In this document: one piece after another, positions 1-64,000 of the stretch | Layout: every line of letters begins with the position of its first letter | Numbering within the stretch: the stretch's first letter is position 1 | Assembly: GCA_937872225.1 (NCBI GenBank) | Contig: CALMRZ010000052.1 | Location: forward strand, 62,001 to 126,000 | Reading direction: 5' to 3' | Length of the DNA stretch: 64,000 nt | Origin: an uncultured Spirochaetota bacterium | Lineage (GTDB): Bacteria; Spirochaetota; UBA4802; UBA5550 | The notes under the pieces: generated by a model | The model's input: the letters and a program-made list of their open reading frames with translations, nothing else | Told to the model about the DNA's origin: nothing | The model's database searches: none | Program-made: the position numbers and the translations under genes

Positions 1-1
1 C

Positions 2-490
2 CGTCCCGAGGTCACGTCAAAAGTTATCACCCAACTGCCGGTGAGCAGGAAGGTGACCGTGCTGTACGTCAAGTCCGAGGAGACCGCCATCGGCGGCATA
101 AAGGGGAAATGGGCCTTCGTGCGTGACACCGTCGACATATCGGTCCAGGGATGGGTCTTCGACCATTTCCTGGCCTTCGCCGATAGCTTTTCGCGGCCCG
201 ACCGGTGGAAGATCCGGGAGATCCGCACGGTCCTGGGCGGACGCCTGATCGTGTATAAATGCACGCCGGACGGCACGTTCAGGGTTTCGCAGAACGAAAT
301 GATGTTCAAGAGGGACGGCAATAAACTTCCGGAAAAGGCGACGGGGGAGATACTCCAGCACAAAAACCTCGTCTGGCTCAAGAAGGACAAGCCCGATGAT
401 TACCCGGTTTTCTTCTATTTTACGGACGACGGCAAGCTTTCATTTCCCGATCAGTACAAGGACAAACGGGGAACCATCCTGGTGCGTTGA
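2..490 (+). CDS. SH3-like domain protein, 5' end outside window
   Basis: The frame is open from base 2, so the real start lies upstream and only the C-terminal part is seen. A GTG at 41 could act as a start, but the preceding codons (RPEVTSKVITQLPVSRKVTV) already read like the first strand of a bacterial SH3 fold, so I treat the gene as partial. The segment resembles an SH3b-type module (VLYVKSEETAIGGIKGKWAFV then GWVFDHFL), usually found in exported proteins that bind the cell wall or other proteins. The rest has no recognised motif. The next gene points the opposite way and ends 30 bases on. Confidence 0.6.
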   Translation, partial: RPEVTSKVITQLPVSRKVTVLYVKSEETAIGGIKGKWAFVRDTVDISVQGWVFDHFLAFADSFSRPDRWKIREIRTVLGGRLIVYKCTPDGTFRVSQNEMMFKRDGNKLPEKATGEILQHKNLVWLKKDKPDDYPVFFYFTDDGKLSFPDQYKDKRGTILVR

Positions 491-520
491 CGCACTGGCG
501 CACGGTTTCGATGGGCGCCT

Positions 521-1396
521 TTACTTTTCTGAAGCCGCGGAGCTTTTTTCGGGGCCCGGACCGTTGATGTCATAACCGCCGGGATCGGCGACCACGGGGA
601 GGACCAGGAGACGCGGCAGGGAAAGCCCGCTCTCGTCCCGGTATTGCCTCAGGCCGGTCCCCATGCCCTCGTGGCCGGCCGCCGGCAGCGGCCGGTAGGT
701 GCCGAAGAAGCGGTCCCACCACGAAAGAATAAACCCGAAATTGCTGTTGGTTTCCCGTATCACCGCGGAATGATGGACGCGGTGCATCTCCGGCGTGACG
801 AATACAGAGCGGAGGATCCCGTCGGCGCCGGCCGGGAGGCGCACGTTGCCGTGGTCAAACATCAGCATGCCGTTCAGGGCTATCTCGTACACGGCCACCG
901 CAAGGGGATCGGGACCAATCACCGCAACCGCCGAAAGCCTGGCCATGAAGGAAATGATGATCTCGACCGGGTGATAGCGCAGGCCGGTAGTGACGTCGAC
1001 ATCAAGGTCGGCGTGGTGCACCAGGTGAAGCCTCCAGAGCGGCGGCAGGACATGGTACATGACGTGCTGGAGATACACCGACAGGTCCAGGAGGACCAGG
1101 GCGATGACGAACTCCAGCCATGACGGCCCGTTGAAGCCGTTGAGAAGGCCCCAGCCCCTGGCGCCGGCCGCGACGGCCAGGGCCACGGGCATCACCGGGA
1201 AAATCACGCGGACGAGGATCGTATTGATGAAAACGATCACCAAATTGGAGAACCATCGGCCGGCCCTTCCTGTGGCGAGGGCCCGCCGGGGAGCGGCAAT
1301 CTCCCATACCGCCATTGCGGCAAAGAGTATGATAAAAACCGTCATGCGCACGGCCGCTTCGCTAAACTGAAATAGAGACATCAGCTGTTCCGTCAT
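521..1396 (-). CDS. Sterol desaturase / fatty acid hydroxylase family membrane protein
   Basis: This is a 291-residue integral membrane di-iron enzyme. The family's histidine clusters are all present: HxxxH at 111-115, HxxHH at 124-128, and HRVHH at 205-209. Hydrophobic segments lie near residues 17-35, 50-78 and 95-112, which fits catalysis at the membrane face. Relatives hydroxylate or desaturate sterols, carotenoids or the acyl chains of sphingolipids; the substrate cannot be read from the sequence. It lies 24 bases downstream of a polyprenyl synthase gene on the same strand, so the two are probably co-transcribed, which suggests an isoprenoid-derived substrate. The last 20 residues are polar and of low complexity. 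Confidence 0.85.
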   Translation of the reverse strand: MTEQLMSLFQFSEAAVRMTVFIILFAAMAVWEIAAPRRALATGRAGRWFSNLVIVFINTILVRVIFPVMPVALAVAAGARGWGLLNGFNGPSWLEFVIALVLLDLSVYLQHVMYHVLPPLWRLHLVHHADLDVDVTTGLRYHPVEIIISFMARLSAVAVIGPDPLAVAVYEIALNGMLMFDHGNVRLPAGADGILRSVFVTPEMHRVHHSAVIRETNSNFGFILSWWDRFFGTYRPLPAAGHEGMGTGLRQYRDESGLSLPRLLVLPVVADPGGYDINGPGPEKSSAASEK

Positions 1397-1420
1397 CGGG
1401 ATCCTCTTAAAGATATGAAT

Positions 1421-2503
1421 TCAAATTACCGCCACAAGGTCGACAAGGCCGTGCAGGATATCATGGTATTCCGCCGATACGGCAAGGTCGGCAAGGCGCC
1501 ACCGCGACTGCTCCACGAATTCCCAGTGCCGTTCCTTCGCCGAATCAAGGGAACCGCTCCGCTGGATCAGTTTCCGTATGGCGGCAACATCGCGCTTCTG
1601 CTTGTGCTTCTTGGTGAAAAGCGACACGAACAGGTCGAGGTCCTTACCCCGCAGGCTTTCGATGGCGTTGCTCACCAGGAGCGTTATCTTCCCTTCCATG
1701 ATGTCCGAATCGGCCGACTTGCCGGTGGCGTCCTCCTTGCCGAAAACGCCCAGGATATCGTCCCTGATCTGGAACGCCTGGCCCAGGGGGAGCGCGAAGG
1801 CCCTGATGCGCTCCTTTTCCTTCGGCGAATCCTTGCCGGCAAGGGCGTATCCCATGAGCATCGGGTAGTAAATGGTATAATAGGCCGTCTTCATCATGGC
1901 GATCCGCGTCGCGGTCTCCTGCGGCGAATCGATGGCCCGCGAGGCTGAATGGAGGATGTCCAGGGTCTGCCCCCACGCGGTTATCTCCAGGGCCGAGGCG
2001 ACCAGTTTCATGAAACGGTTCTTCAGCCGGGGCGACACGCCGGTGTCCGCCATGATTTCGAGGGCATTGGCGAAGAGCACGTCCCCGAGGATCAGGGCGA
2101 TATCGCCGCCGATCGATTCATTGTGGGAGCGTCCGCCGTAGCATTCCCCGCAGGCAAGGTGAAGGCTTTTTCCGCCGCGGCGCAGAGGCGACCGGTCGAT
2201 GATATCGTCCTGGATGAGGAGAAACGAGTGCATCATCTCCAGGACCGAGGCGGAGCGGACGATATCGTTCCTGTTCCACGCGCTCCCGTAGCCGAAGCAG
2301 GATGCAAGGAGCACCAGGGGCCTCACCCGCTTGCCTTCCCTCAAGCAGTATTCCGACAGGAGAGCGTACATGGCGCGGATTTCCGGGATTTCGGCATCAC
2401 GCATCTTGCTCTTGAAAAAACCTTCCATTGATTCGTCGATCAGCGGAATGTACTGCTTGCTGAAGTCGCGGAACCGGCTTATGGGCGTCAGTGATTGTTT
2501 CAT
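1421..2503 (-). CDS. Polyprenyl (geranylgeranyl-type) diphosphate synthase
   Basis: This 360-residue trans-prenyltransferase condenses isopentenyl diphosphate with allylic diphosphates. The first aspartate-rich motif, DDIID, is at 99-103, followed by RRGG. The second is DDILG at 248-252 followed by FGKEDATGK, the DDxxG variant also common in IdsA-type synthases. The residues before the first Asp motif are Leu-Ile-Gln, and product chain length cannot be called with confidence. The start is an ATG preceded by AT-rich DNA. The fatty-acid-hydroxylase gene follows on the same strand, so a two-gene isoprenoid operon is likely. Confidence 0.88.
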   Translation of the reverse strand: MKQSLTPISRFRDFSKQYIPLIDESMEGFFKSKMRDAEIPEIRAMYALLSEYCLREGKRVRPLVLLASCFGYGSAWNRNDIVRSASVLEMMHSFLLIQDDIIDRSPLRRGGKSLHLACGECYGGRSHNESIGGDIALILGDVLFANALEIMADTGVSPRLKNRFMKLVASALEITAWGQTLDILHSASRAIDSPQETATRIAMMKTAYYTIYYPMLMGYALAGKDSPKEKERIRAFALPLGQAFQIRDDILGVFGKEDATGKSADSDIMEGKITLLVSNAIESLRGKDLDLFVSLFTKKHKQKRDVAAIRKLIQRSGSLDSAKERHWEFVEQSRWRLADLAVSAEYHDILHGLVDLVAVI

Positions 2504-2603
2504 CGGTCGCCATTCTTTTATCCGGAACCGGGCTTTGTCAAGAGGATTTTAAAGGTGGGATATGTTGAAGGCGAGGTCGCGTGACGCCGCCTTCAGCATA
2601 TCA

Positions 2604-4622
2604 TCAAAACGCCGGCGAGTAGAGCACCGCCTGTCCCGGCCGCGGCTGGATCGCAAAGCGGTAGAACCTTCCTTTTTCCCTGGCGGGATTGTACCAGCGC
2701 GCCTCGTAGACGGCCATTCCCTTCGGAGCCTTCGGCTTCTTGCAGATGACGGCGATATCGGCCCCCCCGTCATCGGCGGGGACGCCGCAAACGGCCAGGG
2801 GGCGCCACGCGGACCCGTCATCGCTCACTTCCACGGACACCAGCGGTTCATGGAGACGGATCAATGACGGCGGCACATCGCGCCACCGGAACGTCCAGCA
2901 GGATTCGCCTCCGCTCTTAGACCGGTCTATGAATTCCGGATTTTGCTCGACTGTTCTCATCCCGACAGGCTCGCCGCCGGAGGGATAGTAGCTTTTGGCC
3001 ACCTTGACGACAAAACTCCACGCCGCGGGGAGGGCCCCGCCGCTTCCCTTCGGCAGATCCTCGACCAGGCGGCCCAGGCGCGCGGCCAGGTATCCCGCCG
3101 TTCCCGGTCCGTAGAGGGTGCTCCCCCCCTCGTAATACTGGAGGGAGTATTCATCCTTCGAAGCGCAGTAGCCCCAGTAGCCGTTGGACGTGTCCACGAC
3201 CGTGTACCGATAACTGTCGGGAAGCCCGGCCCTCCGGCCTGCCTCGCGGCACCGTCCGGCAATCTGCCTCCCCGCCTCGGTGGTTACCTCGAAGGGAAGC
3301 GGCAGGAGCACCGTGTCATGCACCTGCAGCGCCTGTATGAACAGGACATGGGGATATTCATCGAGGGGATAGATTTTGTGCTGTATGGCTTTCGCCGCCA
3401 CCCGCTTGGCGCCCTGGCAGTCAGTGCCCGGATTTTTCCGGGGCCATCCGGGGGCGATGCCGGGAAGCCAGTTGAGCGCCTTGACGGGACGGTCGGTGCC
3501 TCCGCCCAGGGTCGCCTCGCCCACGGCGGGCTTTTCGCAGAGGCATTCGTTTTCCAGGCATCGGTCGGCGTACACGTCAATCTCTTCGGCCCGGTACCGA
3601 ATCACGGCGTCGGCAGTGAGGCCCTTTTCCAGCGACATGAATAGCTCCAGCGCCCTGTCGCCGAGCATGGTGCCGATGCGGCGCATCGCCTGGTACCCGA
3701 GCTTTTCCTTTTCTTTGTAATCGGGGGTAATGTCGCCGTGGGTCATATTGGCCAGGGCGTGAACCGGGTCAACGGCCGAGGGATACCGCCGCGCGATGCC
3801 GCGCTCGACCACGCGCTCCGCGAAGGCGGTCACATCGCCGTTATACAGCAGGTCAGTCTGCTTGTTGTCGAGGTTCGGATGCATCGAGAAGCTGGAGAAG
3901 GCGCCGATGGGGGCCCAGGCGCCGTCAGGCTTTCTGCAGTCGACGCGGATCATCCGGAGCTCCGGGTTGACCGCTTCGCGCTCGTCCGGCTTTTTCCCGC
4001 CGAGGGACGAATTCATATGGTAGGCCGGAAGGCTCCGGTTGCGTATGACCCCCCTGACGTCGATGGAGCCCGTGGCTATCTTTGCCGGCCGCCGGTTTTC
4101 ACAGGCGCGGACAACGGCTCCGGCGATCTGTTCCGCCATGAAATTGAGCAGCTTCTCCTCGAAGCCCGGCTCCGGGGATGCCATCCGATCGTAAAAGGCG
4201 TCGCCGAAAAAGTTTCCCTGGGCCGAATGGGTGTGGGTGCCGGCTATCACAAGCCCCCCGGCCTCCACATCGGTCTTTGACGCGATGAGCTCCGCGACGC
4301 GGTGGTGCAGTATCCTCGAGCCGGAAAGGAGGTCGGTCTGGACCAGGGCAACGGGCTTCCCCGACGCCGGCTTGAGATAGATGACTCTGGCATAGAGGCG
4401 CGTGCGGACGCCGATGCTGCGGTCTCCCTGGAGGGAATGTCCCGCCATGGGAAGTCCCGGCGGCGGCGTGATGTCCGCCCGGGCGGCCCCGGCCATCAGC
4501 GCGGACACATCCCTGGCTTTCAGCGGCGCCGGGTTACCGACGGTAATCGTAACCGGCTTCAGCGTCGTGCATCCGATCCCCAAAACCACTACCAGGACAA
4601 GAAGGGGCGTAATCTTCATCAT
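2604..4622 (-). CDS. Neutral/alkaline ceramidase family lipoprotein
   Basis: This 672-residue protein belongs to the neutral (non-lysosomal) ceramidase family, zinc enzymes that cleave the amide bond of ceramide. The N-terminus is a hydrophobic signal ending in a relaxed lipobox (LGIGC, Cys18), so it is probably a lipoprotein. The family start signature RADITPPPG is at about 48-56. The likely zinc ligands are present: HTH at 130-132, His248 in SMHPN, a Glu in PFEVTTEAG and a Tyr in the ...EYSLQYYEGG... region. The nucleophile loop, usually G-D-[VIL]-S-P, reads GDITP with Thr299 in place of Ser. Activity on ceramide is therefore not assured; another amide substrate is possible. Confidence 0.8.
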   Translation of the reverse strand: MMKITPLLVLVVVLGIGCTTLKPVTITVGNPAPLKARDVSALMAGAARADITPPPGLPMAGHSLQGDRSIGVRTRLYARVIYLKPASGKPVALVQTDLLSGSRILHHRVAELIASKTDVEAGGLVIAGTHTHSAQGNFFGDAFYDRMASPEPGFEEKLLNFMAEQIAGAVVRACENRRPAKIATGSIDVRGVIRNRSLPAYHMNSSLGGKKPDEREAVNPELRMIRVDCRKPDGAWAPIGAFSSFSMHPNLDNKQTDLLYNGDVTAFAERVVERGIARRYPSAVDPVHALANMTHGDITPDYKEKEKLGYQAMRRIGTMLGDRALELFMSLEKGLTADAVIRYRAEEIDVYADRCLENECLCEKPAVGEATLGGGTDRPVKALNWLPGIAPGWPRKNPGTDCQGAKRVAAKAIQHKIYPLDEYPHVLFIQALQVHDTVLLPLPFEVTTEAGRQIAGRCREAGRRAGLPDSYRYTVVDTSNGYWGYCASKDEYSLQYYEGGSTLYGPGTAGYLAARLGRLVEDLPKGSGGALPAAWSFVVKVAKSYYPSGGEPVGMRTVEQNPEFIDRSKSGGESCWTFRWRDVPPSLIRLHEPLVSVEVSDDGSAWRPLAVCGVPADDGGADIAVICKKPKAPKGMAVYEARWYNPAREKGRFYRFAIQPRPGQAVLYSPAF

Positions 4623-4792
4623 ATCAATCCATCCATTCTTTCAGTTGAAACTGATTTCTTTATACTTGTTGCACTACTGTCAATCCGACGGATCCCGGTA
4701 TTTCGGGATAAGGAGAAATCTTATTAAAACGCATATATTTCAAGATTTCTCACCCCGGCAAGGAAGGTCCGAATTGACAATTTTCTATTATA

Positions 4793-4825
4793 TAAATAAA
4801 ACTGACATTGTGTCAGATTTATTTA
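4793..4825. promoter_or_regulatory. Long inverted repeat, operator or hairpin
   Basis: The arms TAAATAAA and CTGACA, separated by one unpaired A, are mirrored as TGTCAG, A, TTTATTTA around a TTG centre. This gives 14 paired positions with one A/A mismatch. A TTGACA lies 14 bases to the left. It may be a regulator binding site for the divergent promoters; it lacks the GC-rich stem of a normal terminator. Confidence 0.5.
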
Positions 4826-5056
4826 AGCCATTGTCTCAAACATGCCTTTTTCAATGAAAACACGTTAATTTAATGCCGTTAAATTATAAAGTCAATAATA
4901 ATATCCAATAATATAAAAAATATTTTAATAATCCAAGTCCCCTTAATATAAGGATAGAACCGCCATGATAAAGCGGCACCGAGCATCAAATCGACAGACT
5001 TAACCATGCAATACACGGGTGGACTGCGGGGACAATGTTACACGGACGACACACAA

Positions 5057-5062
5057 TATAAT
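5057..5062 (+). promoter_or_regulatory. Possible -10 box of hisF
   Basis: A perfect TATAAT lies about 80 bases before the hisF start. No good -35 box is found at 16-18 bases upstream, so the call is weak. Confidence 0.35.
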
Positions 5063-5142
5063 GGCCGAAGATGAAAAAATTGATTGATAAAAACATGGCA
5101 TGGATATGCTGACTCCATCAATGATTCCGGAGAACGGTAGCC

Positions 5143-5907
5143 ATGCTGGCCAAGCGTATCATCCCCTGCCTTGACGTGGACAAGGGCCGCGTCGTGAAGG
5201 GCGTTAATTTCGTAAACCTCATCGACGCCGGCGACCCGGTCGAGAACGGAAAATTCTACGACGGCGAAGGGGCGGACGAGCTGGTCTTTCTCGACATCAC
5301 CGCATCGTCGGACCGCCGCGACATCATCCTCGACATGGTGAAAAAGGTCGCGGAGGAGGTGCACATCCCCTTCACCGTCGGCGGCGGGATACGGACCATC
5401 GAAGATGTCCGCATGATACTGGAAAACGGCGCCGACAAGATCTCAATAAACACCGCCGCGGTCAACAATCCCTCCCTCATCACGGAATCGGCGCGCCGCT
5501 TCGGCTCCCAGTGCATCCTGGTGGCCATCGACGCGAAGCGGAACGACCGCAACGGCTGGACCGTCTATCTGAACGGCGGGCGGACCCCCACCGACATTGA
5601 CGCCGTGGCATGGGCCGCGCGGGTGCGGGAGCTGGGGGCCGGCGAGATACTCCTCACCAGCATGGACCGCGACGGCACGAAGATAGGCTACGACATAGAG
5701 CTGACGCGGACCATCGCTGAAAGGGTATCCATCCCCGTCATCGCCTCCGGCGGCGTGGGCACCATCGAGCACATGTACGAGGGCCTCACCATGGGCAGGG
5801 CCGACGCCGTTCTCGCTGCGTCAATCTTTCATTTCAGGGAAATATCGATTGCCGAGGTAAAGCGGGAACTGCAGTCCCGGGGCGTGCCGGTGCGCTACCC
5901 CTTTTAA
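5143..5907 (+). CDS. hisF: Imidazole glycerol phosphate synthase, cyclase subunit HisF
   Basis: HisF is a cytosolic (beta-alpha)8 barrel that, with the glutaminase HisH, turns PRFAR plus ammonia into imidazole glycerol phosphate and AICAR in histidine synthesis. At 254 residues it has the usual length. Both catalytic aspartates are visible: Asp11 in [12 protein letters not shown] and the later Asp in AIDAKRN. The phosphate-binding segments VGGGIRT, DRDGTK and ASGGVGT are intact. The ATG is preceded by GGAG at a suitable distance. No other his gene is in the window, so hisF stands alone between unrelated genes here. Confidence 0.97.
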
Positions 5908-5923
5908 CGCGGGCCCCGCGCGG

Positions 5924-6997
5924 CTACCGGGTGAAGAAGTAAATGATGAGGATGATCAGCGCGATGATGGCGGCGATCAGGCCTCCTATGATGACCATGG
6001 TCGCGCGCGACATTCCCTCCGGCTTGTCCTGGGACTCCATGTAGGACATGTCAATGGCGACCCTGATGCCCTCTTCCAGCTCTTCGATCCTGACATAAAT
6101 GCCCTTGGCGACGATGGCGTAGATGGTGTAGCCCCCGTCCGCCCGGTGCTTCATGTGCACGACCCGTCCCGTTATGGGGCGGGCGCCTTCATTGTCAAAG
6201 GCGTTGAAGGCCTGGAGGACATGGACCGCCCTTTCATGACGGTCGGTGATGTTTATCTTAATACGGTCGCCCACGACGAGAAGGCCGATTTCACGGCCGT
6301 TCAGGGGCGACAGGATGAGGCTTCCCCGGAGAAGGAGCCTCACGTCCTTACCTTTCAGCACCTCCCGGTCATCCTCGTCGGGCTCCACCGCGATATCAGG
6401 CTCCGACCCGGCCTTTTCCCTGGCCGCGGGCTGCTCTGTCATCTTCGTGCTCGTCATGGAATGGAGCTCCATATCGACAGAGGTGATCTCCTCGACATCA
6501 ACGATCATGTTCACGCTCTGGAGCCCCATCCTGGTCTGCACCATCTGCTGAAACATGCGGTTGACGTCCATGTCCTTTCTGTCGTTCACCAGCCGCTTCA
6601 GCTCAGACATGAACTGGAGGGTCATGGCGGAATAGAAGGCGTTTTTAAACTGCCGCCCCAGCACGTCGTCATGGTCGTTGTTCTTCAGGAAATCCATGAC
6701 GTCCTTCTCGTAGACCATCCAGTCATTGAATGTTTTCATGTCCTTCAGGCTGAAAGAGCCCGATATGACCGGGTACACGCTGTTCAGAGAAAGGTACTGG
6801 GAATTGACAAAGGCGATAAAGGCGCCGAAGGAGGTCGTCGAGGAAAACCTTCCCTTGATGGCATAGAAGTCTTTCAGCGTGCCCGCAACGATCTGCTTGG
6901 CCCGCTCTTCATCGCCATTGGCGTAGTAGGTCGCTATCTCCAGCTTTCTGGTAAAATCCGACAGGGAATCAGCGGCTGTTTCGAGATTGTCCGGCAT
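5924..6997 (-). CDS. Uncharacterised protein with C-terminal membrane anchor
   Basis: I do not recognise this protein of about 357 residues. The first half is helical and acidic, with no known motif. A charged linker with many Glu/Asp residues follows near the middle. The next region is rich in beta strands (VLKGKDVRLLLRGSLILSP... GDRIKINITDRHERAVHVL) and reads like a small barrel, perhaps PilZ-like but without the RxxxR signature. The last 25 residues are one hydrophobic helix (VIIGGLIAAIIALIILIIYFF), so it is tail-anchored and mostly cytosolic. I chose the ATG at 6997 because GTGGAG precedes it; an upstream TTG at 7012 is less likely. It is co-directional with the receiver gene upstream, about 100 bases apart. 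Confidence 0.7.
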   Translation of the reverse strand: MPDNLETAADSLSDFTRKLEIATYYANGDEERAKQIVAGTLKDFYAIKGRFSSTTSFGAFIAFVNSQYLSLNSVYPVISGSFSLKDMKTFNDWMVYEKDVMDFLKNNDHDDVLGRQFKNAFYSAMTLQFMSELKRLVNDRKDMDVNRMFQQMVQTRMGLQSVNMIVDVEEITSVDMELHSMTSTKMTEQPAAREKAGSEPDIAVEPDEDDREVLKGKDVRLLLRGSLILSPLNGREIGLLVVGDRIKINITDRHERAVHVLQAFNAFDNEGARPITGRVVHMKHRADGGYTIYAIVAKGIYVRIEELEEGIRVAIDMSYMESQDKPEGMSRATMVIIGGLIAAIIALIILIIYFFTR

Positions 6998-7096
6998 GGC
7001 ATCTCCACTCAATAGGGATGAATATCTCCCGCCGCCATGAACGTTCCGGCGACATCCTTCATGTAAGCGGACATGGGGTATTTTTACAAGAATTTT

Positions 7097-7555
7097 TTAT
7101 TCCGGATTTGCAAGCCGGTATTTCTGAAGCACCGTTTTGATCCGCTGCAGCAACACCTTGCGGTCAATCGGCTTAAGGATAAAATCATACACGCCGAGCT
7201 TGATGAGGTCAGCCATGACCCCCTTGGTTGTCTCCTCGCTGATAAAAACCACCGGCGGGCGGACAGGTTTTTTGGCCAGCTCGTGCATTAAAGCGTAACC
7301 GTCCATTACGGGCATGTCAAGGGTTGTGGTTATCAGGTCAAGTTTCCCTTCGATCTTGGCCATTTTATCGAGGGCTTCCTGGCCGTTGGCGGCAGTGGCA
7401 ACGACCATGTAGCGTTCGGATTCAAAAATCTGAACTATCTGTTTTCGTATAAATTCTTTCCCCTCAACAACCATGACCTTATACGGCCTGCCGCCGGGCT
7501 TGATGCCGTCCGGCGTCTTGGTATTCAAGCTTGGGAATTCACCCCTGCCCTTCAT
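7097..7555 (-). CDS. Response-regulator receiver protein lacking the phospho-acceptor Asp
   Basis: A stand-alone CheY-like receiver of about 152 residues with a 25-residue N-terminal tail. The ATG at 7555 follows GGGAGGG, so I prefer it to the longer frame. The lysine of KP (Lys128) and the Ser of FIS (Ser106) are kept. The acidic pair reads EG (31-32) instead of DD, and the acceptor position, four residues before MPVMDG's proline, is Thr78, with an Asp at 80. Normal phosphorylation is therefore doubtful, and it may act as a constitutive or phosphorylation-independent partner. It is divergent from the GHKL-HDOD gene at 7964 and upstream of the anchored unknown at 5924. Confidence 0.85.
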   Translation of the reverse strand: MKGRGEFPSLNTKTPDGIKPGGRPYKVMVVEGKEFIRKQIVQIFESERYMVVATAANGQEALDKMAKIEGKLDLITTTLDMPVMDGYALMHELAKKPVRPPVVFISEETTKGVMADLIKLGVYDFILKPIDRKVLLQRIKTVLQKYRLANPE

Positions 7556-7963
7556 GTGTCCCTCCCTACAAAATACTGCAAACGCGCACCGCATTATTGC
7601 ACATAATCCGACACCCGTGCCAATAGTACACATATACTGACAAATGACAATAATTTTTGCAACATCTAAAAACAGAAAACTGGATTGTCAAGATGAAAAT
7701 ATCCGCAATTACTGCGCCGGATGACCCACTATCCAAAAAAAACAAACAAAATACTTGATTATTTTCACCACTCTAACGATATAATACTTGAATAATTGTT
7801 TTTGCTTGACTATAGACATAACGGGTTCCGACAGTATCGGCACCGGGCCGATCAGCGATCAGCATATAACAACAGACAAAAGGAAATCCGGATTTTGCGC
7901 CGGAAAAAATGATTCCATCCGGGCGGGACTGTCAATTAACCGGTTTTGTGCAAACCGAACACC
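7556..7963. promoter_or_regulatory. AT-rich divergent region with a candidate promoter for the GHKL-HDOD gene
   Basis: About 400 bases between divergent signalling genes. TTGATT at 7755-7760 and TATAAT at 7780-7785, 19 bases apart, form a possible plus-strand promoter about 180 bases ahead of the GHKL-HDOD start. A 62-codon frame inside (7788-7976) has no good start signal and runs into the next gene, so I do not call it. Confidence 0.4.
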
Positions 7964-9508
7964 ATGGGTCAACTAGAAATCAAAGAGGAAAAATCTGTTT
8001 TGTCCAGCGACGAACAAAAACAATACACAATCCATCCCAATGATTATAAGGCCGCCATCGCCAGCGAGGTCGACTTTTACATCCAGTTTCACACGCTGAC
8101 GCCTGAAACGGAAGGCGCCATCATTAAAAGCATCCACCGGTATCTTGAAAACTACGACCTCACCTATATAAAAAACCAGATCATCAACATTGTAAAAGAG
8201 CTGGTCAACAACGCGATCAAGGCGAACCTGAAAAGGATATTCTTCAAACTCAAGGGCCTTGATATCAACAAGACCGAGGATTACCGCGCGGGGATGGAGA
8301 ACTTCAAGGAGGAGGCCTACGAGGGCACCGAGGACTATCTCGGCAAGCTGGAAACGTCAAACCTGGTGGTGCGGGTCTCCTTCAAAACCACCGATAACTA
8401 TCTCTACATCAACGTCATCAACAACGTCCCGATCCTTGATGCCGAAATATCAAAGATCAACGCGCGGATAAAGAAAGCCTACAAGTACAGGGACATCTCC
8501 GAAGCCTTCGACGAGGTCCTTGACGACTCTGAAGGGGCCGGCCTCGGCCTCATCATGGCCCTGATGATTTTCAAGAACATCGGCATGCCTCCCGACGCGT
8601 TCAAGATCTACCGGAAGAACGACCTCACCATCGCGGCCATTGCCATACCCCAGGACATGGACAAGATCCGCTCCCGGGTCCAGATCGCGGAGGAGATACT
8701 GAAGGAGATAAAGGATATCCCCGCGTTTCCCGAAAACATACTCCACATCCAGAAGCTCTGCGCAAACCCGGACGCGACCATAAAGGAGATCGCCGCCGCC
8801 ATATCGATGGACCCGGGCCTCACGACATCGATCCTCAAGCTGGCCAACTCGGCGGGGTATTTCACCGTCAAGAAAACCGAGACCATCGAGGACGCCGTCA
8901 AGATCATCGGCGTGAAGGGGATCAACACCCTCCTCCTCGCCACCGGCGTTTACAAGGTCCTCGACGCGCGCTACAAACGCTCGGAGTCGGTCTGGAAGGA
9001 TTCATACAAGCGGGCCGCGTACGCGCAGAAGATCGCGATGCAGATGAACAAGATCAAGGCGGGCGAGTTCACCTACCTGGCGGCGCTCCTCTCCGATATC
9101 GGCTACATCGTGATGTTCTCACTGAAATCGCCGATCCTCAAGAAGCTCCAGCACCTCGCGGGGTTCAAGGGAATCGACGATTCGAACCTCCTGGAGGAGA
9201 TAAGCCTGGGGCTGTCCCACAGCACCCTGGGGGGGATGATTTTCAACAAGTGGAAGTTCAACGAGTCGCTGGTGAAGACCATCGAATTCCACCACCGGCC
9301 CCACATGGCGCCGGAAAACCTGAAACAGATCATCTACATCGTCTACCTGGCGGACTGTCTGGTGGAAATCGACAAAAACCGCTTCCGTTACGAATTCATC
9401 GATGAAGACGTCCTCAGTTTTTTCAACCTGACGGACCGAAAATCCTTCGAGATACTGCACAAATCCCTTCACGAATCCTACGAGACCCAGGTCCCGACAA
9501 TTTTTTAG
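7964..9508 (+). CDS. GHKL ATPase-like domain fused to an HDOD domain
   Basis: This signalling protein of about 514 residues has two parts. The N-terminal half is GHKL-like: an N-box ([12 protein letters not shown], about 77-88) and a glycine-rich box (SEGAGLGL) are clear, but the segment that normally reads DxGxG is INNVPIL, with Asn at 153-154 instead of Asp. There is no DHp helix pair, so it is not a normal histidine kinase. The C-terminal half is an HDOD domain ([15 protein letters not shown]... [19 protein letters not shown]), whose HD position reads SDIG. HDOD proteins act as scaffolds in signalling. The ATG at 7964 is preferred to a TTG at 7946. A paralogue lies at 54061-55551. Confidence 0.85.
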
Positions 9509-9643
9509 GCATCGTCGCGCACTCCGAAAAAAAAAGGGGGGGCGCGTAGCTCCGCCGTCACCGTGTCCTCAAATTAATTACTTGACTAAAATCATTTTAC
9601 GGACAAATTTATTGCACGGCCATGTGCCTGCCATAACCACCGC

Positions 9644-9658
9644 GGGGCCCGGGGCCCC
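9644..9658 (+). promoter_or_regulatory. GC-rich hairpin in the glyQ leader
   Basis: GGGGCCC, one base, then GGGCCCC-type pairing gives a seven-pair stem followed by TTT, 10 bases before the glyQ ribosome binding site. It could be an attenuator or affect translation. No T-box consensus is seen around it. Confidence 0.35.
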
Positions 9659-9677
9659 TTTCACCGAGGAGTTTGAA

Positions 9678-10574
9678 ATGTTTTTTCAGGACCTGATCGC
9701 GAAACTTAATGAATACTGGGCCGAAAAAGGATGCCTTATAATCCAGGGATATGACCTCGAAGTCGGGGCCGGCACCTTCAATCCGGCAACCTACCTGCGC
9801 GTCCTGGGCCCGGAGCCGTGGAAAGTCGCCTATGTCGAGCCTTCGCGGCGGCCCACCGACGGCCGCTACGGCGACAATCCAAACCGCCTGCAGCATTACT
9901 ACCAGTACCAGGTCATCCTGAAGCCCTCCCCCGTGGACGTCCAGGACCAGTACCTCGATTCCCTCCGGCACCTGGGCATCAGGCTCGAGGAGCATGATGT
10001 CCGATTCGTCGAGGACGACTGGGAGTCGCCGACCCTGGGGGCCGCCGGCCTCGGATGGGAAGTGTGGCTCGACGGCATGGAGATCACGCAATTCACCTAC
10101 TTCCAGCAGTGCGGCAGCATGGAGCTCTCGCCCATATCGGTCGAGCTGACCTACGGCCTGGAGCGGATATGCATGTACCTGCAGGGGGTCAACCACTTCA
10201 CCGAAATCATGTGGAACGAGAACATCAGGTACGGCGACGTACACCGCCAGAGCGAATTCGAGTTCTCGCACTATAACTTCAACATCGCCGACACCGAGCT
10301 TCACTTCAAGCTCTTCGACCAATACGAGAAGGAATGCCTTGCCATCCTGGACAACCCGAAGCAGAAGATCGTGCTGCCCGCCTATGACTACGTGCTGAAA
10401 TGCTCCCATGTCTTCAACATGCTCGACGCCCGCGGCGCCATCTCGGTGACGGAGCGCGTCGGGTACATCACGCGGGTGCGCAACATCGCGCGGCGCTGCG
10501 CCGAGCAGTACGTGGCGATCCGGGAGGAAATGGGATTCCCGCTACTAACGAAACAGGCGGCCAGGGCCCTTTAA
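9678..10574 (+). CDS. glyQ: Glycyl-tRNA synthetase alpha subunit
   Basis: This is the catalytic alpha subunit of the bacterial alpha2-beta2 glycyl-tRNA synthetase, which charges tRNA-Gly in the cytosol. The protein of about 298 residues matches the usual length and shows the family's conserved runs: [51 protein letters not shown] and the [14 protein letters not shown] segment. I chose the ATG at 9678 because GAGGAG precedes it; a longer frame from 9582 has no such support. The stop overlaps the next start by one base (TAATG), so it is translationally coupled to the phosphoesterase. The beta subunit gene glyS is not next to it or anywhere in the window. Confidence 0.96.
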
Positions 10575-11557
10575 TGAAGGAAGAGTTAGGCTATCTCGAC
10601 GCATTCCTCGCAAAGTATGACAAATTCGTCATTTCGACGCACGAGAGCCCGGACTGGGACGGCCTCGGCGCCGAAATCGCCATGTTCGAGCTCCTGAAAA
10701 ACCTGGGTAAAAAGCCGCTGATCATCAACTCCGATCCGACGCCGGACAGCTTCCAGTTCCTTGACATGGAACATGACATCAACGTGATGAACGGCGGCTT
10801 CGTCCTGCCCGGCGACATCACCGAATACGCCCAGCTGGTGCTGGACACCAATGATTACGACAACATCGGGTCCGCGTACCATGTGTTGAAGGACAAGGTG
10901 CGCGCCTATTTCATCGTGGACCACCATGAGGGCGACGCCGAGAGGGTGGGCTCAAACATAGTCAAGGCCGAGGCCTCGTCGGCCTGCGAGATCATGTACC
11001 ACATCATCATGCATTACGGCAAGCCGATATCCCTCCGGGCGGCCCAGGCCCTCTTCGCGGGTATCGTCTTCGACACCGGGTCCTTCGTCTATCCCAAGAC
11101 GTCGCCGGAAACCTTCCGCATCGCGGCGCACCTGGAGGAGCTGGGGGTCGTCCCCTTCTTCATCCACGAGCAGATATACGAGCAGAACGCCCTCACGAGC
11201 TTCGAGCTGCGGGGCCAGATCCTCTCCACCATGGAGGTGCTGCACGGCGGCAAAATGATCGCCATGAAGCTCACGCCGGAGATGCTGAAGGCGTCGGGCG
11301 CCACCTTCACCGAGGGAGAGCCGGCCATCAACATGCCCCTTACCGTCAAGGGGGTGGTGGCGAGTCTCCTGGTCAAACAGGACGTTGACGGCCCCGTCAA
11401 GGTTAGCATGCGGACGAAGGGCGAGCTTGATGTCGCGAAGATAGCCATGGAAAACGGGGGCGGCGGGCACCGGAACGCTGCCGGGTACAAGTCCAAGCTG
11501 TCCCTTGACGAGACCTACGACCTGGCAATCAAGAGGATGGGCGTTCTCTTCAAATAA
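10574..11557 (+). CDS. DHH/DHHA1 phosphoesterase, NrnA-like
   Basis: This cytosolic protein of about 327 residues belongs to the DHH family. Metal-binding motifs are visible in order: STHESPDWDGLGAE (motif I), LDTNDYDNIG (motif II), VDHHE (DHH, motif III) and DTGSF (motif IV). The C-terminal DHHA1 domain ends with GGGGHRNAAG, which grips the substrate. Relatives are nano-RNases or pAp phosphatases (NrnA) that clear short RNA oligonucleotides and 3'-phosphoadenosine 5'-phosphate. The ATG overlaps the glyQ stop, so the pair is an operon. Which of the two activities dominates cannot be told from sequence. Confidence 0.9.
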   Translation: MKEELGYLDAFLAKYDKFVISTHESPDWDGLGAEIAMFELLKNLGKKPLIINSDPTPDSFQFLDMEHDINVMNGGFVLPGDITEYAQLVLDTNDYDNIGSAYHVLKDKVRAYFIVDHHEGDAERVGSNIVKAEASSACEIMYHIIMHYGKPISLRAAQALFAGIVFDTGSFVYPKTSPETFRIAAHLEELGVVPFFIHEQIYEQNALTSFELRGQILSTMEVLHGGKMIAMKLTPEMLKASGATFTEGEPAINMPLTVKGVVASLLVKQDVDGPVKVSMRTKGELDVAKIAMENGGGGHRNAAGYKSKLSLDETYDLAIKRMGVLFK

Positions 11558-11571
11558 CCGCGCGGAACCGA

Positions 11572-12204
11572 ATGGCAGCTGACCTGAAAACAATCCTGGA
11601 CTGCGTCCTTACCTTCATTGCGCTGATCAACCCCATCAGCAAGATATTTCTTCTTTCAACGCTTTCGGAAAAGACGACCGGCGCCGACATCCGCCGCATA
11701 GCAGTGAAATCCACCGTCATAGCGGCCGTCATCCTTCTCTCTTTTGTCTTTATAGGTAATTTCATATTAACGTCAATTTTCCACGTGCAGATCTATTCAT
11801 TCAAGATTGTCGGGGGACTGGTGCTGTTTTTCCGGGGTTTCGAAGCCCTGAACAAGGGCCTGTTTTTCGAATTGAACGAGAAGCAGAAGCTCGAGGAAAT
11901 GTCCATTGTGCCGCTGGCGTCGCCGATGATAGCCGGGCCGGCCACCATAGCCGCGTCGGTTTCCTTCCCCGCGACCTACGGCGCGGCGACAACGTCCCTC
12001 TCGGTCCTTGCCGCCGTGGCCGTCAATCTCTCCGTCATGCTCGCGTCACGGTATATCAGCCGCTTCCTGGACCGGCACCACATCATGGGGGCACTGATCC
12101 GGATAACGGGCCTCATTGTGGCGACCATCGGCATACAGATGGTGCTGGACGGCATCGGGGACTACCTGAAGGCTTCGGGCATCGTCACCGCCGCCTCCCT
12201 ATGA
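11572..12204 (+). CDS. MarC family integral membrane protein
   Basis: A 210-residue protein with about six hydrophobic helices, matching the MarC/UPF0056 family. The family's NP motif near the N-terminus (ALINPISKIFLL) and the second half signature SPMIAGPATIAA are present. MarC proteins sit in the inner membrane and their transport role is unsettled; the old link to multiple antibiotic resistance was not upheld. The gene starts 14 bases after the NrnA-like gene and is probably in the glyQ operon. Its end overlaps the end of the convergent TerB-like gene by six bases. Confidence 0.9.
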   Translation: MAADLKTILDCVLTFIALINPISKIFLLSTLSEKTTGADIRRIAVKSTVIAAVILLSFVFIGNFILTSIFHVQIYSFKIVGGLVLFFRGFEALNKGLFFELNEKQKLEEMSIVPLASPMIAGPATIAASVSFPATYGAATTSLSVLAAVAVNLSVMLASRYISRFLDRHHIMGALIRITGLIVATIGIQMVLDGIGDYLKASGIVTAASL

Positions 12205-12663
12205 CCGGTTCAGTAATTCCTTGACCCTGAGCTTGGCTGAGATGAGCTCGCCGTGGGACACGTGGAGCAGGTTGGCCAGCTTGTGGACAAGGTGGTCCTC
12301 GTACTGGTCAAGACGCCCGTCGGAGTAGGCGATTTCCCATATCATTTCGATAAGCTTCAGTTTTTCCGCCTTGCTGTAGTTCTCGTTGATCACGTTGGTA
12401 TAGGTCCAGAGGTCCATGGCCCCTTCCCGTTCCTCCCCGGCAACGGCAAGAATCGCCCCGACATCGTCCGGCGCAACGGCAAGGTCCCCGGTGAGGATTT
12501 CCCGTATCCTGTCCATTTCCGATGCCGCGAATTCGTCATCGGCCCCGGCCATTTCAAGGAGGAGTACGCAGGCCGCGATGGTGATGCGCCTGTCGCGGCC
12601 CCCGGCATCGCCGCCGGCGCCGTCCTTTTTAGCGGCAAGCAGTGACGCGATTTTATTCAGCAC
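12199..12663 (-). CDS. TerB-like helical protein
   Basis: A 154-residue helical protein of the TerB/DjlA N-terminal fold type. Two repeats of the acidic pattern are visible: AADDEFAASEMDRI (written here from about 38-52 with Gly-Ala before it) and YSDGRLDQYEDHLVHKLA near the C-terminus. These D-G/D-x-D-E sites are thought to bind metal in TerB relatives. The start is GTG. Function is unknown beyond a possible role in envelope stress or tellurite-type resistance. It lies 18 bases downstream of the LtaS-like gene on the same strand and may be its last partner. Confidence 0.75.
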   Translation of the reverse strand: MLNKIASLLAAKKDGAGGDAGGRDRRITIAACVLLLEMAGADDEFAASEMDRIREILTGDLAVAPDDVGAILAVAGEEREGAMDLWTYTNVINENYSKAEKLKLIEMIWEIAYSDGRLDQYEDHLVHKLANLLHVSHGELISAKLRVKELLNRS

Positions 12664-12680
12664 CGGACATCACCCGCCCT

Positions 12681-14231
12681 TTAATATAACTGCACCTTGA
12701 AGTCCCGGGGAAGTATCCTGTCCTCGCGATAGGTGTTGAGATAGAAGCCGAGGATCTTCTTAGCCGTTTCATACTGCTTCTCATCATACTTCAGATTCAG
12801 ATTTGCTTTATCGGGCCTGTAATAGGGGCGTTCGGAGAAAATGGAAAGGCCCATGAAGGGATTCGCCAGGTCCAGGTTCATCATGTCCAGGATGGTGGGC
12901 GTGAGGTCAAGGCTGACACAGTGCGTGCCGTTCCTGACCCCGTTCCAGGCCCCGCCGGGGAAACGGATGAAACAGGGGATGGTGTCGAAGAAAGGCTTGT
13001 AATGATCCTCGAAATTCCTGACGAAGGAAGTATATTCGTTGCTGTTTCCCATGGCATGGTCGGCCGTGAGGATCAGAACGGTGTTGCCGCTGAACCGCGA
13101 CTTCTTGAAAAATTCCCAGAACGTGCCGAAGGCCTTGTCGGTGGAATGCAATCCGTCAAGCATCGGGTTGCCGCCTGAGCCTGGATGCTTGTACGATCCC
13201 TTGTAGGGGGGGTGCGAATTGATGGTGGAAATGGTAAGCAGGAACGGTTTATTCCCCTTATACTTTTCCAGCCATTCGATGGTAAAGTCGAAGACCTTCT
13301 CGTCATCGACGCCGAAACCCCTCTCGAGCCTGCTGATATTGTCGAGGAGGAGGCTTTCGCTGCCGTAAAAATAATCATATCCTTCCCGCTCCGTGAAGAG
13401 GTTCTTCATACCGATGAAGCGCTCGCTCCCCGCCTGGATATGGATGGTCGTGTAATCGAGCTTTTTGAGGACATTAGAAAGGAACAGGAAACGGCACGGC
13501 ACCGGGATGCGGGTCCCGGCCACTTCCTCGTCAAGCAGGTATAAGGCCGACCCCAGGGCGGCGATAAGGCCCTTGAGGGTCGGATAGCTCGAATTATACA
13601 TGTCCGTAAAGGCAAAGGACTCCCGCCCCATCTCCCGGATATTGGGCATGAGCCCTTTCACACCATGTATTTCCTCCTTGAGGAAAAAGCTGGAAAGGGA
13701 TTCCACGAAAATAATAACGATATTGGTGCCGGGGCGGATGGCCGGCTTGTTATAGCTTTTCCGGGACCGGTCAAGATAGATGCTCTTTTTCATGAATGGA
13801 TATTTCCTGTCCATCGAGTAGAGGAGCTGGCCCTTCTTCAGGAATCCCCTGACTATTTCGGGATCCAGCGTTACCTCCCTGGAACTGAGCTGATGCGACA
13901 GGAAATAGAACATATAGAATGACCGGAAGAATTCCATCTCCGGAAGGCTGGTATAGATCTGCGGATTGCCGGTCTTTACTTTCGAATAGCTCTCCTTGAT
14001 GGTCTTTGCGGCGTCAAAGGTTTTTTCGCGGTCCATAAGGGCCTTATTGTCCAGCTTCAGGTCAACGACATTCTTGCCGGCACCGGCCTTTTTATCCGCC
14101 TCGGCGCGGGCCTCCATCTTTTTGTCCCGGATATAGTTTCCCAGGGAGAACAGCGAATAGACAAAGCCTCCCGCCAACAGGCAGGCGGCGCAGTTTATGC
14201 ATATGACGACAAGGGCGAGCTTCAGTTTCAT
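12681..14231 (-). CDS. LtaS/MdoB-type sulfatase-fold enzyme with a single N-terminal anchor
   Basis: This 516-residue alkaline-phosphatase-superfamily enzyme resembles lipoteichoic acid synthases and phosphoglycerol transferases. Residues 5-30 form one signal anchor; the rest should face the periplasm. Metal and nucleophile sites are visible: Glu177 in IIFVESLS, the nucleophile Thr218 in NSSYPTLKG, and ADHAMGN near residue 395. Normal LtaS proteins have five N-terminal helices in the same chain. Here those helices appear to be in the separate gene just upstream (14235-14747), three bases away. GGAG before the ATG lies inside the end of that gene. Likely substrates are phosphoglycerol or phosphoethanolamine groups on lipids; the exact one is unknown. 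Confidence 0.85.
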   Translation of the reverse strand: MKLKLALVVICINCAACLLAGGFVYSLFSLGNYIRDKKMEARAEADKKAGAGKNVVDLKLDNKALMDREKTFDAAKTIKESYSKVKTGNPQIYTSLPEMEFFRSFYMFYFLSHQLSSREVTLDPEIVRGFLKKGQLLYSMDRKYPFMKKSIYLDRSRKSYNKPAIRPGTNIVIIFVESLSSFFLKEEIHGVKGLMPNIREMGRESFAFTDMYNSSYPTLKGLIAALGSALYLLDEEVAGTRIPVPCRFLFLSNVLKKLDYTTIHIQAGSERFIGMKNLFTEREGYDYFYGSESLLLDNISRLERGFGVDDEKVFDFTIEWLEKYKGNKPFLLTISTINSHPPYKGSYKHPGSGGNPMLDGLHSTDKAFGTFWEFFKKSRFSGNTVLILTADHAMGNSNEYTSFVRNFEDHYKPFFDTIPCFIRFPGGAWNGVRNGTHCVSLDLTPTILDMMNLDLANPFMGLSIFSERPYYRPDKANLNLKYDEKQYETAKKILGFYLNTYREDRILPRDFKVQLY

Positions 14232-14234
14232 GGA

Positions 14235-14747
14235 TCAATTCTCCGCGTTGCTGATCAGGTACATTTTTTTCAGGATGCGGTGCACCGCGGCAAAAAAGAG
14301 CCCGACGGTCACATACAGCGCCAGCGATTCCTTGGCTATGAGGAAAACCAGGCCGTCAGCATAAAAGGCGTGGGCCCAGAAGTTGCTGTCGATATGGTTG
14401 CCCATGAAATAGAGGGCGCCCCAGTCGACCATGCGTATAATTTCGGAAACGGCAAAAACCGCCAGGAATAAGCCGATGAAAATTCTCTTTATCAGCGGCT
14501 TCCGGACCGTGATCATGACGATGCAGGCGGCGCTCGCAAACAGGAAGCTTTCCAGGAGATAGTAATTGGCGCGCCTGATGAAGAGGTCCCCCACGTCCAG
14601 GACCGAATAAATCGACCCGAAGGTGATAATGGTAAAATGCCAGGAAATGAAATATACAACAAGGGTCAGGGTGAGGAGCGCCCCGCACATGGCCATTTTT
14701 TTATTTTCAACGAACACTTTTTTGATATCATTGAAGAATGCTTTCAT
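14235..14747 (-). CDS. Multi-helix membrane protein preceding the LtaS-like enzyme
   Basis: A 170-residue protein with about four or five hydrophobic helices (near residues 17-36, 40-75, 88-105 and 128-158). No catalytic motif is seen. Its size, helix count and place directly before a sulfatase-fold enzyme match the membrane domain that is normally the first part of LtaS/MdoB proteins. The two proteins probably work together, with this one as the membrane platform. The start is an ATG with a weak GCGGTG before it. A dyad at 14852-14869 lies about 105 bases upstream. Confidence 0.7.
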   Translation of the reverse strand: MKAFFNDIKKVFVENKKMAMCGALLTLTLVVYFISWHFTIITFGSIYSVLDVGDLFIRRANYYLLESFLFASAACIVMITVRKPLIKRIFIGLFLAVFAVSEIIRMVDWGALYFMGNHIDSNFWAHAFYADGLVFLIAKESLALYVTVGLFFAAVHRILKKMYLISNAEN

Positions 14748-14851
14748 TGTTTACACCGCAACAGTGGCATTATCATACACACGGCTCGACAACCCACCGC
14801 ATCACCGATACGGACGGCGCTTCCGTGTGAGGGTCATTTATAAGGGGCACC

Positions 14852-14869
14852 TGTAACCGGACGGTTACA
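14852..14869. promoter_or_regulatory. Palindromic operator-like site upstream of the split LtaS genes
   Basis: TGTAACCG, GA, CGGTTACA is a perfect eight-pair dyad with a two-base centre. The form is typical of a dimeric repressor site, for example of the TetR type. It lies about 105 bases before the 14747 start on the minus strand. No regulator gene is adjacent. Confidence 0.45.
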
Positions 14870-14963
14870 TTTGTGCAAGCAAAAAAAAACATGGCGGACA
14901 GACCGCGCCTGCGAAGGTGCCGGCGTGCCTGATATAATACGGGTAATGTTGACGCGCCGTTCA

Positions 14964-16721
14964 TCATCTGATCCTTTCGAGCTCGCGTTTCAGCTTTTTC
15001 TGTTCATCATTCAGCCGGTAGCGTGAAAGCATATCGAGGGCCTCCCGGGCATGCCGTGAAGCGCGCTCACTCTGGCCGATTTTCGTGCAGGCCCGGGCCA
15101 TGAGGGCATGGAGCCTCATGGTGTCGCCGGCGGCGGCTATCCGGGATTTCAGGCCCTCCTCCAGAAGGGGCAACGCCTCGGCATAGCGCCCGGCGCCGAC
15201 GAGGGCCTCCGCCTTTATTTTTATCAGGGACGCGTCATCGGGATACCTGGCAAGGAACCGGTCAATCGCCGGGACGAGCTTCCCGAGGTCGTACAGGTCA
15301 TGGTCGAAATTCCACATCAGATAAGCAAAGTTGATCTGGAGCAGGTTGGCCTCTTCGGGCCTGATCTCCTTCAGCGCCCCGACAGGATCGGCATAAAAAC
15401 GGTCGGCCGAAGCAAGGAGTTCCCTGACTTCGGCGCTGTCGATACGCGGGTCAGCAGGGCTGCGCACGGCGACCTTCCCGGTGTTGCGGTTGTAGGAAAT
15501 CATCCTGGCATAACCCGCATACATGGGGGCATAGCTGAAATAGATATCGCCGGACCCGGGCAGGAAAATCATCGACTGGACCGTTTCATAGTTGTTGACG
15601 GTAAACTTGCCGTGGGCGTTCCTGTAGCCGTAGTAGTCGGTGTTGCGCAGCAGCGCCGCCATGGTGTCCACGCTCCGGACCGTCTTCCCCATTTCAGAAA
15701 CCTTGCAGACCCGGTTTTCGTTCAGGTCCGACGCTGATTCCTCGATATGCTTGTACCTGAAATTCAATTCTTCGTGGAGGAACCTGTTCTCAACGAAAAC
15801 GAAGTCCTGCGCGAGGGGGCTCTTCCTGATATCGCCCCCCGCGATATCATACACGGCGCCCGTTTTATCGCCGGCGCTGGCGATGGTGAAGAACCACCCG
15901 CCGTCGCCGGCGTAACCTTTCATGAGAGAATCGACGTCGGCCATAGACCCCGCCGATTCCAGGATTTCCCTGATCTTGTAGCCCGCCGGCATGCCCGCCT
16001 TCCGGTTCTCTTCCACCAGGAAGCTGATGTTGAGGGTGACCGATATGCCCGAATCGTTCAGGCCGCTCAGGGCCGGCAGGTACCCCACGATGCCGACAAG
16101 GGTGTAGGCCTTTTTGCCGGAAGGCCGGTATTCGATGATAAGGGGGTAGCGGCCGAGGGTGGTGGGCGGGAAATCAAGGTTCCTGCCATGGATCATGGTG
16201 CCCCTGCTGTTCACCACGACAGAGGTGCACGACAGGCTGCCGACAATGTCGGAGGAGAAGATGGTCCTGATGACGGTATCATAATCAATGCCCGCGGCAT
16301 CGGCGAAACCGCGGAGCTCCTGACGGTAGTGTTCCGGAATCGTCCTCTCCTTTTTCGAAGCCTTGCAATTGTACATGAGCCTGGCCAGGGGCCTCAGCAC
16401 CGGGGGCACCAGGGTGAAAAAAGCGTCTATGGACTTCTTCATCTCGCCGTAGGCCGAGCGGACCTCGTCTTTCATGAGGGCGCCGTATTGATACCCCATG
16501 TCATAGTACCCCCCGTACAGGGTTAGGAACGGCACCCCCTCCCGGTATTCCAGTGACGCGGCGCCCAGCGACTTTCTGCCCTTCTCTATCACCAGTTTCT
16601 GATCACGGACTGATCCCTGTCCGTCTGCCTCAACGGGCAAGGCAGACATGGCAAAGAAGCAGCAGATGACGAACAGTGCCATAGCCGCGATCGAAGAAAT
16701 TCTTTTCTCGGGTGGTTTCAT
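14964..16721 (-). CDS. Acid ceramidase/NAAA-like Ntn hydrolase with C-terminal TPR repeats
   Basis: This exported protein of about 585 residues has a cysteine-nucleophile amidase domain. A signal peptide (FVICCFFAMSALPVEA) is followed by about 130 residues of propeptide-like helices, then CTSVVVNSRG and HGRNLDFPP, the autocleavage and active-site signature of acid ceramidase and N-acylethanolamine acid amidase. GLNDSGISVTLN matches the later conserved block. Cleavage before the Cys (about residue 165) should activate it. The last 150 residues look like TPR helices (ALVGAGRYAEALPLLEEGL). I chose the ATG at 16721 because GGAG precedes it. Substrates are probably N-acyl amides or lipids in the periplasm. 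Confidence 0.8.
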   Translation of the reverse strand: MKPPEKRISSIAAMALFVICCFFAMSALPVEADGQGSVRDQKLVIEKGRKSLGAASLEYREGVPFLTLYGGYYDMGYQYGALMKDEVRSAYGEMKKSIDAFFTLVPPVLRPLARLMYNCKASKKERTIPEHYRQELRGFADAAGIDYDTVIRTIFSSDIVGSLSCTSVVVNSRGTMIHGRNLDFPPTTLGRYPLIIEYRPSGKKAYTLVGIVGYLPALSGLNDSGISVTLNISFLVEENRKAGMPAGYKIREILESAGSMADVDSLMKGYAGDGGWFFTIASAGDKTGAVYDIAGGDIRKSPLAQDFVFVENRFLHEELNFRYKHIEESASDLNENRVCKVSEMGKTVRSVDTMAALLRNTDYYGYRNAHGKFTVNNYETVQSMIFLPGSGDIYFSYAPMYAGYARMISYNRNTGKVAVRSPADPRIDSAEVRELLASADRFYADPVGALKEIRPEEANLLQINFAYLMWNFDHDLYDLGKLVPAIDRFLARYPDDASLIKIKAEALVGAGRYAEALPLLEEGLKSRIAAAGDTMRLHALMARACTKIGQSERASRHAREALDMLSRYRLNDEQKKLKRELERIR

Positions 16722-16857
16722 TGTTATACTCCGGTATAACCATTGATGATCTCGCATCTCGGCGGTCCGGCGCAGTATACCCCCTCTCCTGTTTTAAAAC
16801 AGCAGCGCGGTCCGCCTGACAATGTCAACCGGGAGTGCAACGCGGCAGAATAATGCC

Positions 16858-16882
16858 TTAAAAAGGAGGGGCGTACGACGCC
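16858..16882 (-). terminator. Possible terminator of the rnk-like gene
   Basis: On the minus strand, GGCGT, CGT, ACGCC forms a short stem, followed by CCTCC and five T residues. The stem is short, so the call is tentative. Confidence 0.45.
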
Positions 16883-16904
16883 GGTTACGGTACAGTCCCG
16901 ACGA

Positions 16905-17312
16905 TCAGAGATGATAATCGCCGGCCGCCTCGGGCTGATACACGATATCGTCGATAATATAATACTGTTCACCCGACGGATTGGGCTTAACGACCGTCCC
17001 GATGGTGCTGCCCAGCAGTTGCATGCCGAGGCCCGAGAATACGCTTATCTTGTTTTTCTCGGTGCTGTCCTTCGGAAACACCAGGGAATAGATGTCTTTC
17101 TTCCCGTTGCCCAGGTTTTTCAGGTAGAACTTCGAATTCATCGTTACGATGTTGGACCGTATTTCCCCCGGTTCCACGAGGCGGGAGTGCTCAAGGTCTC
17201 GCTTCAGGGCCTTCATGTTCCCTGCTTCATCGCCGGAGACACATTCCTTGTTCTGGATAATGCCCCAAAGCCTTTCGTAATCATAGCGAGTGAAAATCTT
17301 TCCCTTGCGCAT
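16905..17312 (-). CDS. Rnk-like GreA/GreB C-terminal domain protein
   Basis: This protein of about 135 residues matches Rnk, a small protein with a GreA/GreB-type C-terminal FKBP-like domain that contacts RNA polymerase. The diagnostic run is VTMNSKFYLKNL, then YSLVFPKD, then KISVFSGLGMQLLGSTIGT. The N-terminal helical part (YDYERLWGIIQ) also fits Rnk, whose coiled coil is shorter than that of GreA. The ATG at 17312 is chosen because GGAGG precedes it. A possible terminator lies just downstream. Whether it affects nucleoside diphosphate kinase, as named in E. coli, cannot be seen. Confidence 0.8.
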   Translation of the reverse strand: MRKGKIFTRYDYERLWGIIQNKECVSGDEAGNMKALKRDLEHSRLVEPGEIRSNIVTMNSKFYLKNLGNGKKDIYSLVFPKDSTEKNKISVFSGLGMQLLGSTIGTVVKPNPSGEQYYIIDDIVYQPEAAGDYHL

Positions 17313-17626
17313 ACAGCCTCCAAAAATCCCCACAGAAGTATCGATATGGTTTATTCTAAAGACCGGAAATGAAGTGTTAAACCGTTACAGACAAAAAATC
17401 AAATACATCAAAAATAATTTGATGTCAACAGGAATTCTGTATACAATAAATAATTTTTTTCAAACATCGTGTCAGTTCGTTTCGATCACGCTGGTAATGC
17501 GACATATTTCATCAAACACGGCCCATCCATGCGGGCGGTTTTTATTCAGGAACACATATAAGACAATATTTCTTTAAAATGAATCTCTGATAGATCCGAA
17601 AAAGGGGGCCGGTTAATTCGTAATTC
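17313..17626. other. AT-rich intergenic region
   Basis: About 310 bases upstream of the rnk-like gene with no convincing gene. A minus-strand TTAACA with TAGAAT 16 bases on, near 17350-17380, may be its promoter. I see nothing else of note. Confidence 0.35.
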
Positions 17627-17669
17627 AAAAGAGCCCTCCCGGGGCGCGCCCCATGGCGCCGCCCCCGGG
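17627..17669 (-). terminator. Terminator of the rubrerythrin gene
   Basis: A long GC-rich stem (CCCGGGG... GCGCC, ATGG, GGCGC... CCCCGGG on the minus strand) is followed by TTTT shortly after the rubrerythrin stop codon. This fits an intrinsic terminator. Confidence 0.65.
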
Positions 17670-17678
17670 CAGGTCGCA

Positions 17679-18293
17679 TTATTTTATTACCAGGAAATCA
17701 GCCTGGGCAGCGCCGCAAATCGGACATGTTTTCGGCGCATTACCGGCGACGGTATTGCCGCATACCGGGCACACGGCATAGGTGTCGGATAGGTTCTTCA
17801 GATCATTCTTGGCGAGAGCATCGATGGCCGCCTTGTAGAAAGCCTGGTGCATTTTCTCAACCTGGAAGGCCCAATCAAAGGCGTTAGCCGCCTCATCCTT
17901 ACCTTCTTCCTTCGCCTTTTTGATAAAATCGGGATACATGGTATCAATCTCGTAGGTCTCGCCCTTAAGGGCGTCATCGAGGTTTTCCTTCGTTGATTTT
18001 ACGTTGACCTTGATGTCCAGGCTTCCCATTTTCTCACCCATTTTTTCCAGGACCGCAGTGTGTTTTTTGGCGTGGGCGGCCTCGGCATTGGAAGCCGCTT
18101 CGAAGAGTTTCGCTATCTTGTCGAGTTTCTCTTCTTTTGCTTTTTGCGCAAAGGCGGCATATTTCTTGCTCGCCGTTGTCTCGCCGGTGATCGCACTCTT
18201 TAAATTCTCGACGGTGGTGTCCTTTTTTTTGCATCCCGCAAAGGCGGTAATCGCCATGCTGAAACAGACAATGCCGATAATATAGTTTTTCAT
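17679..18293 (-). CDS. Rubrerythrin-type di-iron protein with lipoprotein signal
   Basis: This protein of about 204 residues combines a ferritin-like four-helix domain with a C-terminal rubredoxin-like zinc ribbon. The di-iron ligands are in place: ITGET, AEAAHAKKH, GETYE and VEKMH. The end carries CPVC and CPIC pairs that bind one iron. Rubrerythrins reduce hydrogen peroxide and are normally cytosolic. Here the N-terminus is a hydrophobic signal ending in AFAGC and then KKKD, a lipobox, so the protein appears to be exported and lipid-anchored. The ATG at 18293 follows AGGAGG. A strong terminator lies downstream. Confidence 0.88.
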   Translation of the reverse strand: MKNYIIGIVCFSMAITAFAGCKKKDTTVENLKSAITGETTASKKYAAFAQKAKEEKLDKIAKLFEAASNAEAAHAKKHTAVLEKMGEKMGSLDIKVNVKSTKENLDDALKGETYEIDTMYPDFIKKAKEEGKDEAANAFDWAFQVEKMHQAFYKAAIDALAKNDLKNLSDTYAVCPVCGNTVAGNAPKTCPICGAAQADFLVIK

Positions 18294-18473
18294 TACGAAA
18301 AAACCTCCTGTTTGATAACGTGATATTCTACCCTCGTTTTTACGCGGGGAATCGTTACATTTTAATCCGGCATACTCGCGGATTTGCAAGCATTTTCTTT
18401 ATCCGGGAAACCCCAAAAAAGCGGTGAACCGTCGCGGCGCCACGTCACCATCGGCACCCGTCATTATATGTTC

Positions 18474-18502
18474 TTGACAAAGAAATTGCCTTTCCATAGC
18501 GT
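18474..18502 (+). promoter_or_regulatory. Possible promoter of the DedA gene
   Basis: A perfect TTGACA at 18474-18479 is followed 17 bases later by TAGCGT, a poor -10 box. It lies 40 bases before the chosen DedA start. Confidence 0.35.
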
Positions 18503-18541
18503 TTCACGGCATTGATATTTAAACTGAGCGGAGAACATGCT

Positions 18542-19204
18542 GTGGAAACAATGCTGAAAATGATCGACATTGTCCTGCATGTGGACAAATACCTTGACAT
18601 AATCATACAGACCTTCGGCATCTGGTCGTATGTAATCCTGTTCGTGATCGTGTTCTGCGAAACGGGCCTCGTGGTCACGCCCTTCCTTCCGGGCGACTCT
18701 CTCCTTTTCGCGGCCGGAGCCCTGGCCGGCATAGGCTCCTTCGACGTGACGATCCTGATGACCGTGTTTCCCGCCGCCGCCATTATCGGCGACAACGTCA
18801 ACTACTGGATCGGGCGCTCCATCGGCCCGAAGATTTTTCACCGGGAAGACGTGCGCTTCCTCAACAAAAAACACCTTGACCGCACCCATGAATTCTACGA
18901 AAAGCACGGCGGGCTGGCCGTTATCTTCGGGCGCTTCGCCCCGATCATCAGGACCTTCATGCCCTTCGTGGCGGGAATCGGCAGGATGAACTACGCAAAG
19001 TTCCTCGCCTTTGATATTTTCAGCGGCATCCTGTGGCCGGCACTATTCGTGCTTTCGGGGTACTATTTCGGCAATCTCCCCCTGGTGAAAAATTATTTCT
19101 CACTGGTAGTGATTGTCATCATTGTTATTTCCCTGATACCGATCATCTACCAGGTGGTGCGGATGCGGCTCGATAAAAAGATCGGGACCGCGGTTTCGAA
19201 ATAA
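18542..19204 (+). CDS. DedA family membrane protein
   Basis: This protein of about 220 residues belongs to the DedA (SNARE-associated/VTT) family of inner-membrane proteins, several of which flip or move undecaprenyl phosphate or phospholipids. The family core is visible: FCETGLVVTPFLPGDSLLFAAGAL, then GDNVNYWIGRSIG, then the FGRFAPIIRTFMPFVAGIGRM segment with its conserved Arg and Pro. The GTG at 18542 follows GGAG at eight bases; an ATG at 18551 is the alternative. It is followed by a TerC family gene with a separate promoter. Confidence 0.92.
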   Translation: METMLKMIDIVLHVDKYLDIIIQTFGIWSYVILFVIVFCETGLVVTPFLPGDSLLFAAGALAGIGSFDVTILMTVFPAAAIIGDNVNYWIGRSIGPKIFHREDVRFLNKKHLDRTHEFYEKHGGLAVIFGRFAPIIRTFMPFVAGIGRMNYAKFLAFDIFSGILWPALFVLSGYYFGNLPLVKNYFSLVVIVIIVISLIPIIYQVVRMRLDKKIGTAVSK

Positions 19205-19209
19205 TTGCA

Positions 19210-19238
19210 TTGACATCATGCAACAATACTTATATCAA
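19210..19238 (+). promoter_or_regulatory. Promoter with overlapping dyad, upstream of the TerC gene
   Basis: TTGACA at 19210-19215 and TATCAA at 19233-19238 are 17 bases apart. The -35 box lies inside a dyad, TTGCAT, seven bases, ATGCAA, which could be a repressor site. Confidence 0.45.
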
Positions 19239-19271
19239 AGACTAACAATAATACCATAAGGATCCAACCAA

Positions 19272-20192
19272 ATGACAGAAGCGCTGCTATGGATCGGTTT
19301 TGTCGCCTTTATCGTGGGAATGCTGGTCCTTGACCTCAAGGTGCTCCAGAAAAAAGACCGTGACATCATGGTCAGGGAAGCGCTCCTCTGGACCCTTTTC
19401 TGGATCATCCTCTCGCTCCTGTTCAATGTCGGCGTATATTTATACATGGGGCGCGATTACGCGCTGGAGTTCCTCACCGGCTATCTCATAGAGAAGGCCT
19501 TGAGCGTTGACAATATCTTCGTGTTCATCCTGATATTCACCTACTTCGACATTCCGCCGCGGTACCAGCACAAGATCCTTTTCTGGGGGATCCTGGGCGC
19601 CATCGTCATGAGGGCGGCCTTCATCCTGGCAGGCGTTGCGATCATCCAGCGGCTCCACTGGGCCATTTACATCCTGGGGGCGTTCCTCGTCTACATCGGT
19701 ATCAAGATGGCCTTTGAAAAAGAAAAGGAGATCCACCCGGAGAAGAACCCCGCCCTCCGGGCCTTCAACAAGGTCTATCCCGTCGACTACAACTATAAGG
19801 GCGGGAATTTTTTCATCAAGAAAGCGGGAAAGCTGGTGGCAACGCCCATTTTCGTCGTCCTTCTCGTGATCGAGACAACGGACATAGTCTTTGCCATCGA
19901 CTCTATACCGGCCATACTTTCAATTACGCTCCATCCCTTCATCGTGTTCACGTCCAACATCTTCGCCATACTGGGACTCCGCGCCCTCTACTTCGCCGTA
20001 TCGGGTATTATGAAGCTCTTCAATTATCTCAACTACGGACTTTCCCTCATCCTGGTTTTCGTCGGTGTGAAGATGCTCATATCCGATTTTTACAAGATAC
20101 CGGTATCGATCGCCCTGTCGGTGGTGGGAGCGCTGCTGGTCGGGTCGATCCTGCTGTCAATTCTGCTGCCGGAAAAAAAGAAAAAAGATTAG
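19272..20192 (+). CDS. TerC family membrane protein
   Basis: This 306-residue integral membrane protein of the TerC family has about eight helices. The two acidic motifs inside helices are intact: EKALSVDNIFVF near residue 75 and ETTDIVFAIDSIPAI near residue 205. They are thought to bind metal ions. TerC-type proteins are linked with tellurite resistance and with manganese export or metal loading of exported proteins. Nothing nearby resolves which applies here, and no other ter operon gene is adjacent (the TerB-like gene is 7 kb away). Confidence 0.9.
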   Translation: MTEALLWIGFVAFIVGMLVLDLKVLQKKDRDIMVREALLWTLFWIILSLLFNVGVYLYMGRDYALEFLTGYLIEKALSVDNIFVFILIFTYFDIPPRYQHKILFWGILGAIVMRAAFILAGVAIIQRLHWAIYILGAFLVYIGIKMAFEKEKEIHPEKNPALRAFNKVYPVDYNYKGGNFFIKKAGKLVATPIFVVLLVIETTDIVFAIDSIPAILSITLHPFIVFTSNIFAILGLRALYFAVSGIMKLFNYLNYGLSLILVFVGVKMLISDFYKIPVSIALSVVGALLVGSILLSILLPEKKKKD

Positions 20193-20401
20193 GTGACCGT
20201 CACGGATTAAAAAACCGTTTGGCGTAATCCCTCCATGACCTGAAATCGACAGACAGGGCAAAGGCCGTCACCTGCGCTGCAAACATTATTTTCACGATAC
20301 AGGCACAAATTCGGGGATGAAATTAATTGATTGATTTTATTCATGCAAACGCCATAGTAGAGAATCATCGCGAAGAAAAACGCCACCCGGAGGAATCCCA
20401 C

Positions 20402-22024
20402 ATGAAACCACGCAGACGCATTTCGCTTCTTATCCTCGCCCTCATTTTTGCGGCCGGGCTTGCCCCGGTGTATCGAACCGGCGCGGAGATCGTTGGCCGG
20501 AACGACGCTGACCGGTCATGGAACGCGCGGGACGCACTGTGGGCCAAGACGGCGCCTTCGAAGAAGAAGCAGCCGGAAACCGGGAGCCTCAGGGCCACCA
20601 TCCTCTTCTTCAACGACCTCCATGGGAACCTGATGCCCTTCAAGGCGAGAAAAGAGGACGGTTCATCCGCGGACGTGGGCGGCATTGCCGGCATAGCGTC
20701 GCTGGTGAAGGAAATTCGCGCGGAGAACGGCAGGAAAGGAACCAGGACGTATCTCCTGGTGGCGGGGGACGTGCTGCAGGGTACGCCGATGTCCACGGTG
20801 TTCCAGGGCAGGCCGGACATAGAGATCTTCAACGCCATGGGCGTCAACGCCATGACCGTGGGAAACCACGAGTTCGACTTCGGCCTCGACAACTTTCTCA
20901 ACCTCAAGAAGATCGCGAAATTCCCCATCATCAGCTCCAACATCATCTGGAAGGAGAGCCGCACACTGATGAATGAGCCGTCGGTATCCTTTCCCCTCGG
21001 CACGGGGGCGGTCCTCACGGTCATCGGCGCTACAACAACGGAGCTCCTGGTAACCACGGCGCCGTCCAACGTGGAAAAGGTCGATGTCCTCGACTCCATC
21101 GCGACCGTGACGGAACATTTCCGGAAGGCCCGGGGCAAGGGCCCGGTGCTCCTCCTCTCGCACAGCAAGTTCCAGACCGATTCGGAAATCGCGAAAGCCA
21201 ACCCGAGGCTTATCGCCATCATCGGCGGCCACGACCAGATCCTCTTCGACCCGGTCAAGTACGCGGCGGGCGTCCCGGTGTTCCAGGCCTATGAAAAAGG
21301 GCGCTACCTCGGAAGGCTTGACATCGCATTCAACCCGAAAACAAAAAAAGCGGTTATTGAAAAATCAGCGTATATACCGGTGACACCGGAACTAAAGCAG
21401 GACCCGGAAGTCACGAAAATACTCGATTCCTACAACGCCAAGCTCAACGCGACCTTCAAGGAAGTGGTGGGCGAATCGCTGGTGTTCCTCGACGGCGAGC
21501 GGGGCCGCATCCGCTACGAGGAAACGAACCTGGGGAATTTCGTTTCGGACATCATGCGCAATTACACCAGCTCCGACATTGCCTTCATCAACGCGGGCTC
21601 CCTCCGCTCCAGCCTGGACAAGGGCCCCGTCACCATCGAGGGCGTCTTCAAGGTGATGCCCTACCCGAACGAGATCATCGTGGCGAAGCTCACCGGCGCC
21701 GAAGTGCTGGAGGCGCTTGCGCGGTCAGTCATGGGGAACCGGGAGGACGAGGACGGCGGGTTTCTTCACGTGTCGGGGATCAGGTTTAAAATCAAGGGCA
21801 AAGGCGTGGAAGACGTGACCGTCGGCGGAACCGCCCTTGATCCGGCAAAGACCTACACGGTCACCGTCACCGACTTCATGTACTCCGGGGGCGACGGGTA
21901 CAAGGTCTTCACCGGCAAGCCCTCGACAAAGACCGGTCTTCCCCTCAGGGAGCTCCTGGTGGACACGATACGCAAGCAGGGGAAGATCGAGGCGAAAGTT
22001 GAAGGACGGATAACGCGGGAATAA
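20402..22024 (+). CDS. Exported 5'-nucleotidase / UshA-like metallophosphoesterase
   Basis: This protein of about 540 residues has two domains typical of periplasmic 5'-nucleotidases. After a signal peptide (LLILALIFAAGLAP), the calcineurin-like metallophosphatase domain shows FFNDLHGNL, VAGDVLQGT, GNHEFDFG and later GGHDQ, which carry the two-metal ligands. The C-terminal domain has the substrate-binding signature ETNLGNFVSDIMR and GDGYKVF. It should release phosphate from nucleotides outside the inner membrane. The ATG at 20402 is chosen because CGGAGGAA precedes it; an upstream frame extension has no such support. Confidence 0.92.
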   Translation: MKPRRRISLLILALIFAAGLAPVYRTGAEIVGRNDADRSWNARDALWAKTAPSKKKQPETGSLRATILFFNDLHGNLMPFKARKEDGSSADVGGIAGIASLVKEIRAENGRKGTRTYLLVAGDVLQGTPMSTVFQGRPDIEIFNAMGVNAMTVGNHEFDFGLDNFLNLKKIAKFPIISSNIIWKESRTLMNEPSVSFPLGTGAVLTVIGATTTELLVTTAPSNVEKVDVLDSIATVTEHFRKARGKGPVLLLSHSKFQTDSEIAKANPRLIAIIGGHDQILFDPVKYAAGVPVFQAYEKGRYLGRLDIAFNPKTKKAVIEKSAYIPVTPELKQDPEVTKILDSYNAKLNATFKEVVGESLVFLDGERGRIRYEETNLGNFVSDIMRNYTSSDIAFINAGSLRSSLDKGPVTIEGVFKVMPYPNEIIVAKLTGAEVLEALARSVMGNREDEDGGFLHVSGIRFKIKGKGVEDVTVGGTALDPAKTYTVTVTDFMYSGGDGYKVFTGKPSTKTGLPLRELLVDTIRKQGKIEAKVEGRITRE

Positions 22025-22121
22025 TGTCAATCCGCCCTGCTCAGGGAACAGGATCCATAAAACCGGACCGCTTTATTAAATAAAAGTTGAAGGCTAAGCA
22101 CCGTCGGCGAATAGTTTCCCC

Positions 22122-24623
22122 ATGGCTGAGAACGAAATTCAATCCCTGCCGATATATCCGCATCTTGACGATATAGCCGGGGCCCTGGCCCGGGAAGGAA
22201 TCCTCCTGCTCCACGCCGAAACCGGCGCGGGCAAGACGACCCTGGTGCCATGGCGGCTCCTTTCCCATAAGGCATATACCGGGTCAAAGACACTGCTCCT
22301 CCAGCCGCGAAGGATAGCGGCGCGCGCAGCGGCGGACCGCATCGCTTCGCTCCTCGGGGAAAAAATGGGGCAGACCGTGGGGCTCCGCACCAGGACCGAG
22401 ACAGTGACCGGCGCGGGAGTCCGCCTCGAGGTGGTTACCGAGGGGGTCCTGACGCGCATCATACAGAACGACCAGTCCCTTGAAGGATACGGGACCCTGA
22501 TCTTCGACGAGTTCCACGAGCGGAACCTCCAGGCCGACATTGCCCTCGCCCTGTCCTGGGACTGCCGCGCGACCATCAGGCCCGATATCAGGATACTCTT
22601 CATGTCGGCGACGCTCCCGGCCGGCGACATCCGCTCGGTCTTCGGCGATATCAAACTCATTTCAGTGCCGGGACGGACGTCCCCGGTGCGCGTCCTGTAC
22701 CGGCCCCCGCGGTCCAATGAAAAGCCGTGGGAAGGCGCGGCGCGCCTGACAGCAGAGGTCCGGGGGACAGCAGCCGCGGAAGCCGGCGACACCCTGGTGT
22801 TCCTGCCCGGGTTCAGGGAGATCAACCGCACACGGGAAACCATCGCCCGGAATTACCCGAACATCGGCGCAGAAATCGTCACCCTTCACGGCCAGCTCCC
22901 GCCCGAGGAACAGCGCAGGGTGCTGAACCCGCCAGCCCGGGGTCAGAGCAGGATCATCCTGTCGACGAACGTGGCGGAAACAAGCCTGACCATCCCCGGC
23001 GTGCGGTCCGTTGTGGACAGCGGCCTCGAGCGCAGGGTCCGGTACCTGCCGCGCACCGGTATGGACCATTGGGACACCGTGCCCATCAGCAGGGCATCGG
23101 CGGAACAGCGCAGGGGAAGGGCCGGAAGGCTGGGTCCCGGGGTCTGCCTGCGGTGGTGGAGTGAAACCGACCGGCGCGAGGATTTCTCACCGCCGGAGAT
23201 AACAGAGTCGGATCTCGCTCCGCTGGTGCTTGAAACGGCCCTGTGGGGAGCATCGCCCCTGGGTCTTACCTGGCTGACCCCTCCTCCCCGGGCCGCAGTG
23301 GAACGGGCCGGCAACCTACTGAAGGACCTTGATCTTATTGATGATAATGGCCGGATAACAGACGCCGGTCGCAGAGCCGCCGGTATGGGGCTGCATCCGC
23401 GTCTTGGCCGCATGGTCATGTGCGCCGCCGAGCGGGGATGGCTCGCCACAGCGGCGGTGACGGCGGCATTACTGGAAGAGGGAGACCATATCGGCGGCGA
23501 AGACCCCGATTTCCGCGACCGGATCAAGGCCTGGTCGGCCTGGAGCAGGGGCGAACGCAGCGCACTGCCGGAAGGGGCGGCCCGCCGCATAGATGAAGAG
23601 GCCCGGAGGGTCCTTCGCCTGGCGGGGTCAGAGCACCGTACCATCAAGGCAGCCGATATCGACCCGGAACTGGCGGGGAAACTGCTCCTCCTGGCATACC
23701 CGGACCGGGCTGCACGCCGGACGGGCGGTGGCGGCGTTTCGCGGTGGCTCCTGGCCACCGGCCGAGGGGCACGGCTGGCGGGGGACATGGGTAGCGCGGA
23801 ATTCCTTGCCGCGGCGGAACTTGACGGCGGAGAGACTGATGCCCGAATCTTCCTGGCAGCACCGATAACTATCGGCGATCTCGAAAGCGGGATGGCAGGC
23901 CAGCCGGTGGTTGAGCATCATATTGAATGGGAAGGATGGGTGCCGCGGTCACGGTCACTGGTACGGCTGGGGAAACTTATCCTTACCGAACACAGCGACA
24001 CCATACCCCCGGAAAAAGAACTCCGCCAATTAGCACAGGAACGAATTATTAAAGAAGGTCTTGAGTGTCTCCCTTGGAGTGACCAAGCAAAGCGATTATG
24101 TGCAAAAATTAAATTTGTGCAAAAACACGGGGGTCAGAGCAAATTGCCTGATTTCCTTCCGGGATCGCTGATTTTAGATTTAGAAAAGTGGCTTATACCT
24201 TATGGTAATTATTCCGGCGACACCTTGTTTGATAAAGAAATTGTCCTGAATGCCCTGAAAAGCCGCCTCGGCTGGGAAAACCTGCGTACCATTGACAGCC
24301 TGGCTCCGGATCAATTTACCCTACCATCAGGGACCCGCACGACTATTGATTATGAATTCGGGGAGATCCCGATACTAGCCGCCCGTATCCAGGAGTTTTT
24401 CGGCTCAACGGAGACCCCCAAACTTTGCGGGGTCCCGCTGCTGATCCATCTTTTATCTCCGGCGGGCAGACCGATACAAATCACCCGGGATCTTGACGGA
24501 TTCTGGGACCGTGCATACCCAGAAGTAAAAAAGGAGCTCAAGGGCAGGTATCCCCGACACTATTGGCCGGATGATCCGCGCATAGCAGAACCAACAAGCA
24601 GGGCTAAACCGAGAAAAAGATAA
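22122..24623 (+). CDS. hrpB: ATP-dependent helicase HrpB
   Basis: This 833-residue DEAH-type helicase matches HrpB. Motifs in order: ETGAGKTTL (Walker A), DEFHER (Walker B), SATLP, VFLPG, NVAETSLTIPG and the arginine-finger block QRRGRAGR. The C-terminal HrpB-specific region (EFFG near 775 and the final RYPRHYWPDDPR) is complete. Its biological role is poorly known. The part from about 24000 to 24300 is clearly richer in A+T than the first 1.9 kb, though the protein stays in family. Three copies of GGGGTCAGAGCA and one of CCGATAACTATCGG fall inside the gene. Only a weak ribosome binding site precedes the ATG. Confidence 0.95.
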   Translation: MAENEIQSLPIYPHLDDIAGALAREGILLLHAETGAGKTTLVPWRLLSHKAYTGSKTLLLQPRRIAARAAADRIASLLGEKMGQTVGLRTRTETVTGAGVRLEVVTEGVLTRIIQNDQSLEGYGTLIFDEFHERNLQADIALALSWDCRATIRPDIRILFMSATLPAGDIRSVFGDIKLISVPGRTSPVRVLYRPPRSNEKPWEGAARLTAEVRGTAAAEAGDTLVFLPGFREINRTRETIARNYPNIGAEIVTLHGQLPPEEQRRVLNPPARGQSRIILSTNVAETSLTIPGVRSVVDSGLERRVRYLPRTGMDHWDTVPISRASAEQRRGRAGRLGPGVCLRWWSETDRREDFSPPEITESDLAPLVLETALWGASPLGLTWLTPPPRAAVERAGNLLKDLDLIDDNGRITDAGRRAAGMGLHPRLGRMVMCAAERGWLATAAVTAALLEEGDHIGGEDPDFRDRIKAWSAWSRGERSALPEGAARRIDEEARRVLRLAGSEHRTIKAADIDPELAGKLLLLAYPDRAARRTGGGGVSRWLLATGRGARLAGDMGSAEFLAAAELDGGETDARIFLAAPITIGDLESGMAGQPVVEHHIEWEGWVPRSRSLVRLGKLILTEHSDTIPPEKELRQLAQERIIKEGLECLPWSDQAKRLCAKIKFVQKHGGQSKLPDFLPGSLILDLEKWLIPYGNYSGDTLFDKEIVLNALKSRLGWENLRTIDSLAPDQFTLPSGTRTTIDYEFGEIPILAARIQEFFGSTETPKLCGVPLLIHLLSPAGRPIQITRDLDGFWDRAYPEVKKELKGRYPRHYWPDDPRIAEPTSRAKPRKR
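22939..22950 (+). repeat. GGGGTCAGAGCA motif inside hrpB
   Basis: An exact copy of the dispersed motif, read as GGT CAG AGC. It lies just before the conserved NVAETS helicase block. Confidence 0.5.
23624..23635 (+). repeat. GGGGTCAGAGCA motif inside hrpB
   Basis: A second exact copy, read in another codon phase (GGG TCA GAG), so shared protein sequence does not explain the match. Confidence 0.5.
23862..23875 (+). repeat. CCGATAACTATCGG motif inside hrpB
   Basis: An exact copy of the near-palindromic motif, read as P-I-T-I-G. Confidence 0.5.
24130..24141 (+). repeat. GGGGTCAGAGCA motif inside hrpB
   Basis: A third exact copy in hrpB, extended by AA as in the intergenic copies. It sits in the A+T-rich part of the gene. 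Confidence 0.55.
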
Positions 24624-24656
24624 CTCTTCTTAAAGTCCAATATCTTATTTAAAAAA

Positions 24657-24677
24657 TTTACCGATAACTATCAGAAA
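24657..24677 (+). repeat. CCGATAACTATC repeat, left border of the ribbon-helix-helix gene
   Basis: TT-A-ACCGATAACTATCA-type sequence, matched by a direct copy 536 bases on at the end of the ribbon-helix-helix gene. Confidence 0.65.
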
Positions 24678-24739
24678 TTTTTTATTATAATGATCATTAT
24701 TCGTTATACTCTTTTAAATATGAAATCAAGGAGTATCAT

Positions 24740-25222
24740 ATGGAAATCCAAACCACCATAAACATGAACAAAACCATCATAATTGAGCTTGGCAAAGCCT
24801 CGAGTCAGTTGCACATGTCACGGAGTTACCTGATTCGGCTATTGCTAAAACAATTCCTCGATGATTCGAAAAAAATTCAAGTATTTAATTCTCCGGTTAA
24901 ATACCAGTCCCGGGACAGCAAATGCAATTGGTCAAAATTTCATCTTACGTTACGTGAGGATGAATATGAATGCTGTCTGGATTTGCGTAAAATTTACAAG
25001 ATGTCTCTTTCGGCTATAATTGCTTTTTCTGTTAAAAAATATCTCAAGAACGTAATTGCCATCTTTTCCACAAATAGTATTGAAAAAATATACGATATCT
25101 ATCTGTACCGGAATTATTTATTTTCCTTCAATATTATTGATGGAATAACATGCATTAACATTTACTGGGGAATCACCGACTTCCAAAAATTATTAACCGA
25201 TAACTATCAAAATATTATTTGA
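24740..25222 (+). CDS. Small protein with two ribbon-helix-helix-like segments
   Basis: I do not recognise this 160-residue protein by name. Residues 3-42 (IQTTINMNKTIIIELGKASS then MSRSYLIRLLLKQFL) have the strand-helix-helix pattern of a CopG/Arc ribbon-helix-helix domain. Residues 66-105 (KFHLTLREDEYECCLDLRK, MSLSAIIAFSVKKYL) repeat the pattern, suggesting a tandem DNA-binding protein. The gene is much richer in A+T than its neighbours and has AAGGAG before its ATG. It is bordered by direct copies of the CCGATAACTATC repeat, and the right copy encodes its last residues (LTDNYQNII). Transfer as a small unit is possible. Confidence 0.65.
   Translation: MEIQTTINMNKTIIIELGKASSQLHMSRSYLIRLLLKQFLDDSKKIQVFNSPVKYQSRDSKCNWSKFHLTLREDEYECCLDLRKIYKMSLSAIIAFSVKKYLKNVIAIFSTNSIEKIYDIYLYRNYLFSFNIIDGITCINIYWGITDFQKLLTDNYQNII
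25193..25212 (+). repeat. CCGATAACTATC repeat, right border of the ribbon-helix-helix gene
   Basis: TTAACCGATAACTATCAAAA overlaps the last codons of the gene at 24740-25222 and is a direct copy of the repeat at 24657. Confidence 0.65.
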
Positions 25223-25260
25223 CATCTCACCCCGAATCAATTTGTTATATCAGGTCACCA

Positions 25261-26322
25261 ATGATACGAAATCCAATCAAATACTACACCGAGGGCATTC
25301 CGCCGCGAAGCAATTATCCCGGAGGATTTCGCGGATTCATCAAATACCTTTACGCCATATTCGCCCTATGGCCGATCGGCATTCAGCGGATCATGAAGCT
25401 TCAGCCTCTTTTTTCTCTTTCAACAAGTCTCGTGGTCCTTTTCCTGTTCAAGAAGGGATTCGAGTATGTTCCAATCGCAATAGTCTCAGTCATTTTCGCG
25501 TTTTTCTACCTCACCTTCCGCCTCTCTTTGCTGAAACAGAAAACCGGCATACTTGCATCCTTCTGGGACACGGCGCTGATATTTATCCTGAACAACATGC
25601 TCCTCTTTGTTCTCCCCTTCTACTTTGAATCCATGACATTCCCTTCCCGCAATATTCTCTTTGCGCCGATACTCGGGGGACTGGCCGTGATCGCAGGATG
25701 GTTCGAACTCTACCAGCGCCTCGTGGCACGCCACCCGCTGCAGGGCTCTTTGTTCTATGCACTAACATTTTTCTGCGTTCTCAATCTGCTCCTGCCGATC
25801 GTCCTGGGCGTGAGAAACATCTGGAGCCTCCTCATTTCCGGGGGCATCGCAGCACTAACGGTTCTTGTCATTGTCTATCCCCATATTGACATGCTGAAGA
25901 ACAAGAAAAACACCATGATTTTTCTTCTCGGTATAATTCTATCCTTTACCCTGCTCTGGTTCGGAAGGAGCCTGATACCACCTTCACCGCTCAAGCTCAC
26001 ACAAGCCACGGCGTGCATCAATATCGAAGACTATAAACCAATGGCGCCCTTCAACAGGGCAAAAGCGGAAGAAACGCCGGAAGTCTATTTTTATTCCTCT
26101 ATCTTCGCTCCCCGCGGGCTGGCTGAAAGGATACACCATGTGTGGTACCATAACGGAAGAAAACTCCTTTCGATATCCCTTAGCGAAATACGGGGCGGAA
26201 GAAAAGAAGGATTCGGGACCTGGTCGCGGCGATTGATTATGGAAGGCCAGGGCCGGTACACTGTCGAGGTATGGACAGACGGGGGCCAGCTCCTGGGCAC
26301 GGGAAGTTTTATCCTCTACTAA
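25261..26322 (+). CDS. DUF2914 domain membrane protein
   Basis: A protein of about 353 residues. The first 240 form about seven membrane helices. The last 110 are a periplasmic or cytosolic beta-rich domain that matches DUF2914 (EVYFYSSIFAP, IHHVWYHNGRKL, GFGTWSR, GRYTVEVWTDGGQLLGTGSF). DUF2914 proteins are common in spirochaetes and deltaproteobacteria and have no known function. The ATG at 25261 is chosen, with AGGT before it; an upstream frame extension overlaps the repeat border and is unlikely. A hairpin follows the stop. Confidence 0.82.
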   Translation: MIRNPIKYYTEGIPPRSNYPGGFRGFIKYLYAIFALWPIGIQRIMKLQPLFSLSTSLVVLFLFKKGFEYVPIAIVSVIFAFFYLTFRLSLLKQKTGILASFWDTALIFILNNMLLFVLPFYFESMTFPSRNILFAPILGGLAVIAGWFELYQRLVARHPLQGSLFYALTFFCVLNLLLPIVLGVRNIWSLLISGGIAALTVLVIVYPHIDMLKNKKNTMIFLLGIILSFTLLWFGRSLIPPSPLKLTQATACINIEDYKPMAPFNRAKAEETPEVYFYSSIFAPRGLAERIHHVWYHNGRKLLSISLSEIRGGRKEGFGTWSRRLIMEGQGRYTVEVWTDGGQLLGTGSFILY

Positions 26323-26323
26323 A

Positions 26324-26351
26324 CAGGAACGGGCTCCAGGGCCCATTCCTG
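26324..26351. terminator. Hairpin between convergent genes
   Basis: CAGGAA, C, GGGC, six bases, GCCC, A, TTCCTG forms a ten-pair stem with one mismatch between two convergent stops. There is no T run on the plus strand, so it is a weak terminator call. Confidence 0.4.
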
Positions 26352-26366
26352 CGTCATTGCAAACAT

Positions 26367-28163
26367 TTATTCGCCGGATTCCCCGGCATACATCGAATCA
26401 ATGAGTTCCTTGTACTTCTCGCCAACAACTTTTCTCTTGATCTTGAGCGTCGGCGTCAGTTCGCCTCCATCCTGGGTGAACTCCTTCGGCATGAGGGTGA
26501 AGCGCTTGATCTTCTCGTAATTGGCCAGTTCCTTTGACTGATCGGCAATCCGCTTTTCGTAAAACTTGATAACATCGGGATTTTTCACCAGCTCCTCGCG
26601 GGAACTGAATGTTATATTGTTCTCCTTGGCCCATTCTTCCAGGGCGGTAAAGGACGGCACGATGAGGGCCGTCACGTACTTCCTCTTGTCCCCGATGGTC
26701 GCGATCTGTTCTATATAGTGGTCCATGCCCACCAGGGTCTCGATATGCTGTGGCGCGATGTTCTTGCCCTGGGAAGTAATGATGAGGTCCTTTATCCGAT
26801 CGGTAATCTTCAGAAATCCGTCCTCATCGATGATGCCCACGTCACCGGTCTTGAGCCAGCCATTGACAAGGGTCTCGGCCGTGGCTTCGGGCTTCTTGTA
26901 GTAACCTTTCATGATATTGCCGCCGCGGGCGAGGATCTCTCCCGTATCATCTATCTTCACCTCGCAATCCTTGATAGGCCTTCCCACGGTGCCGAACTTG
27001 AATCCGCCGGGGGCGTTGCAGGATATCATGGGCGACGATTCCGTGAGGCCGTAGCCCTGACAGATCAGGAGACCGGCGGCGAAGAAGAATTCCTCGATAT
27101 CAATGGAAAGGGGCGCGCCGCCGGCTGAGAAAAACTTCTTCGGTCCGCCCACGACATCGCGTATCTTCTTCAACACCAGAGCATCGGCCAGGGCGTGGCG
27201 AAGGGCGAGCCAGGGGCCAATGAATTTCCTGTCTTTTTTCTTATACTGGTAGATTTTACCCGTCCGTATCGCCCAGTTGAACATACTGACCTTGACTGGA
27301 GATGCCTTTTTAAGCTTGTCATAAACCGTGGAATAGATCTTCTCATACAGGCGAGGCACGCTTACCATTGCCGTGGGCCGCACATCCGGCATGTATTCAA
27401 CGATCTTCTTCTGGTCTGCAACATAATTGTTCTCGGCGCCGGACCGGAACACGTAGTATGACCATGTCCGCTCATACGCGTGGCTCAACGGAAGAAAACA
27501 GAGGCTCCGGTCTCCGACGCCGATGGAAAAGCGCTCGTCGATGGCGCGGAACTGGTGGGCAAAATTGCCGTGGGTCAGGATCGCGCCCTTGGGGTCTCCG
27601 GTGGTACCCGAAGTATATATCAGGGTCGCGATATCGTCAACGGACCCACGCCCGGTTCTTTCATCAACAATGGAATCCTTCGTTGATTTCTTCCCCATGT
27701 CGAGAAAATTATCGAAAGACAACGAATGACTTCCCTTCAGCTGGACATTCCTGTCAAATACTATGATTTTCTTTAAATATTTTGATGAATCGACAAATGA
27801 TAGTATTTTTTCATATTGAGTCTTATCTCCGACAAACAATACCCGGATTTCCGCGTCATTGACGATATACTCCGCCTGTTTGGCCGTATTGGTGGCATAT
27901 ATGGGAACCGACACGCCCCGCACCGACAGAATTCCAAAATCGGCCATGGACCATTCAGGCATATTCTGGGCGAAAACGCCAACCATCTCGCCTTCTTTTA
28001 CTTCATACTCAAGAAGAGCTTTGGCAACCTCTTTGATACGTTCACCTAGCTCATTATACGTTATTTCATGCCATGAACCATTTTCTTTATAACGCATCGC
28101 TATGGCGTTGCCATATTTTTTTATGCTGTCCTGTATCATTGATCCTATATATTCGCTGCTCAT
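26367..28163 (-). CDS. Long-chain acyl-CoA synthetase (AMP-forming)
   Basis: This protein of about 598 residues is an ANL-superfamily fatty acyl-CoA ligase that activates fatty acids with ATP and CoA at the membrane. The P-loop-like motif TLIYTSGTTGDPKGA and the GYGLTESSP motif are intact, followed by GWLKTGDVG and KITDRIKDLI. The length fits long-chain (FadD15/ACSL-like) enzymes. The ATG at 28163 follows AGGAGG, so I prefer it to a GTG two codons upstream. It should feed fatty acids to lipid synthesis or beta-oxidation, together with the enoyl-CoA hydratase at 41946 and the FadL-like porin at 60893; those links are inferred. Confidence 0.93.
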   Translation of the reverse strand: MSSEYIGSMIQDSIKKYGNAIAMRYKENGSWHEITYNELGERIKEVAKALLEYEVKEGEMVGVFAQNMPEWSMADFGILSVRGVSVPIYATNTAKQAEYIVNDAEIRVLFVGDKTQYEKILSFVDSSKYLKKIIVFDRNVQLKGSHSLSFDNFLDMGKKSTKDSIVDERTGRGSVDDIATLIYTSGTTGDPKGAILTHGNFAHQFRAIDERFSIGVGDRSLCFLPLSHAYERTWSYYVFRSGAENNYVADQKKIVEYMPDVRPTAMVSVPRLYEKIYSTVYDKLKKASPVKVSMFNWAIRTGKIYQYKKKDRKFIGPWLALRHALADALVLKKIRDVVGGPKKFFSAGGAPLSIDIEEFFFAAGLLICQGYGLTESSPMISCNAPGGFKFGTVGRPIKDCEVKIDDTGEILARGGNIMKGYYKKPEATAETLVNGWLKTGDVGIIDEDGFLKITDRIKDLIITSQGKNIAPQHIETLVGMDHYIEQIATIGDKRKYVTALIVPSFTALEEWAKENNITFSSREELVKNPDVIKFYEKRIADQSKELANYEKIKRFTLMPKEFTQDGGELTPTLKIKRKVVGEKYKELIDSMYAGESGE

Positions 28164-28318
28164 GGGCACCTCCTCTTGATATGGATTACTACTGTTTTTT
28201 CATGATTTTTTTGTCAAGCGCAACAAGCCAGCTATTCGGTGAAATTGATATAACGGAAATGCAGGATGCAAATTTTAATACCGAACAGACGGATTTATGC
28301 ATAATATAATAAAGATTG

Positions 28319-28347
28319 TTGACATATAACATCAGTAGTATTAGGAT
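28319..28347 (+). promoter_or_regulatory. Promoter of the STAS-domain gene
   Basis: TTGACA at 28319-28324 is followed after 17 bases by TAGGAT, about 108 bases before the STAS gene. Confidence 0.5.
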
Positions 28348-28454
28348 TCTTTTAATTTCCGAGCTGATTTTTTTTTATATCAGTTTGGATAACAGCACGA
28401 AAATACTAACAAAGGGATAAAACCCATATTGCTGCCATATCCAAGAGGACCACG

Positions 28455-28745
28455 ATGAAAATAAAAATAAACCAGACCGGCGACCCGATAAAAATAGGAA
28501 TCGAAGGCAATCTTGAATCTACCACCCTGAAGCCCTTTAACGACAAAGTTGCCAGCATCCCGTCTTTTGATAAGGATGTTGAAATTGACCTTGCCCTGGT
28601 CGATTACATCGATTCATCCGGCATCCGGACACTCCTGACTTTGAAAAAGAAACTCCAGGAGATCAACAAGAATCTTACCATTGTAAACTGCTCTGAAAAC
28701 GTTAAACGTATCCTGCAACTTTCCTCGCTTCAGGGCATACTGTGA
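28455..28745 (+). CDS. STAS-domain anti-anti-sigma factor
   Basis: A 96-residue single-domain STAS protein of the SpoIIAA/RsbV type. The conserved loop that carries the phosphorylated serine is present (VDYIDSSGIRTLLTL). Such proteins bind an anti-sigma kinase when unphosphorylated and release the sigma factor. The PP2C-type phosphatase at 33389-35572 could be its activator, which is an inference from family roles. The gene precedes the PrsW-cNMP gene by 35 bases on the same strand, so the two are probably co-transcribed. Confidence 0.9.
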   Translation: MKIKINQTGDPIKIGIEGNLESTTLKPFNDKVASIPSFDKDVEIDLALVDYIDSSGIRTLLTLKKKLQEINKNLTIVNCSENVKRILQLSSLQGIL

Positions 28746-28780
28746 GCGGGGCCTGACAGTCCTGTCACAGCGGCGCCGTC

Positions 28781-30802
28781 ATGACCTGGGAAAAAATACT
28801 GATCGCCCTTATTCCGGTACCGGTCTTTTATTTAATCTATTTCCGCTACTTCACCTTCAAGCCTGAATACCTGAAACACGTGGAAGCGCTCTTCTCCGGG
28901 ATCGCCTTCGCGCTGGTGATACTCCTGGTATCACCGTACCTGACGCCGTACATCACAATCGACAATCCCCTGTTCGCCGGCTTTGTCAAGGCGGCCACCA
29001 TAGAAAAAATCGGCGCCTTCTTCATCATCATGCTGCTGCACTACTATTACCCGAAATTCAGCATCATGGAATCGATCCTGTCAGCGATGATGTTCGGGAT
29101 AGGGTTCTCCGCCGTTGAAAACGTTTCCTACGCCATGAACTTCGGGCTGCCGATCATCGCCGTGCGCATCCTCTTTTCCGTCCCCCTGCACATGACCACC
29201 TGCGGCATCATGGGATACTACCTGGGCCTCCGCAAAATGAGCGAGACGAGAATCAACAGAATCTACTATTCTCTCATGTCCCTGGCGATCCCCATTGCAC
29301 TGCACGGCGCCTTCGATACCTTTATCCTTGCCGGCGGCTACATCTCATACCTGACCTCGCCGCTCCTCATTTTCCTGGTCATCATACTGGAGATTCTCAT
29401 GGCGCAGGCGCAGACCATGCTCCCCCTCGACCTGGTAAAAGCGATGGGCCTCCGCTTCGAGGACTGGCACGTAATCGTTCACCAGCCTTCCTACGAACGC
29501 TGGATCCTCCAGTCCATGGGAATGCCGGACCGCGAGCCTGAAAATTTTTTCCAGTGGCGTCCCGGTTTAATGCGGTTTATCTTCGTCATCCTGTTCATGC
29601 TCTGCGCCATTGTCGGCCTCGCCTTCCGGACGGAATTCATGGAGCTGATGACGCTCCAGATCCCGCACCAGGACCAGATCATCATGCTGGGGATCTTCCC
29701 CTTTTCCATCAGCATGATCCTAATCTTGGTCGGCGCGGTAAATCCCAACTTCTTCAAGAACAGCAAGATCAAGATCCCCATCATTTCGGACGTCGAGGTC
29801 ACCGCAAACGGCGAATTCGAGGAAATACTGGTGACCTACGACATCACGCCGGCCAGCTGCTTTCTCAGGACCGCGGAGCCGTACGGCATCGGGACGCGGA
29901 AGACGATCCGCTTCGAGTGCCCCGCCTTCACGTCCGGGGAAATGGAAGGCGTGATCGTGTGGGAAAACCATACCAACCCCCGCGCGCCCCGGGGCTCCGT
30001 CATACAGCTTGTCAACCAGCCGGCCCATTTTTTCTTCCCCTTCATGGTCCGGTATACCATCTTCCGCATCTTCAAGGGGATCGTGTTCAACCTCAAGCTG
30101 CCGGGATTCGAGTCGATCCGCAAGCTTTTCATGCGCCCCATATCGACCATGCAGGACATCAGGGTCATGCCCTCCGGCACGGTCATCTACAGCGAGGGCG
30201 ACATGGCGACCGAGTTCTACCTGCTTAAAAAGGGGACGGTGATCTTCTACAAGACTAAAGAAAGCGGCGAGATCATCACCATCGACACCGTCGACGACGA
30301 ACAGCTCTTCGGCGAAATGGCCGTGATTGGGAAAAATGTCCGGTCAGAGACAGCCCGCTGCGTTACCGATTGCGTCATAGCGGTCGCCGACCGCCAGAAC
30401 CTTGATGCCCTGGTCCGGAACAATACGGAATTCACCACGAACCTGCTGGAAACCCTGGCCAAGCGGGTGCAGATGTCCGAAAAAGTCCTCCTTGAAAATA
30501 TCCGCAGCCTGGAAAAGAAAAAATCCGGCCAGGTCCAGCTGGACCGCTCGGCCCTCATGCTACTCCTGCTGGGCGGGGGAAACGGAGTTGAAAACGGCGT
30601 TATCGATGTCCCCGTCGATATGAAATACATTTCCGGCGCCATTGACGGGATCGATGACGAAACCGTGCTGGAGATACTTACCCGGTTCATAAAGACAGGG
30701 GCATCCCCCTCATCCGAGACGGACCTTTCACCGGCGGCCGCATCCAGCATTGCAAGAATCATCGAAACCTTTAAAATCAAATTAAAGATACGCAGGCGAT
30801 AG
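28781..30802 (+). CDS. PrsW-like membrane protein fused to a cyclic-nucleotide-binding domain
   Basis: This 673-residue protein has a PrsW-type membrane domain (residues 1-215, about seven helices), a middle region with three more helices near 265-320 and a beta-rich stretch, then a cNMP-binding domain (about 460-570: IYSEGDMATEFYLLKKG, LFGEMAVIG). PrsW proteases cut anti-sigma factors. Motif 2 (Glu113 in FSAVENV), motif 3 (His137) and motif 4 (His175) are kept, but motif 1, normally EExxK, reads TIEKIG with only Glu75 matching. Proteolysis is therefore uncertain. The fusion suggests control by a nucleotide. A STAS protein is encoded 35 bases upstream. Confidence 0.82.
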   Translation: MTWEKILIALIPVPVFYLIYFRYFTFKPEYLKHVEALFSGIAFALVILLVSPYLTPYITIDNPLFAGFVKAATIEKIGAFFIIMLLHYYYPKFSIMESILSAMMFGIGFSAVENVSYAMNFGLPIIAVRILFSVPLHMTTCGIMGYYLGLRKMSETRINRIYYSLMSLAIPIALHGAFDTFILAGGYISYLTSPLLIFLVIILEILMAQAQTMLPLDLVKAMGLRFEDWHVIVHQPSYERWILQSMGMPDREPENFFQWRPGLMRFIFVILFMLCAIVGLAFRTEFMELMTLQIPHQDQIIMLGIFPFSISMILILVGAVNPNFFKNSKIKIPIISDVEVTANGEFEEILVTYDITPASCFLRTAEPYGIGTRKTIRFECPAFTSGEMEGVIVWENHTNPRAPRGSVIQLVNQPAHFFFPFMVRYTIFRIFKGIVFNLKLPGFESIRKLFMRPISTMQDIRVMPSGTVIYSEGDMATEFYLLKKGTVIFYKTKESGEIITIDTVDDEQLFGEMAVIGKNVRSETARCVTDCVIAVADRQNLDALVRNNTEFTTNLLETLAKRVQMSEKVLLENIRSLEKKKSGQVQLDRSALMLLLLGGGNGVENGVIDVPVDMKYISGAIDGIDDETVLEILTRFIKTGASPSSETDLSPAAASSIARIIETFKIKLKIRRR

Positions 30803-30853
30803 GCGACGTTTCCCGTTTTGCCCCCTCATACTCATCAAAGGGGTTGAATTATA

Positions 30854-30882
30854 TTGACATTATTTTTCTGAATCTGTACATT
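30854..30882 (+). promoter_or_regulatory. Promoter of the Mop pseudogene
   Basis: TTGACA at 30854-30859 and TACATT at 30877-30882 are 17 bases apart, about 90 bases before the broken gene. Confidence 0.5.
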
Positions 30883-30970
30883 TCAATCAGCGGCATTCAG
30901 CACCTGTGTCTTTTTATTGATGCCCATATTATCCCCGCCTCGTGGGGGGGATTTCATCAAGGAGGCCCCG

Positions 30971-31178
30971 ATGAAAATCAGCGCAGGGAAGGAAGTAAAG
31001 GGAACAGTGGATGAAGTCGTCCACGGATCGGTCAATTCGGAAGTCTTTATCGAACTGCCGGGAGGAACGGAAATCATATCGATCATCACAAAAACATAGG
31101 CCAACACCCTCAACCTGAATGAAGGCAAGGATATACGCGGTGGCGAAGGCCTCCAATGTCATGATAGCCGGCGACTGA
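30971..31178 (+). pseudogene. Molybdopterin/molybdate-binding Mop (TOBE) protein, broken by a stop and a frameshift
   Basis: The reading frame starts at an ATG after AAGGAGG and encodes MKISAGKEVKGTV, VVHGSVNSEVFIELPGG and EIISIITK, a clear molbindin (Mop) domain. A TAG at 31097-31099 stops it early. The remaining codons (ANTLNLNEGKD) continue the family sequence. A one-base insertion near 31133 then moves the last part, YAVAKASNVMIAGD, to another frame, which ends in TGA at 31176-31178. Restoring both changes would give a normal protein of about 69 residues. With promoter and ribosome binding site still intact, decay seems recent; a sequencing error could explain one change but less easily both. 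Confidence 0.8.
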
Positions 31179-31277
31179 TACCTGGCCACCGCGGCACCCA
31201 TCCGGCGCCGGGCATTGGTTCTCCAGAATCACAGCATGTTGTACATACATAGCCGCATCATTATCCAGGAGACTGCC

Positions 31278-33377
31278 ATGGACAAACTCTTCAATCCCCA
31301 ATCGCTCGCCATCATAGGGCTTTCATCAAAGCCGAACAACATACCGAAGCTGGTCCTCGAAAATCTCATCCGGTGGGGATACAAGGGAAGGATACTGGGC
31401 GTAAACCCGCGGTCCGACGATCACGATGTCAACGGCATCCGCATGTATAAAACCGTCAGCGACCTCCCCATCGCGCCTGACCTGGTATTTTCCCTGGTGC
31501 CCTCCAAGCTCATCCCGGACCTCGTGGAAGAGTGCGGAAAAAAAGGCACCCGGTGGATGGCCATCCCGTCCGGCGGATTCAACGAGCTGAACGACGAAGG
31601 CCAGAAACTCGCGGACCTGCTCCTGGAAAAGGCGCGCGCCTACGGCATACGCTTCGTGGGGCCCAACGGCCTCACCGTGGCAAACACGGCCAACGGCCTC
31701 TGCCTTCCCTTCATCCCGTCCTTCCCCCCTCCCAAGGGCGGCTTCTCCCTCATATCCCAGAGCGGCGGCGTCGGCATCATGCTCTGGAACTTCATGACCG
31801 ACGAGAACATAGGCATGGCGAAATTCGCCAGCATCGGCAACAAGCTCAACCTTGACGAAGTCGATTTCCTCGAGTACTTCGGCCGCGACCCGGAGACGAA
31901 GATAATCGGCATGTACCTGGAGAGCATCCCGCGCGGCAAGGAACTCATCGCGGCCGCGGAAAAGATCAACAAGCCGATCATAATACTCAAGTCCAATACG
32001 ACCTCGGCGGGGCGCCGTGCGGCCATGAGCCACACGGCCGCCCTTTCCAACGATGACGAGATCATCGACGTTGCTTTCGAACGTGCCGGCATCATCCGCA
32101 TTTCCCACTTCAACGATTTCATCAGCGTGGCCAAGGCCTTCGATCTTCCGCCCATGCGGGGCAACCGGCTTATGATGATGAGCCCGGCGGGCGGCATCAC
32201 CGTCATGATGGCCGACCTGTGCGAAAAGATCGGCTTCCGCTTCGCTGATCCGGGCCGCGAGTTCTACGAGGGGCTGAAGGGCTTTTCCAACGCCGGGGTC
32301 ATCAACTTCTCCAATCCCCTCGACATGGGCGACATCTACGACCCGAACCTGTACGCCAAGATCTTTTACGAGGTGATGCACAACGACCATATCGACGGGG
32401 CCGTGTTCGTGAGCCAGTGGCCCCACATGCCCCGGGGCGAGGACGTGTTTTACAAGATGTTCCATACCGACCTTTCCAAGGAGGCCACCGGCACCATGCT
32501 CTCGTCGGGGAAGCCCCTCGGCGCCTGCATCTTCGGCCCCTCGACAACGACCTCAGCCATGAAAAAAAACATAAACTTCCCCATTTTCAACGGCTTCGAA
32601 GAGATGATGATCGCCATGAAAAAGCAGTGCGACTACCACATGAGAAAGGAACGGAAACCCGACCTGATGCGGCCTCCTGAAGGGATAGACGCGGCCGCGT
32701 CGGAAAAATGGATAAAAGACCATCCCGGCGATTCAGGGGAAGAAGCGCTGGCGCTGCTGTCGAGCTTCGCCATACCCGTGGCTGAATCAGGAACGGCGCG
32801 GGACGCTGCCGCGGCGGTCGCCCTGGCGAAAAAAATCGGCTTCCCCGTGGTCATGAAAGTGATATCGCCCGACGCCCTGCACAAGTCCGAGGCCGGCGGG
32901 GTCCTCGTCGGCCTGGCGGACGACGCCGCGACGGAAAAGGGCTTCGGCACCATACGGCAGAACCTCGGCTCATACAAAAAAGACGCGCGGTTCGACGGCG
33001 TGCGGATCATGAAGATGGCCGGCGAAGGCTACGACATGTTCATTGGAGGCAAGCAGGACGCGTCCTTCGGTCCGGTGGTCTTTTTCGGTTACGGCGGCAT
33101 TTACATCGAAGTATTCAAGGACGTTAAGCTCCTTTTATGCCCTGCAGGACGCGATGAAATCATGGAAAAGTTGAAAGAACTCAAGTCATACACCATCCTG
33201 AAAGGCGCCAGGGGCAAACAGGCGGGAAACATCGAGGCCTTCGCGGACATGATACTTCGGGCATCCCACCTCCTGGCAAGGTACCCGCAGATCAGGGAAC
33301 TTGACGTGAACCCGGTGCGGATTCTCGCCGACGGCTCGGGCGCTATTGCGCTTGACGCACGGATACGGATAGGATAG
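31278..33377 (+). CDS. ADP-forming acyl-CoA synthetase (acetyl-CoA synthetase family)
   Basis: A protein of about 699 residues that joins, in one chain, the CoA-binding domain, a succinyl-CoA-ligase-like domain and a C-terminal ATP-grasp domain. Such enzymes interconvert acyl-CoA plus ADP and phosphate with acid plus ATP. The phosphohistidine loop (AMSHTAALS) is present near residue 255. The ATP-grasp part begins near 490 (EEALALLSSFAIPV) with FPVVMKVISPDALHKSEAGGV and ends with ELDVNPVRI. The ATG at 31278 follows AGGAG. It is followed 11 bases later by the phosphatase gene. The acid substrate is unknown. Confidence 0.92.
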   Translation: MDKLFNPQSLAIIGLSSKPNNIPKLVLENLIRWGYKGRILGVNPRSDDHDVNGIRMYKTVSDLPIAPDLVFSLVPSKLIPDLVEECGKKGTRWMAIPSGGFNELNDEGQKLADLLLEKARAYGIRFVGPNGLTVANTANGLCLPFIPSFPPPKGGFSLISQSGGVGIMLWNFMTDENIGMAKFASIGNKLNLDEVDFLEYFGRDPETKIIGMYLESIPRGKELIAAAEKINKPIIILKSNTTSAGRRAAMSHTAALSNDDEIIDVAFERAGIIRISHFNDFISVAKAFDLPPMRGNRLMMMSPAGGITVMMADLCEKIGFRFADPGREFYEGLKGFSNAGVINFSNPLDMGDIYDPNLYAKIFYEVMHNDHIDGAVFVSQWPHMPRGEDVFYKMFHTDLSKEATGTMLSSGKPLGACIFGPSTTTSAMKKNINFPIFNGFEEMMIAMKKQCDYHMRKERKPDLMRPPEGIDAAASEKWIKDHPGDSGEEALALLSSFAIPVAESGTARDAAAAVALAKKIGFPVVMKVISPDALHKSEAGGVLVGLADDAATEKGFGTIRQNLGSYKKDARFDGVRIMKMAGEGYDMFIGGKQDASFGPVVFFGYGGIYIEVFKDVKLLLCPAGRDEIMEKLKELKSYTILKGARGKQAGNIEAFADMILRASHLLARYPQIRELDVNPVRILADGSGAIALDARIRIG

Positions 33378-33388
33378 CATTGGGGGCC

Positions 33389-35572
33389 ATGAAACATTAT
33401 TTGATAGTGCCCGTACTGGCGTTCCTGATCAATTTTTCCACCATACCCTATGCCATCGCCCTCAATATCAGGAACCCGGTCAACCGCACATACGTGATGC
33501 TGGCCGCTGCCATCAGCATGTGGGTCTTCTGCAGCGCCGCCTTTCACATCTCCCTTGACGATACGGCCATTGCACCCTTCAGCAAATTTTCATCGATCTT
33601 CTGGTTCAGCACCGGATTCTTTTTCATGAACTTCACCTACGTGTTCCTCAGGCGCCGCCGTGACATCTTCTACTATTTCATCCTTGGCATATCGGCCCTG
33701 ACAGTCCTGATCTCCACCAACACTGACCTCATCGTTAATGGATATTCGCACTACCACTGGGGATGGCGCTTTACCGAGGGGCCGCTGTTCAACGCGGCCA
33801 CGGTCCTGGCGATCATCACGCCCATCATGATTTCGTGGGGCCTGGCGTTCCGCTACCGCAGCAGGACAGAGGACCCGGTACGGCGCAGCCAGCTGACGCC
33901 GCTCCTTTCCGGAACAATCATCGCCCTCCTCTTCTCGGCCGTGAACCAGTTTGTCATACCCCGGCTCCCCGGACTTGAAAATATCGTCAGGTACACCGCA
34001 TCATGGAGCGTGATCCTGAGTCTCTTTGTGTTCTATACCATCATCCGCTACCGCTTCCTGACGCCGGGAATCAACACCATCGCGATGGAACTCTTTTCAT
34101 CTTCCGTTGAAGGCGTTGTCATACTGGACAATACCGGCACGGTGCTGCACATCAACAGGGCCGCCCTCGGCATCCTCAGCATCGACAATGCCGACACCTC
34201 ATCACTCCGCATGGAAACCCTGATCGATGGATACCGCGGTGACGCCGTGTACAGCAATTACCAGACGACCGCCGGGCCCAGGGAAAAGCGGACGGTGCTG
34301 CTCAGCCAGTCCGATATCCGTTCCGGGGTCATCACGACGGGAAAAATTCTCATCATCAACGACATCACGGCCATGGCCCGCATGAACGAAGCGCTGCGCG
34401 AATCGAACGAGCTCTTCGGGCTCATCGCCAACAACGTCACCGACGTCATCTGGATCTATGACCTGGCCACAGCCAAATTCAGCTACGTGAGCCCGTCCTG
34501 TACGGCGAGCACCGGGTGGACCCCGGAAGAGTATACCCGCCTTTCACTCCCGGACATACTGGATGAAGAGGATGTGAACCAGGTAACAAGGCTGCTGACC
34601 AGCGAAATCGACCGCGATGGAGTGCGCTACCCGGGCAGGTCACGGTCCCTCACGCTGAAGGAACGCACCAAGAACGGCGGATTGGTCCATATCGAGGTAA
34701 AGGCCTCCTTTATCAGGGATACCTCCGGCAAACCGACGGCGGTACTGGGGGTGACCAGGGACATTACCGAGTTCAAGCGCCTCGAGCGGGAGCTCCGTTC
34801 AAGCCTGGAAGCATTAAAAGAGCGTAATGACACGATCGAAAACGATCTCAAAACGGCCCAGATAATCCAGCGGGCGCTGCTTCCCGCCGGGCCCCCGCGC
34901 TGCGATCGCCTGGCCATTGATTTCCGCTACCTTCCGCTGGAGGCTGTAGGCGGCGATTTCTTCAATATTCTGCCCCTGTCTGACGGGGGCCTCTCCATAT
35001 TCCTGAGCGATGTGACAGGTCATGGCATATCCGCGGCCCTGTTCCTCTCTTTGCTTAAAACAATCAGCAGCGCGCACCTGCGCAGGCACGCGTACCAGCC
35101 GTCCGACTTCCTTGCCTCGGTCAACGCCGATCTTTTCGAGCATATGCATTCTTGTTTTTTATCGGCCGTATACGGCATCTTCAAGGTCAACAAAGGAAAA
35201 AAGGCCGTGAATCTGGCGGTCGCATGCGGCGGGCATCCGCCCCCCATCGCGCACTATGCGGGAGCGGAATCGGCAAACTACCTTGACATCCGGGGCGCCA
35301 TGATCGGGGTGGCAAGCGATAATTCCTTCCCTCAGCTTGAAATGGACCTCAACCCGGGGGACAGGATGTTTTTTTATACCGACGGCCTTCCGGAAATAAT
35401 AGACGAACAGCGCAACTACCTGGGCTACGACCGGTTCCTTGACATAGTGGGCCGCACCAGGGTCCTGCCCCTCGGCGAAGCCCTGGACACCATCATGGCC
35501 GCGATCGACCATTTTCGCGGTTCCGGGAAGATCACCGACGACATGGTCATCATAGGCGTCGACGTGCTCTGA
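33389..35572 (+). CDS. Membrane PAS sensor with PP2C (SpoIIE-type) phosphatase domain
   Basis: This protein of about 727 residues senses a signal and dephosphorylates a protein. Residues 1-225 are seven membrane helices of the histidine-kinase 7TM type. Two PAS-like regions follow; the second (SNELFGLIANNVTDVIWIYD) is clear. A short coiled coil precedes the PP2C domain, whose metal-binding blocks are AVGGDFFN, LSDVTGHGISAAL and DDMVIIGV at the end. The likely target is a STAS anti-anti-sigma factor such as that at 28455. The ATG at 33389 is chosen over an upstream TTG. The neighbour upstream is the acyl-CoA synthetase, 11 bases away. Confidence 0.9.
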   Translation: MKHYLIVPVLAFLINFSTIPYAIALNIRNPVNRTYVMLAAAISMWVFCSAAFHISLDDTAIAPFSKFSSIFWFSTGFFFMNFTYVFLRRRRDIFYYFILGISALTVLISTNTDLIVNGYSHYHWGWRFTEGPLFNAATVLAIITPIMISWGLAFRYRSRTEDPVRRSQLTPLLSGTIIALLFSAVNQFVIPRLPGLENIVRYTASWSVILSLFVFYTIIRYRFLTPGINTIAMELFSSSVEGVVILDNTGTVLHINRAALGILSIDNADTSSLRMETLIDGYRGDAVYSNYQTTAGPREKRTVLLSQSDIRSGVITTGKILIINDITAMARMNEALRESNELFGLIANNVTDVIWIYDLATAKFSYVSPSCTASTGWTPEEYTRLSLPDILDEEDVNQVTRLLTSEIDRDGVRYPGRSRSLTLKERTKNGGLVHIEVKASFIRDTSGKPTAVLGVTRDITEFKRLERELRSSLEALKERNDTIENDLKTAQIIQRALLPAGPPRCDRLAIDFRYLPLEAVGGDFFNILPLSDGGLSIFLSDVTGHGISAALFLSLLKTISSAHLRRHAYQPSDFLASVNADLFEHMHSCFLSAVYGIFKVNKGKKAVNLAVACGGHPPPIAHYAGAESANYLDIRGAMIGVASDNSFPQLEMDLNPGDRMFFYTDGLPEIIDEQRNYLGYDRFLDIVGRTRVLPLGEALDTIMAAIDHFRGSGKITDDMVIIGVDVL

Positions 35573-35582
35573 GACAGCCGCG

Positions 35583-35996
35583 CTACCGCGGGCCGAGCTT
35601 TTCCTTGATGGCCGGGACACATCTGCCCATGATCCTGATTTTCCTGCCTGACAGATCGAACGTAACATAGGGGACCAGGAACCTGCCGAATTCGGCATTG
35701 CCCATGGCGGAATAGCTCATAAAAAGCGGCTTATGGAAAATGGAAAAGAGGATAATGGGGACGATGCTGATCCCCTGCGGGTAAACCGTAATCTTCAATA
35801 CAGAGTTATAGCCGCCCAGGAAACCGATCCGCATCGACTGGAACGAATAGGTGACGCCCGTCCCGAGAAGCTGCGCTGGCATGGGGTTTGACTGCGCCAG
35901 GTCGCGCCAGCCGCCGATGACCGAAATCAATCCGGTCACACCCACCCAGAGAAGTGCAAAAAATGGAATAAACAGCAGAGGAATTAATAGTTCCAT
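35583..35996 (-). CDS. Uncharacterised protein with N-terminal membrane helix
   Basis: I do not recognise this 137-residue protein. One strong membrane helix lies at residues 2-28. A beta-rich region (GTGVTYSFQSMRIGFLGGYNSVLKITVY, given here as its first and last parts around 45-75) follows, then a second hydrophobic stretch (ISIVPIILFSIFHKPLFM) and a basic tail. The layout resembles small membrane proteins with a PH-like or DUF-type domain. It converges with the phosphatase gene and is 24 bases downstream of the ABC-F gene on the same strand, so may share its transcript. Confidence 0.6.
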   Translation of the reverse strand: MELLIPLLFIPFFALLWVGVTGLISVIGGWRDLAQSNPMPAQLLGTGVTYSFQSMRIGFLGGYNSVLKITVYPQGISIVPIILFSIFHKPLFMSYSAMGNAEFGRFLVPYVTFDLSGRKIRIMGRCVPAIKEKLGPR

Positions 35997-36020
35997 ACCG
36001 GTCCGCCTTACGTAGTTTGA

Positions 36021-37880
36021 TTATACCGCCAGGCCCTGGTCGTCCATTTCGGCGTCAAAGGCCTTTGACTTTTCCTCGTACTCGGTGATGAGGACCTCGA
36101 GCTCGTCAAATAAAGAGTCGATCTCGGTGCGGAGCTGGTGGATATCACGGGAGAGCCGCGCTATCGTCTCGCCCTTGCCTATCCCCGAAGCGGCGATGAT
36201 ATCGTTGTTCAGGGCCGAGAGGCGTTTCTCCTTCGCCTCGATGGCGGCTTCCGTGTCCGCGATTTTCGTTTTCAGCGGATTAATCACCTTTGAGCGCCGC
36301 GCTATGATATCCGCACGGACGCGGCGCGAGTCCTTCTTGCTGACCTGTTCGCGGTCCGCGATCCGCTGTGACGGCGCCGTTGTCCGCTGCGACGGCCCAT
36401 CCCGCTCGTCCTCCCATCCGACTTTATCGAGAAAATTCTGGTACGAACCGTTGAACACGGTCACGCCTCCGCCCTGGAAGACAATGAAGCGGTTTGCCAG
36501 GGTATGGAGGAACATCTCGTCGTGGGTTACGATGACGGCAGCGCCCTCGAAATCGTCAATGGCCGCAAGGAGCGCTTCGGAGGACTCCATGTCAAGGTGG
36601 TTGGTGGGCTCGTCGAGGAGGAGCAGGTTCGACTTCTGCGCCAGTATCTTCCCTAGGAGGACCCGGCTTTTTTCACCGCCGGACAGGACCTCGATCTTCT
36701 TGAGGGCCATGTCACCCTCGAACATCATGGCGCCGGCGATGTCCCGCGCCTTCTGGCGTTCGCACCCGGCGTTTATGATCTCTTCTTCTATCGTGTACAG
36801 ATTGTTCAGGCGTAGGGCATTGGTCTGGGAAAAGTGCCCGATGCTCAGGTCTCCGTGGGCGGTGATCTTTCCCGCCTTCGGCGTCAGCTCATCCACCAGG
36901 AGCTTGAGGAGCGTGGTTTTGCCCTTCCCGTTTTTACCGATCACGCAGATCCGGTCTTCCTTGCCCACGGTGAAGCTGACATCGGGGATCAGATCTTCAT
37001 CCCCGTAGGAAAAGGAGAGTCCGTCCACGGTCATGAGGATCTTGGCGGGAAAAGGCTTGTAGTTGAAGGAAAAATCGAGGGTCTTGATCTTTTCAAGACG
37101 GTCAAGCTTATCCTGCTTCTCCAGGGCCTTGATGCGGGACTGCACCATGCCGGCCAGGCGCGCCTTGGCGCGAAACCGGCTGATGAAGAGCTCCGCCTCC
37201 TTCCGCTTTTTCTCGTCGTTGATACGGGTCTTCTCGTAAATCTCTTCTTCTTTCAATATCTGGTCATAATATTTATCAGTGCCGCCCTCTATCTTGCGGA
37301 CCCTTTTGCGGTGTATCCCCACGGTGTGGGTGGTGACGCTGTCCATGAAGGAGCGGTCGTGGGTGATGACCATGAGCTCGCTCTTCCACTGGCGCAGGAA
37401 CTTTTCCAGCCAGCGGATAGACACGATGTCGAGGTAGTTGGTCGGCTCATCCAGGAGGAGGAGGTCCGGCTCAGACACCAGGACCCGGGCCAGGCCCAGG
37501 CGCACCTGGTAGCCCCCGGAAAATTCAGATGTGGGACGCCGCATGTCCTGCTTGGTGAAGCCCAGGCCGGAGAGGATCTTTTCCGCCATCCAGGTCTCGC
37601 CGTGGAGGTGCTCCGGAAGTCCCCGGCATGCCTCGGCCAGCACTGTCTGCTCGGCAAACAGTAGATGCTGGGTAACGTATCCGATGCGGTACCCTTTCGG
37701 TATCGCAATATCGCCGGAATCAGGCTGTTCCTCACCGATGATAATACGGAAAAGCGTGGTCTTGCCATGGCCGTTGCGCCCCACAAGACCAATGCGCTCT
37801 TTGGGATTCACACTGAAGCTGACGTTGTCGAAGAGGAGCTGTCGGCCAAAAGACTTTGAAAGATTATTTATTTGTATCAT
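36021..37880 (-). CDS. ABC-F ribosome-associated ATPase
   Basis: A protein of about 619 residues with two ABC nucleotide-binding domains and no membrane part, as in the ABC-F family that acts on the ribosome. Walker A motifs are GRNGHGKTT and GKNGKGKTT; signature motifs are FSGGYQ and LSGGEKS; Walker B/H parts are LLLLDEPTNYLD and LLLLDEPTNHLD. The inter-domain linker is rich in Lys and Glu. The last 90 residues form a coiled coil. I place the start at the ATG of MIQINNLSKSF (37880), the usual family start. No Shine-Dalgarno is present there; the CCGATAACTATCG repeat occupies that spot. A TTG at 37919 is the alternative. Confidence 0.92.
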   Translation of the reverse strand: MIQINNLSKSFGRQLLFDNVSFSVNPKERIGLVGRNGHGKTTLFRIIIGEEQPDSGDIAIPKGYRIGYVTQHLLFAEQTVLAEACRGLPEHLHGETWMAEKILSGLGFTKQDMRRPTSEFSGGYQVRLGLARVLVSEPDLLLLDEPTNYLDIVSIRWLEKFLRQWKSELMVITHDRSFMDSVTTHTVGIHRKRVRKIEGGTDKYYDQILKEEEIYEKTRINDEKKRKEAELFISRFRAKARLAGMVQSRIKALEKQDKLDRLEKIKTLDFSFNYKPFPAKILMTVDGLSFSYGDEDLIPDVSFTVGKEDRICVIGKNGKGKTTLLKLLVDELTPKAGKITAHGDLSIGHFSQTNALRLNNLYTIEEEIINAGCERQKARDIAGAMMFEGDMALKKIEVLSGGEKSRVLLGKILAQKSNLLLLDEPTNHLDMESSEALLAAIDDFEGAAVIVTHDEMFLHTLANRFIVFQGGGVTVFNGSYQNFLDKVGWEDERDGPSQRTTAPSQRIADREQVSKKDSRRVRADIIARRSKVINPLKTKIADTEAAIEAKEKRLSALNNDIIAASGIGKGETIARLSRDIHQLRTEIDSLFDELEVLITEYEEKSKAFDAEMDDQGLAV

Positions 37881-37897
37881 ACCGATAACTATCGACG
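37879..37897 (+). repeat. CCGATAACTATCG repeat at the ABC-F start codon
   Basis: The motif abuts the likely ATG of the ABC-F gene, taking the place of the ribosome binding site. Confidence 0.6.
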
Positions 37898-38013
37898 ACA
37901 ATGATTGAGGTAGAGTCAAGAGATTTCAAATATTTTTCTTTTTATAGATATTTACTCTGACACCAACCCATCTTAAATTAACATTATATTTTTTTTGTGT
38001 ATAAATATAATAC

Positions 38014-38028
38014 TTTCTCTGACCCCGG
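38014..38028 (-). repeat. GGGGTCAGAG repeat (reverse orientation)
   Basis: TTTCTCTGACCCCGG, the complement of the dispersed motif. A weaker variant, TTTACTCTGACACC, lies at 37951-37964. Both are in the AT-rich region (37881-38324) between the ABC-F and TetR genes, which has no gene. Confidence 0.6.
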
Positions 38029-38055
38029 AAATTTTAAAAAAGATAATTAAAACAA

Positions 38056-38084
38056 TTGACAAAAATACCGACGGTAGGTATCTT
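38056..38084 (+). promoter_or_regulatory. Promoter with palindromic spacer, upstream of the TetR gene
   Basis: TTGACA at 38056-38061 and TATCTT at 38079-38084 are 17 bases apart. The spacer holds ATACC, seven bases, GGTAT, and within it TACCGACGGTA, a perfect odd palindrome. This suits an autoregulatory site for the TetR protein encoded 240 bases on. Confidence 0.5.
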
Positions 38085-38324
38085 TAATTATCGAGAATGA
38101 ATCATGAATAATTACAAGAAAATTATTCTTTACTATGGCTCCTTCGTTTAAAACCGGTAAATGCCCTCTTTACCTACACTTCCTTAACGAGATACTGGCG
38201 ACGTTATCGTGCGCCAGGCATACAGCTTAAGGATTACAGCACAGAGCGGTTAGGACAATCGGGACAATCAGGTGATTGATATTATGAAGCATGATCCTCC
38301 GGCATTTTTTTCAAAGGCAGCATC

Positions 38325-38912
38325 ATGACAAAAAAAGAATCAAAAGACAAGAGAATACAAGACATCCTTGACGCTGCGATCCATGAATTTGTCGACAAAG
38401 GCTATGAATCCACTTCCATGGAATCAATAGCGTCACGGGCGGGCCTCACCAAGGGAGGCCTCTATTATCATTTCAACAGCAAGGATGACATACTGATCAG
38501 GGCCAATGACATGTTCATGGAGCCGGTCCTGGCCTTGATGGCCGATGCCATGGGGAGACCCGGCGCCGCTGACGGACTCGCCGCATACATCACCCGGTAC
38601 ATAACCTACTGGACCCAGCATCCCCGGGAAATGTCATTTATCTTCCTCACCATGACGAAAACCATTTCGAACCGGAACCTCCGGCACCTTTATGACGGAT
38701 ACACATCGCAGATTACCGACTTCATTGAGGCAATTTACCGCAAGGGCATTTCAGCGGGAGAATTCAAAGAATTCAACGTCCGGGCCGCCTCCATCTCCCT
38801 CATGGCGGCCCTTGACGGCATCATAGGATATCTTGTGATTGATAAGAATCTTCAGCCGGAAAAAACAATCGAGGATTTTATTGAAACCTTTATAAACAAC
38901 TACAGGGAGTGA
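38325..38912 (+). CDS. TetR/AcrR family transcriptional regulator
   Basis: A 195-residue regulator. The N-terminal helix-turn-helix is typical: FVDKGYESTSMESIASRAG then LTKGGLYYHFNSKDDIL. The C-terminal ligand-binding part is helical and has no distinctive motif. The gene ends three bases before the ferredoxin-nitroreductase gene, so they form an operon, and the regulator probably controls that enzyme and itself. A promoter with a palindromic spacer lies about 240 bases upstream. Confidence 0.92.
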   Translation: MTKKESKDKRIQDILDAAIHEFVDKGYESTSMESIASRAGLTKGGLYYHFNSKDDILIRANDMFMEPVLALMADAMGRPGAADGLAAYITRYITYWTQHPREMSFIFLTMTKTISNRNLRHLYDGYTSQITDFIEAIYRKGISAGEFKEFNVRAASISLMAALDGIIGYLVIDKNLQPEKTIEDFIETFINNYRE

Positions 38913-38915
38913 CCC

Positions 38916-39842
38916 ATGAAAGGAAAACCAGGCACAACCATTAAAACCGGATTCGGCAATGAAGCGGCCCGGCCCGTTATCAGCACCAGGATCTGCACCC
39001 AATGCGGATTATGCGTCAGGGTATGCAAGTCCTTCACTATTATTGAAGTTGACGGGACGCCAACCGTCGTTCCGGATAACGGCCTTGGCTGCATCGGCTG
39101 CGGCCAGTGCATGATGGTCTGTCCCAGAGGCGCCGTCACGGTGACGGGCCGCAAGATCGGTCCGGGGGACAGTTTCGTTCTTCCAAAAAAGGAAAAGCGC
39201 GCCACCCCCGAAGCACTGGAAGCCCTCCTCCTCTGCCGCCGCAGCGTCAGGGAATTCGCCGCCAGGGAAATCGAAAAGAAAACCATCGACCGTCTCCTCG
39301 CCATGTCCGCCAGCGCCCCCATGGGGATTCCGCCCTCCGACGTGGGAGTGACCGTCGTCCACGGCTTTGATCGCGTGCGGGAATGCGCCGGCGACATCCT
39401 TAAGGTCTTCGAGAAATGGCAGCGCTTCTTCAACCCGGTCGTGATGGCCCTCCTGCGGCCCTTCATGAAAAAGGCCGATATCGAGGCGTTCAGGGATTTC
39501 ATTCTTCCCGCCACGAAGATGATGATCAAAGAAAGGAAACGAAAGACTGACCTTCTCTTCTACGGAGCCCCCTGCGTCCTCCTCTTCCACCAGTCTCCCT
39601 ACGCGGACCCCGTCGACGGGCACATAGCCTGCACGTATGCCATGATCGCCGCGGAATCCCTCGGACTCGGCACCTGCATGATCGGCACCGTCGCCTTCGC
39701 CCTGGAGCGGGAGAAAAAGCTCAAGGAGAAATGGGGAATACCGGCGGAGAACAAGGTTGCCCTGGCCATGATACTGGGATACCCGGCGTTCAGGTATACC
39801 CGGGGCATAAAGCGTACATTTGCGTCCATCATTTACAAATAG
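38916..39842 (+). CDS. Nitroreductase with N-terminal 2[4Fe-4S] ferredoxin domain
   Basis: A 308-residue fusion. Residues 20-75 hold two four-cysteine clusters (CTQCGLCVRVC and CIGCGQCMMVCPRGA). The rest is an FMN-dependent nitroreductase fold, beginning with LLCRRSVREFAAREI and including SADAPMG-like SASAPMGIPP and the GLGTCMIG segment. Such fusions pass electrons from ferredoxin-like clusters to FMN in anaerobes. The physiological substrate is unknown. GGGAG precedes the ATG. It follows the TetR gene by three bases and is likely under its control. Confidence 0.92.
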   Translation: MKGKPGTTIKTGFGNEAARPVISTRICTQCGLCVRVCKSFTIIEVDGTPTVVPDNGLGCIGCGQCMMVCPRGAVTVTGRKIGPGDSFVLPKKEKRATPEALEALLLCRRSVREFAAREIEKKTIDRLLAMSASAPMGIPPSDVGVTVVHGFDRVRECAGDILKVFEKWQRFFNPVVMALLRPFMKKADIEAFRDFILPATKMMIKERKRKTDLLFYGAPCVLLFHQSPYADPVDGHIACTYAMIAAESLGLGTCMIGTVAFALEREKKLKEKWGIPAENKVALAMILGYPAFRYTRGIKRTFASIIYK

Positions 39843-40207
39843 CTGAAATTCCATGCGCCAGCACTCTCATCAAATCGGCAAACAGGATACATCTCATGCA
39901 GATATATAATATCATCCATCCCGGTAAATTAAAAAACAGCCGATTCACACTCATGAACCGGAACAATGCTATTATATTATTCGGGGCAATGGGTTGATGA
40001 TGATCGAAAACGAGCAGGAACCAGTAGGGCCGGAAGATGCGGTATATATTCCTTCAAATAAAAACATGGGATAAAAAATACAGGCAATGACGTATTGGAG
40101 TACTTAACTGCAAACACGCCCCCTTTTAGTGAGCCCTATGAACACAAGCTATGGCCGGTCAAGCAAACAGGGATATGATGCCATCCTGCCTTCCGCATAC
40201 ACAAGAC
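39843..40207. other. Intergenic region with one doubtful small frame
   Basis: About 365 bases between convergent genes. A 25-residue frame (39997-40074) has no ribosome binding site and is not called. I see no repeat, hairpin or promoter of note. Confidence 0.4.
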
Positions 40208-41902
40208 TCAATCTTTCCGGGGACGCCCCAGGGCCCGCTTCTGTTTCTCCTTTTCAGCGGTGTTCCGCTCCACAAAAATATCTCTTCCGGCAAAGGGATC
40301 GCGGCCTGTGTAATACATGACTGTTGACCAGGTCGACGGCAGGGGCGTGAAAATCTGGACCTGCTCCGGGTCAAGGTGCAGCTCCCTCTGCACGAAGCTC
40401 CGCAGGGCCTTCATGTGGTTCAGGGTGCTCCCGGGATGGGCGGCTATCAGGTAATAAGTGAGGAACTGCTTTTTCCGGTGCTGCCTGTTCAGACGGACAA
40501 AGAGGTCGCGGAAGGACAGGAGTACCTCCGCTGAAGGCTTGCCCATGAGGTCAAGGACACGGTCCACGCAGTGCTCGGGCGCGATTTTCAGCTGTCCCGA
40601 GACATGATACTTCACGATTTCGGACAGATACTCCTCGCCCCCGACCGTATCCGCCATGACCAGGTCATGACGGATACCCGAGGCGACAAAGGCCCTGCGG
40701 ACGCCGGGGACGTTGCGTATCTTCCGGAGCAGGCTGATCTGGCTCTTGTGCGATATGCTCATTACCCGGCACACATGGTCGCCCAGGCAACGCCTGTCCG
40801 CGCATATCCCTTTCCGGGCCATGTTCTTGCACAGCATCCCGTACATGTTCGCCGTGGGGCCGCCGATATCGGCTATGATGCCGCGAAATGCCGGATGTTT
40901 CGCGAAGCTCCTGGCTTCCCGTATGATGGATTCCTCGCTCCGTGAGACGATTTCGCTCCCCTGGTGGACCGCTATGGAGCAAAAATTGCATCCGCCGAAG
41001 CACCCGCGGTGCGTGGTAATGGAAAACCTGATCGTATCCAGCGCGCGGACACTCCCCGTCTTTTTATAATAAGGATGGACATCCCGCTCATAGGGAAGCT
41101 CGTATACATGGTCCAGTTCCTCTGAAGAAAGCGGAACGGCTGGAGGATTATGAACCAGGTAACGATCACCATGCTTCTGCACCATCCCCCTGGCGCTTAA
41201 CGGGTCGCTGTTGCCGAAAAAGACCCTGCTCATCTTCATGAATTCGTTCTTGTCCTGCGATACGCTCTCGAACGAGGGAAGTTTTATATAATCGCTGATG
41301 GTATATCCGGCGATGTAGCAGAGGCCCCGCACACCGTGGAAGTCTTTTCCCGATGCAAGGCAGGCGGCAAGCTCTGTCACGGTCCGCTCCGCCATGCCAT
41401 AGGCAAGTATATCGGCTTTGGCGTCGAAAAGGATCGAGCGGCGGATTTTATCGTCACGGAAGTCATAGTGGGCTACGCGGCGCAGGCTCGCCTCGATACC
41501 GCCGATAACTATCGGCACCGTATCCTTGAAATGCTGTCGTATATGGTTTGTGAACACGATAACGGCCCGGTCCGGGCGCCGGGTATTCTTCCCGCCCGGG
41601 GTAAGGTCGTCCTGGAGACGCCTCTTTCCCGTCGCCGTGTAATTGGACACCAGGGAATCCACCGAGCCTGAGCTGACGCCCCAGAAAAGGCGCGGCTCTC
41701 CGAGGCGGGTGATGTCCGCGGCGCTGCCGGTATCAGGCTGGGCAATGATGCCCACGCGGTAACCCGCATCCATGAGGACGCGGCCGATGACCGCCGTGCC
41801 CAGGTAGGGGCTGTCGATATAGGTGTCCCCGGTGACGAGGATGACATCGAACCGGTCCCACCCCAGGGCGCCGGCTTCCTCCATGGTTGTCGGGATAAAC
41901 AA
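40208..41902 (-). CDS. YgiQ family radical SAM protein
   Basis: This protein of about 564 residues matches YgiQ, an uncharacterised radical SAM family. The cluster-binding cysteines are in CFGGCNFCSI, and typical YgiQ blocks are present: WDRFDVILVTGDTYIDSP near the start, PIVIGGIEASLRR, RAIVVFTNHI-like AVIVFTNHI, and the ADIGGPTANMYG segment. The C-terminus is basic. A TTG at 41902 is the most likely start because AGGAG precedes it at the right distance; the next ATG is six codons in. The repeat GGGGTCAGAG lies just upstream, and CCGATAACTATCGG lies within the coding part of PIVIGG. Confidence 0.92.
   Translation of the reverse strand: MFIPTTMEEAGALGWDRFDVILVTGDTYIDSPYLGTAVIGRVLMDAGYRVGIIAQPDTGSAADITRLGEPRLFWGVSSGSVDSLVSNYTATGKRRLQDDLTPGGKNTRRPDRAVIVFTNHIRQHFKDTVPIVIGGIEASLRRVAHYDFRDDKIRRSILFDAKADILAYGMAERTVTELAACLASGKDFHGVRGLCYIAGYTISDYIKLPSFESVSQDKNEFMKMSRVFFGNSDPLSARGMVQKHGDRYLVHNPPAVPLSSEELDHVYELPYERDVHPYYKKTGSVRALDTIRFSITTHRGCFGGCNFCSIAVHQGSEIVSRSEESIIREARSFAKHPAFRGIIADIGGPTANMYGMLCKNMARKGICADRRCLGDHVCRVMSISHKSQISLLRKIRNVPGVRRAFVASGIRHDLVMADTVGGEEYLSEIVKYHVSGQLKIAPEHCVDRVLDLMGKPSAEVLLSFRDLFVRLNRQHRKKQFLTYYLIAAHPGSTLNHMKALRSFVQRELHLDPEQVQIFTPLPSTWSTVMYYTGRDPFAGRDIFVERNTAEKEKQKRALGRPRKD
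41502..41515 (+). repeat. CCGATAACTATCGG motif inside the ygiQ-like gene
   Basis: An exact copy that encodes P-I-V-I-G of a family-conserved segment on the minus strand, so protein constraint may explain part of the match. Confidence 0.4.
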
Positions 41903-41919
41903 GATGGGTCTCCTGATGA

Positions 41920-41931
41920 GGGGTCAGAGCA
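41920..41931 (+). repeat. GGGGTCAGAGCA repeat between ygiQ and the hydratase gene
   Basis: An intergenic copy, followed by AATAAGAAAT, lying 18 bases upstream of the ygiQ-like TTG start. Confidence 0.65.
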
Positions 41932-41945
41932 AATAAGAAATAGCC

Positions 41946-42758
41946 CTATTTCGGATCGGGAAATTCCGGATCTTTCTTTGACAGAAAGGCCGTTATGCCG
42001 TGAACGCATTCGCCGGAAGCGATGAGATCTGACGCAACCAGCGTTTCCAGCTCCAACGCGTCACGGAAGGGGATATCCGGGGAGCGGCGTATCACTTCCA
42101 GCGCCGCCCTGACCGCCAGGGGACCGTTCTTGGTTATCAATCCTGCCAGCTCCAGGGATTCATCGAGGGATTTTCCCGGACTGCTGACGCGGTTCACCAG
42201 GCCCATGGACATGGCCTCGTCCGCGCCGATCCTGCGGGCAGTCAGGATCAGGTCAGCCGCCATCGATCTGCCCAGGAGACGGCTCAGTGCCACCCCTCCG
42301 CCCCAGTCCGGCATGAGGCCAAGACGCACCTCTGAAAAGCATATCACCGCGCCGGGATCCATGACCCGCATATCGCACCGGACGGCCAATTCGGCACCGC
42401 CGCCGAAAGCCATCCCGTTGATGGCGGCTATGATGGGGATCGGAAGGGCCACCAGCCTGTCCACGGTTTCGCGGATATAACGCAGAACTTCCTCTACGGC
42501 AGTGCGGCTCCGCTTCTTGATGGCTTCCAGGAGCATGGTCACCTGGGGGTTGGCCGGGTTCACGTCGAAACCGGCGGAAAAGGCTCCTTCAGCTCCGGTC
42601 ACAACGATGGCCCGGGGCAGGTTAGCCTTGAGCTGAACGACCGCCTGCTCCAGCCCGGTCCACATATCCCTGTTGAAAACATTCTTTTTATCCGGCCTGT
42701 TAAAAGTTACAACGGCATTATGACCCCGGTACTCAACATGAACGCAACTATCCGACAT
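41946..42758 (-). CDS. Enoyl-CoA hydratase/isomerase family protein
   Basis: A 270-residue crotonase-fold protein. The first oxyanion-hole segment reads EGAFSAGFDV and the second NGMAFGGGAELAVRCDMRV; both backbone sites are intact. The glutamates of classical hydratases (at the GGGAEL and near SEVRLGLMPD positions) are partly kept, so hydratase, isomerase or another crotonase reaction is possible. It is downstream of the nitroreductase at 42776 and upstream of ygiQ, all on the minus strand. It may work with the acyl-CoA synthetase at 26367 in fatty acid breakdown, which is an inference. Confidence 0.9.
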   Translation of the reverse strand: MSDSCVHVEYRGHNAVVTFNRPDKKNVFNRDMWTGLEQAVVQLKANLPRAIVVTGAEGAFSAGFDVNPANPQVTMLLEAIKKRSRTAVEEVLRYIRETVDRLVALPIPIIAAINGMAFGGGAELAVRCDMRVMDPGAVICFSEVRLGLMPDWGGGVALSRLLGRSMAADLILTARRIGADEAMSMGLVNRVSSPGKSLDESLELAGLITKNGPLAVRAALEVIRRSPDIPFRDALELETLVASDLIASGECVHGITAFLSKKDPEFPDPK

Positions 42759-42775
42759 GACGGGCCTCCCGGATA

Positions 42776-43336
42776 TTACTGTTTATACTTCGTCCCGAAC
42801 TTGTTAAGATGCGTGAAATCCGCCGTGCTCTTTCTCGGCGGCCCCTGTTTGTCCGGCACCGCCGGTTTGCCGACGGGAATAACGGTCACAGCCTCATATC
42901 CTTCCGGCACTGACAGCACCTGCTTCAGGGCCCGGTGGTCAAGAAGGCTCACGATCACCGTGCCAAGGCCGATATCATGGGCGCGCAGGCACAGGTTCTG
43001 GACCGCCAGGGCCAGGTCGAAAAGAAACCACTCAGAGAAAATGGTCAGATTCTTTCCATCATGGGCGCCGGAGACACCCGTTTTGGCGCATCCCACAATG
43101 AGCACCGATGCGGATTGGGTGCATTTGGTCGCCGGATTGTTCGGGGCGTAGGTGGTTGCGATCTTTTCCATCACCTGCCGGTCTTTCACCACGATGAATT
43201 CCCAGACCTGAGTGTTGGCCCATGACGGAGCCCACCGGGCAGCTTCAAGCAATTCCTCAATCTCGGCGTCAGTTACCTGGTAGTCAGTGAATTTTCGTAT
43301 GCTTCTGCGCTTCAGAACAGCTTCTTTTAATTCCAT
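42776..43336 (-). CDS. Nitroreductase family protein
   Basis: A 186-residue FMN-dependent nitroreductase-fold enzyme without the ferredoxin part seen at 38916. The family start (AVLKRRSIRKFTDYQVTD), the WAPSWANTQVWEFIVV segment and the C-terminal GTVIVSLLDHRAL to IPVGKP block are present. Relatives reduce nitro groups, quinones or flavins. GGAGG lies before the ATG. The hydratase gene follows 17 bases later, so they are likely co-transcribed. Confidence 0.92.
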   Translation of the reverse strand: MELKEAVLKRRSIRKFTDYQVTDAEIEELLEAARWAPSWANTQVWEFIVVKDRQVMEKIATTYAPNNPATKCTQSASVLIVGCAKTGVSGAHDGKNLTIFSEWFLFDLALAVQNLCLRAHDIGLGTVIVSLLDHRALKQVLSVPEGYEAVTVIPVGKPAVPDKQGPPRKSTADFTHLNKFGTKYKQ

Positions 43337-43454
43337 TGAAGTCCTCCATGATCGATTTTTCTATTATTAGCTTCATTATAATTATTGCAATCCCTTTTCC
43401 AGGCCGGTTTTCCAAAAATAGTGAGCAAAAAGCAGATAACATACAATATTTTCA

Positions 43455-43526
43455 GGGGTCAGAGTAAAGAAATCTTGATTCCGATAACAATCGGGGTATC
43501 CCCCTAAAGACGGGGGTCAGAGTAAC
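43455..43526 (+). repeat. Composite repeat: GGGGTCAGAGTAA, then a 46-bp two-hairpin unit
   Basis: A GGGGTCAGAGTA at 43455-43466 is followed by a full unit at 43481-43526: CCGATAACAATCGG, a CCCCC-TAAAGAC-GGGGG hairpin and the tail TCAGAGTAAC. A second, near-identical unit in the same orientation lies at 43984-44029. The IS110 remnant lies between. Confidence 0.75.
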
Positions 43527-43530
43527 TTCG

Positions 43531-43782
43531 TCAAACTACCGATAACTGGCAGGTTATGCCTGCCCGAGCAAGCTGACGCTGGAGAGTGAAACCCAGGCAT
43601 CCGGCCTCGTAACAGGACTTGATGCTTCCGTCCCGACCTAATCTCTCAAAAATAGGCATGATCTTTTCCATGCTATTGGGAATCCGTTTCTCAAACAGAG
43701 GCTCTTCCTCCCAATTCCTAAAAACAGATAATTCGACAGTTTCCTTGTGGACATCCATCCCTACATGATATGCAGTTTCCAT
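43531..43782 (-). pseudogene. Truncated IS110-family transposase (N-terminal part)
   Basis: About 83 residues remain of a DEDD transposase. The frame starts METAYHVGMDVHKETVELSV, with the first catalytic Asp (Asp10), and continues to CYEAGCLGFTLQRQLARAGI with the Glu of the second motif. A full IS110 transposase is over 300 residues; the rest of the RuvC-like part and the whole Tnp domain with its serine are missing. The protein sequence ends where a CCGATAACT repeat (43539-43550) takes over, so the last codons come from the repeat. The ATG at 43782 is the normal family start. The copy cannot be active. Confidence 0.85.
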
Positions 43783-43784
43783 TT

Positions 43785-43951
43785 GTGACCCTCTGGCAAA
43801 GATTTTTGCGTTACTTGTATGCGGTAACTCCTGCCATTGGCAGGTAAATCCACGAAATTGCAAGCAGAGGGTCACCTCATATTGTCTATCGCATCCCTAC
43901 CTGCCGACAGGGGTCAGATTCCCGATTATCCCGGCATCCTGCTGTAATCGG
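43785..43951 (-). ncRNA. Structured leader of the IS110 remnant, candidate decayed bridge RNA
   Basis: Directly upstream of the transposase start, GTGACCCTCTG (43785-43795) pairs with CAGAGGGTCAC (43865-43875), an 11-pair stem. Inside it are GTTAC...GTAAC and CCTGCCA-T-TGGCAGG hairpins; beyond it is CCGATTA...TAATCGG (43922-43928 with 43945-43951). IS110 elements carry a structured bridge RNA in this position. No RNA evidence is available, and the outer end of the element is not defined. Confidence 0.4.
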
Positions 43952-43983
43952 AACTTTGGAAACTGTGCTCCAGCACCTGACTA

Positions 43984-44029
43984 CCGATAACAATCGGGAC
44001 ATACCCCAATAGATCGGGGTCAGAGCAAC
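43984..44029 (+). repeat. 46-bp composite repeat, right copy
   Basis: CCGATAACAATCGGGACATA, then CCCC, eight bases, GGGG, then TCAGAGCAAC. It aligns over its full length with the unit at 43481-43526. A partial motif, GGGGTCAGAT, lies at 43910-43919. Confidence 0.75.
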
Positions 44030-44090
44030 ATCCAACAGCGCAAAAACCAAAAAATCCTTGCTATTCATCCCATATCAATATGGTTAAGCC

Positions 44091-45302
44091 ATGAAGCGGT
44101 ATAATTCAATTTTCTATTACCTTGCCCTGGCGAACTTTCTCTTTTTCCTGGGCAATTCCCTTTATATTCTCCTTCCGGTTTACCTCAAGAACCTGGGCGC
44201 ATCTGAATCGTATATAGGGATAATGAACAACGTTGACAAGATCTTTACCATTATATCCGCGGTCACCCTTGGCTCCATCATGCAGGGACGGGACAGGATA
44301 CGGCTCCTCCGAGTCGGCTACATCATACTCGCCTGCGCCTATGCGTCATATCTCCTGGTAACGTCCCTGACCTGGTCGCTCCTCCTGATACGCGTCATGC
44401 ACGGCATCGGCTTTTCCGTGGCCATGATCCTGGGCACATCGATCATCTTCGAAATCGTCCCCATTAAAGACGCCGCGGAAGCCATCGGCATATACGGCAT
44501 CACCGGGGCCCTGAGCAACGCCATCAGTCCATTTTTCGGCGAGATGATCCTCTCATACGGATATCCGCACCAGGTGATATTCGCCCTTTCGGTAGTGCTG
44601 GTCCTGTCGAGCCTGGTCATCACCTTCATCATGCCGTGCCTGGACTGCGGCACTGCCGCAAAACCGCTGCCAACCAGCAGGGGGTCGCTGCACCTCCTTG
44701 CAAAACCGAAATTTCTTCTCATGGCCCTTGTCTCGATAATCTTCGGGGGCGGATTCGGCGTCATTGTCACGTATCTCCCGAACTTCATCCGCACCACCAC
44801 GAGCTTTAAATTCTCGTATTTTTTCATCATATACATTTCGATTCTCATCATCATCCGTTTCACATTTATCAAGCAGGTGGGCAGGATAAAACGAAGCGCC
44901 CTTCTCACGGCGGTCCTGGCCGTGGGAGCGCTGATGAACGTGTTCATGAATTTCCTTGATTCGATCATCGTCCTGATCATAGTGAGCGTCATGTACGGCA
45001 TCACCCACGGAATACTCTACCCGGTCCTGAACACCATCCAGGTCAGCATCGTCGAGCCCCATGACCGGGGCAAGGCCAATGCCCTCTTCACAGCCTCTTT
45101 CAACGGCGGCATGATGATCTTCGCCCTGACCCTGGGATTTCTCATCGATTATCTCGACTCCTATCTGGCCGCCTTCGACGTATGCGCCATCATGTTCCTG
45201 GGGGCCATCATCCTCTTCAAAGCGGCCCTTCGCTACGGCAGCCTGGAAGCCGCGGAAGAGGCGGCCCCGGACATCGCCATGGGGTCAGAGCAGAACCTGT
45301 AG
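44091..45302 (+). CDS. Major facilitator superfamily transporter
   Basis: A 403-residue inner-membrane transporter with about 12 hydrophobic helices and a central loop near residues 185-205. The pattern of the first half (LYILLPVYLKNLGASESYIG, then RIRLLRVGYI between helices 2 and 3) fits MFS drug or sugar exporters. The substrate cannot be inferred. No good ribosome binding site precedes the ATG. The last five residues (GSEQN, L) are encoded by a GGGGTCAGAGCA repeat at 45281-45292, which probably replaced the original end of the protein. Confidence 0.88.
   Translation: MKRYNSIFYYLALANFLFFLGNSLYILLPVYLKNLGASESYIGIMNNVDKIFTIISAVTLGSIMQGRDRIRLLRVGYIILACAYASYLLVTSLTWSLLLIRVMHGIGFSVAMILGTSIIFEIVPIKDAAEAIGIYGITGALSNAISPFFGEMILSYGYPHQVIFALSVVLVLSSLVITFIMPCLDCGTAAKPLPTSRGSLHLLAKPKFLLMALVSIIFGGGFGVIVTYLPNFIRTTTSFKFSYFFIIYISILIIIRFTFIKQVGRIKRSALLTAVLAVGALMNVFMNFLDSIIVLIIVSVMYGITHGILYPVLNTIQVSIVEPHDRGKANALFTASFNGGMMIFALTLGFLIDYLDSYLAAFDVCAIMFLGAIILFKAALRYGSLEAAEEAAPDIAMGSEQNL
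45281..45292 (+). repeat. GGGGTCAGAGCA repeat forming the end of the MFS gene
   Basis: An exact copy that overlaps the last codons before the TAG stop of the MFS gene. Confidence 0.6.
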
Positions 45303-45401
45303 GCGCTTCTTCCCTCGGCACGGCGCTTCATGAAAAAAAATTGACACCGGCATCTTCAGACTGGAATAGTGACATACCGCAACCAAAGGGAGGCACCTTA
45401 C

Positions 45402-46145
45402 ATGACCACAATCCGCTGGTACCTGATACTCGGCATCGCACTCCTGGTGATGTCCGTTACCGTTTATTTGACCCAGTACCTGGCATTCCACAACCTGCGC
45501 GACACCCTGTTCTACATGCTCCAGGACCTTGCCTTCGTTCCGGTGCAGGTGCTCCTGGTAATGCTCCTCCTGGACAAACTTCTCCAGAAAAAGGAAAAAG
45601 AGGCGCTTCTCAATAAGATGAACATGATGATCGGCGTTTTTTTTAACGAGGTCGGCACCGGCCTTATCTCCTTTTTCGTGGAGACGGAAAAAAACATACA
45701 TGATCTCAGGAAAGAGATGATTATCAGCAACGCCTGGAACGCGAAAACCTTCGAGGCGGGCAAAAAACATCTTTCATCGTACAGTCCCGCTATAGTCCTC
45801 GATCCCGGCGTGCTCAGGCGCATGAAGGAATACCTGCTGCTGCACCGCGATGACATGCTCAGGATGCTGGAAAACCCGAACCTCCTCGAGCACGACAAAT
45901 TCACCGACCTCCTCTGGGCCGTATTCCACCTTACCGACGAACTCCAGCACCGCACCTCCTTCGACAGCCTGCCCGAATCGGACCTGAACCATCTCAGGGG
46001 CGACGCCGTCAGGGCCTTCAAGCTCATTGTTGCAGAGTGGCTCGAGTACATGAAGCACCTCAAGGCGAACTATCCCTACCTGTTCTCAATTGCCGCCCGG
46101 ACAAACCCTTTCAACGCGGATGCACGGATCGAGGTGGCGGAATAA
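45402..46145 (+). CDS. Uncharacterised membrane protein
   Basis: I do not recognise this protein of about 247 residues. Two membrane helices lie at residues 5-27 and 38-58. The remaining 190 residues are helical, charged and probably cytosolic (FEAGKKHLSSYSPAIVLD, RMKEYLLLHRDDMLRMLEN). Proteins with this layout are common next to transporters and sensors, but nothing shows a specific role. GGGAGG precedes the ATG at 45402. A TTGACA at 45341 with AATAGT after 18 bases may be its promoter. A TPR protein gene follows after about 65 bases. Confidence 0.7.
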   Translation: MTTIRWYLILGIALLVMSVTVYLTQYLAFHNLRDTLFYMLQDLAFVPVQVLLVMLLLDKLLQKKEKEALLNKMNMMIGVFFNEVGTGLISFFVETEKNIHDLRKEMIISNAWNAKTFEAGKKHLSSYSPAIVLDPGVLRRMKEYLLLHRDDMLRMLENPNLLEHDKFTDLLWAVFHLTDELQHRTSFDSLPESDLNHLRGDAVRAFKLIVAEWLEYMKHLKANYPYLFSIAARTNPFNADARIEVAE

Positions 46146-46211
46146 AAAAATGCTAATCTTATGTCGCATAAGCGCCGATACCTATCCTATACTATTAATA
46201 GGATACGCCAC

Positions 46212-46700
46212 ATGGGAGCCATTAGAACAATCCTCGTCATCCTCTGCCTGATCGGCCTGCCGGCCGGCCTTTGCGCGGCCGATGAAAACAGGGAAGACCA
46301 GAGCCTTGACGCCCTCGCCGATGATCTCAAGTTCCAGAACGGTCTCGGGTTTCTCAAGATCAAGAAATACGAAAAGGCCCTTGAGACCTTCAACGAGTAC
46401 CTGGAGATATACCAGAACGGGACCCACCGCCACGAGGCATACCGCCACATAGCCGAAATATACTTCAACCGCATGGAGTACCTCAAGGCCGTCGACAAAT
46501 ACCGGGCCCTGTATGAAGAATACAGCAACACCGAAAGCGGCGTCGAGGCGTATTACAACATCGGTTTATGCTACGTCAAGATGGGCTATGAGAAAAAAGC
46601 GGCGGAAATATTCAACGATATAGTGGAAAATCACGCCGATTCGGCCTATCGCCAGCAGGCTGAACTGCAGCTGAGCATGATCGACATCCTGCAGGAATAA
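46212..46700 (+). CDS. Exported TPR protein
   Basis: A protein of about 162 residues with a signal peptide (ILVILCLIGLPAGLCAADE) and three TPR-like helix pairs: GLGFLKIKKYEKALETFNEY, the AEIYFNRMEYLKAVDKYRALY repeat and CYVKMGYEKKAAEIFNDIV. The repeats follow the tol-pal YbgF/BamD spacing, so it is likely a periplasmic scaffold. The ATG at 46212 is preferred because it opens the signal peptide; no strong ribosome binding site is visible. It is the last gene before the fusA promoter. Confidence 0.82.
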   Translation: MGAIRTILVILCLIGLPAGLCAADENREDQSLDALADDLKFQNGLGFLKIKKYEKALETFNEYLEIYQNGTHRHEAYRHIAEIYFNRMEYLKAVDKYRALYEEYSNTESGVEAYYNIGLCYVKMGYEKKAAEIFNDIVENHADSAYRQQAELQLSMIDILQE

Positions 46701-46734
46701 AGCGTCCCGCGAAAATTTTTTTAAAAAAATTCTA

Positions 46735-46762
46735 TTGACAAAAAGAGACCCCGATAGATTAT
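46735..46762 (+). promoter_or_regulatory. Promoter of fusA
   Basis: TTGACA at 46735-46740 is followed after 16 bases by GATTAT, about 100 bases before the EF-G start. Confidence 0.55.
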
Positions 46763-46864
46763 GCCCCTTATTTTGCCGAACCGCGGCCCATCATGTTGAC
46801 AACAACTGCAGAGATTGCCCCGTGCCGTATCTGCCGAAATCTATACGTAATTTGAGGAAATAGT

Positions 46865-48943
<2,079 letters not shown>

Positions 48944-48984
48944 TCATGTCCAGGTGATCGGAGATGTTTTTGGATATATACGGC

Positions 48985-49010
48985 GGGCGCGCAAGCGCCC
49001 GTTTTTATTT
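48985..49010 (+). terminator. Terminator of fusA
   Basis: GGGCGC, GCAA, GCGCCC is a perfect stem followed by GTTTTTATTT. It also covers the stop of the convergent regulator gene. Confidence 0.88.
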
Positions 49011-49466
49011 AAGGGCTTTTTTGAGACGGCCTACCCACTCGCTCCCCGCCGATTCCTCTTCCTTGTAAAAATCGAGGAACTTGTGGATCTGGGAGCAGGT
49101 TTCGGGGGCCAGGTCGTGCTCCACCTTGCAGGCCTCGCAATCGGCCGCTTCACGTTCTACCTGAAGCACGGTTGAGAAGAAATCTATGAGGCAGTTATGG
49201 CGCTTCAGTACGCGCCCGGCCAGGTCCTGCCCCTTTTCGGTCAGCTCAACGTACCCGTACTTCTCGTAATCGATGAGGTCCATTTCCTTCAGCTTGGCAA
49301 GGGCGGCGGACACGCTGGGCATCTTTATGTTCAGCTTGCCGGCGATATCCTTCACACGGACCACCCGATTGGTCGCCGAGAGCATGACAATGGCCTCGAT
49401 GTAATCCTCCATGTGCGGCGTGAGGCCGGTGTCCCGATAGCTGTATTTTGATTTGCCCTGCTCCAT
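49005..49466 (-). CDS. DtxR/MntR family metal-dependent regulator
   Basis: A 153-residue regulator that should bind DNA when loaded with iron or manganese. The N-terminal winged helix is intact (TPHMEDYIEAIVML, VRVKDIAGKLNIKMPSVSAA). The metal site mixes two subfamilies: an Asp and a Glu in MEDYIE as in MntR, but CKVEH with Cys as in DtxR/IdeR. Extra cysteines (DCEAC, ETC) follow. The short C-terminus lacks the SH3-like domain of DtxR. It is 13 bases after a TPR gene on the same strand. Its target genes are unknown. Confidence 0.88.
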   Translation of the reverse strand: MEQGKSKYSYRDTGLTPHMEDYIEAIVMLSATNRVVRVKDIAGKLNIKMPSVSAALAKLKEMDLIDYEKYGYVELTEKGQDLAGRVLKRHNCLIDFFSTVLQVEREAADCEACKVEHDLAPETCSQIHKFLDFYKEEESAGSEWVGRLKKALK

Positions 49467-49479
49467 GATCGGCCGCCTG

Positions 49480-50433
49480 TCACTGCTCCAGCTTGAAATA
49501 CATCCGGTCTATGCGCTGCAGGTCCTCCTGGACGCGCTTTTTGAGCGGCGACCTGCCGAAGCGGGGATCGGTCTCCCCTTTCTTTATGAACTGCCGGTAA
49601 ACCTTCCGGGCCGTTTCTATGTCTTTCAGTTTCGGGTCCTTCTCGTAGACCTTCCCCATCATGTAATAGGCGTCATCGACCGTGTCCCGGTCCTTGTAGA
49701 GCTTTATGATCTTGACCGCGGAATCCAAGGCCTGGCCCCCCTTCTGCTGGTTCAGGTAGAGCCGCGCGATATTCAGGAGCGCCTTGTCGGCAAGCTCATG
49801 GGCGGGGAACTGCGCCTGGACGCGCTGATAGTATTCTATCGATGCTATCTGGTTCCCCTTCATCAGCATGCTCTCGCCCGCATAATAGAGGGACGCCGGA
49901 TAATCCCCCGATTCGGCCGTTACCGAGGAGAATTCCCTGATCGCATCGTCATACTTGTACTGTTTGAGGTATATCTTCCCCATCCAGAAACGGGCGCTGT
50001 CCCTGTATGTTCCCTGGGGGAACTTCGCCGCAAGGTCCTGGAATTTTTTCAGGGAATGATCGTAGAGGCCGTTGTTGAAAAAATCGATGCCGGTCTTGAG
50101 GAGCACCTGCTCCTCGTTGGTTATACGGGGGGCTGTTTCCTCCTTCGCCGCGGGTCCCTTCTTTTCCTTGTTGGGGACGGCATCGGGCGCGGTCTTTTTT
50201 CCGTCAGGGGGCTGCGGCGCGGCCTCATCCTTATCCTTCTTTTCTGCGCCAGACGGGACATCGGTATCGGCCTTTTTCGCATCGGCCGGCTTAGCGTTAG
50301 AGTCATCTTTCAGGATATTGCTGATGATATCCTCGGTCTGCGTCAAGTCCTTGGCGAGGCGAAACCCGCCGGACGTATCCATGGCCGCAGCGGGAACGGC
50401 GCACAGCATCGCTATTATTATGACATGTTTCAC
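49480..50433 (-). CDS. Exported TPR-repeat protein
   Basis: A 317-residue protein with a signal peptide (IIIAMLCAVPAAA), a charged linker rich in Lys, Asp and Pro, and then five or six TPR-like repeats from about residue 95 (DFFNNGLYDHSLKKFQDL, YLKQYKYDDAIREF, GNQIASIEYYQRV and others). This is the form of BamD/YbgF-like periplasmic scaffolds; spirochaetes also use TPR proteins in the flagellar collar. Which applies is unknown. Its start overlaps the stop of the previous gene by four bases (ATGA), so the two are coupled. Confidence 0.82.
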   Translation of the reverse strand: MKHVIIIAMLCAVPAAAMDTSGGFRLAKDLTQTEDIISNILKDDSNAKPADAKKADTDVPSGAEKKDKDEAAPQPPDGKKTAPDAVPNKEKKGPAAKEETAPRITNEEQVLLKTGIDFFNNGLYDHSLKKFQDLAAKFPQGTYRDSARFWMGKIYLKQYKYDDAIREFSSVTAESGDYPASLYYAGESMLMKGNQIASIEYYQRVQAQFPAHELADKALLNIARLYLNQQKGGQALDSAVKIIKLYKDRDTVDDAYYMMGKVYEKDPKLKDIETARKVYRQFIKKGETDPRFGRSPLKKRVQEDLQRIDRMYFKLEQ

Positions 50434-51251
50434 TCTTTGATTATTCCTTCGTCGCTGTGTTTTGGCTCCGGCAGCCGGATGTCCGATCCCCGGGCCGACC
50501 GTTTCTTCTGAAGGGGCCTCACGTCCGAGTCGGCTCCCCGGATATCCTTCCGCCGCACCGATTCACGCTCGCGGAGAGGCTTCACATCCTTCTCCTTTTT
50601 CTCAATTGCCGGTTCACGGTCCCCGGTTACGGCCCTCTTTTCGAGCCTCTGTACGCGCGGCTCCTGCTCCCCGGTCTCACGTTCCGGGAGCGGGCCTATG
50701 TCCTTTCTCTCGCCATCGAGGACTGACTCGCGGTCCTCCCCGGACGCCCGCGACCTCTTTTCAACGGGCCTGACGTCAGAATCGATGGTGGGTCGTTTCC
50801 GATAGTCGCCTTCAAAGAGGGGGTCCTGGATCCTGGCTTCCGGCGAATCCTTCATCTTTTTCCCGGCCTCCGGTTCAATGATCCCCCGGTCGACCTCGGG
50901 CTCCATGCTTGCCCGCGTCGGGAACTGTATCTTGTCGATATCCATTTTTTTCATTTCATTGATCATCTCGGTGTCGAGCATGAAGAAATTCCCCTCCGCG
51001 CGCTCCCTCTTGATGTCCAGATCAAAGGCATCGTTGGTGCGCCCGATGATGGGAGCGCTCTTTATCTCGGCCGACTGCTTGCCCCACATGATCCCCATGA
51101 CCACGCCCCCGCCGGCCATGCAGAAGATAGCAAGCATGAAGAGGTTCCTGATCGTCTGCTGGGTCCTCTTCGGGATTTTGTTGATCATATTGTCAACGCC
51201 CGATACGGCGTTGTTCATGGCTTCGGGGGAAATTTTCATTTTCATCTTCAT
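50430..51251 (-). CDS. Membrane-anchored protein with charged repeats
   Basis: I do not recognise this 273-residue protein. It begins with a short cytosolic part (MKMKMKISPEAMNNAV), then one membrane helix at about 37-54, and an outer part. Residues from about 150 on are low-complexity and highly charged, built from a degenerate repeat with cores such as DSDVRPVEKRS, DVKPLRERESVRR, DSDVRPLQKKRS and DIRLPE. Such a tail is likely disordered and could reach across the periplasm or bind the cell wall. Its stop overlaps the start of the TPR gene downstream, which suggests that the two proteins work together. Confidence 0.75.
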   Translation of the reverse strand: MKMKMKISPEAMNNAVSGVDNMINKIPKRTQQTIRNLFMLAIFCMAGGGVVMGIMWGKQSAEIKSAPIIGRTNDAFDLDIKRERAEGNFFMLDTEMINEMKKMDIDKIQFPTRASMEPEVDRGIIEPEAGKKMKDSPEARIQDPLFEGDYRKRPTIDSDVRPVEKRSRASGEDRESVLDGERKDIGPLPERETGEQEPRVQRLEKRAVTGDREPAIEKKEKDVKPLRERESVRRKDIRGADSDVRPLQKKRSARGSDIRLPEPKHSDEGIIKE

Positions 51252-51277
51252 GGCGGTCTCTCAAGGCCAATATACCA

Positions 51278-52120
51278 TTATTTCTTCTTTTTATCAATAA
51301 TAAAAATAACCCGGCACCTCTTGAGCTGCCCCACCGTGTCCCCGCTGCTGAAAATTTTACGGACGTCCCGGTCGGCGATAACGGGGCACCCCTTCATCTC
51401 CTTCACGGCCACCGTGTAATAGGGGTGCCTGCCGGCGCCCCTGATCTTCATCGCCTCGTCCTCGTCATGGGCGTAGGCGGCTATCCCGTGCCTGCCCGCG
51501 TACCGTATATCGACATAATAGCGGCCGTATATCTCAAGGCCCTTCTCGCTGTAGATGGATGGGAGTATCATCGGCTCAATATTGAGCCCCCGGGCATCTA
51601 TGATAAGGCTCGTGTAACTGGTCGGTATGGGGTTGTCGATGCGGACGGGGAAATCGTCGCCCGGGTAGCTGTAGGGAACGGCGTGGAGGAGGTCACCGAT
51701 CCTGAGCTCCGCCCTGCAGGCCGATGACGCGAAGTCGGCGGGGGACTCGCGCACCTTCATCCTGGATTCTATGACGCTGACGATGCGCTTCTGGGCCTCA
51801 TCGCTCTGCTCCAGGAGATCGGAAAGCATGGTGTCAGAATCGACCCTGATCCCCTTGATCAGCCGTACCATGTTTTCAACGGCGCGGTCGCGCGCTTTCC
51901 GGTACGCGTTAGTCCTGCCTCGGTTCAGGGATAGTGCCGCTCCGCTCTCCCCGTCCACCGGTGACCCCCGGCCGTCAAACTGGACCCGGGACAGCACATG
52001 GGTGACCACAACGCCGCGGGACCAGTCAACTTCGTCCGGCGGCACCGGCTTCGGGTGCGCCGGCGAACCAAGCAAGGATAGGGCGGCGATAATCATGGCC
52101 AGTGAAAATCTTTTCAGCAT
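51278..52120 (-). CDS. Exported LPP20/FlgT-like protein
   Basis: A protein of about 280 residues with a signal peptide (LKRFSLAMIIAALSLLGSP). The segment from about 60 (GRTNAYRKARDRAVENMVRL, IKGIRVDSDTML) matches the repeated pattern of LPP20/FlgT-type envelope proteins, where an Ala/Arg-rich helix precedes a beta sheet. The second half (TSYTSLIIDARGLNIEPMIL and IYGRYYVDI) also fits. FlgT supports the flagellar base in some bacteria; a flagellar link here is only an inference. The ATG at 52120 follows AGGA. The charged-repeat membrane protein gene follows 26 bases later. Confidence 0.72.
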   Translation of the reverse strand: MLKRFSLAMIIAALSLLGSPAHPKPVPPDEVDWSRGVVVTHVLSRVQFDGRGSPVDGESGAALSLNRGRTNAYRKARDRAVENMVRLIKGIRVDSDTMLSDLLEQSDEAQKRIVSVIESRMKVRESPADFASSACRAELRIGDLLHAVPYSYPGDDFPVRIDNPIPTSYTSLIIDARGLNIEPMILPSIYSEKGLEIYGRYYVDIRYAGRHGIAAYAHDEDEAMKIRGAGRHPYYTVAVKEMKGCPVIADRDVRKIFSSGDTVGQLKRCRVIFIIDKKKK

Positions 52121-52240
52121 GAATAGTATCCTGTTCCTGTCGAATCTATTATGAACGCGTAGGATCATATGACCCCCGTCAGCCAGTTATACAGAGCTCA
52201 TCTTTACAATTATCGGCCTTTTTGCCATGAATTCTTTAGA

Positions 52241-52320
52241 AGCCCCCTAAATCCCCCGGAGGGTGACTTATATGATAAAAATAGTTTGCAAAGCCCCCCT
52301 ATGGGGGGGGTGGGGGGTGT
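52241..52320. repeat. C/G-tract repeat with hairpin
   Basis: AGCCCCCTAAATCCCCCGGA (52241-52260) and AAGCCCCCCTATGGGGGGGG (52291-52310) lie 30 bases apart in the gap between the DUF115 and LPP20-like genes. The second forms a CCCCCC-TAT-GGGGGG hairpin. Similar C/G-tract sequences occur widely between genes in many bacteria. This one is unlike the CCGATAAC/TCAGAG repeats. The rest of the gap (52121-52339) holds no gene. Confidence 0.6.
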
Positions 52321-52339
52321 TCATAACTTGACCTCGCCT

Positions 52340-54049
52340 TCACATGCCGGACAACTCCCGGCCGCTTTTCTCAAGGAGGGGGATAAGCTTGTCCGCAGCA
52401 GCGATGATGTCTTTCAGAAGAAGACGCTCCGCCTCCTCAGGGGAGGCATTATAGCGCGCGAGAAAGGTATGGGCCTTCCTGAGGAACGGCTGGAGGACGG
52501 GGCGCAGGACGGGACTGTTGGCCATCTCCTCGACCGCCCTGACCCGGTCACGGTCGCCGAGGGCGCTTTCAGCCGCGCCGCGGATCCCGCCGAGCTCCCG
52601 GATGGCGGCCTTCATCCCGCTGATCAGGTTGTCGGGCGATTCCTTTCCTGCCGACGAAAGGGCCCTGGCAAGCACCTCTCCGGGGGACGGCGTGCGGGCC
52701 GGAAACCGCCCGGCAAGTGACGACAGGGAACATTCCTCGGTATTAGCTATTCGGGCGCCACCCTCGGTGGCGTTGATGACCGGCACCCTCACCTTCCGGG
52801 CCGAATCTTCGAACCAGCCCCGGTACAGGTCAAAGACGAAGTCGGATATGACCGTCCCGGCGCCGCCGTAGGCGGGCACATACTTGATCTTCCGCCGCCG
52901 CACCACGCCCTGGTTTATGGTGTCCAGGTTGTAGAACCGCGTATAGCGGGGAAGCCATTCGTCGTTATGGTGGGTGCCGCTGCAGTGTATCTCCCGCCCG
53001 GTGTAGGCCAGGTCCTGTCCGACCAGTATGATGGGGCTGCACCCAAGGTTCAGGAGAAGGTCAAAGGCGCTGGTCGCGACGGACCCTCCCGACTGGATGT
53101 CGCCGACAGGCCCGGCGTGACCCTCGATCCACTCCATGAGGGGCGTCGTCTCGCGCTTCAATTCTCCTCCGGCGGAGGTGTAATACTTCGACGTGGCGCT
53201 CACGATGCGCGGCCCCCGGTACGACCGCATGACCGGCGGATAGCACACGAGGTCCGCGACGAGAGCGGCGCCGCTCTCGCGGAGTCCCAAGAAATGCTTG
53301 ATGCTGTACTTCTGCGCGTCCAGCGTCATGATGAGATGGGGGACGATGCCGCGTTTCTGGAGCACCGGGGCCGCGGTATCCACCGCCACCAGGAGGGCCC
53401 GGTCGCGCATATCCGATAGGAACCGGATGTTCCCGCGCAGGCTCGGCCCGGCGGATATGATGACGCCGGGACAGCCCATGAAGGCGCCGAAGACGTCCCT
53501 CACGCGGGTCGAGTCGAACAGGCGCCCGGCATTGCGAAGGATATTCTCCACCCACCGCTCCTCGAACTCGAAGCGCGTCAGGAGATCGCTGATTTTCGAT
53601 GTCGCGTACTGGTTCATGTCGCGGAAGACGGTATCGTAAAAGTCCCTGTTGAGCAGATACGACGGCCGGTGCACGTAATGGGCGATGCCGCGAAAACCCG
53701 CCATGTCGACCGCCTCGAACACCGCGGAAAGGTCCGCGCCGGAACAGACGACCGTGACGCCTTCCAGGTGCCGCGGGCAGGTCTTCCGGGCCAGGTCCGC
53801 CACTTCGGGATCGTGCTCGACGGCGATCACCGGGTATCCGGGAAACCGCCGCTTGAGGCTGTCCAGGTGGTACCCCAGGCCGATCCCGGACACGGCAATC
53901 ATGGTGGCCCTTCCTATGGGGAACCCCTCGACGGCGCGGTCGGCCTCGCGGTCCGGCTCATAGGCCGAGTGGATCCGCACCTCCCGGGAATTGCGGTATA
54001 CAAGGGTCGGTTTTCCTCCGGGAGTATCTTTCACTATATATGTTCCCAT
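52340..54049 (-). CDS. DUF115 / MptE-like protein
   Basis: A 569-residue cytosolic protein with the DUF115 (6-hydroxymethylpterin diphosphokinase MptE-like) domain, also found in the Maf motility accessory factors that add nonulosonic acid to flagellins. Diagnostic blocks are AMIAVSGIGLGYHLDSL (given from 70), CPGVIISAGPSL, LLVAVDTAAPVLQKRGIVPH and IILVGQDLAYTG. Spirochaetes often carry it near motility genes. It lies 11 bases after the GHKL-HDOD gene and before the LPP20-like gene. A role in flagellin or envelope glycosylation is plausible, but no sugar synthesis genes are near. Confidence 0.85.
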   Translation of the reverse strand: MGTYIVKDTPGGKPTLVYRNSREVRIHSAYEPDREADRAVEGFPIGRATMIAVSGIGLGYHLDSLKRRFPGYPVIAVEHDPEVADLARKTCPRHLEGVTVVCSGADLSAVFEAVDMAGFRGIAHYVHRPSYLLNRDFYDTVFRDMNQYATSKISDLLTRFEFEERWVENILRNAGRLFDSTRVRDVFGAFMGCPGVIISAGPSLRGNIRFLSDMRDRALLVAVDTAAPVLQKRGIVPHLIMTLDAQKYSIKHFLGLRESGAALVADLVCYPPVMRSYRGPRIVSATSKYYTSAGGELKRETTPLMEWIEGHAGPVGDIQSGGSVATSAFDLLLNLGCSPIILVGQDLAYTGREIHCSGTHHNDEWLPRYTRFYNLDTINQGVVRRRKIKYVPAYGGAGTVISDFVFDLYRGWFEDSARKVRVPVINATEGGARIANTEECSLSSLAGRFPARTPSPGEVLARALSSAGKESPDNLISGMKAAIRELGGIRGAAESALGDRDRVRAVEEMANSPVLRPVLQPFLRKAHTFLARYNASPEEAERLLLKDIIAAADKLIPLLEKSGRELSGM

Positions 54050-54060
54050 GGCGCTCGTAA

Positions 54061-55551
54061 TTACAATAGTTTCTGCTGCATGGCAAAACGCTTCTGGAGG
54101 CGGTGCAGCAGATGGTCAAAATCGGCCCGCGACTCGACGCCGAACTTTTTCAGCACCTCGTCCTCGATGTAATGGGGATCCATGAACTTCTCCTCCACGT
54201 TGCACAGCTGGTTAGCCAGGTACACGATCATGGTCATCTCCCGGTTGCGTATCCCGGGGCTGAGCGGCGCGTGGTGATACCGTATCGTCTCGACAAGGTC
54301 CTCGTGAAAATTCCATTTCTCGGCGATAAGACCCCCGATTGTCGAGTGGCTGATACCGATGTATATTTCCTCCAGAATGGCGGTGGTCCTGATTTTCCGG
54401 TTCCTGACCATCTCCGCTATCTGGCCCGCCAGCCCGGCATCGGTCGAAAGGAGCACGATTTTCCCGATATCGTGCAGGAGCGCCGCGACGAAAACATCGT
54501 CCGCAATCGCGCCGTGTCCTTTTTCAATCGCTATCTGACGCGCGTAGTACGCGGTCCTGCTGCAGTGCTCCCACACCTGCTCGAACTTCCGGTACCGCTT
54601 TTCCATTATTTCCCGCGAAGCCGACGCGATCAGAAGTGACTCGAGGTTTTTCAGACCGATAACCATGACGGCTTCGTGAATCTTGTTGATCCGCCTGCCG
54701 GTTATGAAGCCCGCCGAATTGGACAGCTTGAGGAGATCGGCGGCAAGGGACGGGTCAATGGATATCCTTTCCGAAATGGCATCGATGGTCGTCTCCGGGT
54801 TGTTGCAGAGGGCCCGCAGTTCCAGGATGTTCTCGGGAAAGGTCGGGAGGGAACTGACATCTTCAAGGATGCGCTTCCCGATCTCCGAGGTGATCTCAGA
54901 GGCCTTCAGCTCGGGCGGGATTGTGATGGTTATCCTCGCAGCATCCCCTTCCGGGCTTATGGCGAAGCAGCCGGAATCGATGCCGGCGTTCTTCAGCAGC
55001 ATGATCGACAGGATCACTCCCAGTCCCGCCCCCTCGGACGCATCGTACATGTTCTCGTAGGCATCGGCAAAATTTCCGCCTTCGGCCGCCTTGGCGGCCC
55101 GGTTCTTCAGCCGTTCCAGCTCGGCAGGGACGATACGGGCGTTGTTGCTCACCTCTATCATGATCCCGCCGCCTGCTTTCCGGAGCTTCAGCATGATGCG
55201 GTAGGGGCTCGCCAGGAGCTTGTCCTTCAGCACCTCGGGATGGTAGACGACGTTTTTGAATTTCGCCATCCCCTTCCGGTAATCATTGTCATCATTGATG
55301 TCCAGGTTCTTTTCCCTGAACCAGACGCGCTTCATGTTCGCCTTCACCGCGTTCTGGACCAGCTCGCGGATTATGGACTCAAGAGTGTCGTAGAGATACG
55401 CCTTGTCCATGCGCGCGAGTACCTTGGCCAGCAGGGAATTGATGTCGACCTCAATTGCCCGCGTCAAGTATTGAAAGCTGATGTAGACCTCTTCCCCGCG
55501 GTCGAACTGTTTTGCCAGGTCTGGCGAATCAAACATCGTGAGCACCCGCAT
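54061..55551 (-). CDS. GHKL ATPase-like domain fused to an HDOD domain (paralogue)
   Basis: A 496-residue paralogue of the protein at 7964. The N-box (IIRELVQNAVKANMKRV, 60-76) and the glycine box (SEGAGLGV, 172-179) are present, and the DxGxG position again reads VSNNARI, with Asn at 136-137. The HDOD part (LPTFPENILELRALCNNPET onward) keeps LLHDIGK, unlike the first copy's SDIG, and ends in YHH. No DHp or receiver is attached. The ATG at 55551 lacks a good ribosome binding site; an ATG five codons in is possible. The DUF115 gene follows after 11 bases. Confidence 0.86.
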   Translation of the reverse strand: MRVLTMFDSPDLAKQFDRGEEVYISFQYLTRAIEVDINSLLAKVLARMDKAYLYDTLESIIRELVQNAVKANMKRVWFREKNLDINDDNDYRKGMAKFKNVVYHPEVLKDKLLASPYRIMLKLRKAGGGIMIEVSNNARIVPAELERLKNRAAKAAEGGNFADAYENMYDASEGAGLGVILSIMLLKNAGIDSGCFAISPEGDAARITITIPPELKASEITSEIGKRILEDVSSLPTFPENILELRALCNNPETTIDAISERISIDPSLAADLLKLSNSAGFITGRRINKIHEAVMVIGLKNLESLLIASASREIMEKRYRKFEQVWEHCSRTAYYARQIAIEKGHGAIADDVFVAALLHDIGKIVLLSTDAGLAGQIAEMVRNRKIRTTAILEEIYIGISHSTIGGLIAEKWNFHEDLVETIRYHHAPLSPGIRNREMTMIVYLANQLCNVEEKFMDPHYIEDEVLKKFGVESRADFDHLLHRLQKRFAMQQKLL

Positions 55552-55635
55552 GAAATGATCGCGCCGGCCGCTCTGAAAACCGGGCGGAACCGCCGGCGCC
55601 TGTCTGTACCCTGCAATACTGTAATCGTCACGGTT

Positions 55636-57717
55636 TTAATGTAAAGTTAAATATTGCATCCCGATTTTTTTAGAATGCGCGGCGTCCGACGGCGGGACGA
55701 TCCCGGCTGCGACCCTCCGGTAAAGATCGCAGATGTCATCCGGGTCTTCCCCGGCATGGCCTTCATGGATCACCAGCTGCACCCTGTCCCGCTCAAGGAC
55801 ATCCAGAAAGCGGCGCGAGTAGCCCCGTATCCTGAATGATCCGGAGAGATAGCAGCGCCGCACCGGCAGGCGTTTCAGCAGCACGGTGAAACCGGTAATG
55901 TTCCGGCAGTCCGGATCGGTGATGTGTATTTCAATATCGCGGGGAGATGACAAGGCTATCAGCCTCATGAGTTCTCCGCACGCCCCCCTGTCCGGCGCCT
56001 GGCCCGCAATTGAAAGCAGGCCCCCCTTTTTCACCAACAGGAGCGCCCCCGCCCCGTGCCTCACGCAGGTCACGGATTCGCTTCTGACCCCGGCGCCGAG
56101 CGAGAGCCATGCAATGGCCGCGGCCGCCGCAACCGAAAGCGATACGAGCCGGTAAGACCGCAGCCGCGGGAGCAGGGGCGCAGTCAGGAGGCAGAATGCC
56201 GCAGCAAGGGCCGGCCCCACAGCCTCGACATAGAAGTGGCCGTCCAGCCCGGACAGGCTTTCAACCACGGCCTCGTTCAGGCCGTAGACCGCGTTCACCG
56301 CACGGCCGGCCCAGAGACCCGGCGCGGCCGCAATGGCCGAAAGGGCATGGGCCGCTAGAGACGCCACAAGGAAGAGGGACATGAGCGGCACCACGACGAT
56401 GTTGGAGAGGAGACCCGCCAGGTTGAGTTCGTTTAACCTTGTCATAAGGACCGGGAGGACCAGCAGCTGCGCCGACAGCGTCATAGCGGCGGGACTTGAG
56501 ATGAAACCCGGAAGCCGGGACAGGGACCTGCGGTACGCCCCGTGGAACAGGAGGATCCCAAGGGTTGCGCCGTAGCTCAACTGGAACCCAAGGCCAAAGA
56601 GCTCATGGGGGTAGATCATCAGTATCACGACGCCGGAAAGGAAAAGCGTATTGAAGACATTCGCCTCCCTTCCGGCGATACGCTGGACCGCGTACATGAA
56701 GAACATGATGCATGACCGGAGGAGACAGACCGGCGCGTCAGTCATGCAGAGATAGAGGAATACGGCCATGACGGAAACGGCCATTATTATCCGCCTGTTG
56801 ACACGGACGATACCCAGCAGGAACAGGGGAACCGCCGCGATAACGCCTACGTGCAGCCCCCCGGCCGAGAGGATGTGAAACACCCCCGCCCGCTTGAAAT
56901 CATTCATGGTCGTCTTGGCGATATAATCCTGGTTTCCGAAATAGAGCGCCTTGGCCATGGCGGATGTACCCCGGTTGAAAAGCCTGTCGCAATTTGCCGC
57001 AAGCGCTTCCCGCGCCCTATCCCTGAAAGAAGCTTCCGCTTTCACAACCTCGACGGACCGGCCGTCGAGGTAAAACACGTGATGGATGCCCCTCATGAGC
57101 AGGGAGCGATTGGACGGTGAACTATTCGCCGCGCGCGCCTTGATATTAACCGGGCCGGCCAGGAACCTGATCGTGTCGCCCCGGCCGATATTCCCTCCGG
57201 CTATCCGCGCCAGACCGCGGTATACCGCCGGGGAAGCCTTCCGGACCGGGCCATCATCTTGCATTACCCTGAAACAGATCTCCGCCTCCCGGTAATACCG
57301 CTTCTCAACGACGCTCTCGACCTGTGCGGTCCAGCGTCCCCTCCTCAGGTCCCCGCCGCTTCCGGCCAACATCTCTCCCATACGCGCGAAGCATGCTGCC
57401 GATAATCCGCCGGCAACGAGAAGAACCGTCACCGCCCTGACGGCGTTGCCGGCGGCGAAAGATCTGCCGGGACGATCCTTGAACCTGATGGCGTTGCGGT
57501 ACACCGGTGAAAACACCGCACACGACATGGCCAGGAGAGCGACCCCCGTCGGACTGATCCTGTCATCAAGATAAAACGAGGCCGCGATGAGAATGGTGCC
57601 GCCGAGGACCAGACAGATGAAGAATGATGGAACGAAAATTTTTTTACAGAAAGAATTCTTTGCGCACATTGAACATAGTTCTCTCAATGACGCGGAAAAG
57701 GAGAATTTTGATTTCAT
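55636..57717 (-). CDS. comEC: ComEC/Rec2 family DNA-uptake channel protein
   Basis: A 693-residue inner-membrane protein matching ComEC, the channel that brings single-stranded DNA into the cell during transformation. After two N-terminal helices comes an OB-like region (about 105-235), then the competence domain with the signature FHILSAGGLHVGVIA near 285 and about eight helices. The C-terminal metallo-beta-lactamase-like domain of full ComEC is largely absent; only about 120 residues follow the last helix, and no HxHxDH motif is visible. Competence thus cannot be assumed. The start is an ATG at 57717; a later ATG (57669) is possible. Confidence 0.82.
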   Translation of the reverse strand: MKSKFSFSASLRELCSMCAKNSFCKKIFVPSFFICLVLGGTILIAASFYLDDRISPTGVALLAMSCAVFSPVYRNAIRFKDRPGRSFAAGNAVRAVTVLLVAGGLSAACFARMGEMLAGSGGDLRRGRWTAQVESVVEKRYYREAEICFRVMQDDGPVRKASPAVYRGLARIAGGNIGRGDTIRFLAGPVNIKARAANSSPSNRSLLMRGIHHVFYLDGRSVEVVKAEASFRDRAREALAANCDRLFNRGTSAMAKALYFGNQDYIAKTTMNDFKRAGVFHILSAGGLHVGVIAAVPLFLLGIVRVNRRIIMAVSVMAVFLYLCMTDAPVCLLRSCIMFFMYAVQRIAGREANVFNTLFLSGVVILMIYPHELFGLGFQLSYGATLGILLFHGAYRRSLSRLPGFISSPAAMTLSAQLLVLPVLMTRLNELNLAGLLSNIVVVPLMSLFLVASLAAHALSAIAAAPGLWAGRAVNAVYGLNEAVVESLSGLDGHFYVEAVGPALAAAFCLLTAPLLPRLRSYRLVSLSVAAAAAIAWLSLGAGVRSESVTCVRHGAGALLLVKKGGLLSIAGQAPDRGACGELMRLIALSSPRDIEIHITDPDCRNITGFTVLLKRLPVRRCYLSGSFRIRGYSRRFLDVLERDRVQLVIHEGHAGEDPDDICDLYRRVAAGIVPPSDAAHSKKIGMQYLTLH

Positions 57718-57768
57718 GATACACGCCCACCGGGTTGAGGATATGGACGGGCGTTACAGACCGGGAAA

Positions 57769-58338
57769 CTATATCCTGCCGACCTTGAAAATGAACCCGA
57801 GCGAAATGCCGTAAAACATAGTCGTCGACCTGTCTCCCATGCCGTACCAGCCGTACATAAAGGACCCGTCGATGAACAGCATCGTGTCAAAGGTTGTGTT
57901 AAACATGAAAGCCAGGGGGACCCTGAGGCCGGCGCCGCCGCGGAATTTCCGGTTAGTCGGCGGCGTTGCCACATAGAGACCGACTCCCGGAGCGAAACTA
58001 CCGACGCCTCCCATCCTGACGCCGATCCTGCAGGAAATCGTGAAGTAGGCGTTATGAACGATACCTATGCTCCTGAAGTTGTTGTACTGGTACTGCGCGG
58101 TAAAATCGCCGATCAGCCATTTCGAAACCACCCAGATGGAAAGGCCGGCATTGGCGTAATATCCCGAGTATTTGTTGGTTTTGTAGAAGTTTCTCCAGTC
58201 AGAATAGGTCAGGTGGTTGAATCCGCCGCCGCCCACGGGGCCGAGGTAGGTGTATATCAGATCCCGTTCCTCGGCAACTGCCCCGACAGGGACGATGACG
58301 CACAGTGCGGCAAATAGTATTTTTACCAGTGGTGACAA
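57769..58338 (-). CDS. Exported beta-barrel-like protein
   Basis: A 189-residue protein with a signal peptide (ILFAALCVIVPVGAVAEE). The mature part alternates polar and aromatic residues in strands (FTAQYQYNNFRS, AYFTISCRIGVRMGG, GAGLRVPLAFMF) and ends in a hydrophobic strand (YGISLGFIFKVGRI), as in small outer-membrane barrels. The start is a TTG six bases after the LolA-like stop, with no Shine-Dalgarno, so the two are likely coupled. I cannot name it further. Confidence 0.7.
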   Translation of the reverse strand: MSPLVKILFAALCVIVPVGAVAEERDLIYTYLGPVGGGGFNHLTYSDWRNFYKTNKYSGYYANAGLSIWVVSKWLIGDFTAQYQYNNFRSIGIVHNAYFTISCRIGVRMGGVGSFAPGVGLYVATPPTNRKFRGGAGLRVPLAFMFNTTFDTMLFIDGSFMYGWYGMGDRSTTMFYGISLGFIFKVGRI

Positions 58339-58344
58339 TTCAGG

Positions 58345-58950
58345 TCATCGAATATTCATGGGATTTTTCACTATATGCACGCCCCTGGGCACCTTGAAAT
58401 TGAAGATGTTCTCGCGTACATCCGCCTTCCCGCTGACATCGGATAATGAAAAGCTGATGATCCTACCGTCTTCACGTTTAAAAATAGCGCCCCTCAGCAT
58501 GTAGGTCCCGTCAACGCTCAGAATGATCTCCCGGTACTGTTTATCGTCGCTTTTCAGCTTGATAGTATACCCTGCTTCATTGCCGGAAGCGATGCCGTTA
58601 TAGCCAACCACGAGTCCCGCGATCCCGCCCGACGTGGTTCCCTTCGCAAGCTCCTGGATGCCGCACATGTTCGTGCCGGGGCTGTAAATCCAGAGCGTTT
58701 TTCCATTGGACACCAGTATCTTCTCCGTCGGACTGGTGAACTTCACGTAGACCTTGTCAGGCGACAGGTACTTGAAACTGCCCGAATAGGTCTGTCCGTC
58801 AATGGAGGTCCAGGAAATAACGCCGGTCAGCTTTCCGACCCGAAGCATTCTGCTGCGGAATTTCTCCACCGCCTCGTCCCCCGTAACGGAGAACAGCGAT
58901 GTGGAACAGAAAAGGGATATGATGATGATTGGTATTCTGAGGCGATTCAT
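58345..58950 (-). CDS. LolA-like outer-membrane lipoprotein carrier
   Basis: A 201-residue periplasmic protein with a signal peptide (IPIIIISLFCSTSLFSVTG). The beta-rich core resembles LolA: FRSRMLRVGKLTGVISWTSI, GSFKYLSPDKVYVKF, NGKTLWIYSPG and ENIFNFKVPRGVHIV. LolA carries lipoproteins from the inner to the outer membrane; related proteins carry other lipids. AGGA precedes the ATG. The beta-barrel-like gene follows six bases later, so they form a pair. Confidence 0.82.
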   Translation of the reverse strand: MNRLRIPIIIISLFCSTSLFSVTGDEAVEKFRSRMLRVGKLTGVISWTSIDGQTYSGSFKYLSPDKVYVKFTSPTEKILVSNGKTLWIYSPGTNMCGIQELAKGTTSGGIAGLVVGYNGIASGNEAGYTIKLKSDDKQYREIILSVDGTYMLRGAIFKREDGRIISFSLSDVSGKADVRENIFNFKVPRGVHIVKNPMNIR

Positions 58951-59066
58951 GTCCGTGTCCTTTGAATAGTATAACGATCAAACAGCCAAAATTGAAAGAA
59001 TTTTTTCCGAAAATACAAAAATATTTAGCGATCTGTTTTATTTCAAGGAATTAATTCAAAAGCCGT

Positions 59067-59078
59067 TGCTCTGACCCC
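59067..59078 (-). repeat. GGGGTCAGAGCA repeat (reverse orientation)
   Basis: TGCTCTGACCCC lies between the LolA-like gene and the TPR gene. Confidence 0.6.
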
Positions 59079-59164
59079 GGATCCATCAGATGGCGGCTCA
59101 AGGTTCCCGGTGTTATTAAAATATTATACTTGAAATTTATCGCAAGAAATCCCCATTGTTGGGC

Positions 59165-59896
59165 ATGGCGAAAAGGAGAACCAACAAAACCGGGTACCTG
59201 GTATTCCTCATACTGGTCGGTACCGGTGTCTATTCCTATTTCCACAGCCAGGAAGTATACTCCGGGATCATGAAGACCTATTATGAAAAGGTACGGGGGT
59301 TGCCAGTCGAGGAGCAGGTCCGCAGGGCGGAGGAATTATACGCTAAAAATGAGCATGAAAAGCTGGAGATTTATCTTAAAGACCTGCTGATGGCATATCC
59401 TGACAACCACGACCTTATCAGGCTGCAGGGCCTGAACCTCATCAAACTCGGCCAGCGGAGCAAGGGCGCGGAATCGATACTGTCTTTATCCGATGACGAG
59501 GCGATCCCGGAGAAACTCATCGAAGAAACGGTCCAGAGCCTCTACGAGCAGCGGCAATACCGTGATATCCTGCGGGTCTTCAGTCACCGAAGCCCCGGAA
59601 GAAAATCGAACCTGTTATTCTATTACGGGGCGGCACTCTTTGAATCCGGAGAATACGCAAAGGCTTCGGATTACATCAGGAAAGCAATCATCGAGGGAAG
59701 GACGGATTACGAAACATATCATTACGCGGGTAAGGCCCTTTTGAGAAAGGGCGAAACCCGGGCCTCACTGCGCTACCTCGAGCGGGCCCGTGAAATGAAC
59801 GAAGAGGATACCCATGTCGCCCGATCCCTGGCCGATGCATACCGGAAACTCGGCCGCTATGATGACGCTGCGAAAGTTCTGCGTAGAATCAAGTAA
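59165..59896 (+). CDS. Membrane-anchored TPR protein
   Basis: A protein of about 243 residues with one N-terminal anchor (TGYLVFLILVGTGVYSYF) and at least four TPR-like repeats (RAEELYAKNEHEKLEIYLKD, QGLNLIKLGQRSKGAESIL, YGAALFESGEYAKASDYIRK and a last YRKLGRYDDAAKVLRRI). It likely faces the periplasm as a protein-binding scaffold. The ATG at 59165 is chosen over a TTG three codons earlier; neither has a strong ribosome binding site. A cluster of dispersed repeats follows the gene. Confidence 0.82.
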   Translation: MAKRRTNKTGYLVFLILVGTGVYSYFHSQEVYSGIMKTYYEKVRGLPVEEQVRRAEELYAKNEHEKLEIYLKDLLMAYPDNHDLIRLQGLNLIKLGQRSKGAESILSLSDDEAIPEKLIEETVQSLYEQRQYRDILRVFSHRSPGRKSNLLFYYGAALFESGEYAKASDYIRKAIIEGRTDYETYHYAGKALLRKGETRASLRYLERAREMNEEDTHVARSLADAYRKLGRYDDAAKVLRRIK

Positions 59897-59930
59897 TAGC
59901 AGGAAGCCTGCAGACCCGCCGATGCCAGGC

Positions 59931-60100
59931 TGCCGATAGTTATCGGTTGACAGCATAATTCTGAATTTACCGCAGTATCAGAGCAACCGGACCTTTCGGT
60001 GCACAGATCAACCGATAGTTATCGGCAAACCATTGATAAGATTATCGCCGGGAGACCTTACCTCATATCACCAATGGCCCCTATCCCGGTGTCAGAGCAA
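59931..60100 (+). repeat. Repeat cluster after the TPR gene
   Basis: Two exact CCGATAGTTATCGG copies (59933-59946, 60012-60025) have mirrored outer bases: TG before and TT after the first, AA before and CA after the second. TCAGAGCAA variants follow each (59975-59986, 60089-60100). The order near-palindrome, then TCAGAG tail, occurs twice in about 170 bases. Confidence 0.7.
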
Positions 60101-60156
60101 ACTGTCACCGAGCGCCGGCAATTGATGAAATGCAATATAAACAATGGGGGGTAAAT

Positions 60157-60906
60157 ATGAGGATATTGAAAATCACCGGGATACTGCTGTTATCCTTACT
60201 ATCAGCACTTTTTATCCTATTCTATGTGTATACTTCCTTTGTTGACCATCTTGATGTTCCGAATCCGGAAAAAACAGACTTCATGCACCCGTCAAAACTA
60301 TTAATGAAATACGAGGTATTCATTTCGGGCATCCTGATGAGGCCCTCGTATTGCAATTTTGTTCGGGACCTGAAGCTGACCGGCAATGAGAAAATACTTG
60401 ATTTCGGTTCCGGGGCCGGCGGAGAAGCAGTACATCTGGCCAAACTGATCCGGAATAAGAACGGCAGGCTGACATGCCTTGATATTTCGCCGTCCTGGCT
60501 CCAGGTGGTCAGGTATCGATTATCCGGCTATAACAATATTGATTTTATTGAAGGCGATATAACCGAACAGAAGCTGCCAGGCAATACCTTTGATACCATT
60601 GTGGTGAGGCTCGTCCTCCATGACATCCCGAAGGACCGGAGGCGGCCGATTATCAATAATTTCCACGCTGTCCTCAAGCCGGGCGGATCGGTGTATATCT
60701 ATGAACCTGTTACCGGAGGCCACGCAATCGACGAAACGGAGATGCGATCGCACTTTACCGGGGCGGGATTTACCGAACGATACTTCAACAGGGTCTTTTC
60801 CTTTGTCATGGTCCCGCCGTGCACCATGGCCATGGCGGCATATGATAAAAAACCGGCCCCGTGTCAGAGTAACATCAGCACCGCGCCCGGATCTACATCG
60901 CCCTGA
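60157..60906 (+). CDS. Membrane-anchored SAM-dependent methyltransferase
   Basis: A protein of about 249 residues. One membrane helix (ILLLSLLSALFILFYVYTSF) precedes a class I methyltransferase domain: motif I ILDFGSGAGGEAVH, acidic motif LTCLDISPSW, then DFIEGDI and VVRLVLHDIP, and LKPGGSVYIYEP. It probably methylates a lipid or quinone at the membrane; the substrate is unknown. The ATG at 60157 follows GGGGGG. From residue about 235 the sequence is repeat-derived: the GTGTCAGAGTAAC element encodes CQSNIS, so the natural C-terminus was probably replaced. The end overlaps the 3' end of the convergent FadL-type gene. Confidence 0.82.
   Translation: MRILKITGILLLSLLSALFILFYVYTSFVDHLDVPNPEKTDFMHPSKLLMKYEVFISGILMRPSYCNFVRDLKLTGNEKILDFGSGAGGEAVHLAKLIRNKNGRLTCLDISPSWLQVVRYRLSGYNNIDFIEGDITEQKLPGNTFDTIVVRLVLHDIPKDRRRPIINNFHAVLKPGGSVYIYEPVTGGHAIDETEMRSHFTGAGFTERYFNRVFSFVMVPPCTMAMAAYDKKPAPCQSNISTAPGSTSP
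60861..60872 (+). repeat. GTGTCAGAGTAA repeat inside the end of the methyltransferase gene
   Basis: A variant of the dispersed motif that supplies codons for the last part of the protein. Confidence 0.55.
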
Positions 60907-62221
60907 AGGAAGCGTTTATGCCCCAGGTCCAGGCCATTTTGTTCATTTTTACCGAATTGTGAAACATCCGGTCCTTGATGTAAAAATAGTAGGCAGTACC
61001 CGATTCCAGGGTGACGGCATTGGATGCCGGGAACTTTATTCCCACGCCCAGGCCGACCCTGGCAAGGTCCGGGTCAAGGGGATTCTGGGTCCGCGGATAC
61101 TTTTCCTGCGTTGCGTAGGATATGCCCATGCTCGGCACAACCCCGCTTACCTCAAATTCCATGGTAAAACCAACGGTGTGGCGGTTTTTATACTTATAGT
61201 TCTGTATGTTTCCGTTGCTGATATAGGGCAGGATCGACCAATCGGACCTGTTCAGCACCACGAGGGCCCAGTCCAGGTACCCCAATTCATGGCTCGAGCT
61301 CAGGATATTTCTCGTTCCATATCTTCGTTCCCCGGTGAAAGCAACCTGGTATGAAAACTGCAGCGACGCCCCTTCGCCCGCCTTAAGATTAAATCCGACG
61401 AGGAGTGAATCCGGATACCGCTGCTCCATCATGTGCGAATAGTTGTATTTTACGTTTTTTTCTGTTCCCCTGGCAATGACCTGGGTCTCGTAAAGAGCCG
61501 TCAGGACAAAGGTCTTGGGAGCGCCGATCATCACACCGGCGAAACCGGACCATCCCAGGGCCTCCCTTTCAATTTTATCAATGGTGCCCGCCCCCGCGAT
61601 ACCGGCGGAGCGGTCGGCATTATAATAATTGCAGGCAATTCCCCCGGCAAAGGAGAACATATCGCCGATGGAAAATGCTCCGCCGAGCCTTCCCTGGAGC
61701 CAGTACCTGCTTGCCTTGGTATAGGACAGCAACGGCAATTCAAAGCCCCCCGCCTGTATCGTGAGCCCCAGTCTCCGGAGCACCACCGTCTGGACCGGAT
61801 CAAGGTTAAGACCCAGGTTGCTGACCAGGGGCATCCCACCTTTCGGCTTCCGGAATTCCAGGAACTCGACCCCTTCCGGCATGCAGAGCGATATGAAAAC
61901 CGCGCCCTTCCCCTTCTTATAGGCCATGGCGAAGTTGGGGACAAAGGGCGTCGGCTCCTTGTCCTCCCCGTTCATGCGAAGGGCGGCATAGGATGTGGTT
62001 TTTGTCATGACCTGGTATCCGACATCGATATGCAGCCCATCCTTCACCGCGGCAAGGCCGGCGGGATTGTAATAGACCGCATCAAGCGAACCAACGGCCG
62101 CCGCCCTTCCCTGTGTCCTGGTATAGGAGACGCTGCGGCTGAACTCGGACGCATAAAGGCCCTCTGCATATCCTGCGGCAAAAAGAACAAACGTCAGCAG
62201 AAGAATCTTGTAATAGTTCAT
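60893..62221 (-). CDS. FadL-type outer-membrane protein
   Basis: A protein of about 442 residues with a signal peptide (ILLLTFVLFAAGYAEGLYA). The mature N-terminus has the OmpP1/FadL signature near SLDAVYYNPAGLAAVKDGLH. The rest is alternating beta strands of a 14-strand barrel, ending in a C-terminal strand with Trp and Phe (WTWGINASFRAM). FadL proteins take up hydrophobic compounds such as fatty acids. The ATG at 62221 is chosen as the start of the signal peptide. Import by this protein could feed the acyl-CoA synthetase at 26367, which is an inference. Confidence 0.88.
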   Translation of the reverse strand: MNYYKILLLTFVLFAAGYAEGLYASEFSRSVSYTRTQGRAAAVGSLDAVYYNPAGLAAVKDGLHIDVGYQVMTKTTSYAALRMNGEDKEPTPFVPNFAMAYKKGKGAVFISLCMPEGVEFLEFRKPKGGMPLVSNLGLNLDPVQTVVLRRLGLTIQAGGFELPLLSYTKASRYWLQGRLGGAFSIGDMFSFAGGIACNYYNADRSAGIAGAGTIDKIEREALGWSGFAGVMIGAPKTFVLTALYETQVIARGTEKNVKYNYSHMMEQRYPDSLLVGFNLKAGEGASLQFSYQVAFTGERRYGTRNILSSSHELGYLDWALVVLNRSDWSILPYISNGNIQNYKYKNRHTVGFTMEFEVSGVVPSMGISYATQEKYPRTQNPLDPDLARVGLGVGIKFPASNAVTLESGTAYYFYIKDRMFHNSVKMNKMAWTWGINASFRAM

Positions 62222-62385
62222 CCCGCAATCCCCTGTCGGCATTATCAATCCCCTGCACTATTCCATCCCGCGAATAATCATGCAATCTCATTTTTTGAAA
62301 GTTTGTTTTTTTGCGGACAGGGAGCGATACTGCAGGTCATCCCCTGCAGGGACAATGCACGGGCAATCAGGCATGGATAGAACAC

Positions 62386-62417
62386 AAAAGGGCTGTCCCT
62401 TTATCGAGGGACAGCCC
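62386..62417 (-). terminator. Terminator of the lipase gene
   Basis: GGGCTGTCCCT, six bases, AGGGACAGCCC is a perfect 11-pair stem, followed on the minus strand by TTTTGTGTT. It lies 25 bases after the lipase stop. Confidence 0.85.
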
Positions 62418-62442
62418 CTGAAATTTACTCTTTAGATTAAAT

Positions 62443-63336
62443 TTAATATCCTCTGTTCTTCAGGTCAGCAACTATATCAATATAGAATTGAGGAGCATCA
62501 AATCCCGGGGTGAAGCCGAAGACCTGGTCAACAATATTCAGGTGATCGACACCGGCGGAATACCAGGCCCCTTCGTATACGCCGCGGAAGTTCCCCCATT
62601 TTGCCGAATTAACGCTGACCAGACCGTCATTGTCGCCTTCAATGGCGAGAAGGATCGGCCAAGTACCGATGAAGTACCAGTTGCGGGCGTCGATGGCCAT
62701 CATTTTTATTTTTGCCGCTGCGCTCTGGTAATAAACACCGGACTTGTTGGGAGTATTCGGGTTGAAGGTGTTGATCATGTATGATCTCGTGAGGTCCCAG
62801 CCGTTCTGTACGCTGTTGGGGTTCTTGTCACCGAAAACAAAGGCATACACGAAATCAAGGGCCGCGCCGACCAGGGGCTTTACCGGGTTTGGTATGACAC
62901 CCATGATGACATCAGCGATGGCGCTTCCCCTGTGGGGGCCGGCGATGCTGGTGTAGCTTGCAACATAAGGTGAAAGGCCCAGGTTGGATATGGCATAGCG
63001 CGTATAGATGGTGCCATGGCTGTGGCCAATGATGTTCAATTTTGAGGCGCCGGTCAGGGCCTTGATCTGGAGGAACTGCTGCTTGAAGGCCAGGGCCTTG
63101 TTCGCGGTGCTGTCCATTCCATTAACCGATGTGATATAGACATCGGCGCCTTCATCTTCAAGGGAGCCGGGTATCCTGTTCCAGTAATCAATTATTCCCA
63201 GGATTTGCGCACTGGCGCCCATGCCATGGGCCATTACTATGGGATATTTAGTCTGGCAGGTATTTGATGATCCGCCGGCATAGACGAAAGCAACGCAGGA
63301 AAACAAGAAGACCACGGTTATAAAGAATTTATTCAT
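62443..63336 (-). CDS. Secreted triacylglycerol lipase
   Basis: A 297-residue exported alpha/beta hydrolase with a signal peptide (FITVVFLFSCVAFVYA). It matches bacterial lipase family I: YPIVMAHGMGA (oxyanion loop), nucleophile Ser106 in GHSHG, NDGLVSVNSAKWG with the likely calcium or acid residue, and VDHLNIVDQ with the catalytic His. The elbow has His where GHSxG enzymes often have Gln. GGAGG precedes the ATG and a strong terminator follows. No lipase foldase (lif) gene is next to it. Confidence 0.9.
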   Translation of the reverse strand: MNKFFITVVFLFSCVAFVYAGGSSNTCQTKYPIVMAHGMGASAQILGIIDYWNRIPGSLEDEGADVYITSVNGMDSTANKALAFKQQFLQIKALTGASKLNIIGHSHGTIYTRYAISNLGLSPYVASYTSIAGPHRGSAIADVIMGVIPNPVKPLVGAALDFVYAFVFGDKNPNSVQNGWDLTRSYMINTFNPNTPNKSGVYYQSAAAKIKMMAIDARNWYFIGTWPILLAIEGDNDGLVSVNSAKWGNFRGVYEGAWYSAGVDHLNIVDQVFGFTPGFDAPQFYIDIVADLKNRGY

Positions 63337-63490
63337 TTTTTCCTCCCGGGATTATTGCTCTTTTGTGTTCTGTACACAATATATGAACAAACAATAAACA
63401 TAGTCAATAATAAAATACGTCCGGTCGGATTTTTATTTTATCCAGAAATAATATTTTTATTATATTAATTTAAATATATCTACAATACTT

Positions 63491-63502
63491 TACTCTGACC
63501 CC
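63491..63502 (-). repeat. GGGGTCAGAGTA repeat (reverse orientation)
   Basis: TACTCTGACCCC lies eight bases after the OmpA-domain stop codon, in AT-rich DNA between two minus-strand genes. Confidence 0.6.
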
Positions 63503-63509
63503 GAAATTC

Positions 63510-63999
63510 TTATTTATCAAGAATAAAGAACTCGGTCCTCCTGTTCTTCTGTCTTCCACTTGCGGTTATATTGTCGCCAATAGGTTTATCCGGGCCAAAA
63601 CCGATAGCCACAAGTCGTTCGGGACTGATGCCGTTTTTTATCATGTATTCCATCACCGCGTCAGCCCGTCGCTCGGATAGTTTCATGTTATGCTGACGGG
63701 TTCCGGTGATATCCGTATGCCCCCTGATTTCAAGACGTATCTTCCTGTTGCGGTTCAGGGCTTCAATCATCCGGTCGAGGATATTAAGCGATTCCTTCTT
63801 GAGGTACGCCTCGTCTATCTCAAAATGGATATTCTCGACTACGATCCCCTTCCCTTTTTCTATCTTATCAAGCAGTATTGAAGCATCCTTATCATCCCTG
63901 GATATAATTATTTTCTTAGGCAGAAATCCGTCGGCATCAGCTGTTATCTCCACATCATTGCTGTCGGGAACCTGTATCTCCTGGTCTGGATTCCGTATG
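63510..63999 (-). CDS. OmpA-family C-terminal domain protein, 5' end outside window
   Basis: The frame stays open to the window edge, so only the end of the protein is seen; a GTG at 63953 is probably internal. The last 120 residues are an OmpA/Pal-like peptidoglycan-binding domain: IHFEIDEAYLKKESLNILDR, LEIRGHTDITGT, NMKLSERRADAVMEYMIKNG, the LVAIGFGPDKPI segment and NRRTEFFI. The Asp and Arg that grip diaminopimelate are present. It anchors an outer-membrane or periplasmic protein to the cell wall. The upstream visible part (KIIISRDDKDASILLD) is like the small domain found in larger OmpA proteins. Confidence 0.9.
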   Translation of the reverse strand, partial: IRNPDQEIQVPDSNDVEITADADGFLPKKIIISRDDKDASILLDKIEKGKGIVVENIHFEIDEAYLKKESLNILDRMIEALNRNRKIRLEIRGHTDITGTRQHNMKLSERRADAVMEYMIKNGISPERLVAIGFGPDKPIGDNITASGRQKNRRTEFFILDK

Positions 64000-64000
64000 G

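What the first reader, a model, noticed from the sequence alone, without database searches (positions are those of the whole stretch)
7964..9508. GHKL-HDOD fusion with Asn in place of the ATP-contacting Asp
Both paralogues (here and at 54061-55551) join an N-box and a GxGLG box to an HDOD domain, with no DHp or receiver. In both, the DxGxG motif is replaced by a pair of Asn residues, which suggests a shared, selected change and not decay. They may bind a nucleotide without kinase activity and pass the state to HDOD.
Basis: partly seen in the sequence, partly recalled or inferred. Interest (0 to 1): 0.6.

Follow-up and report, generated by a model that had tools for sequence, protein, structure and literature searches.

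The report
Spirochaete GHKL-HDOD signalling protein family
Spirochaete bacteria, including a genome that looks like the syphilis agent's, carry an unstudied family of signalling proteins that joins an ATP-type binding domain to an HDOD output domain; one contact residue that is normally Asp is Asn in every member checked, so the change is a fixed family trait and not decay.

Summary
Both genes encode a GHKL domain fused to HDOD, with no DHp or receiver. The genome has five such paralogues. The N-terminal domain matches 258 of 393 Spirochaetota genomes. In 141 distinct members (116 of HDOD size, 25 short), the G1 Asp position is Asn in 116/116 and 24/24 alignable cases; none has DxGxG. The first Asn is the fixed one; the second varies (N/P/S/D). 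Both G1 glycines are lost too.
The change is selected, but "no kinase activity" does not follow. The Glu, Asn, Lys and GxGLG residues that bind Mg2+ and phosphate and do catalysis are also invariant or nearly so. By predicted structure the domain is closest to the Ser/Thr kinases RsbW, SpoIIAB and SiaB. SiaB, a shown kinase, also lacks the G1 Asp. Asn in place of this Asp is known in VanS (weak ATP binding), ThkA (Asn-adenine bond) and BA2291 (GTP-dependent).
The two paralogues differ in output. P0002's HDOD keeps the HD metal residues; P0001's clade has lost them.
Best reading: an uncharacterised, spirochaete-wide RsbW/SiaB-like nucleotide-binding module that controls an HDOD domain, probably still a kinase. 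Ligand and partner unknown. New variant of a known kind.

The parts
7964..9508 (+). GHKL-HDOD protein P0001 (514 aa)
   Evidence: ORF and translation; Pfam HDOD E 1.2e-46; AF2 pLDDT 83, pTM 0.80
8063..8659 (+). N-terminal GHKL (Bergerat) domain, residues 34-232
   Evidence: Fold matches to RsbW, SpoIIAB, SiaB over this range
8198..8236 (+). N-box, residues 79-91 (E79, N83, K86)
   Evidence: E79, N83, K86 in 116/116 HDOD-size members
8420..8425 (+). G1-box N153-N154, in place of D and the next residue of DxGxG
   Evidence: Translation; N153 116/116
8522..8548 (+). ATP-lid end and G2 box, residues 187-195 (DDSEGAGLG)
   Evidence: D187, E190, G193 115/116, G195 116/116
8717..9301 (+). HDOD domain, residues 252-446, HD centre degraded (D346, S377, Y381)
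   Evidence: Pfam; residue signature DSDYHHHD
54061..55551 (-). GHKL-HDOD paralogue P0002 (496 aa); GHKL to about residue 216
   Evidence: ORF and translation; Pfam HDOD E 7.4e-53
55141..55146 (-). G1-box N136-N137 of P0002
   Evidence: Translation; alignment
54265..54849 (-). HDOD domain of P0002, residues 235-429, HD residues intact (HHDKHHHN)
   Evidence: Pfam; residue signature
7097..7633 (-). divergent CheY-like response regulator, conserved neighbour of P0001
   Evidence: Pfam Response_reg E 1.5e-23; same family in 14 of the other loci
9582..10574 (+). glyQ (glycyl-tRNA synthetase alpha), conserved downstream neighbour
   Evidence: Pfam tRNA-synt_2e E 3.9e-146; conserved synteny
10574..11557 (+). 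DHH/DHHA1 phosphoesterase (NrnA-like), conserved downstream neighbour
   Evidence: Pfam DHH and DHHA1; same family at 22 other loci; start read at 10574

Best explanation
P0001 and P0002 belong to a spirochaete-wide family of soluble signalling proteins. The N-terminal domain is a GHKL module of the RsbW/SpoIIAB/SiaB type, not a histidine-kinase CA domain that has lost its DHp. It most likely binds a Mg-nucleoside triphosphate through N83, K86 and the GxGLG lid, with Asn153 reading the base instead of Asp, and it probably keeps the Glu-dependent (E79) phosphotransfer or hydrolysis of that group. Nucleotide state, or the phosphorylation state of a partner (for example a STAS-type protein), would then set the conformation of the fused HDOD domain: an output that may keep a working metal-dependent HD centre in the P0002 and Treponema types and is a binding-only module in the P0001 clade. 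Shown here: architecture, fold class (predicted), fixed Asn, retention of the motif residues, split in HD residues. Inferred: nucleotide binding, phosphotransfer, coupling to HDOD, identity of the partner.
For: Asn153 116/116, with E79, N83, K86 116/116 and the G2 box 113-116/116. Predicted fold: RsbW 6m37 Z 11.2 over 114 aa, SiaB 6kko Z 11.1 over 152 aa, SpoIIAB 1th8 Z 11.1 over 129 aa, above histidine-kinase CA domains at Z about 8. SiaB shows kinase activity on SiaC T68 and has a predicted catalytic Glu61 (PMC7647112), yet reads SAGNLV at G1 with no Asp. A DUF6272-like spirochaete group with invariant V-x-N at G1 aligns to this family at hhalign probability 95. Asn at this position occurs in VanS, ThkA and a GTP-dependent kinase (PMC10017428). 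The genome is rich in possible partners: 40 STAS and 48 SpoIIE phosphatase matches. Short relatives without HDOD share the same motifs (hhalign probability 100).
Against: No nucleotide, substrate or partner was shown. Both G1 glycines are gone, which may weaken binding. No gene neighbour is shared by all subfamilies, and no STAS or PP2C gene adjoins P0001 or P0002. Direct profile matches are weak for SiaB proper (probability 57) and absent for the genome's own RsbW-like set, so kinship rests on the predicted fold and on the DUF6272-like group. The role of E79 as base is by analogy.
Confidence: 0.45

Rival explanations
1. One reading: the domain is a pseudokinase that binds a nucleotide without chemistry and passes its bound state to HDOD.
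For: Loss of the G1 Asp and of both glycines in all members; VanS with Asn binds ATP only in the millimolar range; no phosphoacceptor His domain in the protein.
Against: The candidate catalytic Glu is invariant 116/116, which binding alone would not require; SiaB lacks this Asp and is an active kinase.
Confidence: 0.28
2. The Asn is a base-specificity change: the domain prefers a guanine nucleotide (GTP, GDP or a guanine signal) because Asn can donate a hydrogen bond to O6, making the protein a GTP-level sensor coupled to HDOD.
For: A histidine kinase with the same substitution is GTP-dependent (BA2291, cited in PMC10017428); the substitution is fixed while phosphate-side residues are kept.
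Against: VanS has the same Asn and prefers ATP over GTP; ThkA's Asn bonds adenine. Nothing here tests base preference.
Confidence: 0.13
3. The domain is a protein-binding scaffold (RsbW-like partner binding) and no longer uses nucleotide.
For: G1 glycines lost; no curated GHKL model reaches its cut-off.
Against: N-box Asn and Lys and the G2 glycines are essentially invariant across a phylum, unlike a decayed pocket.
Confidence: 0.1

Closest known systems
SiaB (DUF6272, PF19788) of Pseudomonas aeruginosa, Thr kinase of SiaC
   Same: GHKL fold (Z 11.1 over 152 aa, the longest alignment among the top matches but one); Glu and Asn of the N-box; G1 without Asp; GAGLGL lid
   Different: Gly-Asn, not Asn-Asn, at G1; no HDOD; no PF19788 match in this genome and profile similarity is weak
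RsbW / SpoIIAB anti-sigma factor kinases
   Same: Fold (Z 10.4-11.2), Glu and Asn of the N-box, no DHp
   Different: They keep DxGxG, as do 9 of the 10 RsbW-type (PF13581) proteins checked in this genome; stand-alone and shorter; family here has about 65 residues between N-box and G1
Histidine kinases with Asn in the G1 box (VanS, ThkA, BA2291)
   Same: Asp to Asn at the adenine-contact position (PMC10017428)
   Different: They have a DHp domain with a phosphoacceptor His; no HDOD
HDOD proteins (SadB, 3m1t, 3hc1, GsmR)
   Same: C-terminal HDOD fold (3m1t Z 20.9, SadB Z 20.7)
   Different: Other N-terminal domains (YbaK-like in SadB); no GHKL-HDOD paper found

Membership tests
GHKL (Bergerat fold) ATP-binding superfamily | Bergerat fold | tested here: met
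   AF2 model pLDDT 85; RsbW, SpoIIAB, SiaB at Z about 11, histidine-kinase CA domains at about 8
GHKL (Bergerat fold) ATP-binding superfamily | N-box with E and Mg-binding N | tested here: met
   E79 and N83 116/116
GHKL (Bergerat fold) ATP-binding superfamily | G1 box DxGxG | tested here: not met
   Asn at the Asp position 116/116; both glycines replaced. Known kinases also deviate here
GHKL (Bergerat fold) ATP-binding superfamily | G2 box GxGLG | tested here: met
   G193 115/116, L194 113/116, G195 116/116
GHKL (Bergerat fold) ATP-binding superfamily | Binds nucleotide | not testable with these tools
   Needs purified protein
Histidine kinase | DHp domain with phosphoacceptor His | tested here: not met
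   No DHp match in Pfam; the GHKL domain starts near residue 34 with no His-bearing helical pair before it
DUF6272 (SiaB) | Match to PF19788 above cut-off | tested here: not met
   No match to PF19788 in this genome at E <= 0.001 (the controls did not ring either), though the same search found it in 39 other Spirochaetota genomes
DUF6272 (SiaB) | Kinase acting on a SiaC-type partner | not testable with these tools
   No SiaC (PF09345) found in this genome, but the control was silent too
HDOD domain (PF08668) | Match above curated cut-off | tested here: met
   159 and 179 bits against 22.9
Catalytic HD phosphohydrolase | H...HD...H...H metal residues | tested here: inconclusive
   Pattern HHDKHHHN in P0002 and in 40 of 74 sequences in all; lost in P0001 (DSDYHHHD) and its clade. 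Activity not tested

The most novel reading that the evidence does not exclude
A phylum-wide class of spirochaete sensors in which a GHKL domain with changed base recognition (possibly guanine) directly gates a metal-dependent HD-type phosphohydrolase in the same chain, a link between nucleotide state and second-messenger or phosphate chemistry kept even in the 1.1 Mb T. pallidum-like genome (where, however, the HD residues are degraded).
Probability: 0.12. Interest if true: 0.75.

Novelty: new variant of a known kind. Interest (0 to 1): 0.45.

Why it matters
The family is present in about two thirds of the spirochaete genomes sampled, with several copies in some lineages (five HDOD fusions in this one), and one copy remains in a 1.1 Mb T. 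pallidum-like genome, yet no functional study was found. It gives a natural set of over 100 proteins in which the adenine-contact Asp is uniformly Asn, so it can test what that residue sets: affinity, base choice or stability. It also offers a case where the state of a GHKL domain may be passed straight to an HDOD domain, whose mechanism is not established.

Tried and rejected
Chance or decay of the motif: rejected by fixation in 116 HDOD-size members and use of both Asn codons. Histidine kinase that lost its DHp: disfavoured because the fold ranks with RsbW, SpoIIAB and SiaB, and the N-box is E-x-x-x-N. Direct SiaB membership: not supported. SiaC partner in this genome: not found, but controls were silent, so absence is not shown. 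A survey outside Spirochaetota: the collection's one scan returned only spirochaete-type records among its best 80 (one titled only 'uncultured bacterium'), plasmid records gave no match to the N-terminal domain and only partial, mostly HDOD-side matches to the full protein, and the genome search could not be centred elsewhere, so restriction to spirochaetes is not proven. A solved structure related to the N-domain by sequence: none. The paper on the GTP-dependent kinase BA2291 was not held.

Full report
What is there. The ORFs at 7964-9508 (+, P0001, 514 aa) and 54061-55551 (-, P0002, 496 aa) are real and 34% identical. Both end in an HDOD domain (Pfam E 1.2e-46 and 7.4e-53). The AlphaFold2 models (pLDDT 83 full length, 85 for the domain alone) match RsbW (6m37, Z 11.2, 114 aa), SiaB (6kko, Z 11.1, 152 aa) and SpoIIAB (1th8, Z 11.1, 129 aa) ahead of histidine-kinase CA domains at Z about 8; the C-terminal half matches HDOD structures (3m1t Z 20.9; SadB Z 20.7). 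No DHp or receiver is present in the models or the Pfam scan.

The Asn pair. In P0001 the G1 strand ends V-I-N-N-V-P-I (N153, N154), in P0002 V-S-N-N-A-R-I. The genome carries five GHKL-HDOD paralogues, all with NN, and further shorter relatives without HDOD. A profile of the N-terminal domain hits 258 of 393 Spirochaetota genomes. Of 141 distinct members collected, the Asp position is Asn in 116 of 116 HDOD-size proteins and in 24 of 24 short ones that align there (three distant short members, two of them from Brachyspira-like genomes, are misplaced by the aligner, but by eye read VINNSPL, IINDAPL and VTNTAPI; one, L145, did not align there and by eye reads VINDAPI). The second Asn varies (N 108, P 5, S 2, D 1). 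Both codons AAC and AAT are used at both sites. Both glycines of DxGxG are also lost (position 155 V/S/T/A/I, position 157 mostly I). As an internal control, nine of ten RsbW-type (PF13581) proteins checked in the same genome keep DxGxG.

Is it dead? The residues that matter for phosphate and chemistry are kept as strictly as the Asn, or nearly so: E79, N83 and K86 in 116/116, G195 in 116/116, G193 in 115/116, D187 and E190 in 115/116. N83 corresponds to the Mg-coordinating Asn of the N-box and K86 to a basic residue near the end of that helix of the kind that contacts phosphates (roles as described for CA domains in PMC10017428). E79 sits where SiaB has its predicted catalytic Glu61 (PMC7647112); that equivalence is by motif and fold, not by test. 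SiaB phosphorylates SiaC at T68 in vitro and its PDB sequence reads V-S-A-G-N-L-V at G1, without Asp. Kinases with Asn at this position are on record: VanSA and VanSC (millimolar ATP affinity, not improved by GTP), ThkA (Asn-adenine hydrogen bond) and a GTP-dependent sporulation kinase (PMC10017428; the original BA2291 paper was not available). So 'Asn, hence no kinase' does not follow, and a changed base reading or weakened affinity is as likely.

Relatives. A group of spirochaete proteins that weakly match DUF6272 has an invariant V-x-N-type Asn at G1 and E-L-x-E-N in the N-box and aligns to this family with hhalign probability 95; SiaB proper gives 57, the genome's RsbW-like set none; the short NN proteins give 100. 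The substitution thus marks a wider branch of SiaB/RsbW-like GHKL proteins, and HDOD fusion is one of its architectures.

The two paralogues differ in output. HD-superfamily metal residues are complete (signature HHDKHHHN) in P0002 and in 40 of 74 full-length sequences in all, but lost in P0001 (DSDYHHHD) and its clade, while the GHKL residues stay fixed in both. In a 1.1 Mb genome whose match position fits TP0073 of T. pallidum the HD signature is degraded (QHNEHHHN). HDOD is therefore more likely a conformational or binding output in P0001 and may be catalytic in P0002. Earlier work found no c-di-GMP hydrolysis by an HDOD domain with HD residues and only weak bis-pNPP activity (PMC4114195), and SadB binds c-di-GMP (PMC6543031).

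Context. P0001 orthologues keep a divergent CheY-like regulator upstream and glyQ plus a DHH/DHHA1 protein downstream at many loci. Other subfamilies have other neighbours, so no universal partner gene is indicated. The genome has 48 SpoIIE-type phosphatase and 40 STAS matches, a large partner-switching repertoire in which an RsbW/SiaB-like module could work; this is circumstantial. Library searches found no paper on a GHKL-HDOD protein and only listings of TP0073; subscription journals are mostly not covered.

Verdict. Observation confirmed and strengthened; interpretation partly supported. This is an uncharacterised spirochaete family and a new variant of known kinds (RsbW/SiaB-like GHKL, HDOD). 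Its unusual Asn is real and fixed but has precedents.

Noticed in passing
whole genome G000: 48 SpoIIE/RsbU-type phosphatase matches, 40 STAS matches and 40 HATPase_c_2 matches in 4.69 Mb: a strongly expanded partner-switching repertoire.
   Followed up: partly
window 7097-11557: Conserved block in relatives: CheY-like regulator, GHKL-HDOD, glyQ, DHH/DHHA1 phosphoesterase; why a glycyl-tRNA synthetase gene sits there is unexplained.
   Followed up: partly
L043 5950-7973 and L037, L046, L048, L052-L055: Stand-alone NN-GHKL genes in termite-gut and related Treponema are directly followed by a cyclic-nucleotide-binding protein (PF00027) at all eight loci.
   Followed up: partly
window 28455-28742 and 33380-35569: A STAS-domain ORF followed by a large membrane protein, and an ORF ending in a SpoIIE domain.
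   Followed up: no
window 43534-43875: Short ORF that looks like a truncated transposase (METAYHVGMDVHKETVELSVF), judged by eye only.
   Followed up: no
L078 1389-2882: GHKL and HDOD halves lie in two adjacent same-strand ORFs split by a stop near PQFP: a break or sequencing error in a metagenome contig.
   Followed up: no
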